64,000 nucleotides of DNA from Nitrosopumilus sp. (GTDB lineage: Archaea > Thermoproteota > Nitrososphaeria > Nitrososphaerales > Nitrosopumilaceae), in contig NZ_JAILWM010000004.1 in the NCBI RefSeq assembly GCF_025698945.1, positions 1-64,000 of the forward strand, written 5' to 3'. The position numbers were made by a program, and so were the translations under genes. Of this stretch, positions 1-64,000 are shown in pieces (within the stretch, counting starts at the first letter, position 1; each line of letters begins with the position of its first letter). The notes beneath the pieces were generated by a model. It was not told the DNA's origin and searched no databases. It saw only the letters and a list, made by a program, of their open reading frames with translations.

Positions 1-292
1 GGTGTAGAAGAAGATGAGGTGTTTTCTGAGGAGGATGGGTTAGTGGAAGGGGAAACTCCAGTAGATTCTGTATCTTCAGCTGGTGTAGAAGAAGATGAGG
101 TTGAATCTACTGGAGTAGATGTGTTATCAGAAGTTGTAGCCTCAGAATTTTCTGTATCTTCAGCTGGTGTAGAAGAAGATGAGGTGTTTTCTGAGGAGGA
201 TGGGTTAGTGGAAGGGGAAACTCCAGTAGATTCTGTATCTTCAGCTGGTGTAGAAGAAGATGAGGTTGAATCTACTGGAGTAGATGTGTTAT
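1..292. repeat. 165-bp period direct repeat inside the surface-protein gene
   Basis: Positions 1-127 and 166-292 are identical as far as I can read, giving a 165-bp (55-codon) period that probably continues beyond the left edge. A shorter unit, GGTGTAGAAGAAGATGAGG, lies within it at 1-19, 82-100, 166-184 and 247-265. Read on the minus strand it encodes Ser/Thr/Pro-rich protein. Identity at the DNA level points to recent duplication or gene conversion. Confidence 0.85.
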
Positions 293-1130
293 AATCAAAT
301 ACTGATTGTTCAGCATAAGCCATTGGCCAATAGGATGATGAGATAGAATAAGGAGTAATTACAACTGTTGATAAAATAATAAGAATTAAAACAAAAGATA
401 ATGGTTGGTGAAGTTTTGATATATTAAATTCAAAACCTTCAGAATGAAGAAACAAAAATAAAATTAATGGTACGAAAATTATTAAGAAGTATTGCTGATT
501 TGTTTCTGGAATAGATAGATTTGGTAAATCATAATGTGAAGTAAAAAGATTTGATGTAAAATCAATTAAATTTTCTGGTAATAATGAAAAGTCAGTATCA
601 ATATTTGGTTTATAGATATTATCCAAGATTAAAAATGGATTAATCTGAATAAAGGAATTAGTTACAAGAAATTCAGAAACATCATTTCCAAAATTATTAA
701 TAAGTTTATCAGCAGATAGAATGTTTGACTTAGAATCTTTTTTTCTTTCTTTAGTTTTATCATTTGTGAAAAATCTATCTAATATTGTTTGTGGTTGTGG
801 ATTAATTGAATTAAAAAATATAGTACTCTCAAATAATCCTGTATCTATCTTTAATTTTTCTGAAAGATAAATCTTCTTTTCAAAAGAATCAGATGTGGAT
901 GTATTTACTAAATTAGAATGCATAGAATCTTTTTTCATTGGTTGATTTGTTTTAATTTCAATTGACTCATGTAAAGAAATAGAAACATTTTTTGTTTCTT
1001 TTGGTGGAAGAGAAGAAATTGGAATTAATTCGGATTGTGTTAAAGCATCAGTTTGAACATCAGCAAAGCTAAATGGAATAATAGATGTGATTAAAAATAA
1101 GATAATGAAAATGGATAAAATATTTCTCAA
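1..1130 (-). CDS. exported Ser/Thr/Pro-repeat membrane protein, C-terminus beyond left edge
   Basis: On the minus strand an open frame runs from a TTG at 1130 to the left edge of the window (about 376 codons), so the C-terminus is missing. The start is followed by a typical export signal, a hydrophobic run ending in SFAD at residue 24. A polar region follows, then two hydrophobic segments encoded near 495-445 and 408-352, and a Ser/Thr/Pro/Glu-rich repeat region encoded by 1-292. A GGGGGAG stretch 8 nt before the TTG could serve as ribosome binding site. I do not recognise the family. The layout suggests a surface protein with an extended, possibly glycosylated stalk. The frame is well supported by uninterrupted length and the signal peptide; the function is unknown. 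Confidence 0.75.
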   Translation of the reverse strand, partial: MRNILSIFIILFLITSIIPFSFADVQTDALTQSELIPISSLPPKETKNVSISLHESIEIKTNQPMKKDSMHSNLVNTSTSDSFEKKIYLSEKLKIDTGLFESTIFFNSINPQPQTILDRFFTNDKTKERKKDSKSNILSADKLINNFGNDVSEFLVTNSFIQINPFLILDNIYKPNIDTDFSLLPENLIDFTSNLFTSHYDLPNLSIPETNQQYFLIIFVPLILFLFLHSEGFEFNISKLHQPLSFVLILIILSTVVITPYSISSSYWPMAYAEQSVFDYNTSTPVDSTSSSSTPAEDTESTGVSPSTNPSSSENTSSSSTPAEDTENSEATTSDNTSTPVDSTSSSSTPAEDTESTGVSPSTNPSSSENTSSSST

Positions 1131-1515
1131 TTAAAAACTCCCCCAACACAAAATGTTGCAAAAATATCTTGGTGTAGAAATTGATTTGCAAGAATTTGGT
1201 GTAGACTTTTGTCTAGGGGATTGAAAAACCAATTAATGCTATCCAAAGGATAGTCTAAGGTACCCACCTCATCTTCTTCTACACCAATGAAAGTGGGTGT
1301 AGAAAAAACAATAAGGAGGCTGGAAATGTTTCATTAAAAATAATGCCATGATGGAATATACCCTAAATCATTGATCCGTTTTGGATCTGTAATTTTTCAT
1401 TGATTTTTACTAAAAAAATAGTTACAAAATAACAATCAAAGATTTTCTAGAAAAAATCATAAATGTATTTTCTAAATAGATTAATAATTTATTTTAAATA
1501 AGAATTGTTTTTTAT
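1131..1515. other. 385-bp spacer with GGTGTAGA repeats and an inverted orphan repeat copy
   Basis: I see no gene here. The spacer carries GGTGTAGA at 1171-1178, 1198-1205 and 1296-1303, and at 1265-1286 a 22-bp reverse-complement copy of the repeat unit found inside the neighbouring gene. ACCCAC (1263-1268) and GTGGGT (1293-1298) could close a hairpin around that orphan copy. The rest (1330-1515) is AT-rich and without obvious structure. It separates the 5' end of the surface-protein gene from the 3' end of the NFACT gene. Confidence 0.6.
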
Positions 1516-3453
1516 CTATGAAAATTTTGTAGTGGCTTCACCAAAATTAATTTCTTTAATTTGACTTTTGCCAGATGGAAGTACACGGACAAAATCATCA
1601 AGACTAATTTTTTTTGTAATGTCTTCTTCTAATTTTAAAAATTCAATACGAATTTTTTTAGCTACGTCAACCATTTCTAAACCATGTGGTTCAATAATTG
1701 CATAACAAATAGAATTTTTAATTATTGGAATTGATGGACCGCATGTTAATGCATAACCGTCATCTTGTGGAATAATTCCAACAGCTAGTCGAAGTGTTTC
1801 TGATTTTATAAAATTTCTTTGCCCATCAATAGTAAAGGATCCTTTTGGCAAGAACTCTCCACTTGGTGCAGATTTTTTTACTTGTTCTGGATTAACCCAG
1901 TAAGCACTTACTCCATACATTCCTTCTTTCCATGCTCTACTAAAACAAACTGTTGCATCAGCAACTTCATTCATACTTCGATCAGATACATTTAGTGCAT
2001 CTTTTAAAATAAAAAATGGTGAACCAAAGATATCTGCATGAAATATTTTATCATTTTTTACTAAATGTTTTCTTACAACAGCAGAGTTTGATGCAGCATC
2101 TCTTCCACCAATTGCTAAAAATCCATCACTGGTAAAGAACCATCTATATCGTTCATACCAATTTTTCTTTCTGATTTCTGAAACTAAAAATAAATCCTTT
2201 TCTGATTCAGTTTTACTTTGAAATTTTTCTAGCTTTGCTATCGTTTTTTCTTTAATTTGTCGAATTGAATGTATAGCTGCAGACTGTTTTTTTGCTTCAT
2301 TAAATAAAACAGATGCAATAGACTGTAAAGGGGATTTTGGATTAATTAAAATTTTTTCATCTTGAATAATAATTAAAGAATTTCCTTTTTCATTAACCAA
2401 TTTAGCATTGTTATTTGCTAAAATGTTTTTTGCAGCAACATCTTCTATAGACATAATTCCTTGCGATATCATTTCAAAAAGAGAATTTGCTACAGCTGTA
2501 ATATTTTTTGAACGTTCTTTTACAACTTCAATAGCTTTTTCTTGTTCTGAAATTTGAGTTTCTAATTCATGGATTTTTTTATCCGAACCAGATGATTGAA
2601 TAGATTTTCCTACATTTACAATGTTTTCTGAAAAAACAATATCTAATCCCTCAATGAAGCTATTTACAGTAGTAATTTCACCTTCTAGTTTTTCAAATTT
2701 TAAGGGAAGAACTTCTGTTGATTCATTTCTAATAATTACAGGTTCATGTTTACCATTAATTACATCGGATACAATTTTTGTTGTGGTTTCAAATATCTTA
2801 TTGATTTCTTCAGTTGTTAATAGATTACCTAATTTTTTTGAATCAATTTTTGCAATGTTAAAGATAGCCTCAACATATTTTTTTGGCAATCCTAATGTTC
2901 TTCCTATCCATTTTGCAGAGGGTAAAACGGATTTTTGTAGATCAATTAAATCTGATTTATCAATATTAAAAATATCTAATCCATTTACTGGTGGTTGAAT
3001 GTAATCTAATCCAACACTTAGTTTTCTATGTCTAACATCTATAGAATGTTGTAGTGCAAGAATTTTCATGTCGCTGTTACAAAGTAAAATATTTCCATCA
3101 CCAAAGAATTCCCCTACTAAAACAAACTCTTTTCCAAATCCTTCAAATGTAAAATATGCAATTCTTTCTGAACCAATCTGTTCAATTTTTTTTAATTTTA
3201 ATCTAAGAAGATCATTTCGAAGTCTTTTTAGAAGTCTATTTGGTTCTATCTGGTCTATTTTCACGTTTGTTAACCAAACTCCAGAAGTCGAAATCATCAT
3301 GAAGAGGTCATTTTTTTCTGTATGGTGCAGCTTGAATAGAATACTATCTTTGGTAATTCCATAGATATTACTTACATAATAGTCTTGGACCTTGGTAGAA
3401 ATTTGATCAACTAAATATCTTAATTCTATTCCTGCTAATGTCATAAGAAACAT
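1516..3453 (-). CDS. rqcH: NFACT-family ribosome quality-control factor (RqcH/Rqc2 homolog)
   Basis: 645 residues. The protein has the NFACT-N domain at the start (LAGIELRYLV), a central helical/coiled-coil region (about 290-420) and an NFACT-R domain (about 430-560, with GRDAASN and HADIFGSPF). The DVR triplet (residues 139-141), followed by RKLSVGLDYIQPP, is the element known in bacterial RqcH and eukaryotic Rqc2 for tail-forming tRNA handling. By homology it binds obstructed large ribosomal subunits and promotes C-terminal tailing of stalled peptides. The length is normal for archaeal members. Met4 (MTLAGIEL) matches the usual N-terminus better than the first start. It is divergent from the next gene across about 94 bp. 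Confidence 0.9.
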   Translation of the reverse strand: MFLMTLAGIELRYLVDQISTKVQDYYVSNIYGITKDSILFKLHHTEKNDLFMMISTSGVWLTNVKIDQIEPNRLLKRLRNDLLRLKLKKIEQIGSERIAYFTFEGFGKEFVLVGEFFGDGNILLCNSDMKILALQHSIDVRHRKLSVGLDYIQPPVNGLDIFNIDKSDLIDLQKSVLPSAKWIGRTLGLPKKYVEAIFNIAKIDSKKLGNLLTTEEINKIFETTTKIVSDVINGKHEPVIIRNESTEVLPLKFEKLEGEITTVNSFIEGLDIVFSENIVNVGKSIQSSGSDKKIHELETQISEQEKAIEVVKERSKNITAVANSLFEMISQGIMSIEDVAAKNILANNNAKLVNEKGNSLIIIQDEKILINPKSPLQSIASVLFNEAKKQSAAIHSIRQIKEKTIAKLEKFQSKTESEKDLFLVSEIRKKNWYERYRWFFTSDGFLAIGGRDAASNSAVVRKHLVKNDKIFHADIFGSPFFILKDALNVSDRSMNEVADATVCFSRAWKEGMYGVSAYWVNPEQVKKSAPSGEFLPKGSFTIDGQRNFIKSETLRLAVGIIPQDDGYALTCGPSIPIIKNSICYAIIEPHGLEMVDVAKKIRIEFLKLEEDITKKISLDDFVRVLPSGKSQIKEINFGEATTKFS

Positions 3454-3547
3454 AATTTGTATCTAAAATTATATCCTTGCTATGATATGCTTGATTTCTG
3501 ACCAAAGATATTAAACATGGTTTGCTTGAGACACGCTAGAAAATCAT

Positions 3548-4027
3548 TTGGCAAAATTCAAAAAGAAAAAATCTGAACCAACGAAATCACCTGATGATTC
3601 CAAAAAGGAGACAGTCAATGAAGATACAGGTGATGTTCCTCAAATAGAAAATTCTGAACCAGTTCCAGAAAATCCAGCAACTGATCCACCAGTAAGTATT
3701 GCCGAAAAAAGTGAGAAAGATAGAAAATTAAATAAATTATTTTGGATGCGAGTAGCTCTTGCCATAATTGCAGGTACTGCTGCAACTTTCATATTTGAAG
3801 AAATAGAAGGAGAAGAAAGAAGATGGGCTTCAATAGCATTTATGATTATTCTATTTTTTGGAACAATAATTGTTGCAAAAGGAATGAAAATGCAATTACC
3901 TGCTTCAGATAGAAAGAAAATTGTTACACAAGGTATTGGCAGCTACGTATTTTTGTATTTGTTTACATGGATTGTGACTTATACCATAGTTCATTCAGGA
4001 AGTGTTACAACTGGAGTTAATCTCTAA
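3548..4027 (+). CDS. small three-helix membrane protein with charged N-terminal tail
   Basis: 159 residues from a TTG start. About 65 residues of Lys/Glu/Pro-rich, probably disordered tail come first, then three predicted membrane helices (about 68-85, 95-112 and 133-150). The helices end in a Gly-rich GIGSYVFLYLF segment. I do not recognise it with certainty. The compact three-helix core with this last helix is reminiscent of archaeal EMC6/Rab5ip-like proteins, which would make it a membrane-protein insertase partner, but that is an inference from memory of the pattern. It sits 24 bp upstream of cbiT in the same direction and may be co-transcribed with the cobalamin genes. Confidence 0.75.
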   Translation: MAKFKKKKSEPTKSPDDSKKETVNEDTGDVPQIENSEPVPENPATDPPVSIAEKSEKDRKLNKLFWMRVALAIIAGTAATFIFEEIEGEERRWASIAFMIILFFGTIIVAKGMKMQLPASDRKKIVTQGIGSYVFLYLFTWIVTYTIVHSGSVTTGVNL

Positions 4028-4051
4028 CATGAAATTAACAAATGAGATTTA

Positions 4052-4642
4052 ATGTGGGATTATAAAACTCCAGGGATTCCTGATGAATATTTTGATAGAA
4101 CAGAGAAAGTTCCTATAACAAAAGAAGAAGTAAGAACAATCCAGATTAGTAAAGCTAGATTAAAACTAGGTCAGACTGTGTTTGATATTGGGTGTGGCAG
4201 TGGATCTATATCCATCGAAGCAGCACTACAAATTGGTTCAACTGGAAATGTAATAGCTATAGATTATGATGAAAACGCAATAGAGTTAAGTAAAAAAAAT
4301 ATGAAAAAGTTTGGAATTTCAAATATTACATTGATTCATGGAAATGCTAAAGAAAAAATATCAGAATTGGAAGATGCTGATGTCATATTTATTGGAGGAA
4401 CTGGCGGTGATACTAAAGAAATAGTAGAGATATCTAAAAATAAATTGAAAGTAGGAGGTAGAATAGTTATAGGGATCATATTAATTGAAACTCTCTATTC
4501 AGTATTACAAATTCTTGAAAAATTAGAATTTGAGTCAATTGATATTACTCAAGTAACAATATCAAAGAGTAGGAAAACAACCACTGGAACAATGATGCTT
4601 GCAAGAAATCCTGTAACAATTATTTCTGCATCTAGAGTCTAG
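4052..4642 (+). CDS. cbiT: cobalt-precorrin C15 methyltransferase/decarboxylase
   Basis: 196 residues, class I SAM methyltransferase fold. The SAM-binding motif FDIGCGSGS lies near residue 46. The N-terminus (WDYKTPGIPDEYF) is typical of stand-alone CbiT, which methylates C15 and decarboxylates the ring-C acetate of cobalt-precorrin in anaerobic cobalamin synthesis. It is first in a same-strand run with cbiL and cbiF. The partner CbiE, fused to CbiT in many organisms as CobL, is a separate gene at 51951-52667 in this window. Confidence 0.93.
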   Translation: MWDYKTPGIPDEYFDRTEKVPITKEEVRTIQISKARLKLGQTVFDIGCGSGSISIEAALQIGSTGNVIAIDYDENAIELSKKNMKKFGISNITLIHGNAKEKISELEDADVIFIGGTGGDTKEIVEISKNKLKVGGRIVIGIILIETLYSVLQILEKLEFESIDITQVTISKSRKTTTGTMMLARNPVTIISASRV

Positions 4643-4678
4643 TCTAGATTTTTAATTGGGATCTATTCCATACATTGT

Positions 4679-5401
4679 ATGTCAGGTTTAATTGGAATTG
4701 GTGTTGGCCCAGGTGATCCTGATCTTCTTACAGTCAAGGCAGTAAAAGCAATACAAAAAGCAGATATCATTATGTGTCCTGCTTCAAACGAAGACCGTCC
4801 TAGTATTGCATTATCAGTTGTATCCTCATTAATTGATAAATCAAAAAATCAAGATATTGTAAAACTAATTTTTCCAATGACAAAAGATAAGGATGTTCTA
4901 GAACAAACATGGAAAAAAAATGCTAAGATTATGGCAGAAAAAGTTTTGTCAGGCAAAAATGTAGTGTATCTTACAGTAGGAGATCCCTATCTTTACAGTA
5001 CTTGGATCTATATGCATAAAGATCTAAAAGAAAATTATCCAGAGATGAACATTAGTGTAATACCAGGCATAGTTTCTATGTTTACATTTGCATCAAAAGT
5101 TGGAGTTAGTATTGCAGAGGGAGCTGAAAAAGTTGCAATCATTCCATCATGTTATGATTTATCCAGTGTAAAAGAGATTGCAAAACATTCTGAAACAATG
5201 GTTTTTCTTAAAGATGGGAGATATTTTGATCAAGTAATTAATGTTCTAAAGGAATCAGGATTCCCAGATAATTCAATTTTTGCAATAGGGCAAGATCTGG
5301 GAACAGAAAATGAGATTGTAAGAAAATTAACATTAGGTGAAGTTAATGATGATACTTTAACTACAAAATATTTTTCAATACTGGTGGTAAAACGTGTCTA
5401 A
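4679..5401 (+). CDS. cbiL: cobalt-precorrin-2 C20-methyltransferase
   Basis: 240 residues, tetrapyrrole (corrin/porphyrin) methylase fold. It shows the N-terminal glycine-rich GIGVGPGDPDLLT motif, the CbiL-typical MCPASNEDRPS segment near residue 35 and the VGDPYLYSTW motif near residue 100. It adds the C20 methyl group to cobalt-precorrin-2. It starts 36 bp after cbiT and overlaps the next gene by 8 nt, so it is almost certainly co-transcribed with both. Confidence 0.93.
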   Translation: MSGLIGIGVGPGDPDLLTVKAVKAIQKADIIMCPASNEDRPSIALSVVSSLIDKSKNQDIVKLIFPMTKDKDVLEQTWKKNAKIMAEKVLSGKNVVYLTVGDPYLYSTWIYMHKDLKENYPEMNISVIPGIVSMFTFASKVGVSIAEGAEKVAIIPSCYDLSSVKEIAKHSETMVFLKDGRYFDQVINVLKESGFPDNSIFAIGQDLGTENEIVRKLTLGEVNDDTLTTKYFSILVVKRV

Positions 5402-6158
5402 CGTTTATTTTGTTGGCTGTGGACCTGGGGATCCGGAATTAATTACAATTAAAGCAAAGAAATTAATTCAAAAAGCAGATGTAATAGTTTATTCTGGTTC
5501 ATTAATTCCAAAACCAATCTTGGACCTTTGTAAAAAAGGGAAACTCTTTGATGCTGCAAAATTAATACGAGAAGAAATTTTTGAGTTACTATACAAAAAT
5601 GCAATCAAAGATAAATTAGTGGTTAGATTGCATGATGGTGATCCATCAATTTACGGTGCGATTAAAGAACAGATTGATAATCTTGAAGAGAAGGGGGTAA
5701 AATCAATTGTTGTTCCAGGCGTAACCGCATTTTTAGCTTCAGCTGCAGCTTTAGGAACTCAACTGACATTACCTGGAGTAACCCAGACCATAATTATTAC
5801 TCGCGCAGAATCTAGAACTAAAGTTCCAAAACGTGAAAAGATTTCAGAACTTGCAAAACACAAAGCAACATTAATCTTCTATCTTAGTATCCATCTAATA
5901 TCTAATTTAGTAAAAGATGCAATTGCTGGTGGATACAAAAAATCTACACCTGTAGCAATAGTATTTAGAGCAAGTTGGAATGATCAAAAAATCATCAAGG
6001 GAACTTTAGAAGATATTGTAAAAAAAGTAAAAGATGAAAAGATCACAAGAACTGCAATTGTAATTATTAGTGATGTAATAGATCCCAAGACTTATGAATA
6101 TTCAAAACTATATGATAAGAAATTTAGTCATGGATATAGAAAAGCCAAAGTCAAATAG
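5394..6158 (+). CDS. cbiF: cobalt-precorrin-4 C11-methyltransferase
   Basis: 254 residues from a GTG start that overlaps the end of cbiL by 8 nt, consistent with translational coupling. It is a tetrapyrrole methylase with GCGPGDPELIT at the N-terminus, the CbiF/CobM-typical YSGSLIPKPIL segment near residue 33 and the HDGDPSIYGAI motif near residue 80. It catalyses C11 methylation of the corrin ring. Its 3' end overlaps the convergent MurI-like gene by 8 nt. Confidence 0.93.
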   Translation: MSNVYFVGCGPGDPELITIKAKKLIQKADVIVYSGSLIPKPILDLCKKGKLFDAAKLIREEIFELLYKNAIKDKLVVRLHDGDPSIYGAIKEQIDNLEEKGVKSIVVPGVTAFLASAAALGTQLTLPGVTQTIIITRAESRTKVPKREKISELAKHKATLIFYLSIHLISNLVKDAIAGGYKKSTPVAIVFRASWNDQKIIKGTLEDIVKKVKDEKITRTAIVIISDVIDPKTYEYSKLYDKKFSHGYRKAKVK

Positions 6159-6915
6159 ATAGAAAATTTACTTTATTTTTTATTCCAATGTTTTTTAATT
6201 TAGTTTGGAATTCGTTAGTGTTACCTGAAGTAAATATTTTTAGTGTATTTTTTTTATTTTGTTGATTTTTAATTTTTGAATAAATATTATTTGCAATGAT
6301 TCTACCTGGATCTAAGAATTGTATTGAAGGATATTTTTTTTCTAAGAAATGTTGAATAAAGGGTAAATGAGTACTAGATAGGGTAATCACATCAATAGAG
6401 TTTTTGATTATCTTTTCATCAAGTATTTTTTTAATTAGTTTGATGCACAATTTCTTATTAGTTACAAATTTTCCAGATTCTACCAGATCAACTAGTTCAG
6501 ATGCATTTATCTTGATGATTTTAGTAGATTTTGAAAATTTTTGTTGTTTAATGTAATAAGATAATTCTTTGCTTTTTATCGCTGATTGAGTAGCTAAAAT
6601 TCCAATTTGTTTTGTTTTTGAAAATTTTACAGCTAATTTTAAAGGAGGTTTTACATCAATTAGTTTTTTATTTGTAAAGTTAAGGATTAGGCTTGGAGTA
6701 TTAGATGCTACAACTATAAAATCCGGTGAAAATTTTTTTTCCAGTAATTTAATTGATCTATTAATAATAGCATTTAGTTGAGACTTTGATTTTTTTCCAT
6801 AAGGATAGTTTTGATTGTCAGCAAAATAAATTATTTCAGATTTACATACACTTTGAATTTCTTTAATTATCGATAATGAGCCTAATCCTGAATCAAAGAC
6901 TGCAATCTTAGCCAC
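6151..6915 (-). CDS. Asp/Glu racemase-fold protein lacking both catalytic cysteines
   Basis: 254 residues from a GTG start. The fold signature is that of glutamate racemase (MurI): DSGLGSLS at residues 8-15, YFADNQNYPYG at 30-40, an N-T pair at 72-73 and a T-H pair at 182-183. The two cysteines that do the proton transfer in MurI are replaced by Ser71 (VASNTPS) and Ser181 (LSSTHLP). The organism should have no peptidoglycan, so I expect a different or non-catalytic role. Unusual Lys/Ile richness suggests faster divergence than its neighbours. It is convergent with cbiF and divergent from the cdvB paralog. Confidence 0.8.
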   Translation of the reverse strand: MAKIAVFDSGLGSLSIIKEIQSVCKSEIIYFADNQNYPYGKKSKSQLNAIINRSIKLLEKKFSPDFIVVASNTPSLILNFTNKKLIDVKPPLKLAVKFSKTKQIGILATQSAIKSKELSYYIKQQKFSKSTKIIKINASELVDLVESGKFVTNKKLCIKLIKKILDEKIIKNSIDVITLSSTHLPFIQHFLEKKYPSIQFLDPGRIIANNIYSKIKNQQNKKNTLKIFTSGNTNEFQTKLKNIGIKNKVNFLSI

Positions 6916-6971
6916 AAATTATAGGCACAAAGGGGACATATAGTTAGTTAGCTAAATTTAGTCTAAAGTTG

Positions 6972-6999
6972 ATCTAAATATACACCGGTCATTAAGACC
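6972..6999 (+). promoter_or_regulatory. cdvB-paralog promoter with inverted repeat
   Basis: A TATA-like CTAAATATA (6974-6982) is followed by the inverted repeat GGTC-ATTAA-GACC (6987-6999). This lies between the box and the ATG at 7020, where a repressor would block initiation. The segment ACCGGTCATTAA recurs with one mismatch, in opposite orientation relative to the gene, upstream of the second cdvB paralog at 33122-33133. Confidence 0.5.
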
Positions 7000-7019
7000 A
7001 AATTTCTAAATTATCAGCC

Positions 7020-7670
7020 ATGCCAAACTTCGATAAGACTTGGGCTCATCAAGAGACCCAAAGCGTAACTGGCAAACTCCGTGAAGCAGTAAAGCCTCAA
7101 GGTGCGTTGAAACCACGAATTCAAACTGCAGTAAACAAACTACAAGTCCAAATATCCAAAATGGACTCTATGTTAGGTAAGCTGCACGAAAGAGATGCGC
7201 AACTCTTTCAGAGAGTCGTGACTGCAATGCAGCAACATGATACTAGCACAAGTAGAGTTTTGTCTAACGAATTAGCTGAAATTCGTAAAGTTACAAAGAT
7301 GCTCGGCAATGCAAGAATGTCATTAGAACAAGTCCAACTAAGACTGACTACGATTCATGATCTTGGTGATGCTATGGTAGCAATTGGACCAGCAATGTCT
7401 ACAATGAAGGGATTGAAGTCATCGCTAGGAAGATTCATGCCAGAAGCTGATTCAGAATTGAATAGTATGACCCAGACTCTTAATGGACTCATGATGGATT
7501 CACTTGCTGGAGATTCATTTAGTATGGAATCTGCAACATCAAGTGAAGAAACAGAAAAGATTCTACAGGAAGCATCTGCGGTAGCTGAGCAACAGATAGG
7601 AGACAAATTCCCATCTGTACCATCTTCAACTGGACTTTCGTCACAATCCTCTACTTCCTCCTTTGAGTAG
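7020..7670 (+). CDS. ESCRT-III/Snf7-like cell division protein, CdvB paralog
   Basis: 216 residues. A basic N-terminal segment (KLREAVKPQGALKPRIQTAV) is followed by a long helical ESCRT-III core (about 20-150) and an acidic Ser/Thr-rich tail. By homology it polymerises on membranes at the division site or in vesicle budding together with the CdvC/Vps4 ATPase, which is not in this window. I see no C-terminal winged-helix (CdvA-binding) domain, so it is a CdvB1/B2-type paralog rather than the main CdvB. It closely resembles the gene at 32420-33073. Base composition is richer than its neighbours, consistent with high expression. Confidence 0.88.
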   Translation: MPNFDKTWAHQETQSVTGKLREAVKPQGALKPRIQTAVNKLQVQISKMDSMLGKLHERDAQLFQRVVTAMQQHDTSTSRVLSNELAEIRKVTKMLGNARMSLEQVQLRLTTIHDLGDAMVAIGPAMSTMKGLKSSLGRFMPEADSELNSMTQTLNGLMMDSLAGDSFSMESATSSEETEKILQEASAVAEQQIGDKFPSVPSSTGLSSQSSTSSFE

Positions 7671-7683
7671 ATAGATTAAGACG

Positions 7684-7712
7684 AACAGTTCATTCTTTTT
7701 GTTTTAATTTTT
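7684..7712 (+). terminator. oligo-T terminator after cdvB paralog
   Basis: A run of T tracts (TTCTTTTTGTTTTAATTTTT, 7693-7712) begins about 20 nt after the stop codon of the plus-strand gene. No hairpin is needed, which matches archaeal intrinsic termination. It also covers the 3' end of the convergent glycosyltransferase. Confidence 0.5.
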
Positions 7713-7717
7713 AAGAA

Positions 7718-8872
7718 TTAATTCCAAAGTTTTTCTTTGAACGTTAGTTTCTTATTTAGAATAAAGTTTCCAAATGCTGCTAATCCTACTGCCACAATGA
7801 GAGATATAGGATATGTTAATGTCTGTATGTCAACCAAGTAGAATACCATTCCAATTTGTAACAGCCCGCCAATTGAACTAAAACTTACAAATTTTCCATA
7901 TTGTTTGATAGTATGTGTAATTGTAAAATTTAAATCACTAAATGTCCAAACTTTATTTAAAATAAAATTAGTAGTCATAGATGCAATAATTCCAATAATT
8001 GTAGCATGAATATACCATAAATTAGAAATTCCATCTGCAAACAGTAATGATACCAGATAATTTATCACAAGTCCAGACGCTCCAACTGTGAAAAATCTTC
8101 CTGCTTTTGATAGAAATCTTATGGACGTTCTTCCTTCTTGTTTTTCACTAATTTTCCCATATTTGTAAAGCTTGAATACAGATTTAAAATAATCAATAAT
8201 TATGTTAGTATCTAATTTGCTTGATCCAAATTTTCTATTCTCAAAAGTATATGGAATCTCTTTTACGTTAACACCTTTTGTTTTTACTAGGACTTCTAAA
8301 AGAAATTTGTAACCAAGTGCATCAAAATTCAATTCCTTAATGATATTTTTTTTAAATGCAAAGAATCCCGACATCGGATCGTTAGTTTTGACTCCTAATC
8401 CCTTTTTTGCAATAGTAGTTGCAATTTTACTCATTAATTTTCTTTTTATCGTCCAACCTTGAATATTTCCACCAGTAATGTATCGTGATGCAACAACAAG
8501 ATCACACTGATATTTTTTAAAAGCTTCAATCATTTTTGGGATAATTTGTGGAGGATGAGAAAAATCAGAGTCCATCACAACAATGGTTTCACCTTTTGCG
8601 TTTTGGATTCCATTTAGTATAGCTGAGGAGAGACCATTTTTTGTCTTCCTATGAATTATATCAATTGTATTTTCTGCAATTTTTTTAATACTAGATACAT
8701 AATCTTCAACAATTTTACCAGTTCCGTCTGGAGAATTATCATCAACAACAATAGTTTGAGCGTATATTCCTTTTGGAATGTTTTCCCGAATTAGTTTAAG
8801 GATATTTACAATATTTTGAGATTCGTTATATGTAGGAAGTATGATTGATACCTGTGGATTATTTTGAGTCAT
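7718..8872 (-). CDS. polyprenyl-phosphate glycosyltransferase fused to GtrA-like membrane domain
   Basis: 384 residues from the ATG at 8872; an in-frame upstream start at 8950 would add 26 atypical residues. The N-terminal GT2 domain (1-240) has VSIILPTYNE, VVDDNSPDGT and VMDSDFSHPP, as in dolichol-phosphate mannosyltransferase (DPM1). The C-terminal part (about 260-380) has four hydrophobic helices of the GtrA type (GRFFTVGASGLVINYLVS and two FILNK motifs). The family transfers a sugar from a nucleotide donor to a polyprenyl phosphate and helps move it across the membrane, in support of protein glycosylation. It is convergent with the cdvB paralog. Confidence 0.9.
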   Translation of the reverse strand: MTQNNPQVSIILPTYNESQNIVNILKLIRENIPKGIYAQTIVVDDNSPDGTGKIVEDYVSSIKKIAENTIDIIHRKTKNGLSSAILNGIQNAKGETIVVMDSDFSHPPQIIPKMIEAFKKYQCDLVVASRYITGGNIQGWTIKRKLMSKIATTIAKKGLGVKTNDPMSGFFAFKKNIIKELNFDALGYKFLLEVLVKTKGVNVKEIPYTFENRKFGSSKLDTNIIIDYFKSVFKLYKYGKISEKQEGRTSIRFLSKAGRFFTVGASGLVINYLVSLLFADGISNLWYIHATIIGIIASMTTNFILNKVWTFSDLNFTITHTIKQYGKFVSFSSIGGLLQIGMVFYLVDIQTLTYPISLIVAVGLAAFGNFILNKKLTFKEKLWN

Positions 8873-9002
8873 ATCTATCTTGATGTGTTTCCTAAAACAA
8901 ATGAATATTAATTTATAATAAAATTCATGCCTGACTATTTTTTTTAACAAGAATAATTCTAAAAATCAATAATTTACTGAATAGAGGAAAAATTGGAATT
9001 TT

Positions 9003-9788
9003 TTACCTAAAATTGAATAGTGGTATCTTAATTTGAATTATAATAACTGAAATGAACATCACTGTAAAAATCAGTATAGGTAAAGATAATTCTGGAAGAG
9101 ACTTGTCAGGAGATAAAATATCTCCCCATTGAGAGGGAGGAGGAATTTTAAATAAATTTTCACGTGTTATCTCTTCAGGAAAAGAATAGAAAGTATTTGA
9201 ACTTCCATCATAAACTGACAAATAAAACCCATAATTGTCAGAACGGCCTAATAGATCTAAAGGAATTTTAAATTCATAGCTGGGATGTGGTATTTTTGTA
9301 TAACGATCATTCTCATCTGATACATCACTGATTGCAATAAACCCATCAGGATTTGAAATTTTTTGAAAGTGCCCTGTTAATGCATTAACAGAGCCACCTT
9401 GAAAAGATATTCCATTACTGTTTCCAAGTGTTGATGAAAAACAAAAATCATTATTATCTGCAATATTATTTTTCTCGTTATTTCCATCAAAGCATATTGT
9501 TGCTTTATCAATTCCCTTATCTAGTGTATAATCATCAATAGAATCAACTAATACATAGATAAAATTTTCAAAATGAGCAGTTCTTAGAATTATTTGTTTA
9601 TGATCTAGAGATATTTTTGTTAAACTAGTAGGTTTCCATTCTGTAATAAATGTCCATTTTCCATCAAAGATTATTCTATCCATATCAATAGATTGGGTGA
9701 TTAAAATTGGTTGGTTGGATTCAGCAAAAGAATTTTCTATTGACATAGTTAAAAATAACAATATGAAAAATATTGTAATTCTATACAT
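9003..9788 (-). CDS. exported, membrane-anchored DOMON/CBM9-like domain protein
   Basis: 261 residues. It has a signal peptide (residues 1-22, ending NSFAES), one beta-rich domain and a C-terminal membrane helix (about 236-255) followed by a short basic tail. The pattern FDGKWTFITEWKPT, then ILRTAHFENFIYVLVDS, resembles the CBM9/DOMON-like fold found in ethylbenzene-dehydrogenase-type heme or sugar binding proteins. It is probably anchored on the outer face of the cytoplasmic membrane. The ligand is unknown, and the family call is by pattern only. Confidence 0.75.
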   Translation of the reverse strand: MYRITIFFILLFLTMSIENSFAESNQPILITQSIDMDRIIFDGKWTFITEWKPTSLTKISLDHKQIILRTAHFENFIYVLVDSIDDYTLDKGIDKATICFDGNNEKNNIADNNDFCFSSTLGNSNGISFQGGSVNALTGHFQKISNPDGFIAISDVSDENDRYTKIPHPSYEFKIPLDLLGRSDNYGFYLSVYDGSSNTFYSFPEEITRENLFKIPPPSQWGDILSPDKSLPELSLPILIFTVMFISVIIIQIKIPLFNFR

Positions 9789-9852
9789 TTATGAAATAAA
9801 GTTAATCAAGTATTAAAAATCATTCTTAATTTAGAAAGTTTATAGATATAAA

Positions 9853-10089
9853 ATGAGAATTATCAATATGAATAAAATTTTAGGAATTGTAATTGGTTTT
9901 GTTATAGTTCTGTTAGTTGTTGTATCATATTCATTATCACAAGATAGTGTGCAGAATGAATCTTTATCTGATGAACTTAATTCAAGTGAGCCAAAACCAA
10001 CTGGGAAAGATATTCAAGAAGAATCTGGAACATCAGGAAGAGAATTATCAGTTAAATTTGAGGAAAATATTGGACTTTCAACTCCATAA
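9853..10089 (+). CDS. small membrane-anchored protein, function unknown
   Basis: 78 residues, or 73 from the internal ATG at 9868, which gives a cleaner signal-anchor (MNKILGIVIGFVIVLLVVVS). After the hydrophobic segment the protein is short, polar and acidic, with no recognisable domain. It would be exposed outside the cell. It is followed on the same strand by the exported protein at 10165. No family is recognised. Confidence 0.55.
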   Translation: MRIINMNKILGIVIGFVIVLLVVVSYSLSQDSVQNESLSDELNSSEPKPTGKDIQEESGTSGRELSVKFEENIGLSTP

Positions 10090-10164
10090 AAGTACCAAAA
10101 TGGATCCATTTGTTAGTCATATTTTGCCACATTACCTATAATCTAGTAATTCTAAAACACTACA

Positions 10165-10860
10165 ATGAATAGAACAAAGACCATAGCAGTATTTGCAGGT
10201 ATTTTTGCAATTGCTATGACAACATACGGTCTATCGGGTGTTTCTGCATCTCCATTGGTATTAGCTTCAATTCCACAAGCATCAGAGGGAATGACAACCA
10301 TGGGACATGTAGAATATACTTTGTATGATGCCGATCAGAGAGTAAAGCAATATGTTCAAGGTGACAATTTTGTAGTTGAAACCGGTACAGATTGTGTTGG
10401 AGAATATGTCTTCGGAACAACTGACAGTGCAACTTGTACAAGTACTGGTACAGCATTTCAATACGTTGCTATAGGAAATGCAACAACCCCAGATGCTGCA
10501 ACAACTGACAGTGAATTAGATACTGATGGTGGTTCTGGATGCGCTTCAAGTACAGTTGATGGCGAACAAGCTAGAAAACTAGTAGATGTATCACAAACTG
10601 ACAATAGTGGTTCTGGTACTGAGGTAGTACTTGATACACTAACAGACACTTTCAAGTTTGATTCCACCAATGCAACTACAGTTACACAGTCAGGTGTCTT
10701 CAACGATCAAGTAGGTACAGTAGCTGCTAACGGCTCATGTGGTACATTAGGGGCATCTGGTACTGATTGGGAAATGTTTGCAATCAAAGATCTGTCACCA
10801 TCAGTTGTAACATCTGCTGGCGATACTCTTGCAGTCCAATGGACCATTACAATAAATTGA
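10165..10860 (+). CDS. exported beta-rich Thr/Ser/Gly protein, function unknown
   Basis: 231 residues. It has a signal peptide (residues 1-28, ending SGVSAS). The mature part is rich in Thr, Ser, Asp and Gly with paired cysteines (TDCVGEYV, ATCTSTG, SGCAS, GSCGT) that could form disulfides. The ending GDTLAVQWTITIN is a closing beta strand of a type also seen in virion and tail proteins, so a structural or surface role is possible. TATA-like ACCTATAATC lies about 30 nt upstream. G+C-richer codons than the neighbours suggest high expression. I cannot assign a family. Confidence 0.75.
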   Translation: MNRTKTIAVFAGIFAIAMTTYGLSGVSASPLVLASIPQASEGMTTMGHVEYTLYDADQRVKQYVQGDNFVVETGTDCVGEYVFGTTDSATCTSTGTAFQYVAIGNATTPDAATTDSELDTDGGSGCASSTVDGEQARKLVDVSQTDNSGSGTEVVLDTLTDTFKFDSTNATTVTQSGVFNDQVGTVAANGSCGTLGASGTDWEMFAIKDLSPSVVTSAGDTLAVQWTITIN

Positions 10861-10865
10861 TTGAA

Positions 10866-10904
10866 TTTTTTTAAAGATCAATTTATTTTATTTTATTATT
10901 TTAA
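10866..10904. terminator. bidirectional T/A-rich terminator
   Basis: T tracts interrupted by single bases fill most of the 52-bp gap between the exported protein gene and the convergent nth gene. The plus strand is T-rich directly after the stop at 10860, the normal archaeal termination context. Confidence 0.5.
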
Positions 10905-10912
10905 AATCTAAA

Positions 10913-11602
10913 TTATTTAGACTTGTAAAACTTACAATTTCTCTTAATTTTACAAACATCACACATAGGATTTATTGGTTTGCAGATATTTTGTCCATAC
11001 ATTACAAAAGTATCATTAATATCAATCCAAAATTTTTTTGGAATTTTTTTCATTAGCGCTTGTTCTGTATCTTCTGGTGTTTTAGTTTCTACCAATCCCA
11101 ATCGATTTGAAATTCTATGAACATGGATATCAACTGGAATGGCTGGCTTTTCATAAGCATAAACAAGTACACAGTTTGCTGTTTTTCGTCCAACACCAGG
11201 CAATTTTACCAAGGCATCTAGATCATCAGGCACTATTCCCTTGTATTGTGAGTCAATAATTTGTGCCACTTGGATTATTCTCTTGGATTTTACATGATAA
11301 AACCCAATTGGTTTTATGATTTTCTCTATATCTTTTAGTTTAGCTTTTGATAATTCCTTTGCATTCTTGTATTTTGAGAATAATGCTTTGACAACCTTAG
11401 TTGTACTTTCATCTTTAGTTCTAGCTGATAAAATAGTTCCAATGAGAATACTAAATGGACCGCCTGTTTCTGCCTCATGAAGTTCTCGTAGTGCAGTCAT
11501 TCTTGGTGGCTTTACTGACATCATAGTCTTCATCATACCACTAAGAATTTTTTCCATATTCATGATATTTTTACGTACAAGTATTATATCTGTAATATTC
11601 AT
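10913..11602 (-). CDS. nth: endonuclease III, base-excision DNA glycosylase/AP lyase
   Basis: 229 residues; an ATG at 11563 (MNMEKILS) would give about 216 and may be the real start. The helix-hairpin-helix LPGVGRKTA carries the catalytic Lys, and VDIHVHRISNRLG carries the catalytic Asp. The C-terminal cysteines are spaced C-x6-C-x2-C-x5-C for the 4Fe-4S cluster. It removes oxidised pyrimidines and nicks the abasic site. It is divergent from the phosphomevalonate dehydratase gene; with the first start only 9 bp would separate them, which favours the internal start. Confidence 0.92.
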   Translation of the reverse strand: MNITDIILVRKNIMNMEKILSGMMKTMMSVKPPRMTALRELHEAETGGPFSILIGTILSARTKDESTTKVVKALFSKYKNAKELSKAKLKDIEKIIKPIGFYHVKSKRIIQVAQIIDSQYKGIVPDDLDALVKLPGVGRKTANCVLVYAYEKPAIPVDIHVHRISNRLGLVETKTPEDTEQALMKKIPKKFWIDINDTFVMYGQNICKPINPMCDVCKIKRNCKFYKSK

Positions 11603-11611
11603 TATGTAACA

Positions 11612-12766
11612 TTGGAATTAACTAAAGAAGAAGAATCTGCTCTAAAAGGCGAACAAGGAGAGATAATGCAGATGGCATACAGAATTTTAGTAGCCACAGG
11701 AGAGGCAACTGATGCTGAGCGTTTAATTCCAATAGAATGGGCCCACTTGTCTGGTGTCAATTATAATACAATAGGCGATGCTGGAGAAGAATTTCTCTCA
11801 AGTATTAGCAAAGATGCTAGAGTTAAAGTAAAGACTACTCTAAACCCTATGGGATTTGATATTGATAATGTTTCAGATTACAATTTAGATCAAAATTTTA
11901 TTTCAAAACAGCTATCAATTAAAAAGTCTTATCAGATGATGGGTGTTACTCCTTCATTTTCTTGTATACCATATGAAATCTTTGATATTCCAAAAAAAGA
12001 CACACAGGTAGCATTTGCAGAAAGCAATGCAGCAATTCATGCAAATTCATATGATAATCTAAAAACAAACAAGGAAAGTGCTTTTAGTGCATTAGCAAGT
12101 GCGCTTACAGGAAAGAGCCCATACTCATCATTGAGAAAAGAAGATTCCCCAAACATAACAATTAGAATGAAAGTAAAAAATCCAAATGAGCTTACATATG
12201 GAATGCTAGGATTTTTTGCAGGAAAAGTTGGGGACTCTTCTGTGAACATTTCAGGTCTTGGTCAGATGGATAGACGTCAGTGTAAAGCCATGTGTGGAGG
12301 AATGGGTACTTCAGGTACTTGTGCAAAATTCTTGTTTGGAGAAGGTGATTCAGATTGTGAAAAAGTAGATTTTGATAAAAAAGAGATGCAGAATGTTCAT
12401 GATGAACTAAATACTGCAGAAAAAGGAGATGTCATCACACTTGGCAGTCCGCAGTTAGGATTAGAAGAGATTTCAGATTTAGTAGGAAAACTCAAAGGCA
12501 GATCGTTTAAAAAAAGATGCCTAGTCTTTACGCCTAGAACTGTAAAAGAGCAAGCAAAAAAAATTGGGTATACTAATGATTTAGAACGTGCTGGATGTGA
12601 GATTCTATCTGATTGTTGTACATGTTTAACTCCGCTGATTAGCAATGAAGATGTTGATGCGGTAACTACCAATAGCATCAAGGGGGCATTTTATTTAAAA
12701 AACTCTAATGGCGTTGATGTTAATCTAAAATCATTGTCTGAGATAGTTGAAGACGAAACACGATGA
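11612..12766 (+). CDS. phosphomevalonate dehydratase large subunit (aconitase X catalytic)
   Basis: 384 residues from a TTG start. It belongs to the AcnX/DUF521 family, with Fe-S type cysteines in CKAMCGGMGTSGTC (about 225-238) and DCCTC (about 330). In archaea the two-subunit AcnX enzyme is known to dehydrate mevalonate-5-phosphate to trans-anhydromevalonate phosphate, in the archaeal mevalonate route to isoprenoid lipids. The 3' end overlaps the small subunit by 4 nt. Another AcnX reaction, cis-3-hydroxyproline dehydratase, is known in bacteria but is less likely here. Confidence 0.9.
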   Translation: MELTKEEESALKGEQGEIMQMAYRILVATGEATDAERLIPIEWAHLSGVNYNTIGDAGEEFLSSISKDARVKVKTTLNPMGFDIDNVSDYNLDQNFISKQLSIKKSYQMMGVTPSFSCIPYEIFDIPKKDTQVAFAESNAAIHANSYDNLKTNKESAFSALASALTGKSPYSSLRKEDSPNITIRMKVKNPNELTYGMLGFFAGKVGDSSVNISGLGQMDRRQCKAMCGGMGTSGTCAKFLFGEGDSDCEKVDFDKKEMQNVHDELNTAEKGDVITLGSPQLGLEEISDLVGKLKGRSFKKRCLVFTPRTVKEQAKKIGYTNDLERAGCEILSDCCTCLTPLISNEDVDAVTTNSIKGAFYLKNSNGVDVNLKSLSEIVEDETR

Positions 12767-13158
12767 AAATTCTAGTCCATGGAAATGTACAGGGAACCGT
12801 ATTAAAATCAGAGAATTCAATTAATTTCTTGGGTACTGTAGAAAAAAAATCTGGAGTAATTACTGATCAAAATCATGATTTATACAATAAATCAATTAAA
12901 GACTCTATTCTAGTATTTTCTAGTGGTGTTGGAAGTAGTGTTGGAGCATATACAATCTATTCAATAAAATCAAATAATTCTGCACCGCTTGCAATGATTT
13001 GTCTCAAGGCAGACCTTACTGTTGCAACAGGATGTGCATTAGCTGATATTCCTCTTTTAATTGTCTCAGATGATGAATTTAATTCCCTTAAAACAGGTAT
13101 GAGTGTAGTTATCAACACTAAAGCAGATTCACCAATTACTTTTGAAATAAAAAAATAA
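12763..13158 (+). CDS. phosphomevalonate dehydratase small subunit (aconitase X swivel)
   Basis: 131 residues, DUF126 swivel domain. The substrate-binding segment FSSGVGSSVGAYTIY (about 46-60) is characteristic. The ATG overlaps the end of the large-subunit gene by 4 nt, so the two are translationally coupled and should form one enzyme. It acts with the large subunit in isoprenoid synthesis. It is convergent with the large cadherin-like surface-protein gene, 9 bp away. Confidence 0.9.
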   Translation: MKILVHGNVQGTVLKSENSINFLGTVEKKSGVITDQNHDLYNKSIKDSILVFSSGVGSSVGAYTIYSIKSNNSAPLAMICLKADLTVATGCALADIPLLIVSDDEFNSLKTGMSVVINTKADSPITFEIKK

Positions 13159-13167
13159 AGAAAACTA

Positions 13168-16100
13168 TTATTTTGTAGAATCGTAGATGGCTCCACTATT
13201 TACAGATGCACTTTTGATATTATGTGGAACATCTATAGTAAATGAACCAGTACAAGAACCACCATGACCATCTGATGCTAATATGGTTATAACATAAACT
13301 CTGCCATCACCATTACCAGAACTTTCAGCCCTTATCTTATTATTTTGCAGATCAGCATCTGGAGATTTGTCATCATTACTTATACCATTTGTTGGTTCAT
13401 CTTGGAATATACTAAATATGGATAAAGTAATTGTATCATTTTCAGCATCTGTAGTATCCATTGAATAATCAAATGTTACCATCTTGTGATTTGGTGGCCA
13501 AATTGTAGAGATTGAAGAAGAGGCATTTGTACATACAGGTGCATCATTGACTGGAGTGATGGTGATGGTTACAGTTGCAGTGTTACTTGTTGCACCAGCA
13601 AGATCATTAATTGTGTAGGTGTATGAGTCAGTTACAGTCTCTGAGCCATCATGAGCATAGCCTACGGTTCCGTCATTATTTACAGTAAGAATTCCATTTG
13701 CTGGTTGAGTAATGATGTTAATGGATGTAAGATCTAATTCATCATCAACATCAGAGTCATTATTGGCTAAATCAGTAACAGTGGAACCACCTTCAGATAC
13801 GGTATCAGAGTCATTTTTTGCTACAGGTGCATCATTGACTGGAGTGATGGTGATGGTTACAGTTGCAGTGTTACTTGTTGCACCAGCAAGATCATTAATT
13901 GTGTAGGTGTATGAGTCAGTTACAGTCTCTGAGCCATCATGAGCATAGCCTACGGTTCCGTCATTATTTACAGTAAGAATTCCATTTGCTGGTTGAGTAA
14001 TGATGTTAATGGATGTAAGATCTAATTCATCATCAACATCAGAGTCATTATTGGCTAAATCAGTAACAGTGGAACCACCTTCAGATACGGTATCAGAGTC
14101 ATTTTTTGCTACAGGTGCATCATTGACTGGAGTGATGGTGATGGTTACAGTTGCAGTGTCTGAGAAAATTCCATCAGATATGGTATAAGTAAAAAAGTCA
14201 GGTCCATTGTAATTGAGATTTGGTGAATAAGTTACAGTGCTACCATCAGTAGTAGTTCCATGATCACCATCAGTTACATCTGTTATGCTTAGAGGATCAC
14301 CATCAGGATCAATATCATTTGCTAGTACATCTATAGTAACAGAAGTGTCTTCAGGTGTAGTGACAGAGTCATCTACTGCGATAGGTGGACTATTAGCAGG
14401 TACTATAGTTATAGCTACAGTTGCAGTATCAGATAAGATTCCATCAGATATGGTATAAGTAAATGTCTCAGTTCCAGAAAATCCTACATTTGGAGTATAA
14501 GAAACAAAGTCATCATCTGTGATAGTTGGAGTTCCATTATCATTAATTATTCCTAAGCCTCCATTATCAAAAGATTGAACAGAAACAATTGAAAGAATAT
14601 CTCCATCAGGATCAACATCATTTGCTAGTACATCAATTGCATTATCAATAGAATCTTCAGATACGGTATCAGAGTCATTTTTTGCTACAGGTGCATCATT
14701 GACTGGAGTGATGGTGATGGTTACAGTTGCAGTGTTACTTGTTGCACCAGCAAGATCATTAATTGTGTAGGTGTATGAGTCAGTTACAGTCTCTGAGCCA
14801 TCATGAGCATAGCCTACGGTTCCGTCATTATTTACAGTAAGAATTCCATTTGCTGGTTGAGTAATGATGTTAATGGATGTAAGATCTAATTCATCATCAA
14901 CATCAGAGTCATTATTGGCTAAATCAGTAACAGTGGAACCACCTTCAGATACGGTATCAGAGTCATTTTTTGCTACAGGTGCATCATTGACTGGAGTGAT
15001 GGTGATGGTTACAGTTGCAGTACTAGTTCCACTCTTATTATCTGAAATAGTATAGGTAAATGAATCAGTTCCAAAATAGTTTGGGTTTGGGGAATAGGTT
15101 ACAGTAAGACCATTAGTTGAAGTTACTCCATGAATGCCATTAGTAGTAGATATAATGGTTATAGGGTCACCATCAGGATCATTATCATTTGCTAGTACAT
15201 CTATAGTAACAGAATTGTCTTCAGGTGTTGTTACAGAATCATTTTTTGCTACAGGTGGATCATCACTGACTGGAGTGATGGTGATGGTTACAGTTGCAGT
15301 ACTAGTAACACCATTACCGTCTGAAATAGTATATTTGAAAGAATCAATTCCAAAATAGTTTAGTTTTGGGGAATAACTAAAAGTATTATCAATGTTTTTG
15401 ATTAGAGTTCCATTTTTTGGTGCCTGAAACGATTTTACAGATAATGTTGGATCATTACGAGGAATACTAGGGTTGTTTCCTGGCATGTCATTTACTAGTA
15501 CATTTACAACAACAGAAGTGTCTTCAAGTGTCATTACAGAATCAGGGTTTGCTTTAGGTGGATCACATTGGATTTTTTTATAATTTTTACTTGGAATAAT
15601 ATTGCCAACACCAGAAATTCCTCTTATTGGAGAGTTTTCACATATAGTTTCCAATATTCCACTTGGAAGATTAATTGAGCCACCATTCTTGAGAGTAATT
15701 TGAGCAAAGTTTTGAATAAAATAAGGATTAATCAAAGTTCCAGATATCAAAAGATTTTTCTCAATTACAATAGTTTTTCCATTTGGATCTCCTAATTCTT
15801 TTTTAATATCATATACTCCAGTGATTTCAGTAACTGGTAAAATTATCACATCATTACATTGAAAGGAAATTGGGTTTCCTTGTGGAGGTGGGCCATTACC
15901 AATTGTTCCACAAAATATTATCCAGCTTCCCTGATTAACTTTTAATGCAGCTAAATGATTAACGTAATCAATTAATCCATATTGTTCTATCACTCCATAA
16001 TTTATTATACCATTATTAATAGTGGTACCATTAAAAATTATTGTTCCATTATTTTCAACAATTAATTTTCCACCATTTTGAATTGTAAGTATACCAGTAA

Positions 16101-16299
16101 TAGATAGTGTAGCTCCACTATCAATGATCAATTCGCCTCCACTTTCAATTGTAAGATTAGTGATACTTTCATCAGATGTTACATGATAAGTTTCAGATAA
16201 CGGATTTGGAACTGCAAAAGCAAATTGAGATGACGGGATAACAACTACAATGGCAAATAATATTACCATTAGAGATATTCCTATCCTCTGAAATTTCAT
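13168..16299 (-). CDS. large exported protein with cadherin-like/VCBS-type repeats
   Basis: 1043 residues. A signal peptide (1-29, ending SSQFAFAV) is followed by a Gly/Ile-rich repetitive beta region (about 40-140) and an array of Ig-like domains (Cadherin_5/Big_9/VCBS type). Each domain has a DDSVTTPEDTSVTIDVLANDIDPDG-like calcium-site start, TYTI(S/N)D and VTITITPVNDAPVA boundaries. Three of the roughly 96-residue domains are encoded by identical 288-bp DNA repeats. A final domain with WPPNHKMV and ASDGHGGSCTGSFT closes the protein, with no visible membrane anchor. A surface or adhesion role is likely; the partner is unknown. Confidence 0.85.
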   Translation of the reverse strand: MKFQRIGISLMVILFAIVVVIPSSQFAFAVPNPLSETYHVTSDESITNLTIESGGELIIDSGATLSITGILTIQNGGKLIVENNGTIIFNGTTINNGIINYGVIEQYGLIDYVNHLAALKVNQGSWIIFCGTIGNGPPPQGNPISFQCNDVIILPVTEITGVYDIKKELGDPNGKTIVIEKNLLISGTLINPYFIQNFAQITLKNGGSINLPSGILETICENSPIRGISGVGNIIPSKNYKKIQCDPPKANPDSVMTLEDTSVVVNVLVNDMPGNNPSIPRNDPTLSVKSFQAPKNGTLIKNIDNTFSYSPKLNYFGIDSFKYTISDGNGVTSTATVTITITPVSDDPPVAKNDSVTTPEDNSVTIDVLANDNDPDGDPITIISTTNGIHGVTSTNGLTVTYSPNPNYFGTDSFTYTISDNKSGTSTATVTITITPVNDAPVAKNDSDTVSEGGSTVTDLANNDSDVDDELDLTSINIITQPANGILTVNNDGTVGYAHDGSETVTDSYTYTINDLAGATSNTATVTITITPVNDAPVAKNDSDTVSEDSIDNAIDVLANDVDPDGDILSIVSVQSFDNGGLGIINDNGTPTITDDDFVSYTPNVGFSGTETFTYTISDGILSDTATVAITIVPANSPPIAVDDSVTTPEDTSVTIDVLANDIDPDGDPLSITDVTDGDHGTTTDGSTVTYSPNLNYNGPDFFTYTISDGIFSDTATVTITITPVNDAPVAKNDSDTVSEGGSTVTDLANNDSDVDDELDLTSINIITQPANGILTVNNDGTVGYAHDGSETVTDSYTYTINDLAGATSNTATVTITITPVNDAPVAKNDSDTVSEGGSTVTDLANNDSDVDDELDLTSINIITQPANGILTVNNDGTVGYAHDGSETVTDSYTYTINDLAGATSNTATVTITITPVNDAPVCTNASSSISTIWPPNHKMVTFDYSMDTTDAENDTITLSIFSIFQDEPTNGISNDDKSPDADLQNNKIRAESSGNGDGRVYVITILASDGHGGSCTGSFTIDVPHNIKSASVNSGAIYDSTK
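13535..14110. repeat. two tandem identical 288-bp repeats
   Basis: Positions 13535-13822 and 13823-14110 are identical by eye over 288 bp, equal to 96 codons or one cadherin-like domain. The start of a further copy (14111 to about 14157) continues before the sequence diverges. Conservation of synonymous positions means recent duplication or ongoing gene conversion. Confidence 0.9.
14687..14974. repeat. third identical copy of the 288-bp repeat
   Basis: The same 288-bp unit as at 13535-14110, but separated from it by about 576 bp of diverged domains. It lies in the same frame and orientation of the surface-protein gene. Confidence 0.9.
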
Positions 16300-16320
16300 T
16301 AATTATTATAAAGAACAATT

Positions 16321-16389
16321 GATATTAATATCGAAGGTGAACTTCCCAAGCGTGGAATTTGACAAATTTTGTCATTATTAATTATGACA
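16321..16389 (-). promoter_or_regulatory. promoter and palindromes upstream of the large surface protein
   Basis: GATATTAATATC (16321-16332) is a perfect palindrome centred about 27 nt before the ATG, the position of a TATA box for a leaderless transcript. Further upstream lie GACAAA-T-TTTGTC (16361-16373) and TGTCAT-8nt-ATGACA (16370-16389), which overlap each other and look like operator half-sites. Confidence 0.5.
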
Positions 16390-16413
16390 GTTAATTTGTG
16401 CCTAAAATTTTTG

Positions 16414-17085
16414 TTATGATCTTTTTTTGGTGATAAACAAAACGCCAACTATTACTCCAATGCCTGCTGCAATGTAAAATGGAAACAATGCAAAGACGTT
16501 CTTTGAAGGATCACCGGATAAAAATTCCACAATCATTGTTCCAGAATTAACTGATGGCATATCAGTAGATCCTTCCAGTCCATAAACTGAATACGAATCA
16601 ATTGCAAAGGTTCCAATATCCAAATTAGTTACTACAATTCTTGCCCCATTATTCACAGTTAGGCCTGCTCTATCCGTATAAGATACAATAGATTTCGCTT
16701 GAGGATACCAACCTCTATCCAAATCTCGATGAACTACAATGTATCCTTCTTTTGGAGTCTGAACTGCAACCCAAAATTTGAGATCAGGTTGCGAACCCAT
16801 TCCAACTTCAATGAATTCATCATCTGACTCTTGATCATAGAATCTAAGAACCGCATTTCCATCTGGATGAGAATATAGAAGATTATTATCAATAGTTACT
16901 TGCCAGCTAACTGAATGAACATCATTTAGAGGAATTATCGGAGCATCTCGTAAAACTACGTTAAAGTCTTTAGCAGGAATCTCTAATGTATCAATAATTA
17001 GTGAAGGATTTTTCAATTCTTCTTGAGCAAATGCTGGTATAATTAAAAATCCTGCAAATAAAATTAATGCTATTAGATACATCAT
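16414..17085 (-). CDS. exported, C-terminally anchored protein, function unknown
   Basis: 223 residues. It has a signal peptide (1-20, ending PAFAQ), a beta-rich extracellular domain (about 25-190) and one C-terminal membrane helix (about 196-216, FYIAAGIGVIVGVLFI) with a basic tail. I recognise no named domain. The gene lies 30 bp downstream of sat on the same strand and could be read through with it, but nothing in the protein suggests sulfur metabolism. Confidence 0.7.
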   Translation of the reverse strand: MMYLIALILFAGFLIIPAFAQEELKNPSLIIDTLEIPAKDFNVVLRDAPIIPLNDVHSVSWQVTIDNNLLYSHPDGNAVLRFYDQESDDEFIEVGMGSQPDLKFWVAVQTPKEGYIVVHRDLDRGWYPQAKSIVSYTDRAGLTVNNGARIVVTNLDIGTFAIDSYSVYGLEGSTDMPSVNSGTMIVEFLSGDPSKNVFALFPFYIAAGIGVIVGVLFITKKRS

Positions 17086-17115
17086 AAGCTAGAGTAATTT
17101 TGATTGAATAAATAT

Positions 17116-18255
17116 CTAATCAACAAAAGGCTTTGGATGATCCAAGATAACTTTTGCTACTTCAGGTCTTAGAATAAATTCAGAAGGTGCTTCACCATTT
17201 TGAATCATCTCTCGTAGTTTTGTTCCACTAATCTGTTCTTTTGCATCATCATCATGTGGGCAAACTTTTGGAGTAGTATATGTCAGACACTTCCTACAAT
17301 AGAAAAATGCTGGAAAAAATACTGGTGTAATATCTAGTTCAGGATATTCATCAAAAATCTTCTGAGCTGCAAATGGATCATAGAACTTTCCAACACCTGC
17401 ATGATCACGACCAATAATTATGTGAGTACAACCATAATTTTGTCTCATTATTGCGTGGTGTATTGCCTCTTTTGGTCCAGCATACTTCATTTCTGTGTGT
17501 AGTGTCCCAAGTAAACATCTATTTTCTTTATAGTACAATTTTATCATGGTTTCATAACATTTTACAATTACTTCATCAACAAAGTCACCGGATTTTTTCT
17601 TTCCAATAATTGGATTTACAAATACGCCATCACGCGTAGTAATTGATGTCTTTTGAAGCATCTCGTGTGCTACGTGAGGAGGATTTCTGGTTTGAAATGC
17701 ACAGATTGTCTTCCATCCTGCTTTTGAGAATGCTTCTCTAGTTTGTGTTGGAGTTAATCGGTATTTTCTAATTTCATTCTCATTTGGTCTTTGAATATAG
17801 TCAATCTTTCCGCCTACCAAGTATTCTTTCATAGACATTGTCTTTGCAACGCCGGGATGAGATGGATCAGTAGTTCCATAGACTCCTTGTGAAGTCTTTT
17901 CTTTATCAAAGGAGTAAATTTCGTCTACATGCAATACTGCAACACCAGTTCCCTCTGGGTTTTTTAATAACACATCACCAGCTTCTTTCATTTTGGTTGC
18001 TGTTTGCTCATCTACATCAAGTATGATTGGAATGGTCCAAGCTAAATTATTTGCTAGTCTTCCTTTAGTTATTACACTCTCAAAGTCTTTTTGCCCCAAG
18101 AATCCTTCAAGAGGGCTAAAAATTCCATCAGCAATGTTTTCAACATCATTTGCCAAGTCTTCTGAAATTGTAATTGAGAATAATCCTGTTGGATCAACTT
18201 TAGTAATTCTATTAACTAGTATTCCACCGTGCGGTTTGATCATATCATCTGACAT
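17116..18255 (-). CDS. sat: sulfate adenylyltransferase (ATP sulfurylase)
   Basis: 379 residues. The active-site motifs [11 protein letters not shown] (about 187-197) and GRDHAGVG (about 278) are intact, and a CRKC-x8-C cluster near 318 suggests a zinc site as in archaeal and thermophilic enzymes. It makes adenylyl sulfate (APS) from sulfate and ATP. The gene follows the APS-reductase gene by 13 bp on the same strand, so the two probably form an assimilatory sulfate-reduction operon. APS kinase and CysQ are encoded separately at 35-36 kb. Confidence 0.95.
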
Positions 18256-18268
18256 GTAAGATCCTCAA

Positions 18269-18982
18269 CTAAGGGTCTATATGAAGGCCACATTCTTTGT
18301 GTTCTCCTTGTTCCCACCACCATCTACCTGCTCTAAGATCTTCACCAGGCTTTATTGGTCTGGTACATGGCTCACATCCAATGCTAGTGTATCCTTTGTC
18401 TAAAAGACTATTGTATGGAAGATTATTTTTTTTAATATATTCTTGAATTTGTTCCCATGTCCAATCAATTATTGGATTAATTTTAAGAATACCTCCGTGG
18501 CCCTGATCTAGTTGAAATATTCTAATATTTTGACGAATTTTGGTTTGATCGCGTCTCAAGCCAGTAATCCAGCCATCTAGTGTTGCAAGCATCTTATTCA
18601 TTGGATGAACTTTTCTAATTTCACAACAGAGTTTTCTATTTTCTACACTGTCATAAAATAGATTCACCCCTTTTTGATTTACCATTTCTTTGACTTCATT
18701 TGCATCAGGAAATAATATTTCAACTGAAATATTGTATTTTTTTCTAACAACATCAATAATGTCATAGGTTTCCTGTGGTAATCTCCCAGTATCTAAAGTA
18801 AAGAATCTAAATTTTGGGTTAATCTTTAACATAATATCCATGATAACTGCATCTTCAGCACCAAAACTTGATGCTTTGGCAACTTTAGGATGTAAGTTAT
18901 CAGATGCCCACTGTAAGGCATCCTCAGTTGTCTTAATCCTAGAATTAAGATCATCTACTTGTTCTTGTGTAAATCTTGCCAC
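18269..18982 (-). CDS. cysH: adenylylsulfate (APS/PAPS) reductase
   Basis: 237 residues from the GTG at 18982 (MARFTQEQVDDLN). A longer frame to 19111 would overlap the divergent gene and adds atypical sequence. It is a PP-loop-family reductase with SSFGAEDAV near residue 43 and TLDTGRLPQET. The paired cysteines CC and GCEPC place it with the 4Fe-4S APS-type reductases rather than cluster-free PAPS reductases. The conserved C-terminal catalytic ECGLH is present. It reduces activated sulfate to sulfite, with thioredoxin as usual donor. It is first gene of the cysH-sat pair. Confidence 0.9.
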   Translation of the reverse strand: MARFTQEQVDDLNSRIKTTEDALQWASDNLHPKVAKASSFGAEDAVIMDIMLKINPKFRFFTLDTGRLPQETYDIIDVVRKKYNISVEILFPDANEVKEMVNQKGVNLFYDSVENRKLCCEIRKVHPMNKMLATLDGWITGLRRDQTKIRQNIRIFQLDQGHGGILKINPIIDWTWEQIQEYIKKNNLPYNSLLDKGYTSIGCEPCTRPIKPGEDLRAGRWWWEQGEHKECGLHIDP

Positions 18983-19065
18983 AAATTCATTTGAAATATT
19001 TGTTTTATATTGATTACCCAAATTTTGTCCTAAATTATAAACAAGTATAATTGAAAATAGAAAAT

Positions 19066-20181
19066 ATGGATGAAAAATCATTTGTTGTAGTTTTTCCAAC
19101 AATATTTTCAAAAAATAAAATTTCTCAGCTTATATCCAATATCAAAAATATTCTAAAAATTAAAGATCAACAATTCAAGTCTGTTAAGAGAGATGGAGAT
19201 GTTATTTTAGTTGATGCAAATGATCCAGTTTTTGCATCATCGGCAATAAATTTACTTTTTGGCATTGATAAAATAACAATTTCAAAACAAGTTAGAAATA
19301 ATTTTCAAGATGTTGTAAGTGAGATAACAGAAGTTGGTGGAAATCTTCTACTAAAAGGAGAAAAGTTTTTAGTTAAAGTAGAAGGAATGTCAAAAGGGTT
19401 TCTTCCAAAAGATGTAGAGATTGCAGCTACATCAAATATTATTGAAAAAAAATCAAATCTTGGTGCCCATCCAGGAACAGAAGAGAATTATGATAAATTA
19501 TTATATACTTTTTTAACAAAAAATTATGCATACATTAGTATTTTTTTAGATAAAGGAAATGGTGGAATTCCATACGAATCAAAAAATAAAAAAACAATTT
19601 GTGCAATCTATGATGAGATATCTGCAGTATCATGTTTTGAAACAATAAAACAAGGAAATCAAGTTAAGATAATTGTAGTTTATTCCCAAGAATCAGAATT
19701 ACTAAATCTTGCAAAAATAATAAATCAAATTGTTCCAAGGCTTGCTCATGATAAAATCCAATTAGATTTCTATAATCTTAAAATTAAACCAAATGGAACC
19801 AAAAATTATCTATTATTTGTTAATTCAGTTTTGGAGATAATGCTTCATTACTCTATTGATAGAGTATCTCTTGCATTATCACCACTAGCATTCAATTCTA
19901 ATTTTATTGATAATTCATTAAGAAAAGTATTTTCAAAAAATAAAATTCCAATTTTGCCACTTGCTGGAGTTGATTACAATTTATTTTTAGAAGCAAAAGA
20001 GATTGGTTTGGAGAGAAATATCAAAAAACTAGAGAAATTGTTTTCAAATAAATCAAATGAAATTCCCATCATTTCAAAAAAAGAAGTTAATTTTGCACTT
20101 AAAACAAAGAGAACTGTAATCATTTTACTTGGACCAAACAATGTTCATGATATCTTAGATTCACTAGATACAAATCATTGA
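19066..20181 (+). CDS. ThiI-like THUMP protein with degenerate PP-loop
   Basis: 371 residues from the ATG at 19066; a TTG at 19051 would add five residues. The N-terminal half has the ferredoxin-like plus THUMP layout of the tRNA 4-thiouridine synthase ThiI (DPVFASSAINLLFGI, then GAHPGTEENYD, then GNGGIP). Where ThiI has the ATP-binding SGGxDS loop, this protein has AIYDEISAVS (about 180-189), so the PP-loop is lost. The C-terminal half keeps the fold's general outline but no catalytic cysteine motif. I infer an RNA-binding paralog without adenylation activity. It lies 30 bp upstream of a glycosyltransferase gene. Confidence 0.75.
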   Translation: MDEKSFVVVFPTIFSKNKISQLISNIKNILKIKDQQFKSVKRDGDVILVDANDPVFASSAINLLFGIDKITISKQVRNNFQDVVSEITEVGGNLLLKGEKFLVKVEGMSKGFLPKDVEIAATSNIIEKKSNLGAHPGTEENYDKLLYTFLTKNYAYISIFLDKGNGGIPYESKNKKTICAIYDEISAVSCFETIKQGNQVKIIVVYSQESELLNLAKIINQIVPRLAHDKIQLDFYNLKIKPNGTKNYLLFVNSVLEIMLHYSIDRVSLALSPLAFNSNFIDNSLRKVFSKNKIPILPLAGVDYNLFLEAKEIGLERNIKKLEKLFSNKSNEIPIISKKEVNFALKTKRTVIILLGPNNVHDILDSLDTNH

Positions 20182-20211
20182 GAATTTAAACGGCATAATT
20201 GGTTTGATATT

Positions 20212-21447
20212 GTGCTCAAAATAGGAGAATTCATCTATCCATGGGGAAGTGGTCATTATTCTCGTATGATGAGACTAAATGAGGTTTTAGAAGATCATAT
20301 TAAAGAAAAGTTTGAAATTCATTTTTCAAGTAAAGATCATGTTTATGAAAAATTATTAGATAAATTTCCAGATCAACGAGAAAAGATTCATGAGATCTTA
20401 ATGCCTACTCCAATTGATGGAAAGTTTGGTCCAAGTGTAACAATGTCTTTAATGAATTTGCTCTTACCTATTGCAAAAAATCCACCATTAATTAGACAGA
20501 TTATAAATTATTTGAAAGAAGAAAGAAAGCTATACAACAAAGAAAAATTTGATCTTGTAATTAATGATGGAGATATGGGTTCAAATATTCTTGCAAAAAA
20601 TAGAAATATTCCAAGTCTGTTTATCACCAATCAATTCAAACCGAAATTGTATAATTCAAGATCATATTTGTATCCATCATTGATTTTTGTTGCAAAACAA
20701 ATTGCTAAAGCATCAAAAATACTTGTAGCAGATTCACCGCCACCATTTACTTTATGTGAATACAATCTCAATTTTACTGAAGATGTAAAAGAAAAAATAA
20801 CATATGTTGGACATTTTACAAAAAATAAACTCTCCAGAAGAGAAAAAAAATCTAGTTTAGAAAAATTAGTAGAAGACAATGATTTTGGTTATTGGATGAG
20901 AACAGGAAACAAATCAACTAATGATGGAACGGGTCAGAGATATGAACAAGTGTTTCATCAAGAAGAAATGAAAGAAGAAAAGAGAATAATTTCTCATGCA
21001 AGAAATGATTCTAGCATAGATTCTGTTTTAGGTAAAGATGGTAAAAAATATTCAATTATTGATGCAATTGATAAAAAAATTGATTGGATACAAATTGATG
21101 TTGGTTTTCTCTCAGAGCATGAAAAGGATTCTATTCTAAATTTGTGCAAATATGCAGTAGTAAATGGTTCCCATACTGTAATGGGAGAAATAATGGGTGG
21201 AAAATCAAAACCAATCATTGGATATCCAATATATGATGAGCACACTAACAACATCAAATGGGCTCATGAGAGGAAACTTGGAGTTTTAGTTACAAATACA
21301 AAACAAGTAACTGAGGCAATTTTCAATATTAAAGAAAATTATGAAATTTTTAAAGAGAATTTAGTAGAATTTTCGAAAAACTTTGTTCCTAATGGAGCAG
21401 AAAATTCAGCAAAGATTGCTGCTCAAACCTTAGAAGAAAAGAGATAA
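20212..21447 (+). CDS. GT-B fold glycosyltransferase-like protein
   Basis: 411 residues from a GTG start. The N-terminus (IGEFIYPWGSGHYSRMMRL) has the glycine/His loop of MGT/GT28-like glycosyltransferases. The C-terminal part has VNGSHTVMGEIMGGKSKP and GYPIYDEH, which resemble the donor-binding half of that fold. A low-complexity charged insertion lies at about 205-265. The acceptor is unknown; glycolipid or surface glycan synthesis is likely. It is on the same strand as, and 30 bp after, the ThiI-like gene. Confidence 0.75.
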   Translation: MLKIGEFIYPWGSGHYSRMMRLNEVLEDHIKEKFEIHFSSKDHVYEKLLDKFPDQREKIHEILMPTPIDGKFGPSVTMSLMNLLLPIAKNPPLIRQIINYLKEERKLYNKEKFDLVINDGDMGSNILAKNRNIPSLFITNQFKPKLYNSRSYLYPSLIFVAKQIAKASKILVADSPPPFTLCEYNLNFTEDVKEKITYVGHFTKNKLSRREKKSSLEKLVEDNDFGYWMRTGNKSTNDGTGQRYEQVFHQEEMKEEKRIISHARNDSSIDSVLGKDGKKYSIIDAIDKKIDWIQIDVGFLSEHEKDSILNLCKYAVVNGSHTVMGEIMGGKSKPIIGYPIYDEHTNNIKWAHERKLGVLVTNTKQVTEAIFNIKENYEIFKENLVEFSKNFVPNGAENSAKIAAQTLEEKR

Positions 21448-21472
21448 TAGATTATTTTTTGAATTTTGTTCA

Positions 21473-21538
21473 TCTGGCACGCGGGATTTCGATGGGCGAA
21501 CGGACCGAAAGGGATGATGAAAAAATCCGCGTGTCAGA
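21473..21538. ncRNA. candidate structured RNA or regulatory hairpin
   Basis: TCTGGCACGCGGGATTT (21473-21489) pairs with AAATCCGCGTGTCAGA (21523-21538) over 16 bp, with one G-U wobble and one bulged G, around a 33-nt purine-rich loop. The element is far more GC-rich than the surrounding spacer. It lies between the glycosyltransferase stop and the GTG start at 21601. The transcribed strand is not evident. A terminator is less likely because no T-run follows. No known RNA family is recognised. Confidence 0.5.
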
Positions 21539-21600
21539 TTAATATCGATCTGCTAAGAATGTGGGAACGCTTTTATGGAAAAAATTAAGCCAAATCAACA

Positions 21601-21909
21601 GTGCCTAATTGTCCTGAATGTACAGCAAGAGAGAAAAAGAAGATTCAAGCAAAATATGAAGCAGATACTCCAGAAGAAGAGAGGGGCAGAGATGATTTAT
21701 TCAAGCTCTATGATGAAATTGAGATTCCTATGAAAATGGATGCTGCTACAAAGCATTTCATTTGTAAGAGATGCGGATTATATGCTACACGGGAACAAGT
21801 ATCAGATATTCGATACAAATTAAATCAAAAAGAGAGAACTAGAGATGATAAGCACGATGATTATCTTGAATGGTGGTCAAAAAGTAAGAAAGAAAAACAA
21901 GAAAACTAG
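21601..21909 (+). CDS. small zinc-ribbon protein, function unknown
   Basis: 102 residues from a GTG start. Two CxxC knuckles, CPEC (4-7) and CKRC (about 55-58), would bind one zinc. The remainder is highly charged and helical, ending in a Lys/Glu-rich tail. A nucleic-acid or ribosome-associated role is plausible, but no family is recognised. The next gene starts 11 nt later, so the two are probably co-transcribed. The upstream spacer holds the hairpin at 21473-21538. Confidence 0.75.
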   Translation: MPNCPECTAREKKKIQAKYEADTPEEERGRDDLFKLYDEIEIPMKMDAATKHFICKRCGLYATREQVSDIRYKLNQKERTRDDKHDDYLEWWSKSKKEKQEN

Positions 21910-21920
21910 AGTGAGTTAAT

Positions 21921-22319
21921 ATGGTAAAAAAGAAAGACGACATTCCTGATTGGGTTACTGATGAGATCCAAAACGCAAAATTTCAAAAACCAACAGAGAT
22001 GAAAAAAACAGGCTATATTCTTGAATTGTATGATGCTGATAACAAAATAGACACACAGTTGTATGATCCTGTAGAAGATGGACGACATATTGTTACCATG
22101 GATTTATCAAAAAAGATCAAAATGAAAGATCTTGAAAAAGGTGTTGTCTATGAATTTACATTTGATCAACACAAAGCACCATTAAGTAAAAAAGTATCAG
22201 AGTATCTTGAAAAAGAAAAAGAAATTGAAATGAATGCAATTTATCAATTTGAATTAAAATCATTAGAAATGTTAGATGTGGGCTCAAGTGAGACTACAGA
22301 TGATGATTTGGAAGAATAA
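21921..22319 (+). CDS. conserved acidic protein, function unknown
   Basis: 132 residues, soluble, with a basic start (MVKKKDDIPDWV) and an acidic C-terminal tail (SSETTDDDLEE). The middle looks like a small beta barrel with a helix. There are no cysteines and no recognisable motif. It lies 11 nt downstream of the zinc-ribbon gene, and the shared charge pattern suggests the two act together. Confidence 0.7.
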   Translation: MVKKKDDIPDWVTDEIQNAKFQKPTEMKKTGYILELYDADNKIDTQLYDPVEDGRHIVTMDLSKKIKMKDLEKGVVYEFTFDQHKAPLSKKVSEYLEKEKEIEMNAIYQFELKSLEMLDVGSSETTDDDLEE

Positions 22320-22326
22320 TTGAAAC

Positions 22327-23121
22327 CTATTTCTTTGAATCTAGTTGTTTTTTAAATGATTTTCCAATTATTGGATTAATAAAATATGGAAAAGTGTGTT
22401 TTAGCCATACTGCACCTCTAACAACAGATGGAACAATAATTTCTAATCTAGAAGAAGTTGATGCCTTGAGAATTGCTTTTGCAACTGTTTTAGAACTTAA
22501 TGAAGTTGAGGAATATTGAGGCATTTGTTCAAAAGAAGGATGATCAAAGAAGTTTGTTCGAACCATTATTGGACTAACTACTGTAATTCCAATTCCAGTT
22601 CCTTTTAGTTCATGTTTAAGCCCCTCTGAGAATCCAAGCATTGCAAACTTAGATGCACAGTAAGATGCAATTCCAGGTAACCCAAAACTTGCAGCAACAG
22701 ATGCCACATTAACAATATGACCAGATTTTTTTGCTAACATTGATGGAAGAAAGTTTTTGATAAAGTAAACCATGCCCAAATAATTGGTTTCCATTTGAGA
22801 TTCAATCTCTTCAATGGATAGTTCAGATACAGAACCATAAATTGCAAAACCAGCATTATTTACTAGAACATCTATAGAATCAAATTTTTCTAAAACTATT
22901 TTTGATATTTCACTTACCTGATCTTTTTTTGATACATCGCATTGTAAAACCATTGTAGTTATATGGAATTTTTTTAATTGTGTTTCTATTTCTTCGAGTT
23001 TATCTTTTCTTCTAGCAACTAAAATAACATTTGCTCCAAGTTTTGCAAACTCTATTGCAGTTTCTTTACCAATACCAGAAGATGCACCAGTGATTAGAAC
23101 ATTTTTGTTTTTGAAATCCAC
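22327..23121 (-). CDS. short-chain dehydrogenase/reductase
   Basis: 264 residues, classical SDR. It has the cofactor loop GASSGIGKE (11-19), the NNAG motif (about 87-90) and the catalytic YCASK (about 154-158) with a preceding Ser. The ARRKDK after strand 2 points to NADP(H). The C-terminal extension (ending TFPYFINPIIGKSFKKQ) resembles SDRs acting on lipid or hydroxysteroid-like substrates near the membrane. The substrate is unknown. It follows the flippase-like gene on the same strand by 37 bp. Confidence 0.88.
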   Translation of the reverse strand: MDFKNKNVLITGASSGIGKETAIEFAKLGANVILVARRKDKLEEIETQLKKFHITTMVLQCDVSKKDQVSEISKIVLEKFDSIDVLVNNAGFAIYGSVSELSIEEIESQMETNYLGMVYFIKNFLPSMLAKKSGHIVNVASVAASFGLPGIASYCASKFAMLGFSEGLKHELKGTGIGITVVSPIMVRTNFFDHPSFEQMPQYSSTSLSSKTVAKAILKASTSSRLEIIVPSVVRGAVWLKHTFPYFINPIIGKSFKKQLDSKK

Positions 23122-23158
23122 AAATTAAAAAAATCGTTTAATGATAAAGTGGTTTCTA

Positions 23159-24196
23159 TCAAGTTTGTGGCTTTGATATTCTACTCAAGGCTAATTTTAC
23201 TAAAAGCAGCCATGTAACTACAATAGGAACGTAGTAAGTAGCAATTCTCCAACCAATAACGGCATCCCAAGCAACAACTCCCTTTGGAATATCAAAATCA
23301 AATGGATTCAGATTATTAAGATATGCTACAATACCAAATTCAGCCAATCCAGAACCACCAACTGTAATGGGCAAGTTTCCAATAGCATTTGCACCCATAA
23401 CTGCCATAATAGAATCAAATGCATTAATCACATATCCTGTACCCATTGCAATGATCATAAATGATATTCCATAAAATGACCACGATACCAGTGAAAAAAA
23501 GAATGATATTGTAAAGATTTTTTTGGATTCAGAAGTTTTTAAGTTTTCTTTGCTCATAGTGCAAACTTCTTCCATCCAAATGTTTGTTTTATCAATATAT
23601 TTACTCCCTTTTGCTTTTCCTAATTTTATTACAAGATTTGCTAAAACTTTTGGAACTTGGAACATATGTACAGAAGATAGGAAAAACATTACCAACCACA
23701 AAGATGTTACAACAATACTTGTAGCTAAGATAATGGCTGCAACTAAATATGCTCCATTCATTAATGCGATAATTCCTGCTATGATAGACAAGAGACCTGC
23801 AGCAAATACTTCAGTTACAATATCCATAATAGCAATCCATGCAGATTTTGAAGCCTTTATTCCCTTTTTGTGCAAATAATAAAGTACAATAAATTCTGCT
23901 CCTACAAACATCGGAGTGGTAAATTTGATAAATTCACTACCAACTCGAACACCAGTTAATTTCCAAAAAGAATCAAAACTTCCAAGATATTTTCTTGCAA
24001 TATATGCAAATTTTATTCCCTGAAGACCCAGTTTTATCATCATTGCAATAACTGCACCTAAAAATGGAAAAAAGCCAATTGCCAGTACATCTTCTAATTG
24101 AATATCAAATTGAATAGCAATTACGAAGATGGGAATTAATGTAACAGGTACAATTACTAGTCTCCAGTTCATTTGATGAGTTTTTTGGGGAATCAA
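23159..24196 (-). CDS. UPF0104/LPG-synthase-type integral membrane protein
   Basis: 345 residues with about eight membrane helices. It has features of the lysylphosphatidylglycerol synthetase transmembrane family, such as VRVGSEFIKFTTPMFVGAE (about 79-97) and the GNLPITVGGSGLAEFG motif (about 274-289). In archaea, relatives such as AglD act in dolichol-linked glycan assembly or lipid transport. Met9 (MNWRLVIV) may be the true start. A 46-codon gene and a hairpin lie upstream. Confidence 0.85.
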   Translation of the reverse strand: MIPQKTHQMNWRLVIVPVTLIPIFVIAIQFDIQLEDVLAIGFFPFLGAVIAMMIKLGLQGIKFAYIARKYLGSFDSFWKLTGVRVGSEFIKFTTPMFVGAEFIVLYYLHKKGIKASKSAWIAIMDIVTEVFAAGLLSIIAGIIALMNGAYLVAAIILATSIVVTSLWLVMFFLSSVHMFQVPKVLANLVIKLGKAKGSKYIDKTNIWMEEVCTMSKENLKTSESKKIFTISFFFSLVSWSFYGISFMIIAMGTGYVINAFDSIMAVMGANAIGNLPITVGGSGLAEFGIVAYLNNLNPFDFDIPKGVVAWDAVIGWRIATYYVPIVVTWLLLVKLALSRISKPQT

Positions 24197-24235
24197 ATAT
24201 GAAAGTTGATAGATGTTCAGTCACAAGAAATTTTA

Positions 24236-24250
24236 CGCCTAGAATTAGGC
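24236..24250. other. small hairpin GCCTA-GAAT-TAGGC followed by T-run
   Basis: GCCTA and TAGGC arms around a GAAT loop, followed on the plus strand by ATAGTTTTTT and on the minus side preceded by a T-rich stretch from the 46-codon gene. It sits just upstream of the flippase-like gene start. It could help terminate the small gene or act as an operator. Confidence 0.35.
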
Positions 24251-24286
24251 ATAGTTTTTTAAAAAAATAAGATTTTTGATGATTTC

Positions 24287-24427
24287 TTATTCTTGGGTTT
24301 GTAGTTCTAGTTTTATCTCAGAGAATAGCAATTCTAGCTTGTCAAATTCAGATAGATTTTTTTCTTGAAGAAGTTTTACAACTAGATCTTTGAGATAATC
24401 TTCCTTTTCTAATGTACTTTGAATCAC
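24287..24427 (-). CDS. 46-residue helical protein
   Basis: A short open frame of 46 codons on the minus strand from a GTG at 24427, with an in-frame TAG four codons upstream that fixes the maximum length. The protein is a charged amphipathic helix (EDYLKDLVVKLLQEKNL, then EFDKLELLFSEIKLEL), which looks like real coding sequence. A T-rich tract follows the stop. No family is recognised. It lies upstream of, and in the same direction as, the flippase-like gene. Confidence 0.5.
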   Translation of the reverse strand: MIQSTLEKEDYLKDLVVKLLQEKNLSEFDKLELLFSEIKLELQTQE

Positions 24428-24563
24428 AAATTGAATCTAAATTAGTAGAATAAAGTCAAAGTGGAATTTTTTGATTATTCTCATGTCCATTTTGGCATTT
24501 TCTTAGAGTGTTTAAGATTAGCAAGTAGTTTGAAATATAAGCAATTTAAGAAAATTAGACGGA

Positions 24564-25322
24564 TTGAAAACAATTTTTATTTCAGGTACTGCAGGTTCAG
24601 GAAAATCATCACTAACGTCAAAGCTATACGATTATTACACAAAAAATGGAGCATTTTCTGCTGTTCTAAATTTAGATCCTGGAGTTGAAAGTTTACCATA
24701 CACATGTGATGTTGATGCTAGAGATTATGTGGATATGTTATCAATTATGCAACAATATGAACTTGGTCCTAACGGTGCTTTGATAATGGCAAATGATATA
24801 ATCGCATCAAAAATTGATGATATTCAAAATGAAGTGAATAGAATTAACCCAGATTATTTAATTGTCGATACGCCAGGACAAATTGAATTATTTGCATATA
24901 GATCTAGTGGTCGTTTTATTGTAGAAAATATTTCTACAGATGAAAAAACTAGTATTTTTTTGTTTGATGGAGCTCTAATTACTACTCCAGTAAATTTTGT
25001 ATCAATTGCACTTCTTGCTACTTCAATTAGACTTCGATTAAATTTACCAACAATTAATGTTGTAACAAAGACTGATCTTATTGGAGAACGATTAAATGAC
25101 ATTCTCAAATGGTCAACAAGTTTGAGTACATTAGAGAATGCACTTGCTAAAGATACAGATGGAGATACCTATTCATTAACCACCAATATTTTACGTGGGC
25201 TTAACCTAGGGGGATTTGCTCAAGGACTAATTCCAATATCCAATGTTACAGGTGATGGATTAGTTAATCTTGAAGGTGCTTTGAGCAGAATTCTTAACTT
25301 GGGTGAGGAGGTAGAAGATTAG
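24564..25322 (+). CDS. GPN-loop GTPase
   Basis: 252 residues from a TTG start. The P-loop GTAGSGKSS (8-16) and the family-defining GPN tripeptide in ELGPNGAL (about 70-77) are both present, with DTPGQIE (about 100) as switch region and TKTD for guanine recognition. GPN GTPases are dimeric; the eukaryotic members assemble RNA polymerase II and the archaeal role is not settled. The stop directly abuts the start of thrB, so they are translationally coupled. Confidence 0.93.
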   Translation: MKTIFISGTAGSGKSSLTSKLYDYYTKNGAFSAVLNLDPGVESLPYTCDVDARDYVDMLSIMQQYELGPNGALIMANDIIASKIDDIQNEVNRINPDYLIVDTPGQIELFAYRSSGRFIVENISTDEKTSIFLFDGALITTPVNFVSIALLATSIRLRLNLPTINVVTKTDLIGERLNDILKWSTSLSTLENALAKDTDGDTYSLTTNILRGLNLGGFAQGLIPISNVTGDGLVNLEGALSRILNLGEEVED

Positions 25323-26246
25323 TTGGTATCAAAAATCACCGTTAAAGCACCATCATCAACTGCAAATCTGGGCCCAGGATTTGATGTGTTTGGATTGGCA
25401 ATTGATGCATTTTATGATGAAATTACATTAACAAAAATAAAAAAAGGAATTACAATAGTTACAGATGATAACGTTCCTACAAATCCTGAAAATAATACAG
25501 CAGGATTAGTTGTAAAAAATATGAAAGATAAATTCAAAATTAAAGATGGTATTGAAATCAAAATAAAAAAAGGAGTTCCTGCTGGATTTGGAATGGGAAG
25601 TAGTGCAGCTTCAGCAGCTGCAACAGCAGTTGCATTTGATAAATTATTTAGATTAAATCTTGATGGTAACTCATTAGTGGAATTTGCTGGTTATGGTGAA
25701 AAAGCAAGTGCTGGATCAGTACATTATGACAACGTAGCAGCTTCAGTATTAGGTGGATTTGTAATTGTAAAAACCACTCCACTTGATGTAATTAGAATAG
25801 AACCTCCAACAAATCTTAGAATGTGTATTGCAGTTCCAGAATTAGTCGTTCCAAAAAAGAAAACAAAAGTATCAAGAGGTGTAATTCCTAAAAAGATCAA
25901 ATTAACAGATAGTATCTTGAATCTATCTAATGCTGCAGCAATAGTTGCAGGGTTTATGAAAAAGGATTCAGATATTATTGGGAATTCAATTAAAGATGTA
26001 ATTGTAGAGCCTGCAAGGCAACATATGATACCCGGATTTTCCAAAGTTAAGCAAAATGCCATAAAAGCTGGTGCTTTAGGTGTAACAATTAGTGGTGCAG
26101 GGCCTTCAGTCATAGCATTTGCAAAAAGCTCATCAAATTTGAAAAAAATTTGTTTAGAAATGTCTAAAGGATTTGCAAGTGCAAATACAAAATGCAAAAC
26201 CATAATCTGTAAACCAAGTAAAGGTTCAGCAGATAAGAGAAAATAG
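25323..26246 (+). CDS. thrB: homoserine kinase
   Basis: 307 residues from a TTG that follows the previous stop with no gap. It is a GHMP kinase: KAPSSTANLGPGFDVFGLA at the N-terminus and the phosphate loop PAGFGMGSSAASAAA (about 88-102). The C-terminal GVTISGAGPSVIAF is the third GHMP motif. It phosphorylates homoserine in threonine synthesis. It forms a run with the GPN GTPase and, 14 bp later, queC. Confidence 0.93.
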   Translation: MVSKITVKAPSSTANLGPGFDVFGLAIDAFYDEITLTKIKKGITIVTDDNVPTNPENNTAGLVVKNMKDKFKIKDGIEIKIKKGVPAGFGMGSSAASAAATAVAFDKLFRLNLDGNSLVEFAGYGEKASAGSVHYDNVAASVLGGFVIVKTTPLDVIRIEPPTNLRMCIAVPELVVPKKKTKVSRGVIPKKIKLTDSILNLSNAAAIVAGFMKKDSDIIGNSIKDVIVEPARQHMIPGFSKVKQNAIKAGALGVTISGAGPSVIAFAKSSSNLKKICLEMSKGFASANTKCKTIICKPSKGSADKRK

Positions 26247-26260
26247 TAATGTGATAATTT

Positions 26261-26935
26261 ATGAAAAAAGCAGTCATAGTTTTTAGTGGCGGAGTTGATT
26301 CTGTCTGTGCAGTTTCAATTCTAAAATCAAAATATGATTTGTATGGGATTACATTTTCTTATGGTCAAAAGGCAAGTATGGAAATTAAAGCAGCGAAAGA
26401 ATTTGCAAAAAAATTGAAATTAAGAGATCATAAAATAATTGACATTGGTTTTATGAAAAATTTGTATGGTGATTCTAATGTATTAACAAGTACAAAAAGA
26501 AAGATTCCTAGTGAATTTGAATATTCAATTGTGGTACCAATTAGAAATGCGGTGTTTTTGTCAATTGCTTCAGCATGGGCTTACTCACTGGATGCTCAAT
26601 TGGTTGCATACGGAGCACATACGGGTGACAGTCATTATCCAGATTGTAGACCAATTTTTGCAAAAAAACTAGAATCAGCTTTTAACCAAGGGGAAATAGA
26701 TGGAATAAATTCACAAATACGACAAAAAATAGAAATTTGGTCTCCATATCGTAAAGGGTTTTCAAAAAGTGATTTATTAAAATCAGGGATCAAGGTGTTG
26801 GGTGACTCTATCTTTAAAACATGGAGTTGCTATTCAAATAAAAAATATCATTGTGGAAATTGTGAATCATGCAATAATAGAAAAATTGCATTTGAAAAAG
26901 CTGGTATTAATGATAAAACAAAATATTTGAATTAA
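26261..26935 (+). CDS. queC: 7-cyano-7-deazaguanine synthase
   Basis: 224 residues. It has the PP-loop FSGGVDSVC (8-16) and a C-terminal zinc site with four cysteines (SCYSNKKYHCGNCESC). It converts carboxy-deazaguanine to preQ0, the precursor of archaeosine in archaeal tRNA. folE and queE, the other genes for preQ0 synthesis visible here, lie directly downstream on the opposite strand, so the three make a convergent pathway cluster; queD is not seen in this window. Confidence 0.95.
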   Translation: MKKAVIVFSGGVDSVCAVSILKSKYDLYGITFSYGQKASMEIKAAKEFAKKLKLRDHKIIDIGFMKNLYGDSNVLTSTKRKIPSEFEYSIVVPIRNAVFLSIASAWAYSLDAQLVAYGAHTGDSHYPDCRPIFAKKLESAFNQGEIDGINSQIRQKIEIWSPYRKGFSKSDLLKSGIKVLGDSIFKTWSCYSNKKYHCGNCESCNNRKIAFEKAGINDKTKYLN

Positions 26936-27189
26936 TTAGAATAGCTATTACGAAGAATTTTCTTTTTTAGAATAAAACCTCTAATTCCAATATACCAAAC
27001 TAAGAATACTATTCCAACAATTCCCATAAACACATAGTTTTGTAATTCAGGAGATAATCCTTCAAATGAATTTGTAATTTCCCTTGATGATAACATTGAA
27101 ACTGCAAGAACAATTCCAAATTCAATTGCATACCATGTCCAACTAGGCCAAGATTCTTTTGGAATATGGACATTAGGATGTGCTCCCAT
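26932..27189 (-). CDS. small two-helix membrane protein
   Basis: 85 residues from the ATG at 27189 (MGAHPNVHIPKESW). A longer frame from 27255 would overlap folE and is less likely. Two membrane helices are predicted (about 20-38 and 55-75) with a basic C-terminus. The 3' end overlaps queC by 4 nt. It is on the folE strand and may be co-transcribed with it. The function is unknown. Confidence 0.65.
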   Translation of the reverse strand: MGAHPNVHIPKESWPSWTWYAIEFGIVLAVSMLSSREITNSFEGLSPELQNYVFMGIVGIVFLVWYIGIRGFILKKKILRNSYSN

Positions 27190-27232
27190 AACTCTGATCA
27201 AAAAAGATTCATTATTTAATTTTTCAGTATGG

Positions 27233-27802
27233 TTAAAAAGATGAATTTGAGGCACGTTTTCGTATTAGATTCATTATACTCTCATTTTCTTCTTTATTTT
27301 CATAAATACCTCTAAATGCTGAAGAAGAAAGAACAGCATCATTTCTAACACCTCGCATTTTCATACATAGATGTTCTGCATCTGCTAATACAACAACTCC
27401 TTTAACTCCTTGAGAAAATAGCTCATCAGCAATATTTTTTGTCAACCGTTCTTGAATTTGTAATCTCTTTGAATATTTTTCAACCAATCTAACTAGTTTA
27501 GAAATTCCAAAAACTCTGCCATTTGGAGAATATGCAATGTGGATTTTCCCAAAAAATGGCAACATATGGTGTTCACACATTGAATAAAATTGAATATCTC
27601 TTGCTATAACCACACCTGAATCTTCTGAGAATTGTACAGATAATTCAGAATCAGAATCATAACCGCCAAAAATTTCTTTATACATATCTGCAATTCTTTC
27701 TGGAGTTTCTCGTAATCCTTCACGAGTAGGATCTTCTCCAACTTCAATAATTAATTCTCTTACGAGTTTTTTTACACGTTCTTCATCCATGGATAATGAC
27801 AT
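27233..27802 (-). CDS. folE: GTP cyclohydrolase I
   Basis: 189 residues. It carries the motifs DPTREGLRETPERIA, the zinc ligands in MCEHHMLPF and LCMKMRGV, and IQERLTKNIA. It makes 7,8-dihydroneopterin triphosphate, the first step towards 7-deazaguanines and pterins. Adjacency to queC and queE supports the archaeosine/preQ0 role. Met5 (27790) is an alternative start. Confidence 0.95.
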   Translation of the reverse strand: MSLSMDEERVKKLVRELIIEVGEDPTREGLRETPERIADMYKEIFGGYDSDSELSVQFSEDSGVVIARDIQFYSMCEHHMLPFFGKIHIAYSPNGRVFGISKLVRLVEKYSKRLQIQERLTKNIADELFSQGVKGVVVLADAEHLCMKMRGVRNDAVLSSSAFRGIYENKEENESIMNLIRKRASNSSF

Positions 27803-27853
27803 GGAATTTTTCTAGTATTTGAACCTAAGCTGTTTTTTAGGCAGGTGGTAATT

Positions 27854-28567
27854 TTATGGAGCACCAATAAATTTGTGTAATTGAGGAACAACTTTAACAT
27901 CAATATAATGAGGATACACTATATCATACAATTCTAGTAAAAGTTCCAAAGATGGTTCTGAAATGCCATATGTAGGTTGAATGATAAAACCATCAATATC
28001 ATCTTTTGAAATGTTTTTAAAAATTTGATTTACAAGTTCTCTAAAATCATCAAGAGAGGTTTTTGAGCTTACAACAATTTTGATATAAGTTGTTTTATTT
28101 TCTTTGACTGATGAGATTAGACATTTCATCGTATGATCTATTAATTTATCATAATGTTGGGAATCAACAAATTCAGAATCTTTTGTCTTAAATTCTATTT
28201 TTACAATATCAATAAAGGGCAAAACATGATTAAATCTATCAATATCAAAACATGAAGATTCAAGGTATGTCGGAATTTTTTTCATTTGAATGTGTTTTGC
28301 AAGTTGTGCAACAGCTTCATGTTGAATTAATGGGTCACCTCCTGTGAAATTCACTTTGTATGTTTGATTTTTTAGATTATTATCAATTAGTTGATTTGCA
28401 TCCTCAATTGAATATTCTTTTCCAGAATTCATTGGAAGTGATTCTTTAGTATCACAGTAATAACATGTAAATGGACATCCAGCAAGTCTTACAAAAAGTG
28501 TTTTTGTGCCATAAAGTATTCCTTCTCCTTCTACAGATGTAAATATCTCAAATAATCTTACTTTCAA
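27854..28567 (-). CDS. queE: 7-carboxy-7-deazaguanine synthase (radical SAM)
   Basis: 237 residues from a TTG start. It has the N-terminal EIFTSVEGEG and the radical-SAM cysteines CPFTCYYC (C-x3-C-x2-C, about 31-38), followed by FTGGDPL. It performs the ring contraction giving carboxy-deazaguanine. It is 51 bp upstream of folE on the same strand, which supports one transcription unit for preQ0 synthesis. Confidence 0.95.
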   Translation of the reverse strand: MKVRLFEIFTSVEGEGILYGTKTLFVRLAGCPFTCYYCDTKESLPMNSGKEYSIEDANQLIDNNLKNQTYKVNFTGGDPLIQHEAVAQLAKHIQMKKIPTYLESSCFDIDRFNHVLPFIDIVKIEFKTKDSEFVDSQHYDKLIDHTMKCLISSVKENKTTYIKIVVSSKTSLDDFRELVNQIFKNISKDDIDGFIIQPTYGISEPSLELLLELYDIVYPHYIDVKVVPQLHKFIGAP

Positions 28568-28612
28568 GTAACAATAGTATTTTTTTTCATTATTTATTCA
28601 ATGGGATTTCTT

Positions 28613-28813
28613 TTAATGTAATACAGGTTCTTTTGAATAAAATAAACCTGAAATGAAAAACACTACACCCAAAATTCCAATAGTACTTCCAATTAATTCT
28701 ACTTGATTCTGGAAAATTCCTTCAATTGGTGCCCATAACCATGCCATTAAAGCTCCAACAACTATCATTGGAATTCCAACGCCCACTGTAATTGTTTTAG
28801 AAGCCATGCTCAT
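28613..28813 (-). CDS. small two-helix membrane protein
   Basis: 66 residues, or 63 from Met4. Two hydrophobic helices (about 8-27 and 38-57) are separated by a short loop, with a short polar C-terminus. No domain is recognised. It is followed by queE on the same strand after 45 bp. Length and hydrophobic pattern resemble many small thaumarchaeal membrane proteins of unknown function. Confidence 0.6.
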   Translation of the reverse strand: MSMASKTITVGVGIPMIVVGALMAWLWAPIEGIFQNQVELIGSTIGILGVVFFISGLFYSKEPVLH

Positions 28814-28851
28814 GCTGTTTAGAAAATGTATATGAAGTTTATGATATTATT

Positions 28852-29886
28852 TTATAGTGAATTTTTAATTTCTTCTAACTGCTTTGCTAGATTTCTTAGA
28901 AGATCATTTGCTACATCGATCTCTCCGTCAGATAAACTTCGTTTAATACTGTTTAGTGTGTTTTTAGCATTGACTATAGCATCTTGATCAACTTGATCAA
29001 TTTGAGATAATCTCAATAGAGTTTTTTCGACTTGCAAAACTCTTGATTCAAGGCGATCATTTTTTGTTAATTCAAACTGGTCTTTAATTGAGATGATTTT
29101 CCTAATTTGTTCCACAATTTCACTTGGATTATCTGCTGATGAGAGATTTTCTTTGGCATTCTCGAGTTTTTGAATTATTTCATCAGATAGATCTTGTTTT
29201 TTTGCATTTTCAATCAATCTATCTAGTTGCTCTAGGTATTGCTGAGCATATTCTTTAGCACGTTGAGATTCTTTTTTTGTTGCTTCTTCTCGAATTTGTT
29301 TATTAATTTCGATAATAGTCTCCTTAATTTCTTGAAGTGTTTCTAATGCTTGAACAAATTCATGATTACTGATTTGTTGTCTAGAAATTGAAAATAGTTC
29401 ATCAAGTTGAGTAAAATCAATAGATGTATTGTATTTTTTGGCAATTGTTTTTAGACTGTTAACATATACTTGTAATCTCTGAATATCATTTGATGGATCT
29501 TTAACATTTTGGTGTTTAGATTCTGATGTTGTTTTAGGGGCAATATCAGAAGCAGTTGTTTCAGTAGCAACGTCAGATGGAGGAGAATATCTAGAGATTT
29601 CAGTAAAGATCTTCATTGCTAAAAGAAAATGATCTTTAGCTGAATCAACATCATCATTTCTTATTGCTTTTTCTAATGCATTAACTTCATGAATGCCTTC
29701 ATTAAATAATTTCTTAATTTTATCTGGGGAATCAGAAGAGATTTGGTTTTCAATTTGGTTTTGGGCACGTTTAGCTAGTTTTAAGAGAATTGCAGGATCA
29801 TCTTGAGCATAGATACTGTTTGTCATTCCACCAAATACCATACTTGCAACTAAAATCAATAGACTAAAGGTTGTTATAGATTTCAT
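28852..29886 (-). CDS. exported coiled-coil protein
   Basis: 344 residues. It has a signal peptide (1-27, ending NSIYAQDD). The rest is almost entirely helical, with long Lys/Glu/Gln-rich heptad stretches (about 115-340) and no membrane anchor. Its start overlaps the end of the transmembrane winged-helix gene by 4 nt, so it is the third gene of a tightly packed operon. I infer an extracytoplasmic partner or effector of that regulator. No named family is recognised. Confidence 0.75.
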   Translation of the reverse strand: MKSITTFSLLILVASMVFGGMTNSIYAQDDPAILLKLAKRAQNQIENQISSDSPDKIKKLFNEGIHEVNALEKAIRNDDVDSAKDHFLLAMKIFTEISRYSPPSDVATETTASDIAPKTTSESKHQNVKDPSNDIQRLQVYVNSLKTIAKKYNTSIDFTQLDELFSISRQQISNHEFVQALETLQEIKETIIEINKQIREEATKKESQRAKEYAQQYLEQLDRLIENAKKQDLSDEIIQKLENAKENLSSADNPSEIVEQIRKIISIKDQFELTKNDRLESRVLQVEKTLLRLSQIDQVDQDAIVNAKNTLNSIKRSLSDGEIDVANDLLRNLAKQLEEIKNSL

Positions 29887-30926
29887 TCTTCAGCCTCCAT
29901 TTCTTTTTTTAGTTTTACCAAATTTTGTAGATCTTTTTTAGAAATTTCAATTACACCTTGTCTTTCTAATCTTTTTACTGCTCTCCACATGGTTGTTCTA
30001 GGTTGAAGAAATTTCTTTCTGAGTTCACTTTCTAATACCTGACCGCCATTTTCTGAAATAAATTTTACAATTTCTTTGTCATCTTCACGCATGTCAGGTC
30101 TTAGATTGAAAATTGTTTCAATCTCCGCTGGATCAATTTTTGTTTTAGATTCTGGAATTTCAGATTGTAGTACAGATGAAGATTTTGATTGTTTTCTTTT
30201 GATCATTATTATTACTGCTGCAGCTGCAGCGATAGGAATTCCAATCATAGCAAAGGCATTATTTTCAAGTAAAGGTAGATCAGGAGTTGTTGTTGGAGGG
30301 GTTGTTGTTGGAGGGGTTGTTGTTGGAGGGGTTGTTGTTCCAAATATGTAATTTATCTCAGATAATCCACTTCCTAGTTCAAGTTTAGTTTGATCATTTT
30401 TAATTATCATGTTAGTTGGTAATGCATTTAATCCAACAATAATGGTGTTAGGAGGCATAAGTAATGAATAATCTGTAGGAGAGTCAAGAGAAAAGGTCCA
30501 AACTCTTCCTTCTTTTGAAATTAAATCATGAATATCATAATCAATTGTAATTAATGATGAACCAAATGTATCAATGGTAGCAGTATCTGAATTTATTTCA
30601 CTAGATAGCAAAAATCCATTTTCTCCAACTGCTACAAAGTTATCAATTGATGAGCCAAATAGATTAACCTCAAAATCGGGTTGCAAAGGATCCACATCTA
30701 TCTGAGCAGAGATATGAGCAGAACCATCTGAGTATAGAGTTAGATCAAGCATTCGAGTAGTACTGAATGAGGTCTGAAGTGGTATCGTTAAGGCTACAAC
30801 AATTAAGCCAGTGATTAACAAAGGTGCTCTAACCATTGTTTCGAGGATACCCTCAGTCCTTACAAAAAGCATTCCATCCTCTCGAAGAGACTCTTTCCTG
30901 TGAATAGTCACGATTTCTGGATTCAT
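29883..30926 (-). CDS. transmembrane regulator: extracytoplasmic domain, membrane helix, winged helix
   Basis: 347 residues. A hydrophobic signal/anchor lies at about 33-55, with Met32 (MVRAPLLITG) a possible real start. A beta-rich extracytoplasmic domain (about 56-195), a TTTPP linker, a membrane helix (about 223-243) and a cytosolic C-terminal winged helix (about 280-340, with TTMWRAVKRLERQGVIE) follow. This is the layout of archaeal one-component membrane regulators (COG2512/DUF7343-like). The gene lies 4 bp after a soluble winged-helix gene and overlaps the coiled-coil gene. I infer that it senses an envelope signal and acts on DNA directly. Confidence 0.8.
   Translation of the reverse strand: MNPEIVTIHRKESLREDGMLFVRTEGILETMVRAPLLITGLIVVALTIPLQTSFSTTRMLDLTLYSDGSAHISAQIDVDPLQPDFEVNLFGSSIDNFVAVGENGFLLSSEINSDTATIDTFGSSLITIDYDIHDLISKEGRVWTFSLDSPTDYSLLMPPNTIIVGLNALPTNMIIKNDQTKLELGSGLSEINYIFGTTTPPTTTPPTTTPPTTTPDLPLLENNAFAMIGIPIAAAAAVIIMIKRKQSKSSSVLQSEIPESKTKIDPAEIETIFNLRPDMREDDKEIVKFISENGGQVLESELRKKFLQPRTTMWRAVKRLERQGVIEISKKDLQNLVKLKKEMEAEE
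30286..30339. repeat. 15-bp tandem repeat encoding the TTTPP linker
   Basis: The unit GTTGTTGTTGGAGGG occurs three times in perfect tandem (30286-30330), followed by a partial fourth copy. Read on the minus strand it encodes the Thr/Pro linker that joins the extracytoplasmic domain to the membrane helix. Such repeats change length easily by slippage in whole codons. Confidence 0.9.
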
Positions 30927-30930
30927 AAGA

Positions 30931-31218
30931 TCAGTACCTTAGATTCATGCTCTCCACTAATCCCTGGAACCGCTTAAATTCCTGGAAAAATTGAAGTCCT
31001 TTTTCAGTAATCAAAAAGACTCTATTCCTATCATTTTTGACGGATTCGACTAAGCCTGCTTCTACCAGTTTCTCACATTTGTCTAGTACTGCATAGTGAG
31101 ATAGGTTGGCTTTGCGAGAGATTGCAGATACAATGACTCCATTACGACCACCATCGGCGGTAACGTCTAAGATATCACCCATTATGCCCATTTCGGACCT
31201 GTATTGTTGTTTTGACAT
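30931..31218 (-). CDS. winged-helix transcription regulator
   Basis: 95 residues. It is a single winged helix-turn-helix with a short C-terminal helix. The start YRSEMGIMGDILDVT and LSHYAVLDKCEKLVEAGLVE are typical of the archaeal wHTH family related to COG3432. It is the first gene of a three-gene operon (4 bp before the transmembrane regulator). A tandem 12-bp repeat lies 46-70 bp upstream and is a candidate binding site. Confidence 0.85.
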   Translation of the reverse strand: MSKQQYRSEMGIMGDILDVTADGGRNGVIVSAISRKANLSHYAVLDKCEKLVEAGLVESVKNDRNRVFLITEKGLQFFQEFKRFQGLVESMNLRY

Positions 31219-31264
31219 GTCTTAGTATAGAACTACTTAGTTTATGAGGGACATTTTGAAACTT

Positions 31265-31288
31265 CAAAGCGGAACACAAAGCGGAACA
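31265..31288. promoter_or_regulatory. tandem 12-bp repeat, candidate operator
   Basis: CAAAGCGGAACA occurs twice without a gap (31265-31276 and 31277-31288). It lies 47-70 bp before the wHTH start on the minus strand. The 12-bp phase places both copies almost on the same DNA face, as expected for cooperative binding. Its GC content stands out in the spacer. Confidence 0.5.
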
Positions 31289-31302
31289 GCCATTTCATGT
31301 AA

Positions 31303-31329
31303 AAAAATGGCAAGATTTTTGCCATTTTT
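31303..31329. other. perfect hairpin with A/T-run flanks
   Basis: AAAAATGGCAA (31303-31313) and TTGCCATTTTT (31319-31329) are perfect inverted arms around a 5-nt loop. Being symmetric, it ends in a T-run on both strands and could act as a bidirectional terminator or as a protein-binding palindrome. Confidence 0.5.
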
Positions 31330-31566
31330 AATGCGGGAGACAAATTTCAAGAAAAATCATTCCTAAAAAAACATCTAAAAAATTCTAATTTTTTTAAAAA
31401 AAGGATTAATAGTTATTTTTTGGAAAAAATTAATTCAACTTAATAGAAATAGCACAATTTACATTAATTTTAGTATATAAAGAACGAGGTATTCCAAATT
31501 TTTTACTTCAATTTTTTAAAAATTTCTTCAAAAAATGAGTTTCAATCATTTTAGGTTTAAAAACCC

Positions 31567-31632
31567 AGTTAGAAATCAAAAGAAATCAATTATTAGCATT
31601 TGAAAATCAAAAGTTAGAAATCAAAAGAAATC
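31567..31632. repeat. 21-bp direct repeat, two copies
   Basis: AGTTAGAAATCAAAAGAAAT plus a final C is found at 31567-31587 and again at 31612-31632, 45 bp apart (about four helical turns). Neither copy lies in a credible gene. Confidence 0.7.
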
Positions 31633-31948
31633 TCAAAAAAGTGGCTAATTAGGAGAAAAATAGGAAATTGAAATATTGTTTCAAATTTACAGATCATTTT
31701 TCTAGAATAATTAGTATTATAATCTCAAATTCATCCCATACCGGAAGAATTTTTGGAATAATCTAGGTTATAGGTAAATTTGTCATTTTAAAAAATTCTA
31801 TAATTGAGAAAATCCAATAATTTCTAATTTAGTTTGAATATTTGTAAAAAGATGTCATATTTTCTTTAATAGACAAAAAATCATTCACAAGGTCAGCTTT
31901 GAGATTCATAATAACTTTTTATTCCCAATTTTAAAAGAAAATCATAAA

Positions 31949-32413
31949 ATGTTTGATAAATTCAAAAAAGAAGAGGGTGAAGAGATGGTTGAAGAAAGAG
32001 TTGAGGAATCATCTAAAGAAACTGTGTCTAGAGAAGAATCCACTAGTGAAATTGGTATTGGAGAATTAATTGATAAACGTGCTAAATTAGAGGAAGCAAT
32101 TGATTATGTAGGTTTGATGATACGAAATCTGAAAGAAAAGAGAACTAATCTAGAAAAAGATATTGAAGAAGAATCAGTTGACATTAAAAATCTTAAAGAA
32201 AAACTTCAAAAAGTTAGCGAATACATTGAAGAAGAAAATAGAGGGATTAGAGAATTAGCAAATAAGAGACAAAAAGTAGAGAGCGAGGCTGATGAGGTTG
32301 GAAATATTATCAATAACTTAAGAGAGAAATTATCAGGTATTGATAGAGTTATTGATAATGAAGGAAATAGAGTTAGACAGATCAAAGAGTCAAAAGAAAC
32401 TCTTGAAAGTTAA
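31949..32413 (+). CDS. acidic coiled-coil protein
   Basis: 154 residues. After a charged N-terminus (MFDKFKKEEGEEMVEERVEE) the protein is one long coiled coil (about 40-150) with regular Leu/Ile heptads (LEEAIDYVGLMIRNLKEKR). There is no signal peptide and no membrane segment, so it is cytosolic. Convergent with the cdvB paralog, whose stop is 6 bp away. No family is recognised; a structural or scaffold role is an inference. Confidence 0.75.
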   Translation: MFDKFKKEEGEEMVEERVEESSKETVSREESTSEIGIGELIDKRAKLEEAIDYVGLMIRNLKEKRTNLEKDIEEESVDIKNLKEKLQKVSEYIEEENRGIRELANKRQKVESEADEVGNIINNLREKLSGIDRVIDNEGNRVRQIKESKETLES

Positions 32414-32419
32414 AGAATT

Positions 32420-33073
32420 TTAGTAAAATTTTGATGAATTAGACGAAAGTGTAGAGGTATTTGTATCAGATGGTACTGATGGAAACATCTGACCTGTTGA
32501 ACTTTCTGCAACAGCAGCTGCCTCTTTGAGAATTTTCTCAGATTCTAGATTTGTAGTTTCATCTAGTCCAAATGCTGCATCACCAGAGAAACTTTCTGTC
32601 ATAAATCCACCAAGCATCTCTGCCATTTGATTGATCTCTTGTTCTGCTCCTGGCATAATTTTACCTAATGACGATTTGAGATTTTTCATTAGACCCATAG
32701 TTGGCATGATAGCAACAACAGTATCTCCAAGATCACTGCATGTGGTTAATCGTAATTCAATTTGTTCTAATGCAATTCTTGCACCACTTAGAATTTTTGT
32801 AACTTTTCTTACTTCTGCTAATTCATTTCCAAGTACTCTACTAGTTTGGGTATCATGATTTTGGGTTGCCTCAACAATTCTTTGAAATAATTTTGTATCT
32901 CTTTGCTTTAGGTTCTCAAGCATAGAATCTAATTTTTTAATTTGTAATTGTAATTTTTTAATTCCTTCTTGTACTCTTGGTTTTAAAGCCCCTTTTGGTT
33001 TAATTGTATCATTAATTTTTTCAGAAATACTTGGTTGAGGTGGTTTTGACCACTTGTTAGATATATTGGGCAT
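32420..33073 (-). CDS. ESCRT-III/Snf7-like cell division protein, second CdvB paralog
   Basis: 217 residues, clearly a paralog of the gene at 7020-7670. It shares KPKGALKPRVQEGIKKLQLQ, NELAEVRKVTKIL and a FPSVPS tail. It has a helical ESCRT-III core and an acidic tail, again without a winged-helix domain. It should co-polymerise with other CdvB-family proteins in division or membrane remodelling. The promoter region contains GGTTAACC and a motif shared with the other paralog. Confidence 0.87.
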   Translation of the reverse strand: MPNISNKWSKPPQPSISEKINDTIKPKGALKPRVQEGIKKLQLQIKKLDSMLENLKQRDTKLFQRIVEATQNHDTQTSRVLGNELAEVRKVTKILSGARIALEQIELRLTTCSDLGDTVVAIMPTMGLMKNLKSSLGKIMPGAEQEINQMAEMLGGFMTESFSGDAAFGLDETTNLESEKILKEAAAVAESSTGQMFPSVPSDTNTSTLSSNSSKFY

Positions 33074-33117
33074 AAGTTTGTTTTAAGAAATTGTACTTAA
33101 TATCAGGTGTGAAGATT

Positions 33118-33135
33118 GGTTAACCGGACATTAAA
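33118..33135. promoter_or_regulatory. GGTTAACC palindrome and motif shared with the other cdvB promoter
   Basis: GGTTAACC (33118-33125) is a perfect palindrome about 45-52 bp before the cdvB-paralog start. The overlapping ACCGGACATTAA (33122-33133) matches ACCGGTCATTAA (6984-6995) near the other paralog in 11 of 12 positions, but in the opposite orientation relative to the gene. A TATA-like GATATTAAGTA on the minus strand lies between it and the start. Confidence 0.45.
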
Positions 33136-33150
33136 TTTGACTAACAAGAA

Positions 33151-33255
33151 TTAGATGTTAGGAATTAACTTTCTTTGTGGGTGGATTTTTCTAATATGCG
33201 TATCCAGAATTGAGTCTTGAATTAATGATTCTCCGCAAAGTGGACATTTTGTCAT
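33151..33255 (-). CDS. 34-residue single C2H2 zinc-finger protein
   Basis: An ATG at 33255 opens a 34-codon frame. The protein is MTKCPLCGESLIQ, then DSILDTHIRKIHP, then a short basic tail. Cys4 and Cys7, with His19 and His24 in C-x2-C-x11/12-H-x4-H spacing, make a complete classical zinc finger. Coding length is short, but the motif is intact and the frame ends right after it, which argues for a real gene. It is upstream of the second cdvB paralog on the same strand, 77 bp from its start. Its role is unknown; nucleic-acid binding is likely. Confidence 0.6.
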   Translation of the reverse strand: MTKCPLCGESLIQDSILDTHIRKIHPQRKLIPNI

Positions 33256-33318
33256 TTTAGTAAATTTAACGACTAGGAATATCTATTTAAGTATTTTTTT
33301 TATAGGATTAAGATAATT

Positions 33319-33750
33319 ATGGTCACAAAGAAATTTCTCATTGTTATTCCAGTTGTGATCATTGTTTTTCTAGTAATTTTTTCAGCACAGCCATCTGAGA
33401 AGAAAAACAATATTGTCTTTCATTCAACAATGGCAGATTTAGGAATCTACAAAAATGGAATTTTTACTGATTCATTTACAGCCTCAAGAGGAGAATATGT
33501 TTTCAGATTTGTTCCTAATGGAAGCAGCCCAGAGATATTATCAATTACATTAGTGGGTAAAAATTTGAATTTTCATGAAGATTTTAGGCTTAAAGGAACA
33601 GCACATCAAACTGGAATTTCAGAGTATTTTACGTGGGAATATGAAGGGTTGAAGGATATTTTGATTTATGAAGATAGCGAGATCACAATCACAATTAATC
33701 CAAATGGAAATGTGAAAGGATCGGTATCGGTGGATATTTTACAAATATAG
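33319..33750 (+). CDS. membrane-anchored extracytoplasmic beta protein
   Basis: 143 residues. An N-terminal signal-anchor (about 4-22, KFLIVIPVVIIVFLVIF) is followed by one beta-rich domain of about 115 residues (SRGEYVFRFVPNG, then EITITINPNG). There are no cysteines and no named domain. The repeated small beta strands resemble archaeal lumenal domains with an emp24/jelly-roll-like outline, but that is weak. A structured element begins 5 nt after its stop. Confidence 0.65.
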   Translation: MVTKKFLIVIPVVIIVFLVIFSAQPSEKKNNIVFHSTMADLGIYKNGIFTDSFTASRGEYVFRFVPNGSSPEILSITLVGKNLNFHEDFRLKGTAHQTGISEYFTWEYEGLKDILIYEDSEITITINPNGNVKGSVSVDILQI

Positions 33751-33755
33751 GAAAG

Positions 33756-33847
33756 GCGTAACCCCCTAACTGCAGAACACTGAGAGATTTCCTCTCTTTT
33801 CTGACGTTAAAACGTCAGATTACCTTTTTCGTTCTGCGGGGTCACGC
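33756..33847. ncRNA. candidate three-way-junction RNA
   Basis: Nested pairing is visible. GCGT (33756-33759) pairs with ACGC (33844-33847), ACCCC (33761-33765) with GGGGT (33838-33842) and GCAGAAC (33772-33778) with GTTCTGC (33831-33837). Inside are two hairpins: GAGAG/CTCTC (33782-33796) and CTGACGT/ACGTCAG (33801-33818). The 92-nt element is GC-rich for this genome and lies between a gene end and an SDR gene. The strand is uncertain; no tRNA or known riboswitch pattern fits. Confidence 0.55.
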
Positions 33848-34014
33848 GATTTTAGTCGATAGGAATTATATCCTTCGGCATTAATTACTATAGGAAGTTT
33901 AACTATTTAAAATTTTATATAAAAAAATTTATAATTTTATTATATTTTATGAAAAATTTTCTGCCTATTTATTATTTAATTGAGCTTAAATTACTAAAAT
34001 CATTGAAAATAATA

Positions 34015-34758
34015 TTGAGTTTATCAGGAAAAGTTGCACTTGTTACTGGAGGGAGTCGTGGGATAGGATTTGCAATTGCAAAAAAATTCTCAGAAAATGG
34101 AGCTACTGTGATTATTACATCAAAAGACTCTGATAGGATAAAAAAATCTGCTTTAGAAATTTCTAATGCAGTAGGAATTCCTGCCGATATCAAAAATAAA
34201 AACGACGTGAAAAATGTCATTGAAAAGATTTTAGAAAAATTTGGAAGATTAGATATTCTTGTAAATAATGCAGGGATTTTTCCAATGATAAAACCAGTTC
34301 ACGAGATAGATGAAGATGATTGGAATGAAGTTTTGGATGTGAATCTAACCGGACAGTTTAGATTTACAAAAGAGGCAATTCCTCATTTGCAGAAAACAAA
34401 CGGATCTATTGTTAACATATCATCAGATGCTGGATTAAAAGCATATCAGGGTTTTAATGCAGATGCTTATTCTGCATCAAAAGCAGCATTAATCTTACTA
34501 ACTAAATGTTGGGCTTTGGAATATGCTAAAGACAAGATTCGAGTAAATTGTATTTGTCCAGGTGTTGTAGATACTGATATGACAACTCCATTTTTGAAGA
34601 CTCAAAAAGATAAAGAATTCATGGATAATGAACATCCAATAGGGCGAATTGGCAAGCCTGAAGAAATTGCTGCAGCTGCACTTTATTTTGTATCAGATGA
34701 AGCATCATGGACTACAGGTGCAATTTTAACTGTAGACGGTGGAGAATCAATAAAATGA
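34015..34758 (+). CDS. short-chain dehydrogenase/reductase
   Basis: 247 residues from the TTG at 34015 (SLSGKVALVTGG). An in-frame ATG at 33949 would add 22 hydrophobic residues that are not typical. It has the NAD(P) loop GGSRGIG, NNAG, the catalytic Ser-Tyr-Lys (YSASK) and the C-terminal GAILTVDGG. It resembles FabG and 3-oxoacyl or sugar SDRs. The substrate is unknown. The region just upstream is very A/T-rich (33905-33950), fitting a promoter. Confidence 0.85.
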   Translation: MSLSGKVALVTGGSRGIGFAIAKKFSENGATVIITSKDSDRIKKSALEISNAVGIPADIKNKNDVKNVIEKILEKFGRLDILVNNAGIFPMIKPVHEIDEDDWNEVLDVNLTGQFRFTKEAIPHLQKTNGSIVNISSDAGLKAYQGFNADAYSASKAALILLTKCWALEYAKDKIRVNCICPGVVDTDMTTPFLKTQKDKEFMDNEHPIGRIGKPEEIAAAALYFVSDEASWTTGAILTVDGGESIK

Positions 34759-34795
34759 TTTCATATGGATTTAATACAACTCAGAGGAATATATT

Positions 34796-35005
34796 ATGAT
34801 GAAGGATAGAAAAACTAAAGCAAAATTAATTATACTTTTAGGAATTATTTGGATAATCATAACTTTGCCCTTACCTTGGATAGTAAATAATCCAGAAGTT
34901 TCAGAATCGCAATTTAATACCATACTGGGAATTATTGGAGTAATGTCTATTCCATTTATTGTTCTAGGAATTGTATGGACCTTAAAACCAGAATTGACAA
35001 CTTAG
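34796..35005 (+). CDS. small two-helix membrane protein
   Basis: 69 residues. A basic N-terminus (MMKDRKTKAK) is followed by two predicted helices (about 11-30 and 43-62). There is no domain. It lies between an SDR and the CysQ-like gene on the same strand, 10 bp before the latter. The function is unknown. Confidence 0.6.
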   Translation: MMKDRKTKAKLIILLGIIWIIITLPLPWIVNNPEVSESQFNTILGIIGVMSIPFIVLGIVWTLKPELTT

Positions 35006-35015
35006 GTTAGTTTAA

Positions 35016-35828
35016 TTGAAAAATCTACCAATTTCAGATAAGTTTTCTGAATTAGATATTGCAATTGAAGCTGCAACTAGGGCAGGAGATGCAATTTTAG
35101 AGATTTACAAAGAAGAATTTGATTCTAAAATAAAGAGCGATAATTCGCCAATAACTAAAGCAGATATCAAAAGCAATGAGATTATAAAAAAAATTCTATC
35201 ACAGACACAATATGAAATATTATCAGAAGAAGATGATGATAACCAATCCAGATTAGGAAAGGAAATGATTTGGATAGTTGATCCTCTTGATGGAACTTCT
35301 GATTTTATTGACAGGACAGGAGAATTTACTGTCATGATTGCTTTGGTGAAAAATAAAAAACCAATTCTCGGAGTAATTAACTGGCCAACTGAAAAGACTT
35401 TGTTTATTGCACAAAAAGGAAAAGGGGCATTTAGATATTCAAATAGAGAATGGCAAAAGATACAAGTTTCTAAAGTTGCAGATCTCACAAAGTGTAAAGC
35501 AGTAGGATCCAGGCATCATTTATCGGACAAAGAAAAATTGTTTATCAAAGAATTAGGCATTAATTATTTTACAAGTGTTGGCAGTTCTCTAAAAGTAGGA
35601 AAAATTAGTTCGGGAGAAGCTGATGTCTATATTACTACAACAGATAAAATGAAAGAGTGGGATTCAGCTGCCTCCTATTGTATTATTAATGAGGCAGGTG
35701 GAAAAATGACAGATATCTTAGGAAATGATCTTACCTACAATAACAAAGAAGTTCATCACCTAAATGGAATTATAGTTACAAATGGATTATTGCATAATAA
35801 AATAATTGAAGAATTTAAAAAATTATAG
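35016..35828 (+). CDS. cysQ: inositol monophosphatase-family phosphatase, CysQ-like
   Basis: 270 residues from a TTG start. The lithium-sensitive phosphatase motifs are complete: EED (about 70), DPLDGTSDF (about 88-96) and WDSAAS (about 209). It resembles CysQ, the 3'(2'),5'-bisphosphate nucleotidase that recycles PAP formed in sulfate assimilation. The convergent neighbour, APS kinase, overlaps its end by 6 nt and supports that role. Inositol monophosphate or fructose bisphosphate remain possible substrates. Confidence 0.85.
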   Translation: MKNLPISDKFSELDIAIEAATRAGDAILEIYKEEFDSKIKSDNSPITKADIKSNEIIKKILSQTQYEILSEEDDDNQSRLGKEMIWIVDPLDGTSDFIDRTGEFTVMIALVKNKKPILGVINWPTEKTLFIAQKGKGAFRYSNREWQKIQVSKVADLTKCKAVGSRHHLSDKEKLFIKELGINYFTSVGSSLKVGKISSGEADVYITTTDKMKEWDSAASYCIINEAGGKMTDILGNDLTYNNKEVHHLNGIIVTNGLLHNKIIEEFKKL

Positions 35829-36338
35829 AAGATTTCTACTTTTGAGGAATTCTTTTACTTTGTTTGCACTTTCTGATAATGGTTCATGTTCTGTATCAAT
35901 TACTAGATCTGCTTTTTCTGGAGACTCGTAAGGATCATCGATTCCTGTAAATCCTTTGATTTCTCCTTTTCTAGCCTTGGCATACATTCCTTTAACATCC
36001 CGTTCTTCACATTTTTCAAGTGAACATTTCACATAACATTCTGCAAATTGATCACCAGCATTGATTATTTCTCGAGCATTTTCTCTATTTTCAACATATG
36101 GAGATACTAGAGATACTGCACTTGGGACTCCGTGTTTTAGTAATAGTTTTGCTAAATGAGCAACTTTTTTGTTATGTTCATCACGTCCTGCTTTTGAGAA
36201 ATCTTTTGGGGAGAACCATTCTCGTAGTTCATCACCATCAAGCATGGCCAAATTTGGAATGTCTTTTTGAAGATCTTTGACAATTGTAGTCTTTCCTGAA
36301 CAAGGAAGACCAGTCATCCATAACACAAAAGGCTTCAT
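35823..36338 (-). CDS. cysC: adenylylsulfate (APS) kinase
   Basis: 171 residues from the ATG at 36338 (MKPFVLWMTG); an upstream in-frame start at 36362 would add eight residues. The P-loop GLPCSGKTT and the motifs LDGDELR and KARKGEIKGFTGIDDPYE are typical of CysC. It makes PAPS from APS. It sits convergent with CysQ, which removes the PAP left after PAPS use, so the pair forms a logical unit. Because the reductase in this window is APS-type, PAPS is probably used for sulfation as well. Confidence 0.93.
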   Translation of the reverse strand: MKPFVLWMTGLPCSGKTTIVKDLQKDIPNLAMLDGDELREWFSPKDFSKAGRDEHNKKVAHLAKLLLKHGVPSAVSLVSPYVENRENAREIINAGDQFAECYVKCSLEKCEERDVKGMYAKARKGEIKGFTGIDDPYESPEKADLVIDTEHEPLSESANKVKEFLKSRNLL

Positions 36339-36374
36339 AAAAAAAATATTCAGATAACCCATAAAGAGCTTACG

Positions 36375-36917
36375 CTAATTTTTACACCAAGATTTATTTT
36401 CCAAATCTTCAATCTCTTTAATCATATCTTCCATTTTTTTTGATATGGTCATAACTGACTTGAATTGCTCATACATTTCAAATTCTTCTTCTTTAGAAAT
36501 TATTTCAGATTCAGCTTTATCAAAAAAGTTTTCCTCTTTTGACATGTGATCCATAAGATAAACAGAGTATGTTTTCAGATATCTTGCAACAGCCTCCCTT
36601 GAATCCTGTCCTTCTTTCCATAATTTGAGATATCGCTTTATTTGTAGTGCAATTCTTCTAGAGAATTCGTGTTCAATTAACAATCCTCGAATCTCTTGTT
36701 TTAGATGATCATAGCTAGCAACACAAGGAAAATATGAATCTTCTTCTCTAGAATAATGAATAGAATCTAAGAATTCTTCTATAACTAATGTGATTTTATC
36801 AATGTCATCAAGAGGAATATCTTTTCCTGCATATAGTTCAGTATAGCATTTAATGATAACTTGATCTAATCGTTTAATCTGTTTATGATCTTCTCGTAAA
36901 GTATCAGTTGCACTCAA
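36375..36917 (-). CDS. hemerythrin-like HHE-domain protein
   Basis: 180 residues from a TTG start. A four-helix bundle carries the HHE metal-binding pattern: His in DHKQIKRL, HYSREED, HEFSRRI and DHMSKEENFF. Such domains bind a di-iron centre and act in O2, NO or iron sensing or storage. There is no signal peptide, so it is cytosolic. It is upstream of cysC on the same strand, 36 bp away. The partner is unknown. Confidence 0.88.
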   Translation of the reverse strand: MSATDTLREDHKQIKRLDQVIIKCYTELYAGKDIPLDDIDKITLVIEEFLDSIHYSREEDSYFPCVASYDHLKQEIRGLLIEHEFSRRIALQIKRYLKLWKEGQDSREAVARYLKTYSVYLMDHMSKEENFFDKAESEIISKEEEFEMYEQFKSVMTISKKMEDMIKEIEDLENKSWCKN

Positions 36918-37035
36918 CTAAAAGATGTATTTGTAGACTTGATTTAATGTGTATCTAAAAATCTACTAATGAGAGTAAAATAATTAAACAAATCTGATTT
37001 AATTTACAACTTCAAATATCAAGATTCAGTTAAAG

Positions 37036-38415
37036 ATGAATCCAATAATTTTTTCAGTGCTTGGTTTGATTAGGGGACAAATTGACGGAATCTTACCCAT
37101 ATCAGATTTTGATCATACTATGATTTTAGATAAATTTGTAGAGTTGCAGAGTTCAATTAGTGCACTATCTATTCATGATGGACCAATTGCTTCAGCTCAT
37201 GTAATTTTATTGGCTGCAGGTGTAGTAATTTTTCTGGGAGTTGCAGGAGAAGCTTTCTTTAAAAAAACTGGAATTCCAGATGTAGCATTTTTAATGATTC
37301 TTGGAGTAATTATTGGGCCAGTATTTGGATTAATTCAACCAGAAGCAGTAATTCAGGTAGTTCCATACTTTGCTGCACTAGCTTTGATTATCATCATGTT
37401 TGATGGTGGGTTAAATTTAGATATTAAACATGTAGTCAAAACAGCTCATTTCTCAGTAACACTAGCAATTCTTGGTTTTATTTTATCTGTAGCGATGATT
37501 ACACTTGCGGCACATTTTGCATTAGGATGGCTATGGTTAGAGAGTATATTGTTAGGATCAATTGTAGGTGGAAGTAGTTCTGCAATTGTTTTTGGATTAG
37601 TGAGGAATATAAAAATCTCAGAAGAGGCAAAATCAATTCTTAGTTTTGAATCAGCACTAACAGATATTCTAGCCACAATTATTGCATTTATTTTGTTTGA
37701 AGCTGTCTTAGCTGGACATTTTGATTTGCAGACATTACAAGAGACGTTAGGCAGGGCAATAGTTGTGGGATTGGTTTTAGGATTTGGAGTAGGAATTCCT
37801 TGGATGTATGTATCAACAAAGCTTGGAAATGCCCAACACGCATACATGCTTACACTTGGAGTGTTGTTTGTTCTATTCTTTTTGGCAAATTCATTTGGAG
37901 AATCAGGTGCATTGACAGCATTGGTATTTGGATTAATGCTAGGAAACAAGAAACATCTATCACCCATTCTAAAATTCAAACTTCCAAAAATTGATTTAGA
38001 TGATCCTACTCACAACCAGCTTACATTTTTGGTCAGATCATTTTTCTTTGTATTTGTTGGATTAATGGCAAGCTTTGGTCAGATAGAATATCTAGTATTT
38101 GGAATTTTAATTACAGTAGCTATCTACTATGGTAGAACAATTGTTTGCAAGGTAACTTTGACTAAAAGATTCTCCAAATTGGATAAAGCAGTTACAAACA
38201 CCATGATTCCAAGAGGGTTGGCTGCGGCAGTACTTGCAACTTATCCAATTACATTAGGTCTGCAAAATGCAGAGGCCTATCCTCAGATGGTATTCTTTAT
38301 TATATTATCATCAGTCGTTATTACCACAATTGGTTTAGCAAAATCAAAAAAGATTCCGCCACCAGAATCATTTGAGGGAGGATTTATCAAAAAACCTCCA
38401 GAAGATTCCAAGTAG
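37036..38415 (+). CDS. cation:proton antiporter (CPA1/NhaP-KefB type)
   Basis: 459 residues. About 12 membrane helices follow a polar N-terminal segment of some 55 residues. It has the typical core motifs FDGGLNLDIKH (about 122-132) and FESALTDILA (about 206-215), with the ion-binding Asp/Glu-Asp residues. It exchanges Na+ or K+ for H+ across the cytoplasmic membrane, relevant for a marine cell. There is no C-terminal nucleotide-binding (TrkA-N) domain; the tail is short. Confidence 0.9.
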   Translation: MNPIIFSVLGLIRGQIDGILPISDFDHTMILDKFVELQSSISALSIHDGPIASAHVILLAAGVVIFLGVAGEAFFKKTGIPDVAFLMILGVIIGPVFGLIQPEAVIQVVPYFAALALIIIMFDGGLNLDIKHVVKTAHFSVTLAILGFILSVAMITLAAHFALGWLWLESILLGSIVGGSSSAIVFGLVRNIKISEEAKSILSFESALTDILATIIAFILFEAVLAGHFDLQTLQETLGRAIVVGLVLGFGVGIPWMYVSTKLGNAQHAYMLTLGVLFVLFFLANSFGESGALTALVFGLMLGNKKHLSPILKFKLPKIDLDDPTHNQLTFLVRSFFFVFVGLMASFGQIEYLVFGILITVAIYYGRTIVCKVTLTKRFSKLDKAVTNTMIPRGLAAAVLATYPITLGLQNAEAYPQMVFFIILSSVVITTIGLAKSKKIPPPESFEGGFIKKPPEDSK

Positions 38416-38473
38416 ATGAACGACTTATAATTTCTACGCGGGCCTTATATGCAAATTTATCTTTATTGATTGT

Positions 38474-38617
38474 ATGGAAGAAATTCAATCAATCTCAAAA
38501 AAAGAAAACTCATCTTTTCAACATCTTACCTGGGAGGATATTCAGGGATTGAGTTGGACATTAGATGAAACTAGTTTTGAATTAAATGATAAAATATCTA
38601 CTTATGCATGTGCATAA
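38474..38617 (+). CDS. 47-residue protein, function unknown
   Basis: An ATG opens a 47-codon frame (MEEIQSISKKENSSFQ, then WEDIQGLSWTLDETSFELN). Codon use and mixed hydrophobic/acidic pattern look coding. It has no motif and is soluble. It begins 59 bp after the antiporter stop on the same strand. It may be a short conserved thaumarchaeal protein; I am only moderately sure it is real. Confidence 0.45.
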   Translation: MEEIQSISKKENSSFQHLTWEDIQGLSWTLDETSFELNDKISTYACA

Positions 38618-38712
38618 GTTTGATTTTTTTCAACATACAGAACTAGGCAATTTTAGATAATTTTGTGCCTGTCCTAAGATAATTTCTGATTCTTTTTCAA
38701 AAAATGACTTAA

Positions 38713-39618
38713 TTATAGTTCTAGGGATTCTTTGAGACCTTTGTATCTATTTCTGATTGTAACTTCAGTAACATTTGCAGCTTCAGCAATATCTCGCTGA
38801 GTTTTATCCTCACCGTTTTTCACACATGACAAATATAATGCGGCAGCTGCTAATCCCATTGGATCTTTTCCAGCTGAAACCTCATTTTCTTGAGCCATTT
38901 TTAGAACCTTTACTGCATATCTTTTTGTTTTCTCCAGTATTCCTATTCTGCTTGCAATTCTTGCAACACATTGAATAGAATCAGTTACTGGCATCTTCAA
39001 GTCTAGTTCTTTGACTAGTAATCTGTAACATCTTGCAATATCTTTTCGTTTAATGTTGGCTGCTTGTTCTACATCTTTTAGATTTCTTGGAGTCTCAGTG
39101 TCACGACATGCAGCATAAAGTGCAGATGCCATCAATGCAGAAATTGAGCGGCCTCTAACCAATCCCTTCTCAAGGGCTTTTCTGTAAATGTAAGCTGCCT
39201 TTTCAATTACTGAATCAGAGATTGCTAGTTTGTCTTTTAATCTGTTTAATTCACTAAATGCTTGTCTAAAGTTTCTATCAACTGGCTCATGGACTTGGCT
39301 TCTACTATCCCAAGTTCTTAATCGCTCAATAGTACTCTTCATTGATGCAGTAAGTGGTCTACCAGATGCATCCTTGTTTACTGGATTAATTATAGTTGCA
39401 AGACCCATATCATGCATAGTAAGTGATGTTGGAGCACCTGCTCTTGCTCTATCTCCATGTTCGTCTTGTGTAAAGGATCTCCATTCAGGTCCTGACTCTT
39501 GTAGTTTTTCAGTAATTACAAATCCACACTTAGAGCAGAACATCTCACCTGATTCATTATCAGTGACAAGCTTACCTTGTGCACATCTAGGGCACATCTC
39601 TTTTGTTTTGCTAACCAT
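38713..39618 (-). CDS. tfb: transcription initiation factor TFB
   Basis: 301 residues. The N-terminal zinc ribbon CPRCAQGKL / CSKCGFV is followed by the B-reader/linker region (ESGPEWRSF) and two cyclin-like repeats (about 110-300). The sequence in the second repeat ending TEVTIRNRYKGL is the helix that contacts the BRE. It recruits RNA polymerase with TBP. It is one of two TFB paralogs in this window. Confidence 0.95.
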   Translation of the reverse strand: MVSKTKEMCPRCAQGKLVTDNESGEMFCSKCGFVITEKLQESGPEWRSFTQDEHGDRARAGAPTSLTMHDMGLATIINPVNKDASGRPLTASMKSTIERLRTWDSRSQVHEPVDRNFRQAFSELNRLKDKLAISDSVIEKAAYIYRKALEKGLVRGRSISALMASALYAACRDTETPRNLKDVEQAANIKRKDIARCYRLLVKELDLKMPVTDSIQCVARIASRIGILEKTKRYAVKVLKMAQENEVSAGKDPMGLAAAALYLSCVKNGEDKTQRDIAEAANVTEVTIRNRYKGLKESLEL

Positions 39619-39733
39619 ATACGATTCTAGGGTACTCAGTAGTTTGGTATTTATGAATCATCAACTTTTTTTCTTTCGTTTTAGGCTCAATTTATGCCTG
39701 ATAATAAGACAGAATAGGCAGAATTTTGTAATT

Positions 39734-40693
39734 ATGATGAAAAGTATGAGGTTTTTTTGGTTAATTTTGATGTTGATTGGATTGGCAATATTACTGCCAA
39801 ATGCATATGCAGGTAAAATTACACAAAATTATGAGGGAGGAATGGATATTGAAATTTCCTACCCTGATGAAATGGTAATCGGAAGAGAGGGAGTCATATC
39901 AATTCTAGTTAAAAATAACGGATGGGAAGAAAAACGAGATATTTTATTTGTGTTTTCAAATGATGGTAATACACTCGATGTTGGAAAATCAGATAGAATA
40001 ATCATTGAGAAACTTGCACAGGGAGGATCTTATGGTGGAATTATTGATTTGAAAATTCCTAGTGATTCAAAGCCTGGAATTCATTTTCTTAATTTAAAAT
40101 ATTCTCATATACTTGTTGCAAATAATGAAACACCGCAAGATTCTATTTTTCATGACATAGCAATTCCAATTACGGTAAAAGAAGATGCTAATGTAAGAAT
40201 TTATACAAAAATGCCTGAATCAATTTTTGCAAATGCAGAATTTCCTATTGAAGTTGAATTAGTATCTGAAGATATTGATATTACAAATGTTAACATAAAG
40301 ATAATCCCACCTAAAGACATAGAATTTAGAGGAGAGACATTACATACATTCTCAAAAATTCAAAAAAACACTCCAGTTGGAATTACGTCACGAATCATTA
40401 CGCCAACTGAGGAAGTAAATACTGAATACAAATTACCATTTGAAATTATTGTAATCTATACAGACGATGTTGGAGAAGAAAAACAGGACTCTCAAACTGT
40501 TTCAGTAATTCTAAGACCTAGAACATTTATGGAATTAACAACTGATGGTGGAATTTGGATAGGTGATTTTTTTATTGCACCATATGTTAGTTTAGGAACT
40601 ATAATTGGAATTCCTGCAGGGACAATCATTTCTCTATTAATTAGAAAGAATCAAAAATCAAGTAAAAAACGTTCAAAAAAGAAAAAACTCTAA
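39734..40693 (+). CDS. exported C-terminally anchored beta-domain protein
   Basis: 319 residues from the ATG at 39734 (MMKSMRFFW). A longer in-frame reading starts inside the tfb gene on the other strand and is not credible. A signal peptide ends at about residue 30 (LPNAYAG). Two Ig-like/CARDB-NEW3-type domains follow (about 40-145 and 155-270), then a C-terminal membrane helix (about 282-302) and a Lys-rich tail. It is probably a surface or envelope protein. Its stop overlaps the next convergent gene by 3 nt. Confidence 0.78.
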   Translation: MMKSMRFFWLILMLIGLAILLPNAYAGKITQNYEGGMDIEISYPDEMVIGREGVISILVKNNGWEEKRDILFVFSNDGNTLDVGKSDRIIIEKLAQGGSYGGIIDLKIPSDSKPGIHFLNLKYSHILVANNETPQDSIFHDIAIPITVKEDANVRIYTKMPESIFANAEFPIEVELVSEDIDITNVNIKIIPPKDIEFRGETLHTFSKIQKNTPVGITSRIITPTEEVNTEYKLPFEIIVIYTDDVGEEKQDSQTVSVILRPRTFMELTTDGGIWIGDFFIAPYVSLGTIIGIPAGTIISLLIRKNQKSSKKRSKKKKL

Positions 40694-41061
40694 GATTCTA
40701 GTCGTGATTTTATTGCATCTAGGTATTTTTCATTAAACTCATTGAATATCTGAATTTTATTTTGAGCCAAAGCCATTGCTCCAGGTCTACTGTTTACATG
40801 TTGTTTAGCAGAATTTTGATTCTCTAAGAGTTTTTCAAGATTTTCCTTTGGTTGAGATTCTAAATTCAATAATAAAATCTCAAGTTCTTTCTCAAAAATA
40901 TTCATAGTGTCTGGAATTGCAGGTGGTTGTGCACCAATGATTTCTTTGGTAGTAATTTTTCCAAAAACTTTTCTGTCTAACTCAAGCACAAGAATCTCAT
41001 AGATTTGCGATATAAATTTAATTTTATTTTTATGCACTAAAAGTGAGTGCAGTGCAATCAA
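40690..41061 (-). CDS. helical protein, function unknown
   Basis: 123 residues, soluble, mostly helical (FEKELEILLLNLESQPKENL). The N-terminal part (IALHSLLVHKNKIKFISQI) could be part of a shorter real start within. No cysteines, no motif. The stop overlaps the convergent exported-protein gene. It is divergent from the zinc-ribbon gene at 41096, about 34 bp away. Confidence 0.6.
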   Translation of the reverse strand: MIALHSLLVHKNKIKFISQIYEILVLELDRKVFGKITTKEIIGAQPPAIPDTMNIFEKELEILLLNLESQPKENLEKLLENQNSAKQHVNSRPGAMALAQNKIQIFNEFNEKYLDAIKSRLES

Positions 41062-41095
41062 AGATTTTATCTTTGGATAGAATCTGTATAGTTTG

Positions 41096-41323
41096 ATGAC
41101 TTATTGTATTGGGAAATGTAAGAAATTCAAAGCCCTCAAGCCATCTGAGATGGGAAGATATGCAGCTGGCCAAAAACGATGTAATTATTGTGAGATTTTT
41201 GTAGAATATCCTGGAATTGCTTGTCCTTGTTGCAAACGACAGTTAAGATGTCTTCCTAGAAGTAGAAAAGGAAAAGAAAAGTACCTATCTCAAATAGAAC
41301 AGAAAAGAGAGATTATTGTATAG
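41096..41323 (+). CDS. small cysteine-rich zinc protein
   Basis: 75 residues from the ATG at 41096; a TTG one codon upstream is also possible. Cysteines in CIGKC, CNYC, CPCC and C (RCLPR) give seven to eight ligands and suggest two zinc sites, with a basic C-terminal tail (RSRKGKEKY). A nucleic-acid or ribosome-associated role is plausible. Its 3' end overlaps the convergent hsp20 gene by 11 nt. Confidence 0.75.
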   Translation: MTYCIGKCKKFKALKPSEMGRYAAGQKRCNYCEIFVEYPGIACPCCKRQLRCLPRSRKGKEKYLSQIEQKREIIV

Positions 41324-41789
41324 AGATAGATTTCTTTTGTTGAATTTTTGTTGGTTTTGATTTTGGCAATATTATTTCTAAAACTCCATCAGTAAGCTTT
41401 GCCTTTACTTTTAATGTGGTTATTTTTTCTGAAAGAGGTAGGGTTCTATGATAAGATATCTGATTTCTCTCTTTTCTTAGATAGTTTTTCTTTTTCTCTT
41501 CTGATTCTTCTTTGTGTTGGCCTGAAATATGTAAAGAATTTTCAGTGACATCTAATTTTATTTCGTTTTTCTTGATTCCTGGAACATCAAGTTTTACCCT
41601 AAATTGATTTCCTTCATCTATTACATCACAAGATGTGTGATTAATTTTTGGCAAAGATGCTGGAAAACTTGAAAATGCTTTTTCCATTTCTTTTCTAAGA
41701 TTTTCAATTGATCTATCAATATCAAACCATCCTGAGTAAAGAGATGGTGTGCTGACAGATTTTAATTTAGAAGATTTTTTTGTTGCCAT
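41313..41789 (-). CDS. hsp20: small heat-shock protein, Hsp20/alpha-crystallin family
   Basis: 158 residues. An alpha-crystallin domain (about 55-145) has DVPGIKKNEIKLDV and the C-terminal GVLEIILPK; the I-x-I/V anchor is represented by the tail ending KSISIQ. A basic Lys/Ser-rich N-terminal arm precedes it. It is an ATP-independent chaperone that holds unfolding proteins. A second family member is at 47160-47666 next to Cdc48. Confidence 0.88.
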   Translation of the reverse strand: MATKKSSKLKSVSTPSLYSGWFDIDRSIENLRKEMEKAFSSFPASLPKINHTSCDVIDEGNQFRVKLDVPGIKKNEIKLDVTENSLHISGQHKEESEEKKKNYLRKERNQISYHRTLPLSEKITTLKVKAKLTDGVLEIILPKSKPTKIQQKKSISIQ

Positions 41790-41904
41790 AATTTGATTTG
41801 GAGATTATTTTTAATAAAATCAAATGATGAAAATCAAATTTGAAAATAATAATTCATGCCTAGGAACAATGTTTTATTTATAAGAAAATACTACAAGTAA
41901 TGAT

Positions 41905-42177
41905 ATGGCAATTCCAGAAGAAATACAAGAATTTGTTGAAAAACATATCAAATTGATGATTTCTCAAACTGAGACATATCTTCCATTTATCAAAGTAGCA
42001 TTTCCATACTCAAAAAATGTAGCTGATGGTGTTTACAATCTAATTATGGGTAGTGCATTATCTATTTTCATCAATCAATATACAATGAGAATGAAATATC
42101 CAACTGCAGAGGAATTTTCAGAGTTTGGAAAAATTGCATTAAAGTATAGAGATCAAGTAGATCAATTTTTCACATAA
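41905..42177 (+). CDS. small helical protein, function unknown
   Basis: 90 residues, mainly helical with a mildly hydrophobic central segment (YNLIMGSALSIFINQY) that may pack in a bundle or at the membrane. No motif. It starts about 24 nt after a TTTATTTATAAG TATA-like stretch, fitting a leaderless transcript. Its stop is 3 bp from the convergent gene at 42180. The function is unknown. Confidence 0.65.
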   Translation: MAIPEEIQEFVEKHIKLMISQTETYLPFIKVAFPYSKNVADGVYNLIMGSALSIFINQYTMRMKYPTAEEFSEFGKIALKYRDQVDQFFT

Positions 42178-42179
42178 CC

Positions 42180-42410
42180 TTAAGCTAATTCGCCAAGAAA
42201 GTGAACAGTATCATTAAGTACTATTACAGTTCTGTCTTTTGGAATGTGAAATAATTTTTTTGAGCCATTTGAAGATTGGATAATTAATTTTGAGAATGGA
42301 TCTTTTAGTGATTTGTAGAGTACGCCTTTATCACTCACTGATTGTGACCAGTGTGTTCCTTGTACAAAAGAAATTGATTGAAACTTTACTACTTGATATG
42401 AATAAACCAT
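42180..42410 (-). CDS. small protein, function unknown
   Basis: 76 residues, soluble, beta-rich (VIVLNDTVHFLGELA at the end). No motif is recognised. It begins 6 bp after crcB on the same strand, so the two are probably co-transcribed; whether it takes part in fluoride resistance is unknown. Confidence 0.6.
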   Translation of the reverse strand: MVYSYQVVKFQSISFVQGTHWSQSVSDKGVLYKSLKDPFSKLIIQSSNGSKKLFHIPKDRTVIVLNDTVHFLGELA

Positions 42411-42416
42411 TTCTAA

Positions 42417-42797
42417 TTAATTATTAATGATAGCACTCATTAAGGATTTTCCTCCTATTAATGCAGCAATTGATAATCCAATATTTGCAACAATATTGAT
42501 TACAAGCGCTCCATAGTGATTAGTCTCAAGAAGATTTGTAGAATCAAGTGCAAAAGAAGACATTGTTGTAAGGGATCCACAAAATCCTATTGCAGCAAAA
42601 AGAGAGTACCTACTATCAAGACTCCATTGTGCAGACAATATGATGAATACTCCTAGAATAAAGGCTCCAAGTACATTGACTATCAATACATTTAGTGGTA
42701 ATGTATTGAAAAGCAGGGGGGATTCAATTACTTTGTATCTCAGAAAAGCACCAAGTACAGAACCGGCAGCTAAAAAAACAAATTCCAATCCTTTCAT
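42417..42797 (-). CDS. crcB: fluoride channel Fluc/CrcB
   Basis: 126 residues, four membrane helices. The family signatures are present: GAFLRYKV near the N-terminus, the conserved Asn in VNVLGAFILG, and GFCGSLTTMSSFA. It exports fluoride as a dual-topology dimer; only one copy is visible in this window. The upstream region has no recognisable fluoride riboswitch. It is divergent from the gene at 42925. Confidence 0.92.
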   Translation of the reverse strand: MKGLEFVFLAAGSVLGAFLRYKVIESPLLFNTLPLNVLIVNVLGAFILGVFIILSAQWSLDSRYSLFAAIGFCGSLTTMSSFALDSTNLLETNHYGALVINIVANIGLSIAALIGGKSLMSAIINN

Positions 42798-42924
42798 CTA
42801 TCCAATTTAGATTATCAAACATTATTAGTTCTATTTGGGACAAATTGATAGATTTTATGCCTATTTTTTAAAATAGAATTACAGGTCCATGGTTTTTATA
42901 GCCTCAGCATTTTTTTCAGACTAA

Positions 42925-43116
42925 ATGACCCTCAAATTAAGATGTGAAGATTATGGTTTTGAGTGCGAATACATTTTAGATGAAGAAAAAACTCTAGGCC
43001 TAATAGAGAAATTAAGAGATCATTTTGAAGAAGAACACGGAATTGATTATACTGTTGAAGCAGTTACTCAAATGATTACTAATCGTGGTCATTCTTTAGA
43101 ATCAATAAAGAAGTAA
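42925..43116 (+). CDS. DUF1059-like small protein
   Basis: 63 residues. It begins MTLKLRCEDYGFECEYI and continues LRDHFEEEHGIDYT, as in DUF1059 family proteins with two Cys and one or two His that could bind a metal. No membrane segment. The gene starts 127 bp after the divergent crcB start, preceded by a TTTTTATAGCC TATA-like element. The function of the family is not known. Confidence 0.75.
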   Translation: MTLKLRCEDYGFECEYILDEEKTLGLIEKLRDHFEEEHGIDYTVEAVTQMITNRGHSLESIKK

Positions 43117-43293
43117 AATTCTTTAAAAGAAATTTTTAATTTTTAACATTTAATACAAAGTATATTGTATTTGTGATAAGAATTTTGTTTGTAAAAGAAT
43201 TCGAGGAAGTTTTAGTATCTAAAGTCAAGTTTTGAATCCAAAATTACCTGAACCAAATTATTTTTATTTTATAATCACCATTAAGAGCTAACT

Positions 43294-44214
43294 GTGGTAG
43301 AACATTATTCAAATGATTATGATGTCAAGTGTAAACTAGACGCTTGCAAAACCTACCCTGCAATAACAGATTCTGAAAGAGGAGAAATTGTTTGTGGGGG
43401 TTGCGGTCTTATCCTAGTGCAAAACATGCCTGACTCTTCATATGAAAACAATGGTTACAGTCAAGAAGACTTTATGAAACTAACAAGAACTGGTCCTGCT
43501 ACATCACTTACAATGTTTGATAAAGGATTATCAACAGTAATTGGAGATAACAAAGATTCCTCAGGAAAGGCATTAACTAGTAAAACAAAATATGAATTCA
43601 ATAGATTACGTACATGGGATCAAAGAAGTAAATCAAGAAAAACGGCTACTCTTAGCAAGGCCTTTACTTTACTTCATGCGATGAAGACAAAGTTGGGGGT
43701 TCCTGATAGCGTAGTAGAAAATGCAGCATATATTTACAGAAAAACAGTTAGTGCAAAACTAACCAGAGGGAGAACTATGGCATCATTGGTATCAGCTTCA
43801 TTATATGCAGCATGTAGAGAAAATAACATTCCAAGAACATTAGATGATATTGCTAGTGCGGGTAATATTGAAAGAGGAGTACTATCAAGAGATCTGAGAA
43901 CAATTATCAAAAAACTGGGATTAAGCCTTAATCAATATGATACAACATCATTTATCTCAAAAATTTCAAACAACATGAATTTGGATGAAAAAATCAAGAG
44001 AGATGCATATGATATTTTAATTAGATGTGAAAAAGAGCAAATCACTGCTGGAAAACATCCAGTTGCCCAAGCAGCTGCATCATTGTATATTGCATGTATC
44101 TTAAATGGTAAGAATATTAGCCAAAAGAAATTTGCAGTAGAATCTGGAGTAAGTGATGTTACAATTAGAAACAGAGCTGTAATGATTAAAAAAACATTAA
44201 AGCTTCTAGACTAG
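43294..44214 (+). CDS. tfb: transcription initiation factor TFB, second paralog
   Basis: 306 residues from a GTG start. The zinc ribbon has C-x4-C spacing in KCKLDACK and CGGCG, unlike the C-x2-C of the paralog at 38713. The linker (GPATSLTMFDKG) and both cyclin repeats are retained, including SDVTIRNRAVMI. As a second TFB it may direct a subset of promoters. It is encoded on the opposite strand, 3.7 kb from the first TFB. Confidence 0.92.
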   Translation: MVEHYSNDYDVKCKLDACKTYPAITDSERGEIVCGGCGLILVQNMPDSSYENNGYSQEDFMKLTRTGPATSLTMFDKGLSTVIGDNKDSSGKALTSKTKYEFNRLRTWDQRSKSRKTATLSKAFTLLHAMKTKLGVPDSVVENAAYIYRKTVSAKLTRGRTMASLVSASLYAACRENNIPRTLDDIASAGNIERGVLSRDLRTIIKKLGLSLNQYDTTSFISKISNNMNLDEKIKRDAYDILIRCEKEQITAGKHPVAQAAASLYIACILNGKNISQKKFAVESGVSDVTIRNRAVMIKKTLKLLD

Positions 44215-44231
44215 AAAATTTCCAAAAAAGC

Positions 44232-44669
44232 CTACAATTCTATTGCAGGAGAATAATTTTTATCAAAAATGACATTCTTTAGTTGATTTAGTAAATCCAA
44301 TATTACTTTGATTTGTTCCATAGTAATCTCTTTGAGATTATCAATCATATCATTGAGTTCCAAAATTTCTTCATTTAGTCTTGATTTTTCATTTTGAAGA
44401 GTAGTGATTTGATCTTGGAGATTTGTATTTTGTTTTTTTAATTTGTTATTCTCTTCAGTTAATCTTTGTATTTTTTCAGATTCAGATTCTCCAGGGAATG
44501 GATCTGGAACTGGTTCTGGTTCTTGTTTTTTGATAGGATCAGGTCCAGGGGAAGGTTCGGGTATTTTTGGTGGTTCTGGTTCTTGTTCTGTTTCAAATGC
44601 ATATGAGAATTCTAAATTAGTAATTAAGAAAAGCATAACAAATAATCCAAAAAGTTGATAGTTTTTCAT
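44232..44669 (-). CDS. exported Pro-rich coiled-coil protein
   Basis: 145 residues. It has a signal peptide (1-24, ending FSYAFE), a Pro/Glu/Asp-rich linker (about 28-62, PEPSPGPDP type) and a long coiled coil (about 65-130, EKIQRLTEENNKLKKQNTNL). It is probably secreted or surface-attached and could form a trimer or dimer stalk. There is no membrane anchor and no family. Confidence 0.7.
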   Translation of the reverse strand: MKNYQLFGLFVMLFLITNLEFSYAFETEQEPEPPKIPEPSPGPDPIKKQEPEPVPDPFPGESESEKIQRLTEENNKLKKQNTNLQDQITTLQNEKSRLNEEILELNDMIDNLKEITMEQIKVILDLLNQLKNVIFDKNYSPAIEL

Positions 44670-44742
44670 TTAATTGTATCAAAAATAGTAGAACAATTTT
44701 GTATATGAATATGATTACTAACTTCTAAGAATAAAAGAGGTT

Positions 44743-44961
44743 TTACTTGTAAAAGTCAGGCTCTTGGTCTCGTTTTTGTTTTGGAAGATCTTCCATTACA
44801 GCTTGAACGACTTCGTTGTGATTGTATGTTAGATGTCTAAGAAATTTTGCAGACTCATCTGCTCTTTTCTTTTCATCAGCAAAAAGCATCTCTGGACTAC
44901 TTAGTTCTGCCATCATAGTATTACACTCCTTGCATGGTTCAAAATCAAGATAGAGTTTCAT
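44743..44961 (-). CDS. small CxxC protein, function unknown
   Basis: 72 residues. An N-terminal CKEC and a downstream H-x4/5-H pattern (LRHLTYNH) could make a zinc site. The remaining part is charged and helical. It lies between the exported coiled-coil gene and cdc48 on the same strand. No family is recognised. Confidence 0.6.
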   Translation of the reverse strand: MKLYLDFEPCKECNTMMAELSSPEMLFADEKKRADESAKFLRHLTYNHNEVVQAVMEDLPKQKRDQEPDFYK

Positions 44962-44996
44962 AAATTAACCTAAATTTCCTTAGTATTTAGACTATT

Positions 44997-47132
44997 TTAT
45001 GAAGTGATGGGCGGAGATTCTTTTTTTCTAGGTTTAACCTTTTCAATTGAATCTATAAGATCTTGTTGGGTAATCTTAATGGATTTGATGTTTCCAGTCT
45101 TTGAATTTACATATCTCTTTAGTGCTTCAGTTGCTGCTCTGTTTGTAACTGAGGCAATTTCTGCTCCACTAAAACCATCAGTTAATTCTACCAATTTTTC
45201 AATCTCAACATTGCTATCCAATGGCTTCTTTTTGGTGTGAATTTCAAAGATGTGTTTCCTTCCTCTTTCGTCAGGATTTGGAACCTCAATGATTCTATCA
45301 AATCTTCCTGGTCTTAGCAATGCTTCATCAACAATATCTAATCGGTTTGTAGCACCAATTATCAATACATTGTTTAGTTCTTCTAATCCATCAATTTCAG
45401 TTAGAATTTGAGACACCACATTTTCAGTTACATGAGAACCTGAATCACTACTACCTCTTCTAGGGACTAGGGCATCAAGTTCATCTAAGAAAATAATACA
45501 TGGTGCTGCCTGTCGTGCTTTTCTAAATATTTCTCTAACTCCTTTTTCAGATTCACCAACCCACTTTGAAAGAAGTTCAGGACCTTTAATACTGATAAAG
45601 TTTGATTCAGTCATCTTTGCAAGAGCTTTTGCAATTAGGGTTTTACCAGTTCCAGGTGGACCATGAAGTAAGATTCCTTTTGGTGTTTCTACATTAACAT
45701 ATTCATATGCTTCTTTGTATTTCATTGGCCATTCTACCGCTTCACGTAATTCTTCTTTAAGTTCTTCAAGACCACCAACATCATCCCAACTAACGTTTGG
45801 GATTTGTACTTGGACTTCTCTTAATGCACTGGGTCGTACTTCTTTTAGTGCTTCTTTGAAATCATCGCTGGTAATCTGGATTTTTTGAAGAATTTCTGAA
45901 GAAATTTTATCTTCATTAAGATCAATCTCGGGTAAAATTCTGCGAAGAGATCTCATTGCAGCCTCTTTTGACAATACTTCTAAATCGGCCCCAACAAAAC
46001 CATGAGTAGTCTTGGAGATTTTCTTAAGATCTACTTTCTCGTCAATTGGCATTCCACGTGTATGAATTGAAAGAATGTCAAACCTTCCTTCCTCATCAGG
46101 TATTCCAATCTCAATCTCTCTGTCAAATCTTCCTGGTCTTCTTAATGCAGGATCAATTGAATCGGGTCTATTTGTAGCTGCAATTACTACTACCTTTCCC
46201 CTTGATTTCATCCCATCCATTAATGTTAATAATTGAGATACAATTCTTTTCTCTACTTCTCCTGATACTTCATCTCTTTTTGGAGCAATGGAGTCAATCT
46301 CATCAATGAATATTATGCTTGGTGCGTTTTCTTCAGCTTGATTAAATATTTCTCGAATTCTTTCTTCACTTTCTCCATAATATTTACCCATAATTTCAGG
46401 GCCACTCAATGAGATAAAGTGAGCATTTGTTTCACCAGCTACCGCTTTGGCAAGAAGTGTCTTTCCTGTACCTGGAGGACCATAAAGGAGGACTCCTTTT
46501 GGAGCTTCTACACCAATTTTCTCAAATAATTCAGGGTGTCTCATTGGAAGCTCAACCATCTCTCGAATTTTCTGAACTTCATTTTTTAGACCACCAAGTT
46601 CATCATAAGTAATTCTTGGAACAGATGCATCAATTGCCTTTGTCATTGCTCCAAGTTTGAATTCTGTTTTTTCTGTAACAATTACTGGTTTTGATGGTTT
46701 GGTACTTGTAACAACAAATTGAACTCTTCCTCCCATCTGAGTTTTCAGAGATACTGAATCTCCTGTAGTAAATACATGATTAAGATAATTATAGATCATA
46801 TAATCTTGCAATCCTTCTGTTGCAATTTTTTCAGTTGGAGACAAAACAATTTGTTCAGCTTGAGCAGCTTCTACTGATTTTAAGGAAATTTTATCATCAA
46901 TCCCTGCACCAATATTTTGTCTTGTTATTCCATCTATTTTGATGATTCCAGAGCCATATTCTTCAGGATTTCCGGGCCATAGTTTAACATGTGTTTTTTT
47001 GTTAAATGTTAATTCTAAAATTTGGCCAGTACTCCAGTTTTGATCCTCAATAATTTTTGGATCAACTATTGCTCTGCCTCTTCCTACATGCTGTTGTGGA
47101 ATTTCTGCTATTTTTAAAATAATTTCACTCAT
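44997..47132 (-). CDS. cdc48: Cdc48/VAT AAA+ ATPase
   Basis: 711 residues. The N-domain (about 1-165) carries the VAT/Cdc48 beta folds. D1 has Walker A GPPGTGKT (218-225) and [15 protein letters not shown]2 has Walker A at about 490-497 and [14 protein letters not shown]. It is an unfoldase that feeds the proteasome and other partners. No C-terminal HbYX motif: it ends SPPITS. It lies 28 bp after an hsp20 gene on the same strand, a protein-quality operon. Confidence 0.95.
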
Positions 47133-47159
47133 ATTTTTACCTCAAAAATTAATGGGGGT

Positions 47160-47666
47160 TTATTCAACCTCCACCGTTTTGCCTTTAGGTTTTTCCTCTT
47201 CAATTAACTTGAAGACAAGTTGTAAAATTCCATTCTTGTAAGTAGCCTTTGCAGAGTTTTCATCAACTTTGTATTTCAGAGGAACTTTTACATGGTATTT
47301 TTTGTCATCGTGAACTGCAGAGAGATCTACAATTTTGTTCTCTACAACAATTTTTACGTCAGTTTTTTCTACTCCTGGCATCTCAGCTATTAGTTTTACA
47401 ACTTTCTCTTTTTCATCTACAATAGTATCAACTAATGGTTGTCTTTCATCAGATGATGGAAGTAGACCGGGTTTGGCATTACCATATTCCCTTACAACAG
47501 GTTTTCCATCAGGTCCTACAGTCATTGTATAACCATAATAGATTGGTCCAGTTGCATTACCAGTTTTTCCAAATTCTTCAAAAATGTCATCTATGTCAAA
47601 AAAAGAGTTTGACATTCTCTTGAAGATTCTATCAAATTCGCTATCAAAGAACATTGTCATATTCAC
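47160..47666 (-). CDS. hsp20: Hsp20 small heat-shock protein of the cdc48 operon
   Basis: 168 residues, or slightly fewer from ATG 47660 or 47654. A Phe-rich N-terminal arm (MFFDSEFDRIFKRM) and an alpha-crystallin domain (about 70-160, AEMPGVEKTDVKI, GILQLVFKL) are present, with a Lys/Glu tail. AGGTGA before the ATG codons is a possible ribosome binding site. It is upstream of cdc48 with 28 bp between them. The promoter has an inverted repeat. Confidence 0.88.
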   Translation of the reverse strand: MNMTMFFDSEFDRIFKRMSNSFFDIDDIFEEFGKTGNATGPIYYGYTMTVGPDGKPVVREYGNAKPGLLPSSDERQPLVDTIVDEKEKVVKLIAEMPGVEKTDVKIVVENKIVDLSAVHDDKKYHVKVPLKYKVDENSAKATYKNGILQLVFKLIEEEKPKGKTVEVE

Positions 47667-47671
47667 CTATG

Positions 47672-47701
47672 TTATGTAATGTATATGACATAATATAAAG
47701 T
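47672..47701 (-). promoter_or_regulatory. hsp20-cdc48 promoter with inverted repeat
   Basis: On the minus strand a TATA-like CTTTATATTATG lies about 25-35 nt before the start, directly adjoining the inverted repeat TTATGT-10nt-ACATAA (47672-47693). A repeat between TATA and start is where a heat-shock repressor would sit. The palindrome is imperfect in its centre. Confidence 0.45.
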
Positions 47702-47764
47702 TTATTGTTAAATTGTCAATATCTTACACAATCCTATTATAACTGACATATTATAATAATCTTA

Positions 47765-48430
47765 ATGCGAATATCAAGCATGTCAGTTCCTGAGGTAGTC
47801 AGGGAGATCATTACTAGAAATCGCTCGATTTATGATTGTATGAAGATGGATTTGATAAATTATACTGCTCTTGCAGTAAAAATACAACCAGAGATTGAAA
47901 GAATTCTGGGAAATCCCGTAAATCTCAATACTGTAGTAGTTGCAATCAAACGATATGCTGACTCATTTGAATCAAAAGAGGAGATTAAGGAAGAATCAAT
48001 TCTAAAGAATGCTAGATTAGCACTAACAGATGGAATAATGGATGTTAAATTTTCAATAAAGGATTCAAATCAAATTGATCCTATAGCGATTTTAGATAAA
48101 TTCTCCAAGATTACAAATAATTATGAATTTTTTAGAATGTCTGATTCCTTTAGATTTCTAACTGAAGATATGGAAGGTGTAAGGGAGATTTTTAGTAGTC
48201 TTTCAGATAATGAGAATTTGTTTAGTACAGGTCTAGCAAAAATTAGAATTTCAATACCACCTACTCAAAATCAATCTGATGTAGTTTCTTATGTAGCAGA
48301 GGTATTACATGCAAATGGCATTGAATTGGTAAATGCCTTTTTCAGTCAAGATAGTATAATAATAATTCTAAATGAAAAGGATTCATCAAGGGCTTATGAT
48401 GTATTACATTCTGAGATTATGAGAGCCTAA
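47765..48430 (+). CDS. ACT-domain-like regulatory protein
   Basis: 221 residues. An N-terminal helical part of about 75 residues (SVPEVVREIITRNRSIYDCM, possibly a small DNA- or protein-binding domain) is followed by two ACT-like beta-alpha-beta units (about 85-150 and 155-221, with VLHANGIELVNAFFSQDSIIIIL). ACT domains commonly bind amino acids. The ligand is unknown. It starts leaderless or nearly so, divergent from the hsp20 gene. Confidence 0.72.
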   Translation: MRISSMSVPEVVREIITRNRSIYDCMKMDLINYTALAVKIQPEIERILGNPVNLNTVVVAIKRYADSFESKEEIKEESILKNARLALTDGIMDVKFSIKDSNQIDPIAILDKFSKITNNYEFFRMSDSFRFLTEDMEGVREIFSSLSDNENLFSTGLAKIRISIPPTQNQSDVVSYVAEVLHANGIELVNAFFSQDSIIIILNEKDSSRAYDVLHSEIMRA

Positions 48431-48484
48431 TTGTTCCAGTGAATTTTTTGAATGTTATTCTTATAGCATATATTCTCCCTGTTT

Positions 48485-49858
48485 GTGGGAAGGGCGTCAT
48501 TGGCTAGAAATAAGAAAAAAATTGTAATTTTAGGAGGAGGTTTTGCAGGTGTTGAATGTGCAAGGCAGTTAGAATCCTATTTTGGAAATAATTCAGAATT
48601 AGAATTAGTAATGGTTAGTGAAGACAATTTTTTGTTATTTACACCTATGCTTCCTCAAGTGGCATCTGGAATGATAGAAACGAGGCACATAGTTTTACCT
48701 ATTAGAACAATTTGTCAAAAGACAAAATTTTATGAAGGTCGAATAAAAAACATTGATCCATATGGAAAATTAGTTAATCTTTGGGGAACTGGAGATAAAA
48801 GAGGCATTTCAATTCACTATGATTTTTTAATAGTTGCACTTGGAAGTGAAACAAATTTCTTTGGAATGGCAGATGTTGAAAAAAATGCCTATACAATGAA
48901 GACTCTCAATGATGCAGTAATGCTTAGAAACCGAGTAATAGATATGCTTGAGCAGGCCGAAAATGAGACAAATCCAATCCTAAGAAAAAGTTTTTTGAAT
49001 TTTGTTGTAGTAGGTGGTGGGTTTGCAGGAATTGAAACTGCTGGTGAGTTAATGGATCTACTTTTGGATGCAAGAAAACATTATCCTACAATTCTCAAAG
49101 AAGATCTTAAAGTCATTGTTTTAGAGGCATTGCCATTAATCTTACCAGGATTTAATCAAAAGTTAGCAGATTTTGCTAAAGAAAAGATGATAGAGAGAGG
49201 AATCGACATTAGACTAAAAACCGCAGTAACTAGTTTTGATGGCAATGAAGTCACAATAAAATCATTAGATGAAACCCCAAATGATGCTACTGATGATTCA
49301 AAAATAGATGTACTAAGAACTAAAACTTTGATTTGGACTGCAGGTGTTACTCCAGTTAATACAATTAAAAGATCAATGTTCAAAACAGACAAAGGAAAAA
49401 TAATCATAAATGATTATCTTGAGGTTCCAGAATTTTCAGGAGTTTTTGCAATAGGTGATTGTGCATTATTTTTAGATCCTGAAACAAAACGACCATTTCC
49501 TCCAACTGCACAAATTGCAGAAGCCCAAGCAAAGATTGCAGCTAAAAATTTGAAAGCACTGATAACAAATTCTGAGAAGGAGAAATTTGAATATCATTCT
49601 AAAGGTCAGATGGCAATTATTGGAAAGAGATCTGGTATTGCCACATTTTTAGGTATGAATATCTCTGGTTTTTGGGCTTGGTTAATCTGGAGAAATGTCT
49701 ATCTTTCGAAAATTTCAACTTTGGATAAAAAAATAAGAGTTTTTCTTGATTGGACGATTGATTTGTTTTTTGATAGAGACATATCTAGATTAAAACTGAT
49801 GAAACGTGAAACTGAGAAGGAATACAAAGAATTAGATGAAGTAGATGACGTTTGGTAA
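48485..49858 (+). CDS. ndh: type II NADH dehydrogenase (NDH-2 family)
   Basis: 457 residues from a GTG start. Two Rossmann motifs are present, GGGFAG near 17-22 for FAD and GGGFAG near 177-182 for NAD(P)H. FAIGDCA and PPTAQIAEAQ complete the FAD site. The C-terminal part (FWAWLIWRNVYLSKI) is an amphipathic or membrane-attaching helix. It oxidises NADH and passes electrons to quinone without pumping protons. Related sulfide:quinone reductases are less likely because the CxxxxxC features are not seen. Confidence 0.88.
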   Translation: MGRASLARNKKKIVILGGGFAGVECARQLESYFGNNSELELVMVSEDNFLLFTPMLPQVASGMIETRHIVLPIRTICQKTKFYEGRIKNIDPYGKLVNLWGTGDKRGISIHYDFLIVALGSETNFFGMADVEKNAYTMKTLNDAVMLRNRVIDMLEQAENETNPILRKSFLNFVVVGGGFAGIETAGELMDLLLDARKHYPTILKEDLKVIVLEALPLILPGFNQKLADFAKEKMIERGIDIRLKTAVTSFDGNEVTIKSLDETPNDATDDSKIDVLRTKTLIWTAGVTPVNTIKRSMFKTDKGKIIINDYLEVPEFSGVFAIGDCALFLDPETKRPFPPTAQIAEAQAKIAAKNLKALITNSEKEKFEYHSKGQMAIIGKRSGIATFLGMNISGFWAWLIWRNVYLSKISTLDKKIRVFLDWTIDLFFDRDISRLKLMKRETEKEYKELDEVDDVW

Positions 49859-49875
49859 AAAATTCAATTTAAAGA

Positions 49876-51384
49876 TTATTTTCTAATTTTATAAATAATG
49901 ATTGCAGGAGCTACAAAATACATTCCAACATTCATTAGAATGATTCCAATTCCAAATGAAATCATTTCATGTTCAGAATTAATATCTGCATAATTTAGAA
50001 TTGATAGTGTTGATAGCATTGGCGTAATTGAGAGTTTAACAATTTCTTTAAAAACAGGAATTTCTCTTTCCAGATCTGCTATTGTAGGTGAAAATGAGTA
50101 GTACAGTTGATTAAATCCGCTCATAAATGCGGTTCCTGATTCCGTTGATAAAATAGTATTATCTCGAAGTTCCCTTAATTGTTGAACTTGAGGGGCTAAT
50201 TCAGAACCAAATGTTGCAGTAGCAATTAAACACCCACCTCCTTCCTGTGAAGATTTAAGATTAGTAGATTCATCAGATAGTATTTCAAATGAATCTATAG
50301 TTTCATCAAATCTAGGAAGTTGTGAGTCAAACTCATTTACTCCATTACTATATGCTAATGTGTAAAATTTTTCATTTCCATAAACCATTATTTCTTTAAA
50401 TTTAACATTAAAGGATTGATCACCTGATGAAAAGATCCCTATAGCATCAATTGAATAAGCTTCCTTTCCATCAATGGTAATTTTTTCCTGTGAGATAATA
50501 TTCAATTTGCCTGAATCAATAACGGGTTTGATAGTTTTTTGTTTTTCAGCAATTAATTCATCTAGTGTTCTTTGATTAGTATCTTGAACAGTTAGTGAGA
50601 TTACAGGGTTAATTTCTCCAGTCTTTGGTCCAACAGCAACTACATCAGGAGAATTTTCTTGTGTTTTATCAGGTTCTTGTAATAACCATCCCTCAGGAAT
50701 GCTAAATGAGATTTCATGTTGAGTGCTTTCAAATTTTTGGCTTCCAGTAGATGGAGTGGGTTCAGAATTAGTACGTTCAGGTTCAGATAATTCTAAAACG
50801 TTTGGGATATTAGAGCGATTCATAATTGAGGTTTTTGTAATTCTTACTTTTTCAATATCTATTGGTGCATCTCTGTCATTAGTTTCAACTGATGCAATTT
50901 TGTCCAGAGTTTCAAAACTTTCTTGAGTAATAATCCTACCAAAAACAGTATACTGTCCATCTAGAAAGTTAGAATTTTGATGAACTATGAAAAACTGTGA
51001 ACCTGCACTGTTTGGATCAGCAGATCTTGCCATTGAAACAATCCCTCTATTGTGTTTAATAGAATTAAATTCTGCATTAACATTTTCAGTAGGGCCACCA
51101 ATTCCCCAAGTATTTGGATCTCCATTGATTGTATTTGGATCTCCACCTTGAATCATAAAGTTTGGAATAATTCTATGAAAAAGTGTTCCATCATAAAATC
51201 CAGATTCTGTTAAGCTGATAAAATTTTCAACATGTTTTGGTGCATCTTCTGGAAAGAACTCTATTACAATTGTTCCAAGATTTGTTTCTAAAACTGCTAC
51301 TTTATCGTCACTTTGTGCAAATGCTTGAGATCCTAAACTAGTAAAAAATATTGAAAATATCATTACTAATAATATAATCTTCAA
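49876..51384 (-). CDS. exported cyclophilin with PsbP-like middle and CFI-box C-terminus
   Basis: 502 residues. A signal peptide (1-23, ending SQAFAQ) is followed by a cyclophilin-type peptidyl-prolyl isomerase domain (about 28-190, HRIIPNFMIQGGDP and MARSADPNSAGSQFFI), then a PsbP/DUF1795-like domain (about 215-370) and a C-terminal region beginning GGCLIATATFGSELAPQVQ (CFI-box type) with membrane helices at the end. It should fold exported proteins outside the membrane. The C-terminal module is known from thaumarchaeal surface proteins and may be processed at the Cys. It is an unusual three-part fusion. Confidence 0.85.
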   Translation of the reverse strand: MKIILLVMIFSIFFTSLGSQAFAQSDDKVAVLETNLGTIVIEFFPEDAPKHVENFISLTESGFYDGTLFHRIIPNFMIQGGDPNTINGDPNTWGIGGPTENVNAEFNSIKHNRGIVSMARSADPNSAGSQFFIVHQNSNFLDGQYTVFGRIITQESFETLDKIASVETNDRDAPIDIEKVRITKTSIMNRSNIPNVLELSEPERTNSEPTPSTGSQKFESTQHEISFSIPEGWLLQEPDKTQENSPDVVAVGPKTGEINPVISLTVQDTNQRTLDELIAEKQKTIKPVIDSGKLNIISQEKITIDGKEAYSIDAIGIFSSGDQSFNVKFKEIMVYGNEKFYTLAYSNGVNEFDSQLPRFDETIDSFEILSDESTNLKSSQEGGGCLIATATFGSELAPQVQQLRELRDNTILSTESGTAFMSGFNQLYYSFSPTIADLEREIPVFKEIVKLSITPMLSTLSILNYADINSEHEMISFGIGIILMNVGMYFVAPAIIIYKIRK

Positions 51385-51456
51385 TATTTTTTTTCAAATC
51401 TGCTTACATAAAAGCCAATTGTATTAGTTTTTAACAAAGCCTAGTAAATCACCGAT

Positions 51457-51948
51457 ATGGACCCTGATGAAAAAATTCAGGCACATTTGGTTTCAGTATG
51501 GAGAGAATCAAAAAAATTCTTTTCAATTGGGGGAAAGGAAGGGATGTTGGTTTTAACAGATAAACATTTGATGTTTATCCATAAAACTGAAGCCAAGATG
51601 AATTGGTGGAAAGCAATAACTCAAAGACAAGTCGTTAATTTCATCAAATCAAAGAACACGATGATTAGACATGATGGATATGATGAGGACGAATTAAGAA
51701 ATGATGTAGAAGATAAACGAAATACAGTTTTAGCATTTGATGAAATTTCCAGTATAGATTTTCAGGAAAAAGATTGGGGAACTAGTCTTCTTTTAGAATA
51801 TGAGAAAGATGGAAAACAGGAGAAATTTCAATTTTCAATTGCCCAAGATTGGGTAAAATATCCTGCAAAGGAGCCTACAAAATACATGAAAGTGGATTGG
51901 AAACCCTTTGTGCAATATATTAAAGACAGACAGAGATTTACAAAGTAA
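51457..51948 (+). CDS. PH-like/GRAM-type domain protein
   Basis: 163 residues, soluble. EGMLVLTDKHLMFIHK and the later strand-rich part resemble bacterial PH-like (bPH) domains; FDEISSIDFQEKDWGTSLLL supports this. The partner is unknown, and the function is not established. It is 2 nt upstream of cbiE on the same strand, so the two are probably in one operon. I see no direct link to cobalamin. Confidence 0.7.
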   Translation: MDPDEKIQAHLVSVWRESKKFFSIGGKEGMLVLTDKHLMFIHKTEAKMNWWKAITQRQVVNFIKSKNTMIRHDGYDEDELRNDVEDKRNTVLAFDEISSIDFQEKDWGTSLLLEYEKDGKQEKFQFSIAQDWVKYPAKEPTKYMKVDWKPFVQYIKDRQRFTK

Positions 51949-51950
51949 AA

Positions 51951-52667
51951 TTGGGAAAAATTTATGCAGTAGGTGTTGGTCCAGGTTCACCAAAATATGT
52001 TACTGAAATAGTAAAAGAGATCATTGAGAATTGTGATATTGTAATTGGATACAAGTATACTCTAAAGACAATTGAACATCTAATTACTAGTAAGGAAGTT
52101 TATGAGGTTACAATGAATGATCAAGAAGAGTCATATCAAAAAATTTTACCAAAATTAGGAGATAGAAAATTAGTAATTCCATTTACAGGAGATGTAAATT
52201 TTTCAGAATCAGAAGTTGTAGACAGATTAATAGAAATTTTTGGTGAGGTAGAGATTATTCCAGGGATTAGTTCTATACAAGTTGCAGCTTCAAAGGCACG
52301 GGTTCCTTTGGATAAATCTAAAGTTATTACAATGCACGTGACTACGCCAATTGAAGATAAAAAATTAGAATTACAAAAAGCACTAATTGATGGATTTAGT
52401 GTAGTTTTAGTACCAAGACCATGGCCAAAACAACCAGACAAACATTTCATGCCATCTGAAATAGCAAAATACCTACGCAATCATCAATTTGAAACAGAAA
52501 AAATCAAGGTTCATGTTTTTGAAGCAATTACTACTGAAAATGAAACAAGTTTTGTGGGAACTGTAAAAGATTTAGAAGACAAAGAATTTTCAGATTTGTC
52601 TGTAATGGTCTTTAATCAAACTAGTCTTGATTCATATATGAATTACAGATGGCAGTGGGAAAATTAG
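51951..52667 (+). CDS. cbiE: cobalt-precorrin-7 C5-methyltransferase
   Basis: 238 residues from a TTG start. It is a tetrapyrrole methylase with GVGPGSPKYVT at the N-terminus, PFTGDVNFSES and IIPGISSIQVAASKARVP, which match CbiE, the C5 methylase. The C15 methylase/decarboxylase partner CbiT is at 4052-4642. Overlap with the convergent cupredoxin-like gene is 4 nt. CbiE is separated from the cbiTLF run by 47 kb. Confidence 0.9.
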   Translation: MGKIYAVGVGPGSPKYVTEIVKEIIENCDIVIGYKYTLKTIEHLITSKEVYEVTMNDQEESYQKILPKLGDRKLVIPFTGDVNFSESEVVDRLIEIFGEVEIIPGISSIQVAASKARVPLDKSKVITMHVTTPIEDKKLELQKALIDGFSVVLVPRPWPKQPDKHFMPSEIAKYLRNHQFETEKIKVHVFEAITTENETSFVGTVKDLEDKEFSDLSVMVFNQTSLDSYMNYRWQWEN

Positions 52668-53590
52668 TTTCCCAAGTTATTTCCTTTGCCTAGAATTATA
52701 CTATCAGTATTTGGGAATACATAAGCAACTATTTTCATCCAATTATAGTCAGGATCATACAGTCTATAGAAACCTGCATCATTAAAGGTAATATTGACTG
52801 ATTTTCCAGGTTCAATCGTATCTGTAGAAATTCTTCCATCTGGAGTAAATGGATTGTGACGATCATTATAATTTTCAGTTCCACTAATTATTTTATGAGA
52901 AACTGAATCATCATTAATTATTTTTATTGTGGAACCAGGTTCAACTGAAATTCTGTCATGAGAAAAGTATCCTAGTCTAAGAGGTGAAGAAATATTTTGT
53001 GAGGATGATGTTTGAGCTGAACCTATTCCAATGTAAGTATTAGAAGTGCCTTTTGATGCTGCTCCTTTAAGAATATGAATAGTTAGATCTGAAGTTTCTT
53101 CAGATGATGTAGGTGTAGATTTTATTTTAATTAAAGAAGATAGTTTTGCAGTGTAAATAATTTTGTAAGATTCGGTAGGTGTAGTAATTCTACCTGAAAA
53201 TCCATAAATTATTCCTTCTTTGCTTTCCTCAACTAATCTTCCAAAGAAACTGATTGTAGTATCAACTCCATTTTGGCTTTCAACATTCCCATTTAATCTA
53301 ATGTATCGTCCTTCACGTAGAAATTTGCCTTCTAATTCGGAAATCAGTAATTCATCATCATCCAATGTAATAAAACCATCTTCTGTTACAAAATTAATTG
53401 AACTTCCACTTTTGAGTTGAGAAGATATTCCAAGATCAATTTCTGAAATTTTGATAAAATTCTCAGTAACTGCAAAACCAGAACCTTCTAGAAGAAATGC
53501 GTTATTTGGTAAAACTTCAGCAAATGATTCATTAATAAAATATCCTGAAGAAATAACTAAAACTGCTAAAATTGTAATTGCTGTATACAC
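52664..53590 (-). CDS. exported protein with cupredoxin-like domain lacking copper ligands
   Basis: 308 residues from a GTG start. It has a signal peptide (1-24, ending NESFAEV), a beta-rich N-terminal part (about 30-190) and a cupredoxin-like C-terminal domain (about 205-300: VEPGSTIKIINDDSVSHKI, then FNDAGFYRLYDPDYNWM). The first His (SHKI) remains, but the C-x-x-H-x-M loop of type 1 copper proteins is changed to YDPDYNWM with no Cys or His. So electron transfer by a classical blue copper site seems unlikely. A palindrome spans its start codon. Confidence 0.75.
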   Translation of the reverse strand: MYTAITILAVLVISSGYFINESFAEVLPNNAFLLEGSGFAVTENFIKISEIDLGISSQLKSGSSINFVTEDGFITLDDDELLISELEGKFLREGRYIRLNGNVESQNGVDTTISFFGRLVEESKEGIIYGFSGRITTPTESYKIIYTAKLSSLIKIKSTPTSSEETSDLTIHILKGAASKGTSNTYIGIGSAQTSSSQNISSPLRLGYFSHDRISVEPGSTIKIINDDSVSHKIISGTENYNDRHNPFTPDGRISTDTIEPGKSVNITFNDAGFYRLYDPDYNWMKIVAYVFPNTDSIILGKGNNLGN

Positions 53591-53602
53591 TACATTAGTG
53601 TA
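53586..53602. promoter_or_regulatory. perfect inverted repeat at start of cupredoxin-like gene
   Basis: TACACTA-CAT-TAGTGTA, with 7-bp perfect arms, spans the GTG start codon (53588-53590) of the minus-strand gene. If the mRNA is leaderless, this would be an operator on the transcription start. Confidence 0.45.
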
Positions 53603-53673
53603 CTTTAATTTGGTTTATAATTTACTACTAAATTTTTTTAGACTGTTTAGGCAAATACGCTGGAAACTAAAGA

Positions 53674-54210
53674 TTAGAGTTTAGGCAACAACAGTCCTTC
53701 ATCTTGGGCCATTTCTATCATATAAAATTCCAAATAACCACCAGCTAAAAGTAATGCAATCACAATTGCAATTTCTATAATAGTTGGTTTGATAAATTGT
53801 GTTAATGGGAGTTTTTTGGAAATTGCTCTAATCAAAATAAAACTTCGTGATATTCCCATAGAATATGCTGTTAATTCCATCAATCCAAATGGGGATAAGA
53901 ATAGAATGGAAAGAGGTGGAATGTTTGCCAAGATTGGTGCAGTAGTAGCAATTGAAGCAAAAGCATATCCAGTAGACCATGCTGAAAATATTCCCCAGAC
54001 AACACCAAACCCTGGAATAAACATGGGTAATGCAATTGTTATATTATGTGTAAATATTCCAAATGCATCAATATCTAGAACTAGATCTTCAAATTCTTTC
54101 ATGAATGCTTCTGCTTCTTCCTGATTTATTGTAGAAAGTGAACCAATTTGGTAAGCGCCGGTAAAAATTCCTAGAAAAATAAAAAATGTGATTATCCTTT
54201 TTTTATCCAC
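53674..54210 (-). CDS. SpoIIM-like (DUF95) membrane protein
   Basis: 178 residues, about five membrane helices. The family pattern FTHNITIALPMFIPGFGVVWG (about 54-74) and the helical arrangement match the SpoIIM/DUF95 group seen in many archaea. Its archaeal role is not known. It is divergent from PolD small subunit, 72 bp away. Confidence 0.83.
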   Translation of the reverse strand: MDKKRIITFFIFLGIFTGAYQIGSLSTINQEEAEAFMKEFEDLVLDIDAFGIFTHNITIALPMFIPGFGVVWGIFSAWSTGYAFASIATTAPILANIPPLSILFLSPFGLMELTAYSMGISRSFILIRAISKKLPLTQFIKPTIIEIAIVIALLLAGGYLEFYMIEMAQDEGLLLPKL

Positions 54211-54282
54211 ATTTTATTTCTAATTGAACATTATTTGAGGGTTGGTAGTTAAGCGCAGATTTAATTAAATGCTATAATATTT

Positions 54283-55734
54283 TTGGATATGAAAAAAGAG
54301 CTTACTTTTGCATTAAACTATGCTTTAAACAAAGGGTTTCAAATTCATCCAGATGCCTTTAAAATTTTAGAAAATGTTGATGTTAAAAAATTAGAGAAAA
54401 TAATTAAGGAAATTGTTAAGGAAAAAACTAGGCAGAAGTTATTTCAAATAAACCAGAATGATTTAGAAACATATCTAGGAATTAAAGAAGATTCGACAAT
54501 TCAAAATAATGTTGAGATAATATCTGAACCAAGTGGAAAAATTACTACAGGTGAGGGAGTAAAGGGGTATAATGCCTTATTTTCTAGTCGATTTAACAAG
54601 CTAAAAAGAATAGTCTCTGATAGGCCTGAATCAAGGATGCTCAAATCAATGGCTTCAGTAAAAACTGCAAAGTCTGATGATGATATGTATGTGTGTGGTC
54701 TTGTAACCCTAAGAAGTTCAGAGAGAAACATTACAAAATTAATTCTAGAAGATCCATCAGGCTCATTTGAAGGGATAGTATTTGATGAAGAATTACAAAA
54801 AACAGCTGGAACTTTGTTAACAGACCAATTTGTAATGGCTAGAGTAAGTTTGGGTAAAAATTCAGGATTCATCATTAAGGACTTGATTCTTCCAGATATT
54901 CCTGATATGGCAAAGACTAAATCAGAAACAGAGGCGTATGCTGTATTTTTGTCGGATCTACATATTGGAAGTAAGTATTTCATGGAAGAAGAATTTTCTC
55001 AGTTTGTTTCATGGATATCAAGTCCAGATCCGGTAGCACGAAAGATTCGTTTTGTGTTAATTGGTGGAGATGTAGTAGATGGAGTTGGAATATACCCTAA
55101 TCAGAACAAAGAGCTTACCTGCCAAACCATAGAAGAGCAATTGTTTAAAGTAGAAAATTTGATTGATAAGATTCCAAAAAATGTAAAAATCATAATTATG
55201 CCTGGAAATCATGATCCTGGAAGAAGAGCTCTTCCACAACCTGCAATCCCTAAAAAATACAACTCAGGTTTATGGGAAAGAGAAAATGTGATTATGGTTG
55301 GAAATCCTGCAGTGGTTTCATTAAATGGTGTCAAAGTAATGATGTTTCATGGTCAAAGTATAGATGATATTGTAAAAACTACACCTGGTCTTAGTTACGA
55401 TAAACCAACTAATGTGATGAAACATCTACTAAAAGCACGACATCTAAGTCCAATTTATGGTAGTCAAACTCCAATAGCTCCTGAAATGGAAGATCTTTTA
55501 GTAATTGAAGACGTTCCTGATATCTTCCATGTAGGTCATGTGCACCGGGCTGAATTGGATATGTATAAGGGGGTATTATTGGTGAATTCTGGTTCTTGGC
55601 AAAAACAAACTCCTTTTCAGGCAAGTGTTGGAATGACCCCAAATCCAGGTATTGCAATTTTAGTAAATTTGAAAACCTTTCAAGTATTTCATGAAAATTA
55701 TAATTCTAATCTAGACAATATCCTGCAAAGTTAG
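54283..55734 (+). CDS. polB: DNA polymerase D small subunit (DP1)
   Basis: 483 residues from a TTG; an ATG at 54289 (MKKELTF) is more likely. An OB domain lies near 135-200. The calcineurin-like phosphoesterase motifs are intact: SDLHIGS (about 224), GGDVVDG (about 262), PGNHD (about 307), FHGQS and GHVHR (about 418). It is the proofreading 3'-5' exonuclease subunit of PolD. The 3' end overlaps the convergent cdc6 gene by 24 nt. The catalytic subunit is at 60005. Confidence 0.95.
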   Translation: MDMKKELTFALNYALNKGFQIHPDAFKILENVDVKKLEKIIKEIVKEKTRQKLFQINQNDLETYLGIKEDSTIQNNVEIISEPSGKITTGEGVKGYNALFSSRFNKLKRIVSDRPESRMLKSMASVKTAKSDDDMYVCGLVTLRSSERNITKLILEDPSGSFEGIVFDEELQKTAGTLLTDQFVMARVSLGKNSGFIIKDLILPDIPDMAKTKSETEAYAVFLSDLHIGSKYFMEEEFSQFVSWISSPDPVARKIRFVLIGGDVVDGVGIYPNQNKELTCQTIEEQLFKVENLIDKIPKNVKIIIMPGNHDPGRRALPQPAIPKKYNSGLWERENVIMVGNPAVVSLNGVKVMMFHGQSIDDIVKTTPGLSYDKPTNVMKHLLKARHLSPIYGSQTPIAPEMEDLLVIEDVPDIFHVGHVHRAELDMYKGVLLVNSGSWQKQTPFQASVGMTPNPGIAILVNLKTFQVFHENYNSNLDNILQS

Positions 55735-56919
55735 ATCGTCTTTGAATGTTTTTTTAATAGTTTCAGATGATATAGTAAGTTTGTATTTTTTTGTCCTACC
55801 ATGAATACCTTGGTGGACTAATCTTCCATTAATTATTCCAGAAAGTTCTATTTCACTAAGCATTTGTGTAATTCTCCTCTGGGTTAGTTCATCACGGCCA
55901 ACTGTTTTACAGAGACTTTTGTATAATGAGTAGATTTCACCAGTAGAAGAACCGTTGGCCTTCATTATTGCCAAAATTACGAGTTTTTCATGAAGGGGAT
56001 ATGATTTGAGTGATGTTTCTTCTTTATTTTCTTCAATTTTTAGTGAGGCTTCTCTGACATGGTCAATTGTTACTTTTTCTGATGGTTCGCGTTCAGCAAT
56101 TTCTCCTGCGACTCGAATTAGGTCAATTGCTCTTCTGGCATCTCCATGTTCTCCTCCAGCAAGAGCAGCACAGAGATTCAGTGCTGGATCCTCTACTGAA
56201 TTTTCAATAAAGGCTTCTGAAATCCTTTCTTCAAGAATTTTTTTGATTTGTTCAACATTATAGTTTGTAAATACTACCTCTTCTTCCCCAAGGCTGCTAA
56301 TTACCCTAGGATCTAATTTTTCTTTAAACGTAAGGTCGTTTGAAATTCCAACAAGAGTAAGTGAGCCTGTCTTTAATCGTTCATTGGCCCTTGTGAGTTG
56401 ATATAGAATATCTTTGCCTGTTTTTGAGACTAGTTGTGCCAGATAATCAATCTCATCTATGACAAAGATTGCGTTAAGTCTTTTCTCATCGATTTTGTTT
56501 AGGAGCCTTTTGAACACCTCACTAATAGCGAGTCCAGTTGATGGAAGTTCTTTTTCATCCAAATCTAGTTGCCTTCCAAGACTTACCAATAACCCATAGA
56601 GGGTTGTTTCCTCTTTAGAATTTGAATATACTAATTTTATTGGGAAATTTGATTTTTTTACACGTTCTTGGATTTTTGATAATACTTTTTTGACAACTAA
56701 AGTTTTTCCAGTTCCTGGCTTACCATAAACAAGAAGATTTGATGGTCTTGATTGTTTTAGAATGGGTAGTAGGGATTGTGTAACCTGTTCTTGTTCTGTG
56801 TTTCTGTGTTGGATAGTGTTTGGAATATAGGTAAAATGAAGAATGTCCCTGTTTTTAATAATTGATTTTCCAGATTCAGCAGCATCAAGTAATCTATCAA
56901 TTGGATCAGACATACTCAC
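55711..56919 (-). CDS. cdc6: replication initiator Orc1/Cdc6
   Basis: 402 residues from a GTG at 56919 or the ATG at 56913. AAA+ Walker A GKPGTGKT (66-73) and Walker B FVIDEID (152-158), sensor regions and a C-terminal winged helix (about 320-395) are all present. It binds ORB elements at the archaeal origin and loads MCM. The neighbouring spacer has four ORB-like sites, one of which overlaps this start, so the gene may be self-regulated. Confidence 0.95.
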   Translation of the reverse strand: MSMSDPIDRLLDAAESGKSIIKNRDILHFTYIPNTIQHRNTEQEQVTQSLLPILKQSRPSNLLVYGKPGTGKTLVVKKVLSKIQERVKKSNFPIKLVYSNSKEETTLYGLLVSLGRQLDLDEKELPSTGLAISEVFKRLLNKIDEKRLNAIFVIDEIDYLAQLVSKTGKDILYQLTRANERLKTGSLTLVGISNDLTFKEKLDPRVISSLGEEEVVFTNYNVEQIKKILEERISEAFIENSVEDPALNLCAALAGGEHGDARRAIDLIRVAGEIAEREPSEKVTIDHVREASLKIEENKEETSLKSYPLHEKLVILAIMKANGSSTGEIYSLYKSLCKTVGRDELTQRRITQMLSEIELSGIINGRLVHQGIHGRTKKYKLTISSETIKKTFKDDLTLQDIV

Positions 56920-56935
56920 ACACCCTTGTTTCCTC
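56915..56935 (-). promoter_or_regulatory. ORB-like element, overlapping cdc6 start
   Basis: On the minus strand: GAGGAAACAAGGGTGTGTGA plus a final G. It matches the archaeal ORB core (GGAAAC-AA-GGG) and is 16/21 identical to the plus-strand element at 57067-57087, with which it forms an inverted pair. It spans the start of cdc6. Confidence 0.55.
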
Positions 56936-57066
56936 TCAAACTAATCATATTCATATCTAAATAAAGAGAGTATAGAATAGAATAGTTACTCTAGTTTAGT
57001 TTGTAATTAATTATTTTTAGTTAGTTTTAGATTTCCTTTTAAAAAAAATAAATTAAAAAAGATAGA

Positions 57067-57087
57067 GTGGAAATATTGGTGTGTGGG
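57067..57087 (+). promoter_or_regulatory. ORB-like element, plus orientation
   Basis: GTGGAAATATTGGTGTGTGG plus a final G. It shares GAGTGGAAATA (57065-57075) with the element at 57223-57245 and the GGTGTGTG part with the element near the cdc6 start. Its orientation is opposite to the other three. Confidence 0.55.
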
Positions 57088-57160
57088 TTTAGCCTGAAAA
57101 GATGTTTAGTTAACAGTTTTGTTAAGTATTAGTTAAGAAATCCCTAAAAAAACCCTTTTT

Positions 57161-57183
57161 GACCCCTTTATTTCCATTCCAGG
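57161..57183 (-). promoter_or_regulatory. ORB-like element with G-string
   Basis: On the minus strand: CCTGGAATGGAAATAAAGGG followed by GTC. It matches the canonical ORB layout of a TGGAAA core followed by AA and a G-string, and it is 20/23 identical to the element 62 bp to the right. Confidence 0.6.
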
Positions 57184-57222
57184 CGTTAAGAAAGACGTTA
57201 ACATTGTTAATATCTTAATCCC

Positions 57223-57245
57223 AACCCCCTTATTTCCACTCCAGG
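57223..57245 (-). promoter_or_regulatory. ORB-like element with G-string
   Basis: On the minus strand: CCTGGAGTGGAAATAAGGGG followed by GTT. This is the best ORB match in the spacer: dyad-like CC-AGTGGAAA core plus a G5 string. Confidence 0.65.
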
Positions 57246-57405
57246 CATGAAATATTCTTAATATTATGTGAGTTTTTACCACCTTTTGTTAATAACAAAA
57301 ATTGGCCCAGGCGTGGGCTAGGCAGTCAATGTTAACAAACCACTTAGTTAACAAATATTTTCGGATCAATTGAACTGTTAACATCTGATCATTTAGATCT
57401 CAAAG

Positions 57406-57792
57406 ATGGCTAAAAAACGGATTAGAATTGATATGGAAGACTCCGATGGGGCTCGTTATGATATCAAATTAGAGGGAAACGTAACTAGAGACAAAGTCTT
57501 AAAAATTTTTGAAATGATGGATTTGATGAATATTGAAGAAGAGCAAGAAGCAACAAACATGGATTCTGTTGGCTCCAAAATTTGGTATATTGTAGATAAA
57601 TTCTTCCCAATGGGCAAGTTTACCTCAACCAATATTCTTGAAAAATTTGAAGATGAATTTAATGAGCCAATTAAACTAAGTATTATCTCCACTTATCTGT
57701 CAAGATTTTCTTCAAAAGGTAGGGTTGATAGGACCAGAACGGGTAGAGAATGGACTTATCAGACCATTAAAATCCCTCAAAAACAACAATAA
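57406..57792 (+). CDS. winged-helix-like protein beside the origin
   Basis: 128 residues. A small beta-rich N-terminal part (RIRIDMEDSDGARYDIKLEG) and a C-terminal winged-helix-like domain (about 62-122: FTSTNILEKFEDEF, LSIISTYLSRFSSKGRVDR, REWTYQTIK) are visible. Its start is 24 bp after the last GTTAAC site. I infer a DNA-binding role, perhaps at the origin or autoregulatory. I do not recognise a named family. Confidence 0.72.
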   Translation: MAKKRIRIDMEDSDGARYDIKLEGNVTRDKVLKIFEMMDLMNIEEEQEATNMDSVGSKIWYIVDKFFPMGKFTSTNILEKFEDEFNEPIKLSIISTYLSRFSSKGRVDRTRTGREWTYQTIKIPQKQQ

Positions 57793-57796
57793 AAGA

Positions 57797-57958
57797 TCAA
57801 GAAATAATGACTTTTCTTACAATTAATCTATCTTTACCAAGAATCATCTTGACATATTCCCCTTTTTGAATGTCCATAAATTTTCTAAACTGCTTAGGAA
57901 TAGATATTGTACCTGCAGAGGTGATCTTTACCAAAACTTCATTATCTTGAACAGACAT
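57797..57958 (-). CDS. AbrB/SpoVT-type swapped-hairpin regulator, 53 residues
   Basis: A 53-codon frame from the ATG at 57958. The protein has KITSAGTISIPKQFRKFMDI, then QKGEYVKMIL, a complete AbrB/MazE-like swapped-hairpin DNA-binding domain. Such proteins act as dimeric transcription regulators or antitoxins. No toxin gene is adjacent. Its stop is 4 bp from the convergent winged-helix gene, and its promoter is an A/T-only tract. Confidence 0.75.
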   Translation of the reverse strand: MSVQDNEVLVKITSAGTISIPKQFRKFMDIQKGEYVKMILGKDRLIVRKVIIS

Positions 57959-57966
57959 AATATTAC

Positions 57967-58027
57967 TATAAATTAATAATATATATAATTTATTAAATTA
58001 TATAATTTATAATTAATTATAAAAATA
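57967..58027. other. 61-bp tract without G or C
   Basis: Uninterrupted A/T from 57967 to 58027, between the AbrB-type gene and the gene ending at 58082. It contains the AbrB promoter and could be an easily melted segment; its distance to the ORB-like elements is about 0.75 kb. Confidence 0.7.
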
Positions 58028-58081
58028 GGTAGATTTTCCTTAAATTGGTCATAAAAAATTATATTTTCTCTCTAAAAAAAA

Positions 58082-58684
58082 TTAAACTACTGTTGGATTT
58101 ACTTCAACTTTTCCAATTTTGGATTTACCTTTATCTGTAATTGAATAAGTGTAGGGTTTACTTTCAGTATTTCGTTGCACATAACCATCATCAAATAACT
58201 TCTTCATTAACCTAGAAGTATGTTCTCTACTCTTCTTTAATGTGATTTGTATATCACGTGATGTCATAGGTTTGGTTGTGATTTGATGCAACACAAAATC
58301 TACAGGGTTTGTGTAGTCTGAACTAGGGGTTTTAGGCGTGGAAATTTCTTTTTCAACAGTTGGTTGAACTGTTGGTACCTTCTCAACAGTCTTCTCTTCA
58401 TTATTTTTCTGGGTTAATTTTTCTAAAAATTCCTTTAATTCAACATTCTGATCCTCTGGTTTTTGTTCAATTCCTTGTATTTCTAAGGCATCTAGGCGTA
58501 TTTTCATATCAATTAACTGTCTTTCGTAATATTCTAATCGTTCAGCCTGTGATACATCAGTTAACTCTGTCTTTGTTTTGATAAACGGACGGATTTTAAA
58601 ATAAAAATACAACCCACCTAATCCTACTAAGAATGCCAAAATCACACCTAAAATCACTTCAGGATCAGGAATTTCAACTAACAT
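58082..58684 (-). CDS. membrane-anchored winged-helix protein
   Basis: 200 residues from the ATG at 58684 (MLVEIPDPEVILG); a longer start at 58738 is less likely. An N-terminal membrane helix (about 10-30) is followed by a short coiled coil (about 48-75), a Pro/Thr/Glu-rich linker (about 80-125) and a C-terminal winged helix (about 130-195: TTKPMTSRDIQITLKKSREH, LMKKLFDDGYVQR). I infer a membrane-tethered DNA-binding protein, close to the origin. A typical family name is not known to me. Confidence 0.75.
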   Translation of the reverse strand: MLVEIPDPEVILGVILAFLVGLGGLYFYFKIRPFIKTKTELTDVSQAERLEYYERQLIDMKIRLDALEIQGIEQKPEDQNVELKEFLEKLTQKNNEEKTVEKVPTVQPTVEKEISTPKTPSSDYTNPVDFVLHQITTKPMTSRDIQITLKKSREHTSRLMKKLFDDGYVQRNTESKPYTYSITDKGKSKIGKVEVNPTVV

Positions 58685-58811
58685 CACAACATTAACGCCT
58701 GAATCGTGATTTATCGTGATTGAACAACAAAATTTCACACTTTAGATTAACAATCTCACATACACTATCACAATGATTATGATTCGAATCTAACTTTACT
58801 TATCACACACA

Positions 58812-59174
58812 TCACATATTACATGCCTGACGAATGAGCCTATCAATCACAGATATCACTTCATCTTCTCTTTCAGGAAAAATATCACTCTCATTTATCA
58901 CACTAATCTGCTCTGATAGTTTAGTAATCACATCAATATCATCAGGCAAAAGTATGCCTAAACCACGAAAAAGGATAATTGAGTAAAATAATCCAATTAA
59001 TTTCTCTCTAGATTGCCCAACTTGCCTGTAATAGGCGCCTCTACTAATTGTAAAGTTAGATTCTAGAATGTTCTTCTGATTTAAAATAATTTCAATTTGT
59101 CGTTCAGTAAACAGTGATTTTTTGATAATTTTCTTAATAATGTTATTAAAATTAGATCCTTTAACTTCTTCCAT
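58812..59174 (-). CDS. conserved helical protein, possible DNA-binding
   Basis: 120 residues, all helical, basic at the start (NNIIKKIIKKSLFTERQIEIIL), with GAYYRQVGQSREKLIGLFYS in the middle. The FTERQIEIILNQK segment resembles a helix-turn-helix in sequence. No family is recognised. It is upstream of the membrane-anchored winged-helix gene on the same strand and divergent from GGGP synthase. Confidence 0.65.
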   Translation of the reverse strand: MEEVKGSNFNNIIKKIIKKSLFTERQIEIILNQKNILESNFTISRGAYYRQVGQSREKLIGLFYSIILFRGLGILLPDDIDVITKLSEQISVINESDIFPEREDEVISVIDRLIRQACNM

Positions 59175-59239
59175 AGCTATACAAATCTGTATACAGACAT
59201 TCCAATTAAACTTTAAAGAGTCATTTACAAACCTCCATT

Positions 59240-59992
59240 ATGGCTGGAAATAAAACTGAATCATTCCTAAAATCAGAATTAAAAAAGAAAAAGGCATTGT
59301 TATTCGTGTTAATAGACTCTGAAGTGTCTAATTTAGAAGCCTCAAGTAAACTTGCAAAAGATGTTGAAAAAATAGGGGCCTCTGCAATACTTGTAGGCGG
59401 CTCATCTGCTACAGATCAAATTGAAATGTCAAAAGTTGTTAAAGGAATTAAAAAAGGAATTAAAATTCCTATAATTCTTTTCCCAGGCAATGTTACAGGA
59501 GTTGTTCCTGATGCAGATGCCATACTGTTTAGCTCATTAATGAACTCTGAGAACCCTTATTTTATTACTCAAGCACAAGCATTAGGTGCACCAAGTGTCC
59601 TAAAATTTGGCTTAGAACCACTTCCAACTGCATATTTGGTAATAGGAGATGGAACATCAGCATGGTTTGTAGGGGCAGCCAGGGGAATACCATTTGATAA
59701 ACCTAAAATTGCTGCAGCATATGCCTTAGCTGCACAATTCTTAGGGATGAGATTTGTATATTTAGAAGCAGGCTCTGGTGCAAAAACCAATGTTACCCCT
59801 GAAATGGTAAAGACAGTTAGACATGTATTTAATGGCTTTCTGATTGTTGGGGGTGGGATTAGGGATGTTAAAACTGCCCAAAGTTTGGTCAAAGCAGGAG
59901 CTGACGCTTTAGTTATTGGCACCTTCCTTGAAAAAGGAGGAAGCATTAAAAAACTCCATGAAATAGCAAAAGCAATTCAAAGAAGCAAGTAA
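59240..59992 (+). CDS. geranylgeranylglyceryl-phosphate synthase
   Basis: 250 residues, TIM barrel. VLIDSEVSN at the beginning, FPGNVTGVVPDADAILFSS, YLEAGSGAKTNV and VGGGIRDVKTAQ with GADALVIGTFLEK are typical of the phosphate and prenyl binding sites. It makes the first ether bond of archaeal membrane lipids from glycerol-1-phosphate and GGPP. It is 12 bp upstream of the PolD large-subunit gene, so lipid and replication genes share a transcription unit. Confidence 0.95.
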   Translation: MAGNKTESFLKSELKKKKALLFVLIDSEVSNLEASSKLAKDVEKIGASAILVGGSSATDQIEMSKVVKGIKKGIKIPIILFPGNVTGVVPDADAILFSSLMNSENPYFITQAQALGAPSVLKFGLEPLPTAYLVIGDGTSAWFVGAARGIPFDKPKIAAAYALAAQFLGMRFVYLEAGSGAKTNVTPEMVKTVRHVFNGFLIVGGGIRDVKTAQSLVKAGADALVIGTFLEKGGSIKKLHEIAKAIQRSK

Positions 59993-60004
59993 TAGTGTTG
60001 TATT

Positions 60005-63000
60005 ATGTCTGAAAATGACGCTATTTCCCGTATTAGTGGCATCAAAATGCCTGCTTATTATCAAGATTATTACTCAAATTTATCCACTGAGACTTACTCT
60101 ATTTTTGAACATGCAGCAAATGCAAAATCTAGTCTTGTAGATTCATCTGGAATTATTGAGCCTAAAATTGCATTTGATCTGGCTGATAGAGTTGCCAAGA
60201 TGCACGAAATTGATATTGCAGAACCATTAAGGGAACTTCTAAAAATTAATGGAAAGGAACTTTCTGCGTTAATTCTATCAAAAGAAATCGCTTTAGGAAA
60301 ATATACTCTTCCAGATTCATCACTAGAAGAAAAACTTGATTTAGCAGTCCGTGTTGGATTAGCAATTGTAACTGAAGGAGTTACAATTGCACCACTACAA
60401 GGTATTAGTGAAGTTAAGATAAAGAAAAACAAAGATGGTTCAGATTATCTCTCAGTTTCAATTGCAGGTCCAATGCGTTCAGCAGGAGGTACTGAATCAG
60501 CAGTAACTATGTTAATTGCTGACCATGTGAGAAAAACAGCTGGTCTTTCTAAATTCCAAGCAAACTCATTTGATGATGAAACAGGCAGATTTGTTGAAGA
60601 ATTGAGGATTTACGAGAGGGAAGCAAGCAGTTTTCAATTCCATATTTTAGATGAAGACATTGAACATGTAATTTCTAATCTTCCAGTTGAATTAGATGGT
60701 GTAGATACAGATCCTTATGAAGTTGTAAATCACAAATCCATGGTTAGAATCAAAACTGATAGGGTTAGAGGAGGAGCATTAAGAGTCTTAAATGATGGTT
60801 TGATTGGCAGATCTAAAAAACTACTCAAAAGAATTGAACTGTATAATCTAGATGGATGGGAATGGCTTAACGATCTGAAGGGAGCAGTTCAAACCGGAGA
60901 TAATCAAGAAGACGCTGCAGCAAAAAGAATGCGTGAAGTAATTACAGGTAGATCAGTTTTATCAATGCCTAACAAATTAGGAGGATTTAGACTAAGATAT
61001 GGCAGATCTTGTAATACGGGATTTGCTGCGGTAGGAATTCATCCAGTAATTGCAGAGATTTTAGATCATACAATCGCAGTAGGAACTCAGGTTAAAATCG
61101 ATATTCCTGGAAAGGGGGCAACTGTAGCATTTGTGGATTCAATTGACACTCCAATAGTTCGTATGAAAAATGGAGATGTTGTAAAAATTAGAGATGTAAA
61201 ACATGGAATAGAAATCAAAAAAGAAATTGAAAAAATCTTACATCTTGGAGACATCCTGATTTCATTTGGTGATTTTCTTGAAAACAATGCTCAACTTGTA
61301 CCATCTGGGTATGTTGAAGAATTTTGGATAGAAGAATTAAAACAAAAAATTCAAAAATATGAACCCGATGACAAAAACCTATCTCAATTTTTGACAAAAA
61401 TCCCAACATTAGACGAAGCTATCAAACTATCTCTTGATTTCCAAATCCCCCTACATCCACATTACCTGTATTTTTGGGATAAGATTTCCTCAGAAGAACT
61501 ACTTGAACTTTTAAAACCAAATAAAGTAAATGATGAAACAATCGAATATCCAATTGAAAGTAAAAAAATTCTGGAAAAACTAGGAGTTCCTCATAAAATT
61601 AAAAATAATTTGATTTTATTAGAAAATCAAGAAGCAAAAATATTTTTTAATTTACTTTTTAGGGAAAAACCAATTATTGCTGAACTATCTGTTCCACAAA
61701 TTTTAACAACCTCATCTGGAATTCAAATTAAAAATAAATTTTCTACTTCAATTGGTGTTAGAATTGGAAGACCTGAAAAAGCAGCTCCAAGACAAATGAA
61801 ACCTCCAACACATGTCTTATTTCCAATTAGTGATAAAGGGGGACCAACCAGAGATCTTCTAAAAGCCTCTAGAAATGAGCATTTTTTCACAAACATCTAC
61901 AATCGACATTGTGCTCAATGTAACGAACCTTCCATTGGAATAAAATGTTCAAAATGTGGAATTAAAACATCAATTAACTATAGATGTTCTAATTGTAGAG
62001 ATACTCTTAACGAACCATATTGTGTAAAATGTAAGAGAAAGGCTCAGGCTCATTCACATAAAGAATTCCCACTAAAAGCAAAACTACTCTCAGCTCAAGA
62101 AAAAATTGGATTACGTGCACAAGAACCATTCAAAGGAGTAAAAGAACTTATCAATCAAGATAGGATTGCAGAACCATTAGAGAAGGGACTAGTACGACAA
62201 AACAATGGGCTAACCGTTTTCAAAGATGGAACCGTGAGATTTGACGCAACAAATTCACCTTTAACCCAATTCAAACCTTCTTGGATTGGAACATCAATTG
62301 AGAAACTCAAGATGTTGGGTTACACTCATGATGTTGAAGGAAAACCTCTTGAAAACTCAGATCAAATTTTAGAACTTAGAATGCAAGACGTGATAATTCC
62401 ATATGAGAGTGGAAAATATCTCGTTGCAACATGTAAATACATAGATACTCTTCTAGAGAAATTCTATGGAAATTCTCCATTCTATAAAGTAAAGAATATT
62501 GAAGAACTAGTAGGACATCTAATAATTGGTCTTGCTCCACATACTTCAGTTGGAATTGTAGGGAGAATTATTGGTTATACTGAAACTCATGTTTGTTTTG
62601 CAACACCAAATTGGCATTCAGCAAAAAGAAGAGATGCAGATGGTGATGCTGATTCAATAATGCTCTTAATGGATAGTCTTCTTAACTTCTCAAGGCAGTT
62701 TCTTTCTGATAGAATTGGTGGATTAATGGATGCTCCATTACTAATCCAACCTCTCGTTTTGCCTCATGAATCCCAACCACAAGCACATAACCTTGAAGTA
62801 ACAAAATCTTTACCCCTTGAATTCTTTGAATCAACTCTTCAACAAGTTAAAGCATCAGATGTAACAACAGTGGAAATTATTAAATCACGTCTTGAAACTG
62901 AAAGACAATTTTATGATTACTTTTTTACTCATTCTACTACATCTTTAACCACTTCAAAATCACGTAGTGCATATTCTACACTTGGTTCAATGCTTGACAA

Positions 63001-63382
63001 ATTTGATATGCAAATTAAAAATGCTGAATTAATTGATGCTGTAAATACTTCAGAAATTGTTTCAAATGTGATTTCAACACATCTTGTTCCAGACATAATG
63101 GGAAATCTCAGAGCTTATGCTAGACAGAACTTTAGATGCACAGGATGTGGAAAATCATTTAGAAGAATGCCATTAATTCAAACATGTATTTGTGGCCATA
63201 AACTAATTCCTACTATAACCAGAGGCTCTGTGGAAAAATATCTAAAACTAGCTAAAAGACTAGTTGAAAAATACGATGTTAGTGAATATCAGAGAGGAAG
63301 AATTCATGCTCTATCTGATGAAATTGAATTAGTATTTGGAAAAAATCAAGGCGACCAATCACTTCTAACTGATTATGCCTAA
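60005..63382 (+). CDS. polC: DNA polymerase D large catalytic subunit (DP2)
   Basis: 1125 residues, normal length without an intein. The N-terminal AGPMRSAGGTESAV segment lies near 154, Cys clusters CAQC, CSKC, CSNC and CVKC near 636-680, and the catalytic DADGDADS near 877-884 carries the two metal-binding Asp. A second Zn site (CTGCGKSF, CICGHK) is at about 1045-1065. The family has a double-psi-barrel active site related to RNA polymerase. It works with DP1 at 54283. Confidence 0.96.
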   Translation: MSENDAISRISGIKMPAYYQDYYSNLSTETYSIFEHAANAKSSLVDSSGIIEPKIAFDLADRVAKMHEIDIAEPLRELLKINGKELSALILSKEIALGKYTLPDSSLEEKLDLAVRVGLAIVTEGVTIAPLQGISEVKIKKNKDGSDYLSVSIAGPMRSAGGTESAVTMLIADHVRKTAGLSKFQANSFDDETGRFVEELRIYEREASSFQFHILDEDIEHVISNLPVELDGVDTDPYEVVNHKSMVRIKTDRVRGGALRVLNDGLIGRSKKLLKRIELYNLDGWEWLNDLKGAVQTGDNQEDAAAKRMREVITGRSVLSMPNKLGGFRLRYGRSCNTGFAAVGIHPVIAEILDHTIAVGTQVKIDIPGKGATVAFVDSIDTPIVRMKNGDVVKIRDVKHGIEIKKEIEKILHLGDILISFGDFLENNAQLVPSGYVEEFWIEELKQKIQKYEPDDKNLSQFLTKIPTLDEAIKLSLDFQIPLHPHYLYFWDKISSEELLELLKPNKVNDETIEYPIESKKILEKLGVPHKIKNNLILLENQEAKIFFNLLFREKPIIAELSVPQILTTSSGIQIKNKFSTSIGVRIGRPEKAAPRQMKPPTHVLFPISDKGGPTRDLLKASRNEHFFTNIYNRHCAQCNEPSIGIKCSKCGIKTSINYRCSNCRDTLNEPYCVKCKRKAQAHSHKEFPLKAKLLSAQEKIGLRAQEPFKGVKELINQDRIAEPLEKGLVRQNNGLTVFKDGTVRFDATNSPLTQFKPSWIGTSIEKLKMLGYTHDVEGKPLENSDQILELRMQDVIIPYESGKYLVATCKYIDTLLEKFYGNSPFYKVKNIEELVGHLIIGLAPHTSVGIVGRIIGYTETHVCFATPNWHSAKRRDADGDADSIMLLMDSLLNFSRQFLSDRIGGLMDAPLLIQPLVLPHESQPQAHNLEVTKSLPLEFFESTLQQVKASDVTTVEIIKSRLETERQFYDYFFTHSTTSLTTSKSRSAYSTLGSMLDKFDMQIKNAELIDAVNTSEIVSNVISTHLVPDIMGNLRAYARQNFRCTGCGKSFRRMPLIQTCICGHKLIPTITRGSVEKYLKLAKRLVEKYDVSEYQRGRIHALSDEIELVFGKNQGDQSLLTDYA

Positions 63383-63384
63383 TT

Positions 63385-64000
63385 CTATCTTAATTTTACG
63401 TACTCATAAGCACCCAATTTATTATCAAAACAGAATTTTACTTTTTGATAATTTTTTCTGAGAGCCTTTACTTTTGGAAGAATCTTTTTTGGATCTTTTT
63501 TCTCAATTACAACCTCTTTAATGAAAGAAGCAATCTCTTGCATCTCATTCTTTTTCATTCCAAGACGTGTAATCTCTGAAACTCCTAACCTAATTCCACC
63601 CGGATGGAAATAATTTCGTCCTGCCTTAATATCTCCTGGAATTAATTGTCTATTAACAATAATGTTGGCTTTTTCTAAATCTGCTTCTACCTTTCCACCA
63701 TCAGAATAATCTAAAACATTAACTGCAATTTGATGAGATTGTGTAAAGCCTTTACTTTCTCCTAAAACTTTGAAACCCATATTATTTAGTGCCTCAGCAA
63801 ATAACTTTGCATTTTTAATTACCTGTGTAGCGTAATCTTTTCCAAACTCTAATGCTTCTGCAAAAGCAACAGCTTTTGCAGCCATATGATGAATATGATG
63901 ACTACTTGTTAATCCTGGAAATGTTGCTTTCTTAATTCCTTCTTCATGTTCTTTAGATCCTAACACAAGTCCTCCTTGAGGTCCAAACAATGTTTTATGA
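63385..64000 (-). CDS. glyA: serine hydroxymethyltransferase, N-terminus beyond right edge
   Basis: The C-terminal 204 residues are seen; the frame is open to the right edge. The first visible residues HKTLFGPQGG include the PLP lysine (codon 63994-63996). FPGLTSSHHIHHMAAKAVAF and GGIRLGVSEITRLGM are typical of GlyA. It interconverts serine and glycine with a one-carbon carrier, tetrahydrofolate or tetrahydromethanopterin in archaea. Its stop is 2 nt from the convergent PolD large subunit. Confidence 0.93.
   Translation of the reverse strand, partial: HKTLFGPQGGLVLGSKEHEEGIKKATFPGLTSSHHIHHMAAKAVAFAEALEFGKDYATQVIKNAKLFAEALNNMGFKVLGESKGFTQSHQIAVNVLDYSDGGKVEADLEKANIIVNRQLIPGDIKAGRNYFHPGGIRLGVSEITRLGMKKNEMQEIASFIKEVVIEKKDPKKILPKVKALRKNYQKVKFCFDNKLGAYEYVKLR

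Follow-up and report, generated by a model that had tools for sequence, protein, structure and literature searches.

The cdc6 spacer and its ORB-like elements

The window analysed here is a 64-kb stretch (positions 1-64000 of contig C4) of a 1.75-Mb genome that is assembled in eight contigs. Archaeal amoA is present in this genome, hence the host is an ammonia-oxidizing archaeon. The initiator gene cdc6/orc1 (55711..56919, minus strand), encoding a protein of 402 aa that matches Pfam Cdc6_lid and Cdc6_C as well as NCBIfam TIGR02928, abuts a spacer of 490 bases (56920-57405), which is bordered on its other side by a divergent open reading frame of 128 aa (57406..57792, plus strand). Both subunits of DNA polymerase D are encoded close by, the small subunit DP1 at 54283..55734 (plus strand; Pfam DNA_pol_E_B) and the large subunit DP2 at 60005..63382 (plus strand; Pfam PolC_DP2 domains).

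Four ORB-like elements are found in the spacer, in the strand order minus, plus, minus, minus. E1 (TTGAGAGGAAACAAGGGTGTGTGA, a 24-mer at 56916..56939, minus strand) overlaps the start of cdc6, and E2 (TAGAGTGGAAATATTGGTGTGTGG, 57063..57086, plus strand) is inverted with respect to it; in a 21-base register the two are identical at 16 of 21 positions. E3 (TGGAATGGAAATAAAGGGGT, 57158..57184) and E4 (TGGAGTGGAAATAAGGGGGT, 57220..57246), both on the minus strand, carry the G-string of ORBs. The original prediction had described these four elements, and its coordinates, strands and identities hold; the value of 20/23 given for E3 against E4 is obtained with the frame moved by one base, and 21 of 23 bases are identical over 57162-57184 and 57224-57246. 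The interval between E1 and E2 (56936..57066), around which the pair had been predicted to be inverted, is indeed 131 bp long and A/T-rich, with 82.4% A+T compared to 67.9% in the window. Only 0.68% of all 131-bp windows in the 64 kb are equally A/T-rich, making the interval a candidate unwinding element. In its middle lies a near-invariant block (56992..57029) with a mean identity of approximately 0.9 over 32 genomes, surrounded by variable flanks.

A scoring matrix derived from the genus, with the host genome left out of the training set, was scanned over 216,102 bp of the contig. E1 to E4 scored 31.0, 33.2, 34.0 and 32.8 bits, respectively, and the next best site on the contig reached 10.3 bits. 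With a matrix built from other families only, the four elements scored 24.1, 22.0, 20.6 and 15.0 bits. The lowest of these values belongs to E1, ahead of which two scattered sites elsewhere were found at 15-18 bits, while no background site in the 216 kb reached 18 bits or more. The published common archaeal ORB consensus, TCCA[CG]T[TG]GAAA[TC][GA]AAGGGGT (PMC4164010), was matched with at most three mismatches by four sites in the 1.75-Mb genome, namely E3, E4 (three mismatches each) and two sites on contig C6; the reversed consensus had zero matches in the whole genome. E1 and E2 differ from the consensus at five positions each and neither alone would pass, so that they are recognisable as ORBs mainly via their conservation. 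Hence, the similarity to canonical ORBs that had been predicted applies to E3 and E4, but not to E1 and E2 when judged by the consensus alone. Contig C4 holds no second ORB cluster, and the rest of the chromosome has none that exceeds the threshold; sites of such quality are not common outside the spacer.

A second, accessory cdc6 paralogue, approximately 30% identical to the first, is located on another contig (C5:16137-17255, L068). Few members of the genus carry one. No ORB of at least 8 bits was detected within the surrounding 10 kb, and its counterparts in three other genomes were without a nearby ORB of at least 10 bits.

Conservation of the spacer layout

An alignment of 32 spacers from the same genus revealed all four elements as well-conserved blocks amid variable stretches. 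The distance between E3 and E4 was 61 or 62 bp in 32/32 aligned genomes, and the cores of E1 and E2 were 130-137 bp apart in 28/32. In a pattern search, 37 of the 40 genus genomes contained the E3/E4 pair at the fixed spacing of 61-62 bp; apart from the host, the position of cdc6 was found in 33 of them, and in all of these the pair adjoined that gene. The pattern was present in exactly two copies per genome in the 36 positive genomes other than that of the host, and in four copies in the host, where the extra two are located on C6. The three genomes lacking the pattern are incomplete assemblies that also had no match to cdc6. Reversed-pattern controls did not yield a single match in the 40 genomes. 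The fixed spacing is close to six helical turns, which suggests that proteins bound at E3 and E4 are in mutual contact.

The arrangement extends beyond the genus. In 18 genomes from other families of the order, ORBs were found upstream of cdc6 with a core like TCCAGTGGAAATAAAGGGGT; in many of these genomes, two copies on the minus strand are separated by 60-64 bp, and roughly half of the genomes have the complete layout of a minus, a plus and one or two further minus copies. Among 80 genomes outside the order, 33 have the gene for the 128-aa protein next to cdc6; they represent 12 of 24 families, and the two genes are divergent in 32 cases and point in the same direction in one. Twenty divergent spacers, picked for this adjacency and hence only from families that have kept the genes together, were inspected for ORBs. 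Every one of them contained at least two strong copies, and an inverted minus/plus pair about 170-225 bp apart was present in 19/20; a further minus copy followed beyond the plus copy in 18 spacers and a plus copy instead in two. The elements, all four of which are kept in the 32 aligned genomes of the genus, are therefore recognisable across the phylum, as would be expected from the original prediction, and both position and layout of the spacer are conserved in relatives. The recurrence of the layout indicates that the module, with cdc6 reading away on one side of an ORB, an A/T-rich stretch, an inverted ORB and another ORB, and the winged-helix gene reading away on the other, is old. In closed relatives, the sequence numbering starts at this spacer.

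GTTAAC boxes, a divergent winged-helix protein and a probably circular contig

Three observations go beyond the original prediction: a set of GTTAAC boxes, the kind of protein that the divergent gene encodes and the presence of ORBs on a probably circular contig. Five GTTAAC palindromes are present in the spacer, compared to 0.18 expected from shuffling, and 15 half-sites compared to 2.8. Box 1 is located at 57109..57114, box 2 at 57197..57202 between E3 and E4, box 3 at 57331..57336 within an invariant block (AGGCAGTCAATGTTAACAAA), box 4 at 57347..57352 and box 5 at 57377..57382. The spacer is the densest cluster of this motif in 216 kb. Since pairs of GTTAAC are also present at several further sites of the genome, what sets the origin apart is the cluster and not the motif. 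On the contig, only one more dense group exists, made up of three palindromes within 20 bp (GTTAACGTTAACTCGTTAAC, C4:202633-202652).

GTTAAC was enriched in four families (f1, f2, f3 and f8), and no other family of the order showed such enrichment. According to a test of 22 genomes, precisely these four families bear amoA. Exceptions are two G+C-richer genomes of the genus (G021 and G030), having few or no complete boxes, and one genome of family f8 (G043), in which mostly half-sites are found. This pattern fits a gain of the cluster along with the ammonia-oxidizing lineage. A limited literature search found no mention of the boxes, which is weak evidence of novelty.

The divergently encoded 128-aa protein was analyzed by structure prediction, fold search, a phylum-wide profile search and linkage. 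It has no match to a Pfam family at an E-value of 0.001, and most of its orthologues match Penicillinase_R weakly. The AlphaFold2 model contains a confident winged helix at residues 55-120, the N-terminal part being of low confidence, and the nearest solved folds are generic repressors of the MecI/ArsR type with weak E-values. The predicted fold is thus that of a DNA-binding winged helix, as would be expected of a WhiP-like or UBP-like factor, yet it is a generic one; neither WhiP nor UBP was among the matches listed when solved structures were searched with a profile. With a profile built from 17 orthologues, the protein was detected in 128 of the 200 phylum genomes searched, as a single copy in nearly all of them. 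Outside the order, the gene is linked to the origin in the 33 of 80 genomes described above and unlinked in the rest; linkage to cdc6 is kept in many families and was lost in f20, f25, f30, f41, f43 and f45. We consider the protein a candidate origin-linked factor and its action at the origin a plausible conjecture. That it reads the GTTAAC boxes is an idea weakened by the families without amoA, which have the protein yet lack the boxes.

Contig C6 (56,259 bp; G000, with L107, L108, L086 and L109) has a terminal overlap of 127 bp, so that it probably forms a circle of 56,132 bp. A match to Cdc6 was not detectable on it. It carries two strong ORBs of the host type at 40743-40762 and 46213-46232 (L086:6744-6763 and L086:12214-12233), which match the published consensus better than those of the chromosome do. 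Both adjoin a gene start, and the two places share the same 26-nt promoter-like sequence, along with a 25-mer that is likewise identical but oppositely oriented. One of the adjoining genes, which encodes 502 aa, was not found elsewhere among 95 genomes of the genus, a plasmid collection contained no DNA similar to C6, and the C6 variant of the ORB was not found in viral contigs. Judging from these sites, the element may use the Cdc6 of the host for replication or gene control.

Strand composition and interpretation as a replication origin

The GC skew of the whole contig is noisy and becomes clear only as third-codon skew split by gene strand. Calculated in this way, the skew on C4 is of opposite sign on the two sides of the spacer, for genes of either strand (Mann-Whitney p ~1e-6 each). 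Mean sense-strand values for plus-strand genes drop from 0.175 on the left of the spacer to -0.082 on its right, those for minus-strand genes rise from -0.038 to 0.256, and the cumulative third-codon curve peaks at 57,789. These values describe one contig of the host and, in addition, one quarter of the chromosome of one closed relative sampled at 20 places, where a sign change at cdc6 was likewise observed without a clean two-replichore pattern. Thus, a strand-composition switch is present, which in the relative that was sampled is weak and does not extend over the chromosome, and it supports a replication landmark at the spacer. It is also one of the checks by which the predicted origin could have been refuted; none of those that were run went against it.

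Taken together, it is very probable that the spacer is a chromosomal replication origin of the oriC1 type. The evidence in hand consists of the sequence, its conservation, spacing and uniqueness, the context of replication genes, with the initiator gene directly adjacent, and the skew switch. Several ORB repeats are present, E3 and E4 matching the archaeal consensus by motif and E1 and E2 being identified through conservation, and the inverted E1 and E2 flank an A/T-rich stretch of 131 bp.

An accidental origin of the elements might be considered, given that A/T-rich DNA such as that of the spacer often contains short repeats. This reading was rejected and we regard its probability as negligible: besides the matrix scores, with all background sites in the 216 kb below 18 bits, the reversed-pattern controls, the search of the genome with the published consensus and the conservation of the elements in other families all stand against it. 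More specific to the skew data is the question whether the extremum marks a terminus. The sign of the switch on C4 around 57 kb is opposite to that at bacterial origins and corresponds to a bacterial terminus, where the cumulative GC skew has its maximum. Skew alone is insufficient for this decision. However, ORBs, cdc6 and polymerase genes are markers of archaeal origins and not of termini (PMC2643942, PMC4010727), and in Haloferax volcanii the skew at third codon positions is opposite to the gene-strand bias (PMC12999951). Given cdc6, the ORBs and the origin mapping in the literature, we therefore assign the switch to an origin and consider a terminus highly improbable.

The elements could also be mere operators of the divergent cdc6 and winged-helix promoters, serving autoregulation by Cdc6 or the winged-helix protein, with replication starting elsewhere. 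The overlap of E1 with the cdc6 start, the GTTAAC boxes near the start of the winged-helix gene and the position of both C6 ORBs next to gene starts are in line with this explanation. It does not account for an inverted ORB architecture that matches mapped archaeal origins and is kept across the phylum, nor for the skew switch at the spacer, and a second ORB cluster, at which replication might start instead, is absent from the contig and from the rest of the chromosome above threshold. Moreover, operator and origin roles are compatible. We consider a purely regulatory function improbable, somewhat less so than a terminus, and interpret the spacer as an origin.

By analogy with Sulfolobus and other archaea, Cdc6/Orc1 would bind E1 and E2, which flank the A/T-rich interval, in opposite polarity and load MCM helicases onto this interval, so that unwinding and firing would take place at the spacer, with replication starting at or beside the interval. 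E3 and E4, on the same strand and about six helical turns apart, could provide further Cdc6 sites that assist or limit assembly of the initiator complex. Since E1 covers the start of cdc6, Cdc6 probably represses its own gene, a role likewise assigned by analogy. The GTTAAC boxes and the divergent winged-helix protein most likely belong to the regulation of the origin.

The origin itself is of an already known kind. Nitrosopumilus maritimus has a single mapped chromosomal origin (Pelve et al. 2013, via PMC4010727 and PMC5333045), and the genome of Nitrosocaldus cavascurensis, whose origin is a predicted one, was opened before ORB repeats and a cdc gene by analogy with N. maritimus (PMC5797428). 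Both origins are likewise characterized by ORB repeats beside a cdc gene at the point of genome opening. Compared with the published N. maritimus origin as far as it is described in PMC4010727, no difference was found, and the spacer is probably its ortholog. Pyrococcus oriC is similar in its location upstream of cdc6, its ORB repeats and the nearby DP1 and DP2 genes (PMC4010727, PMC2643942); Thermococcales carry ORBs inside the DP1 gene too, whereas the best site within DP1 here scores approximately 10 bits. Haloarchaeal oriC1 shares inverted ORBs with a G-string beside cdc6 (PMC4010727) but differs in flanking sequence and number of elements, and its G-rich inverted repeat enhancer was not seen in the spacer. 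The Sulfolobus oriC1 requires both ORBs around the DUE and a motif midway, ucm, which is bound by UBP (PMC12141716). Two inverted ORBs, an A/T-rich region of about 130 bp, an adjoining orc1/cdc6 gene and a conserved midway motif are common to both; the spacer adds two same-strand ORBs at fixed spacing, the GTTAAC boxes and the divergent winged-helix gene. The block at 56992-57029, which corresponds to ucm in position, may bind a further protein.

The ubp gene is reported to be a recent acquisition of Desulfurococcales and Sulfolobales, and it has recently been asked whether archaea beyond these orders have non-initiator origin proteins of their own (PMC12141716). A combined scheme, in which origins of ammonia-oxidizing archaea contain GTTAAC as a second, apparently undescribed motif, the divergent winged-helix protein, retained in much of the phylum, is a conserved origin factor comparable in role to UBP of Sulfolobus, and C6 has adopted the ORB of the host to have its replication driven or timed by host Cdc6, is speculative and as a whole rather unlikely to hold in every part. 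The origin of this organism is placed in a region of 490 bp, with an anatomy at base level that is conserved across the phylum. GTTAAC is a candidate second origin motif, restricted to ammonia oxidizers among the genomes tested, and the 128-aa protein provides a named candidate, with a defined gene position, for the question of further origin proteins in archaea.
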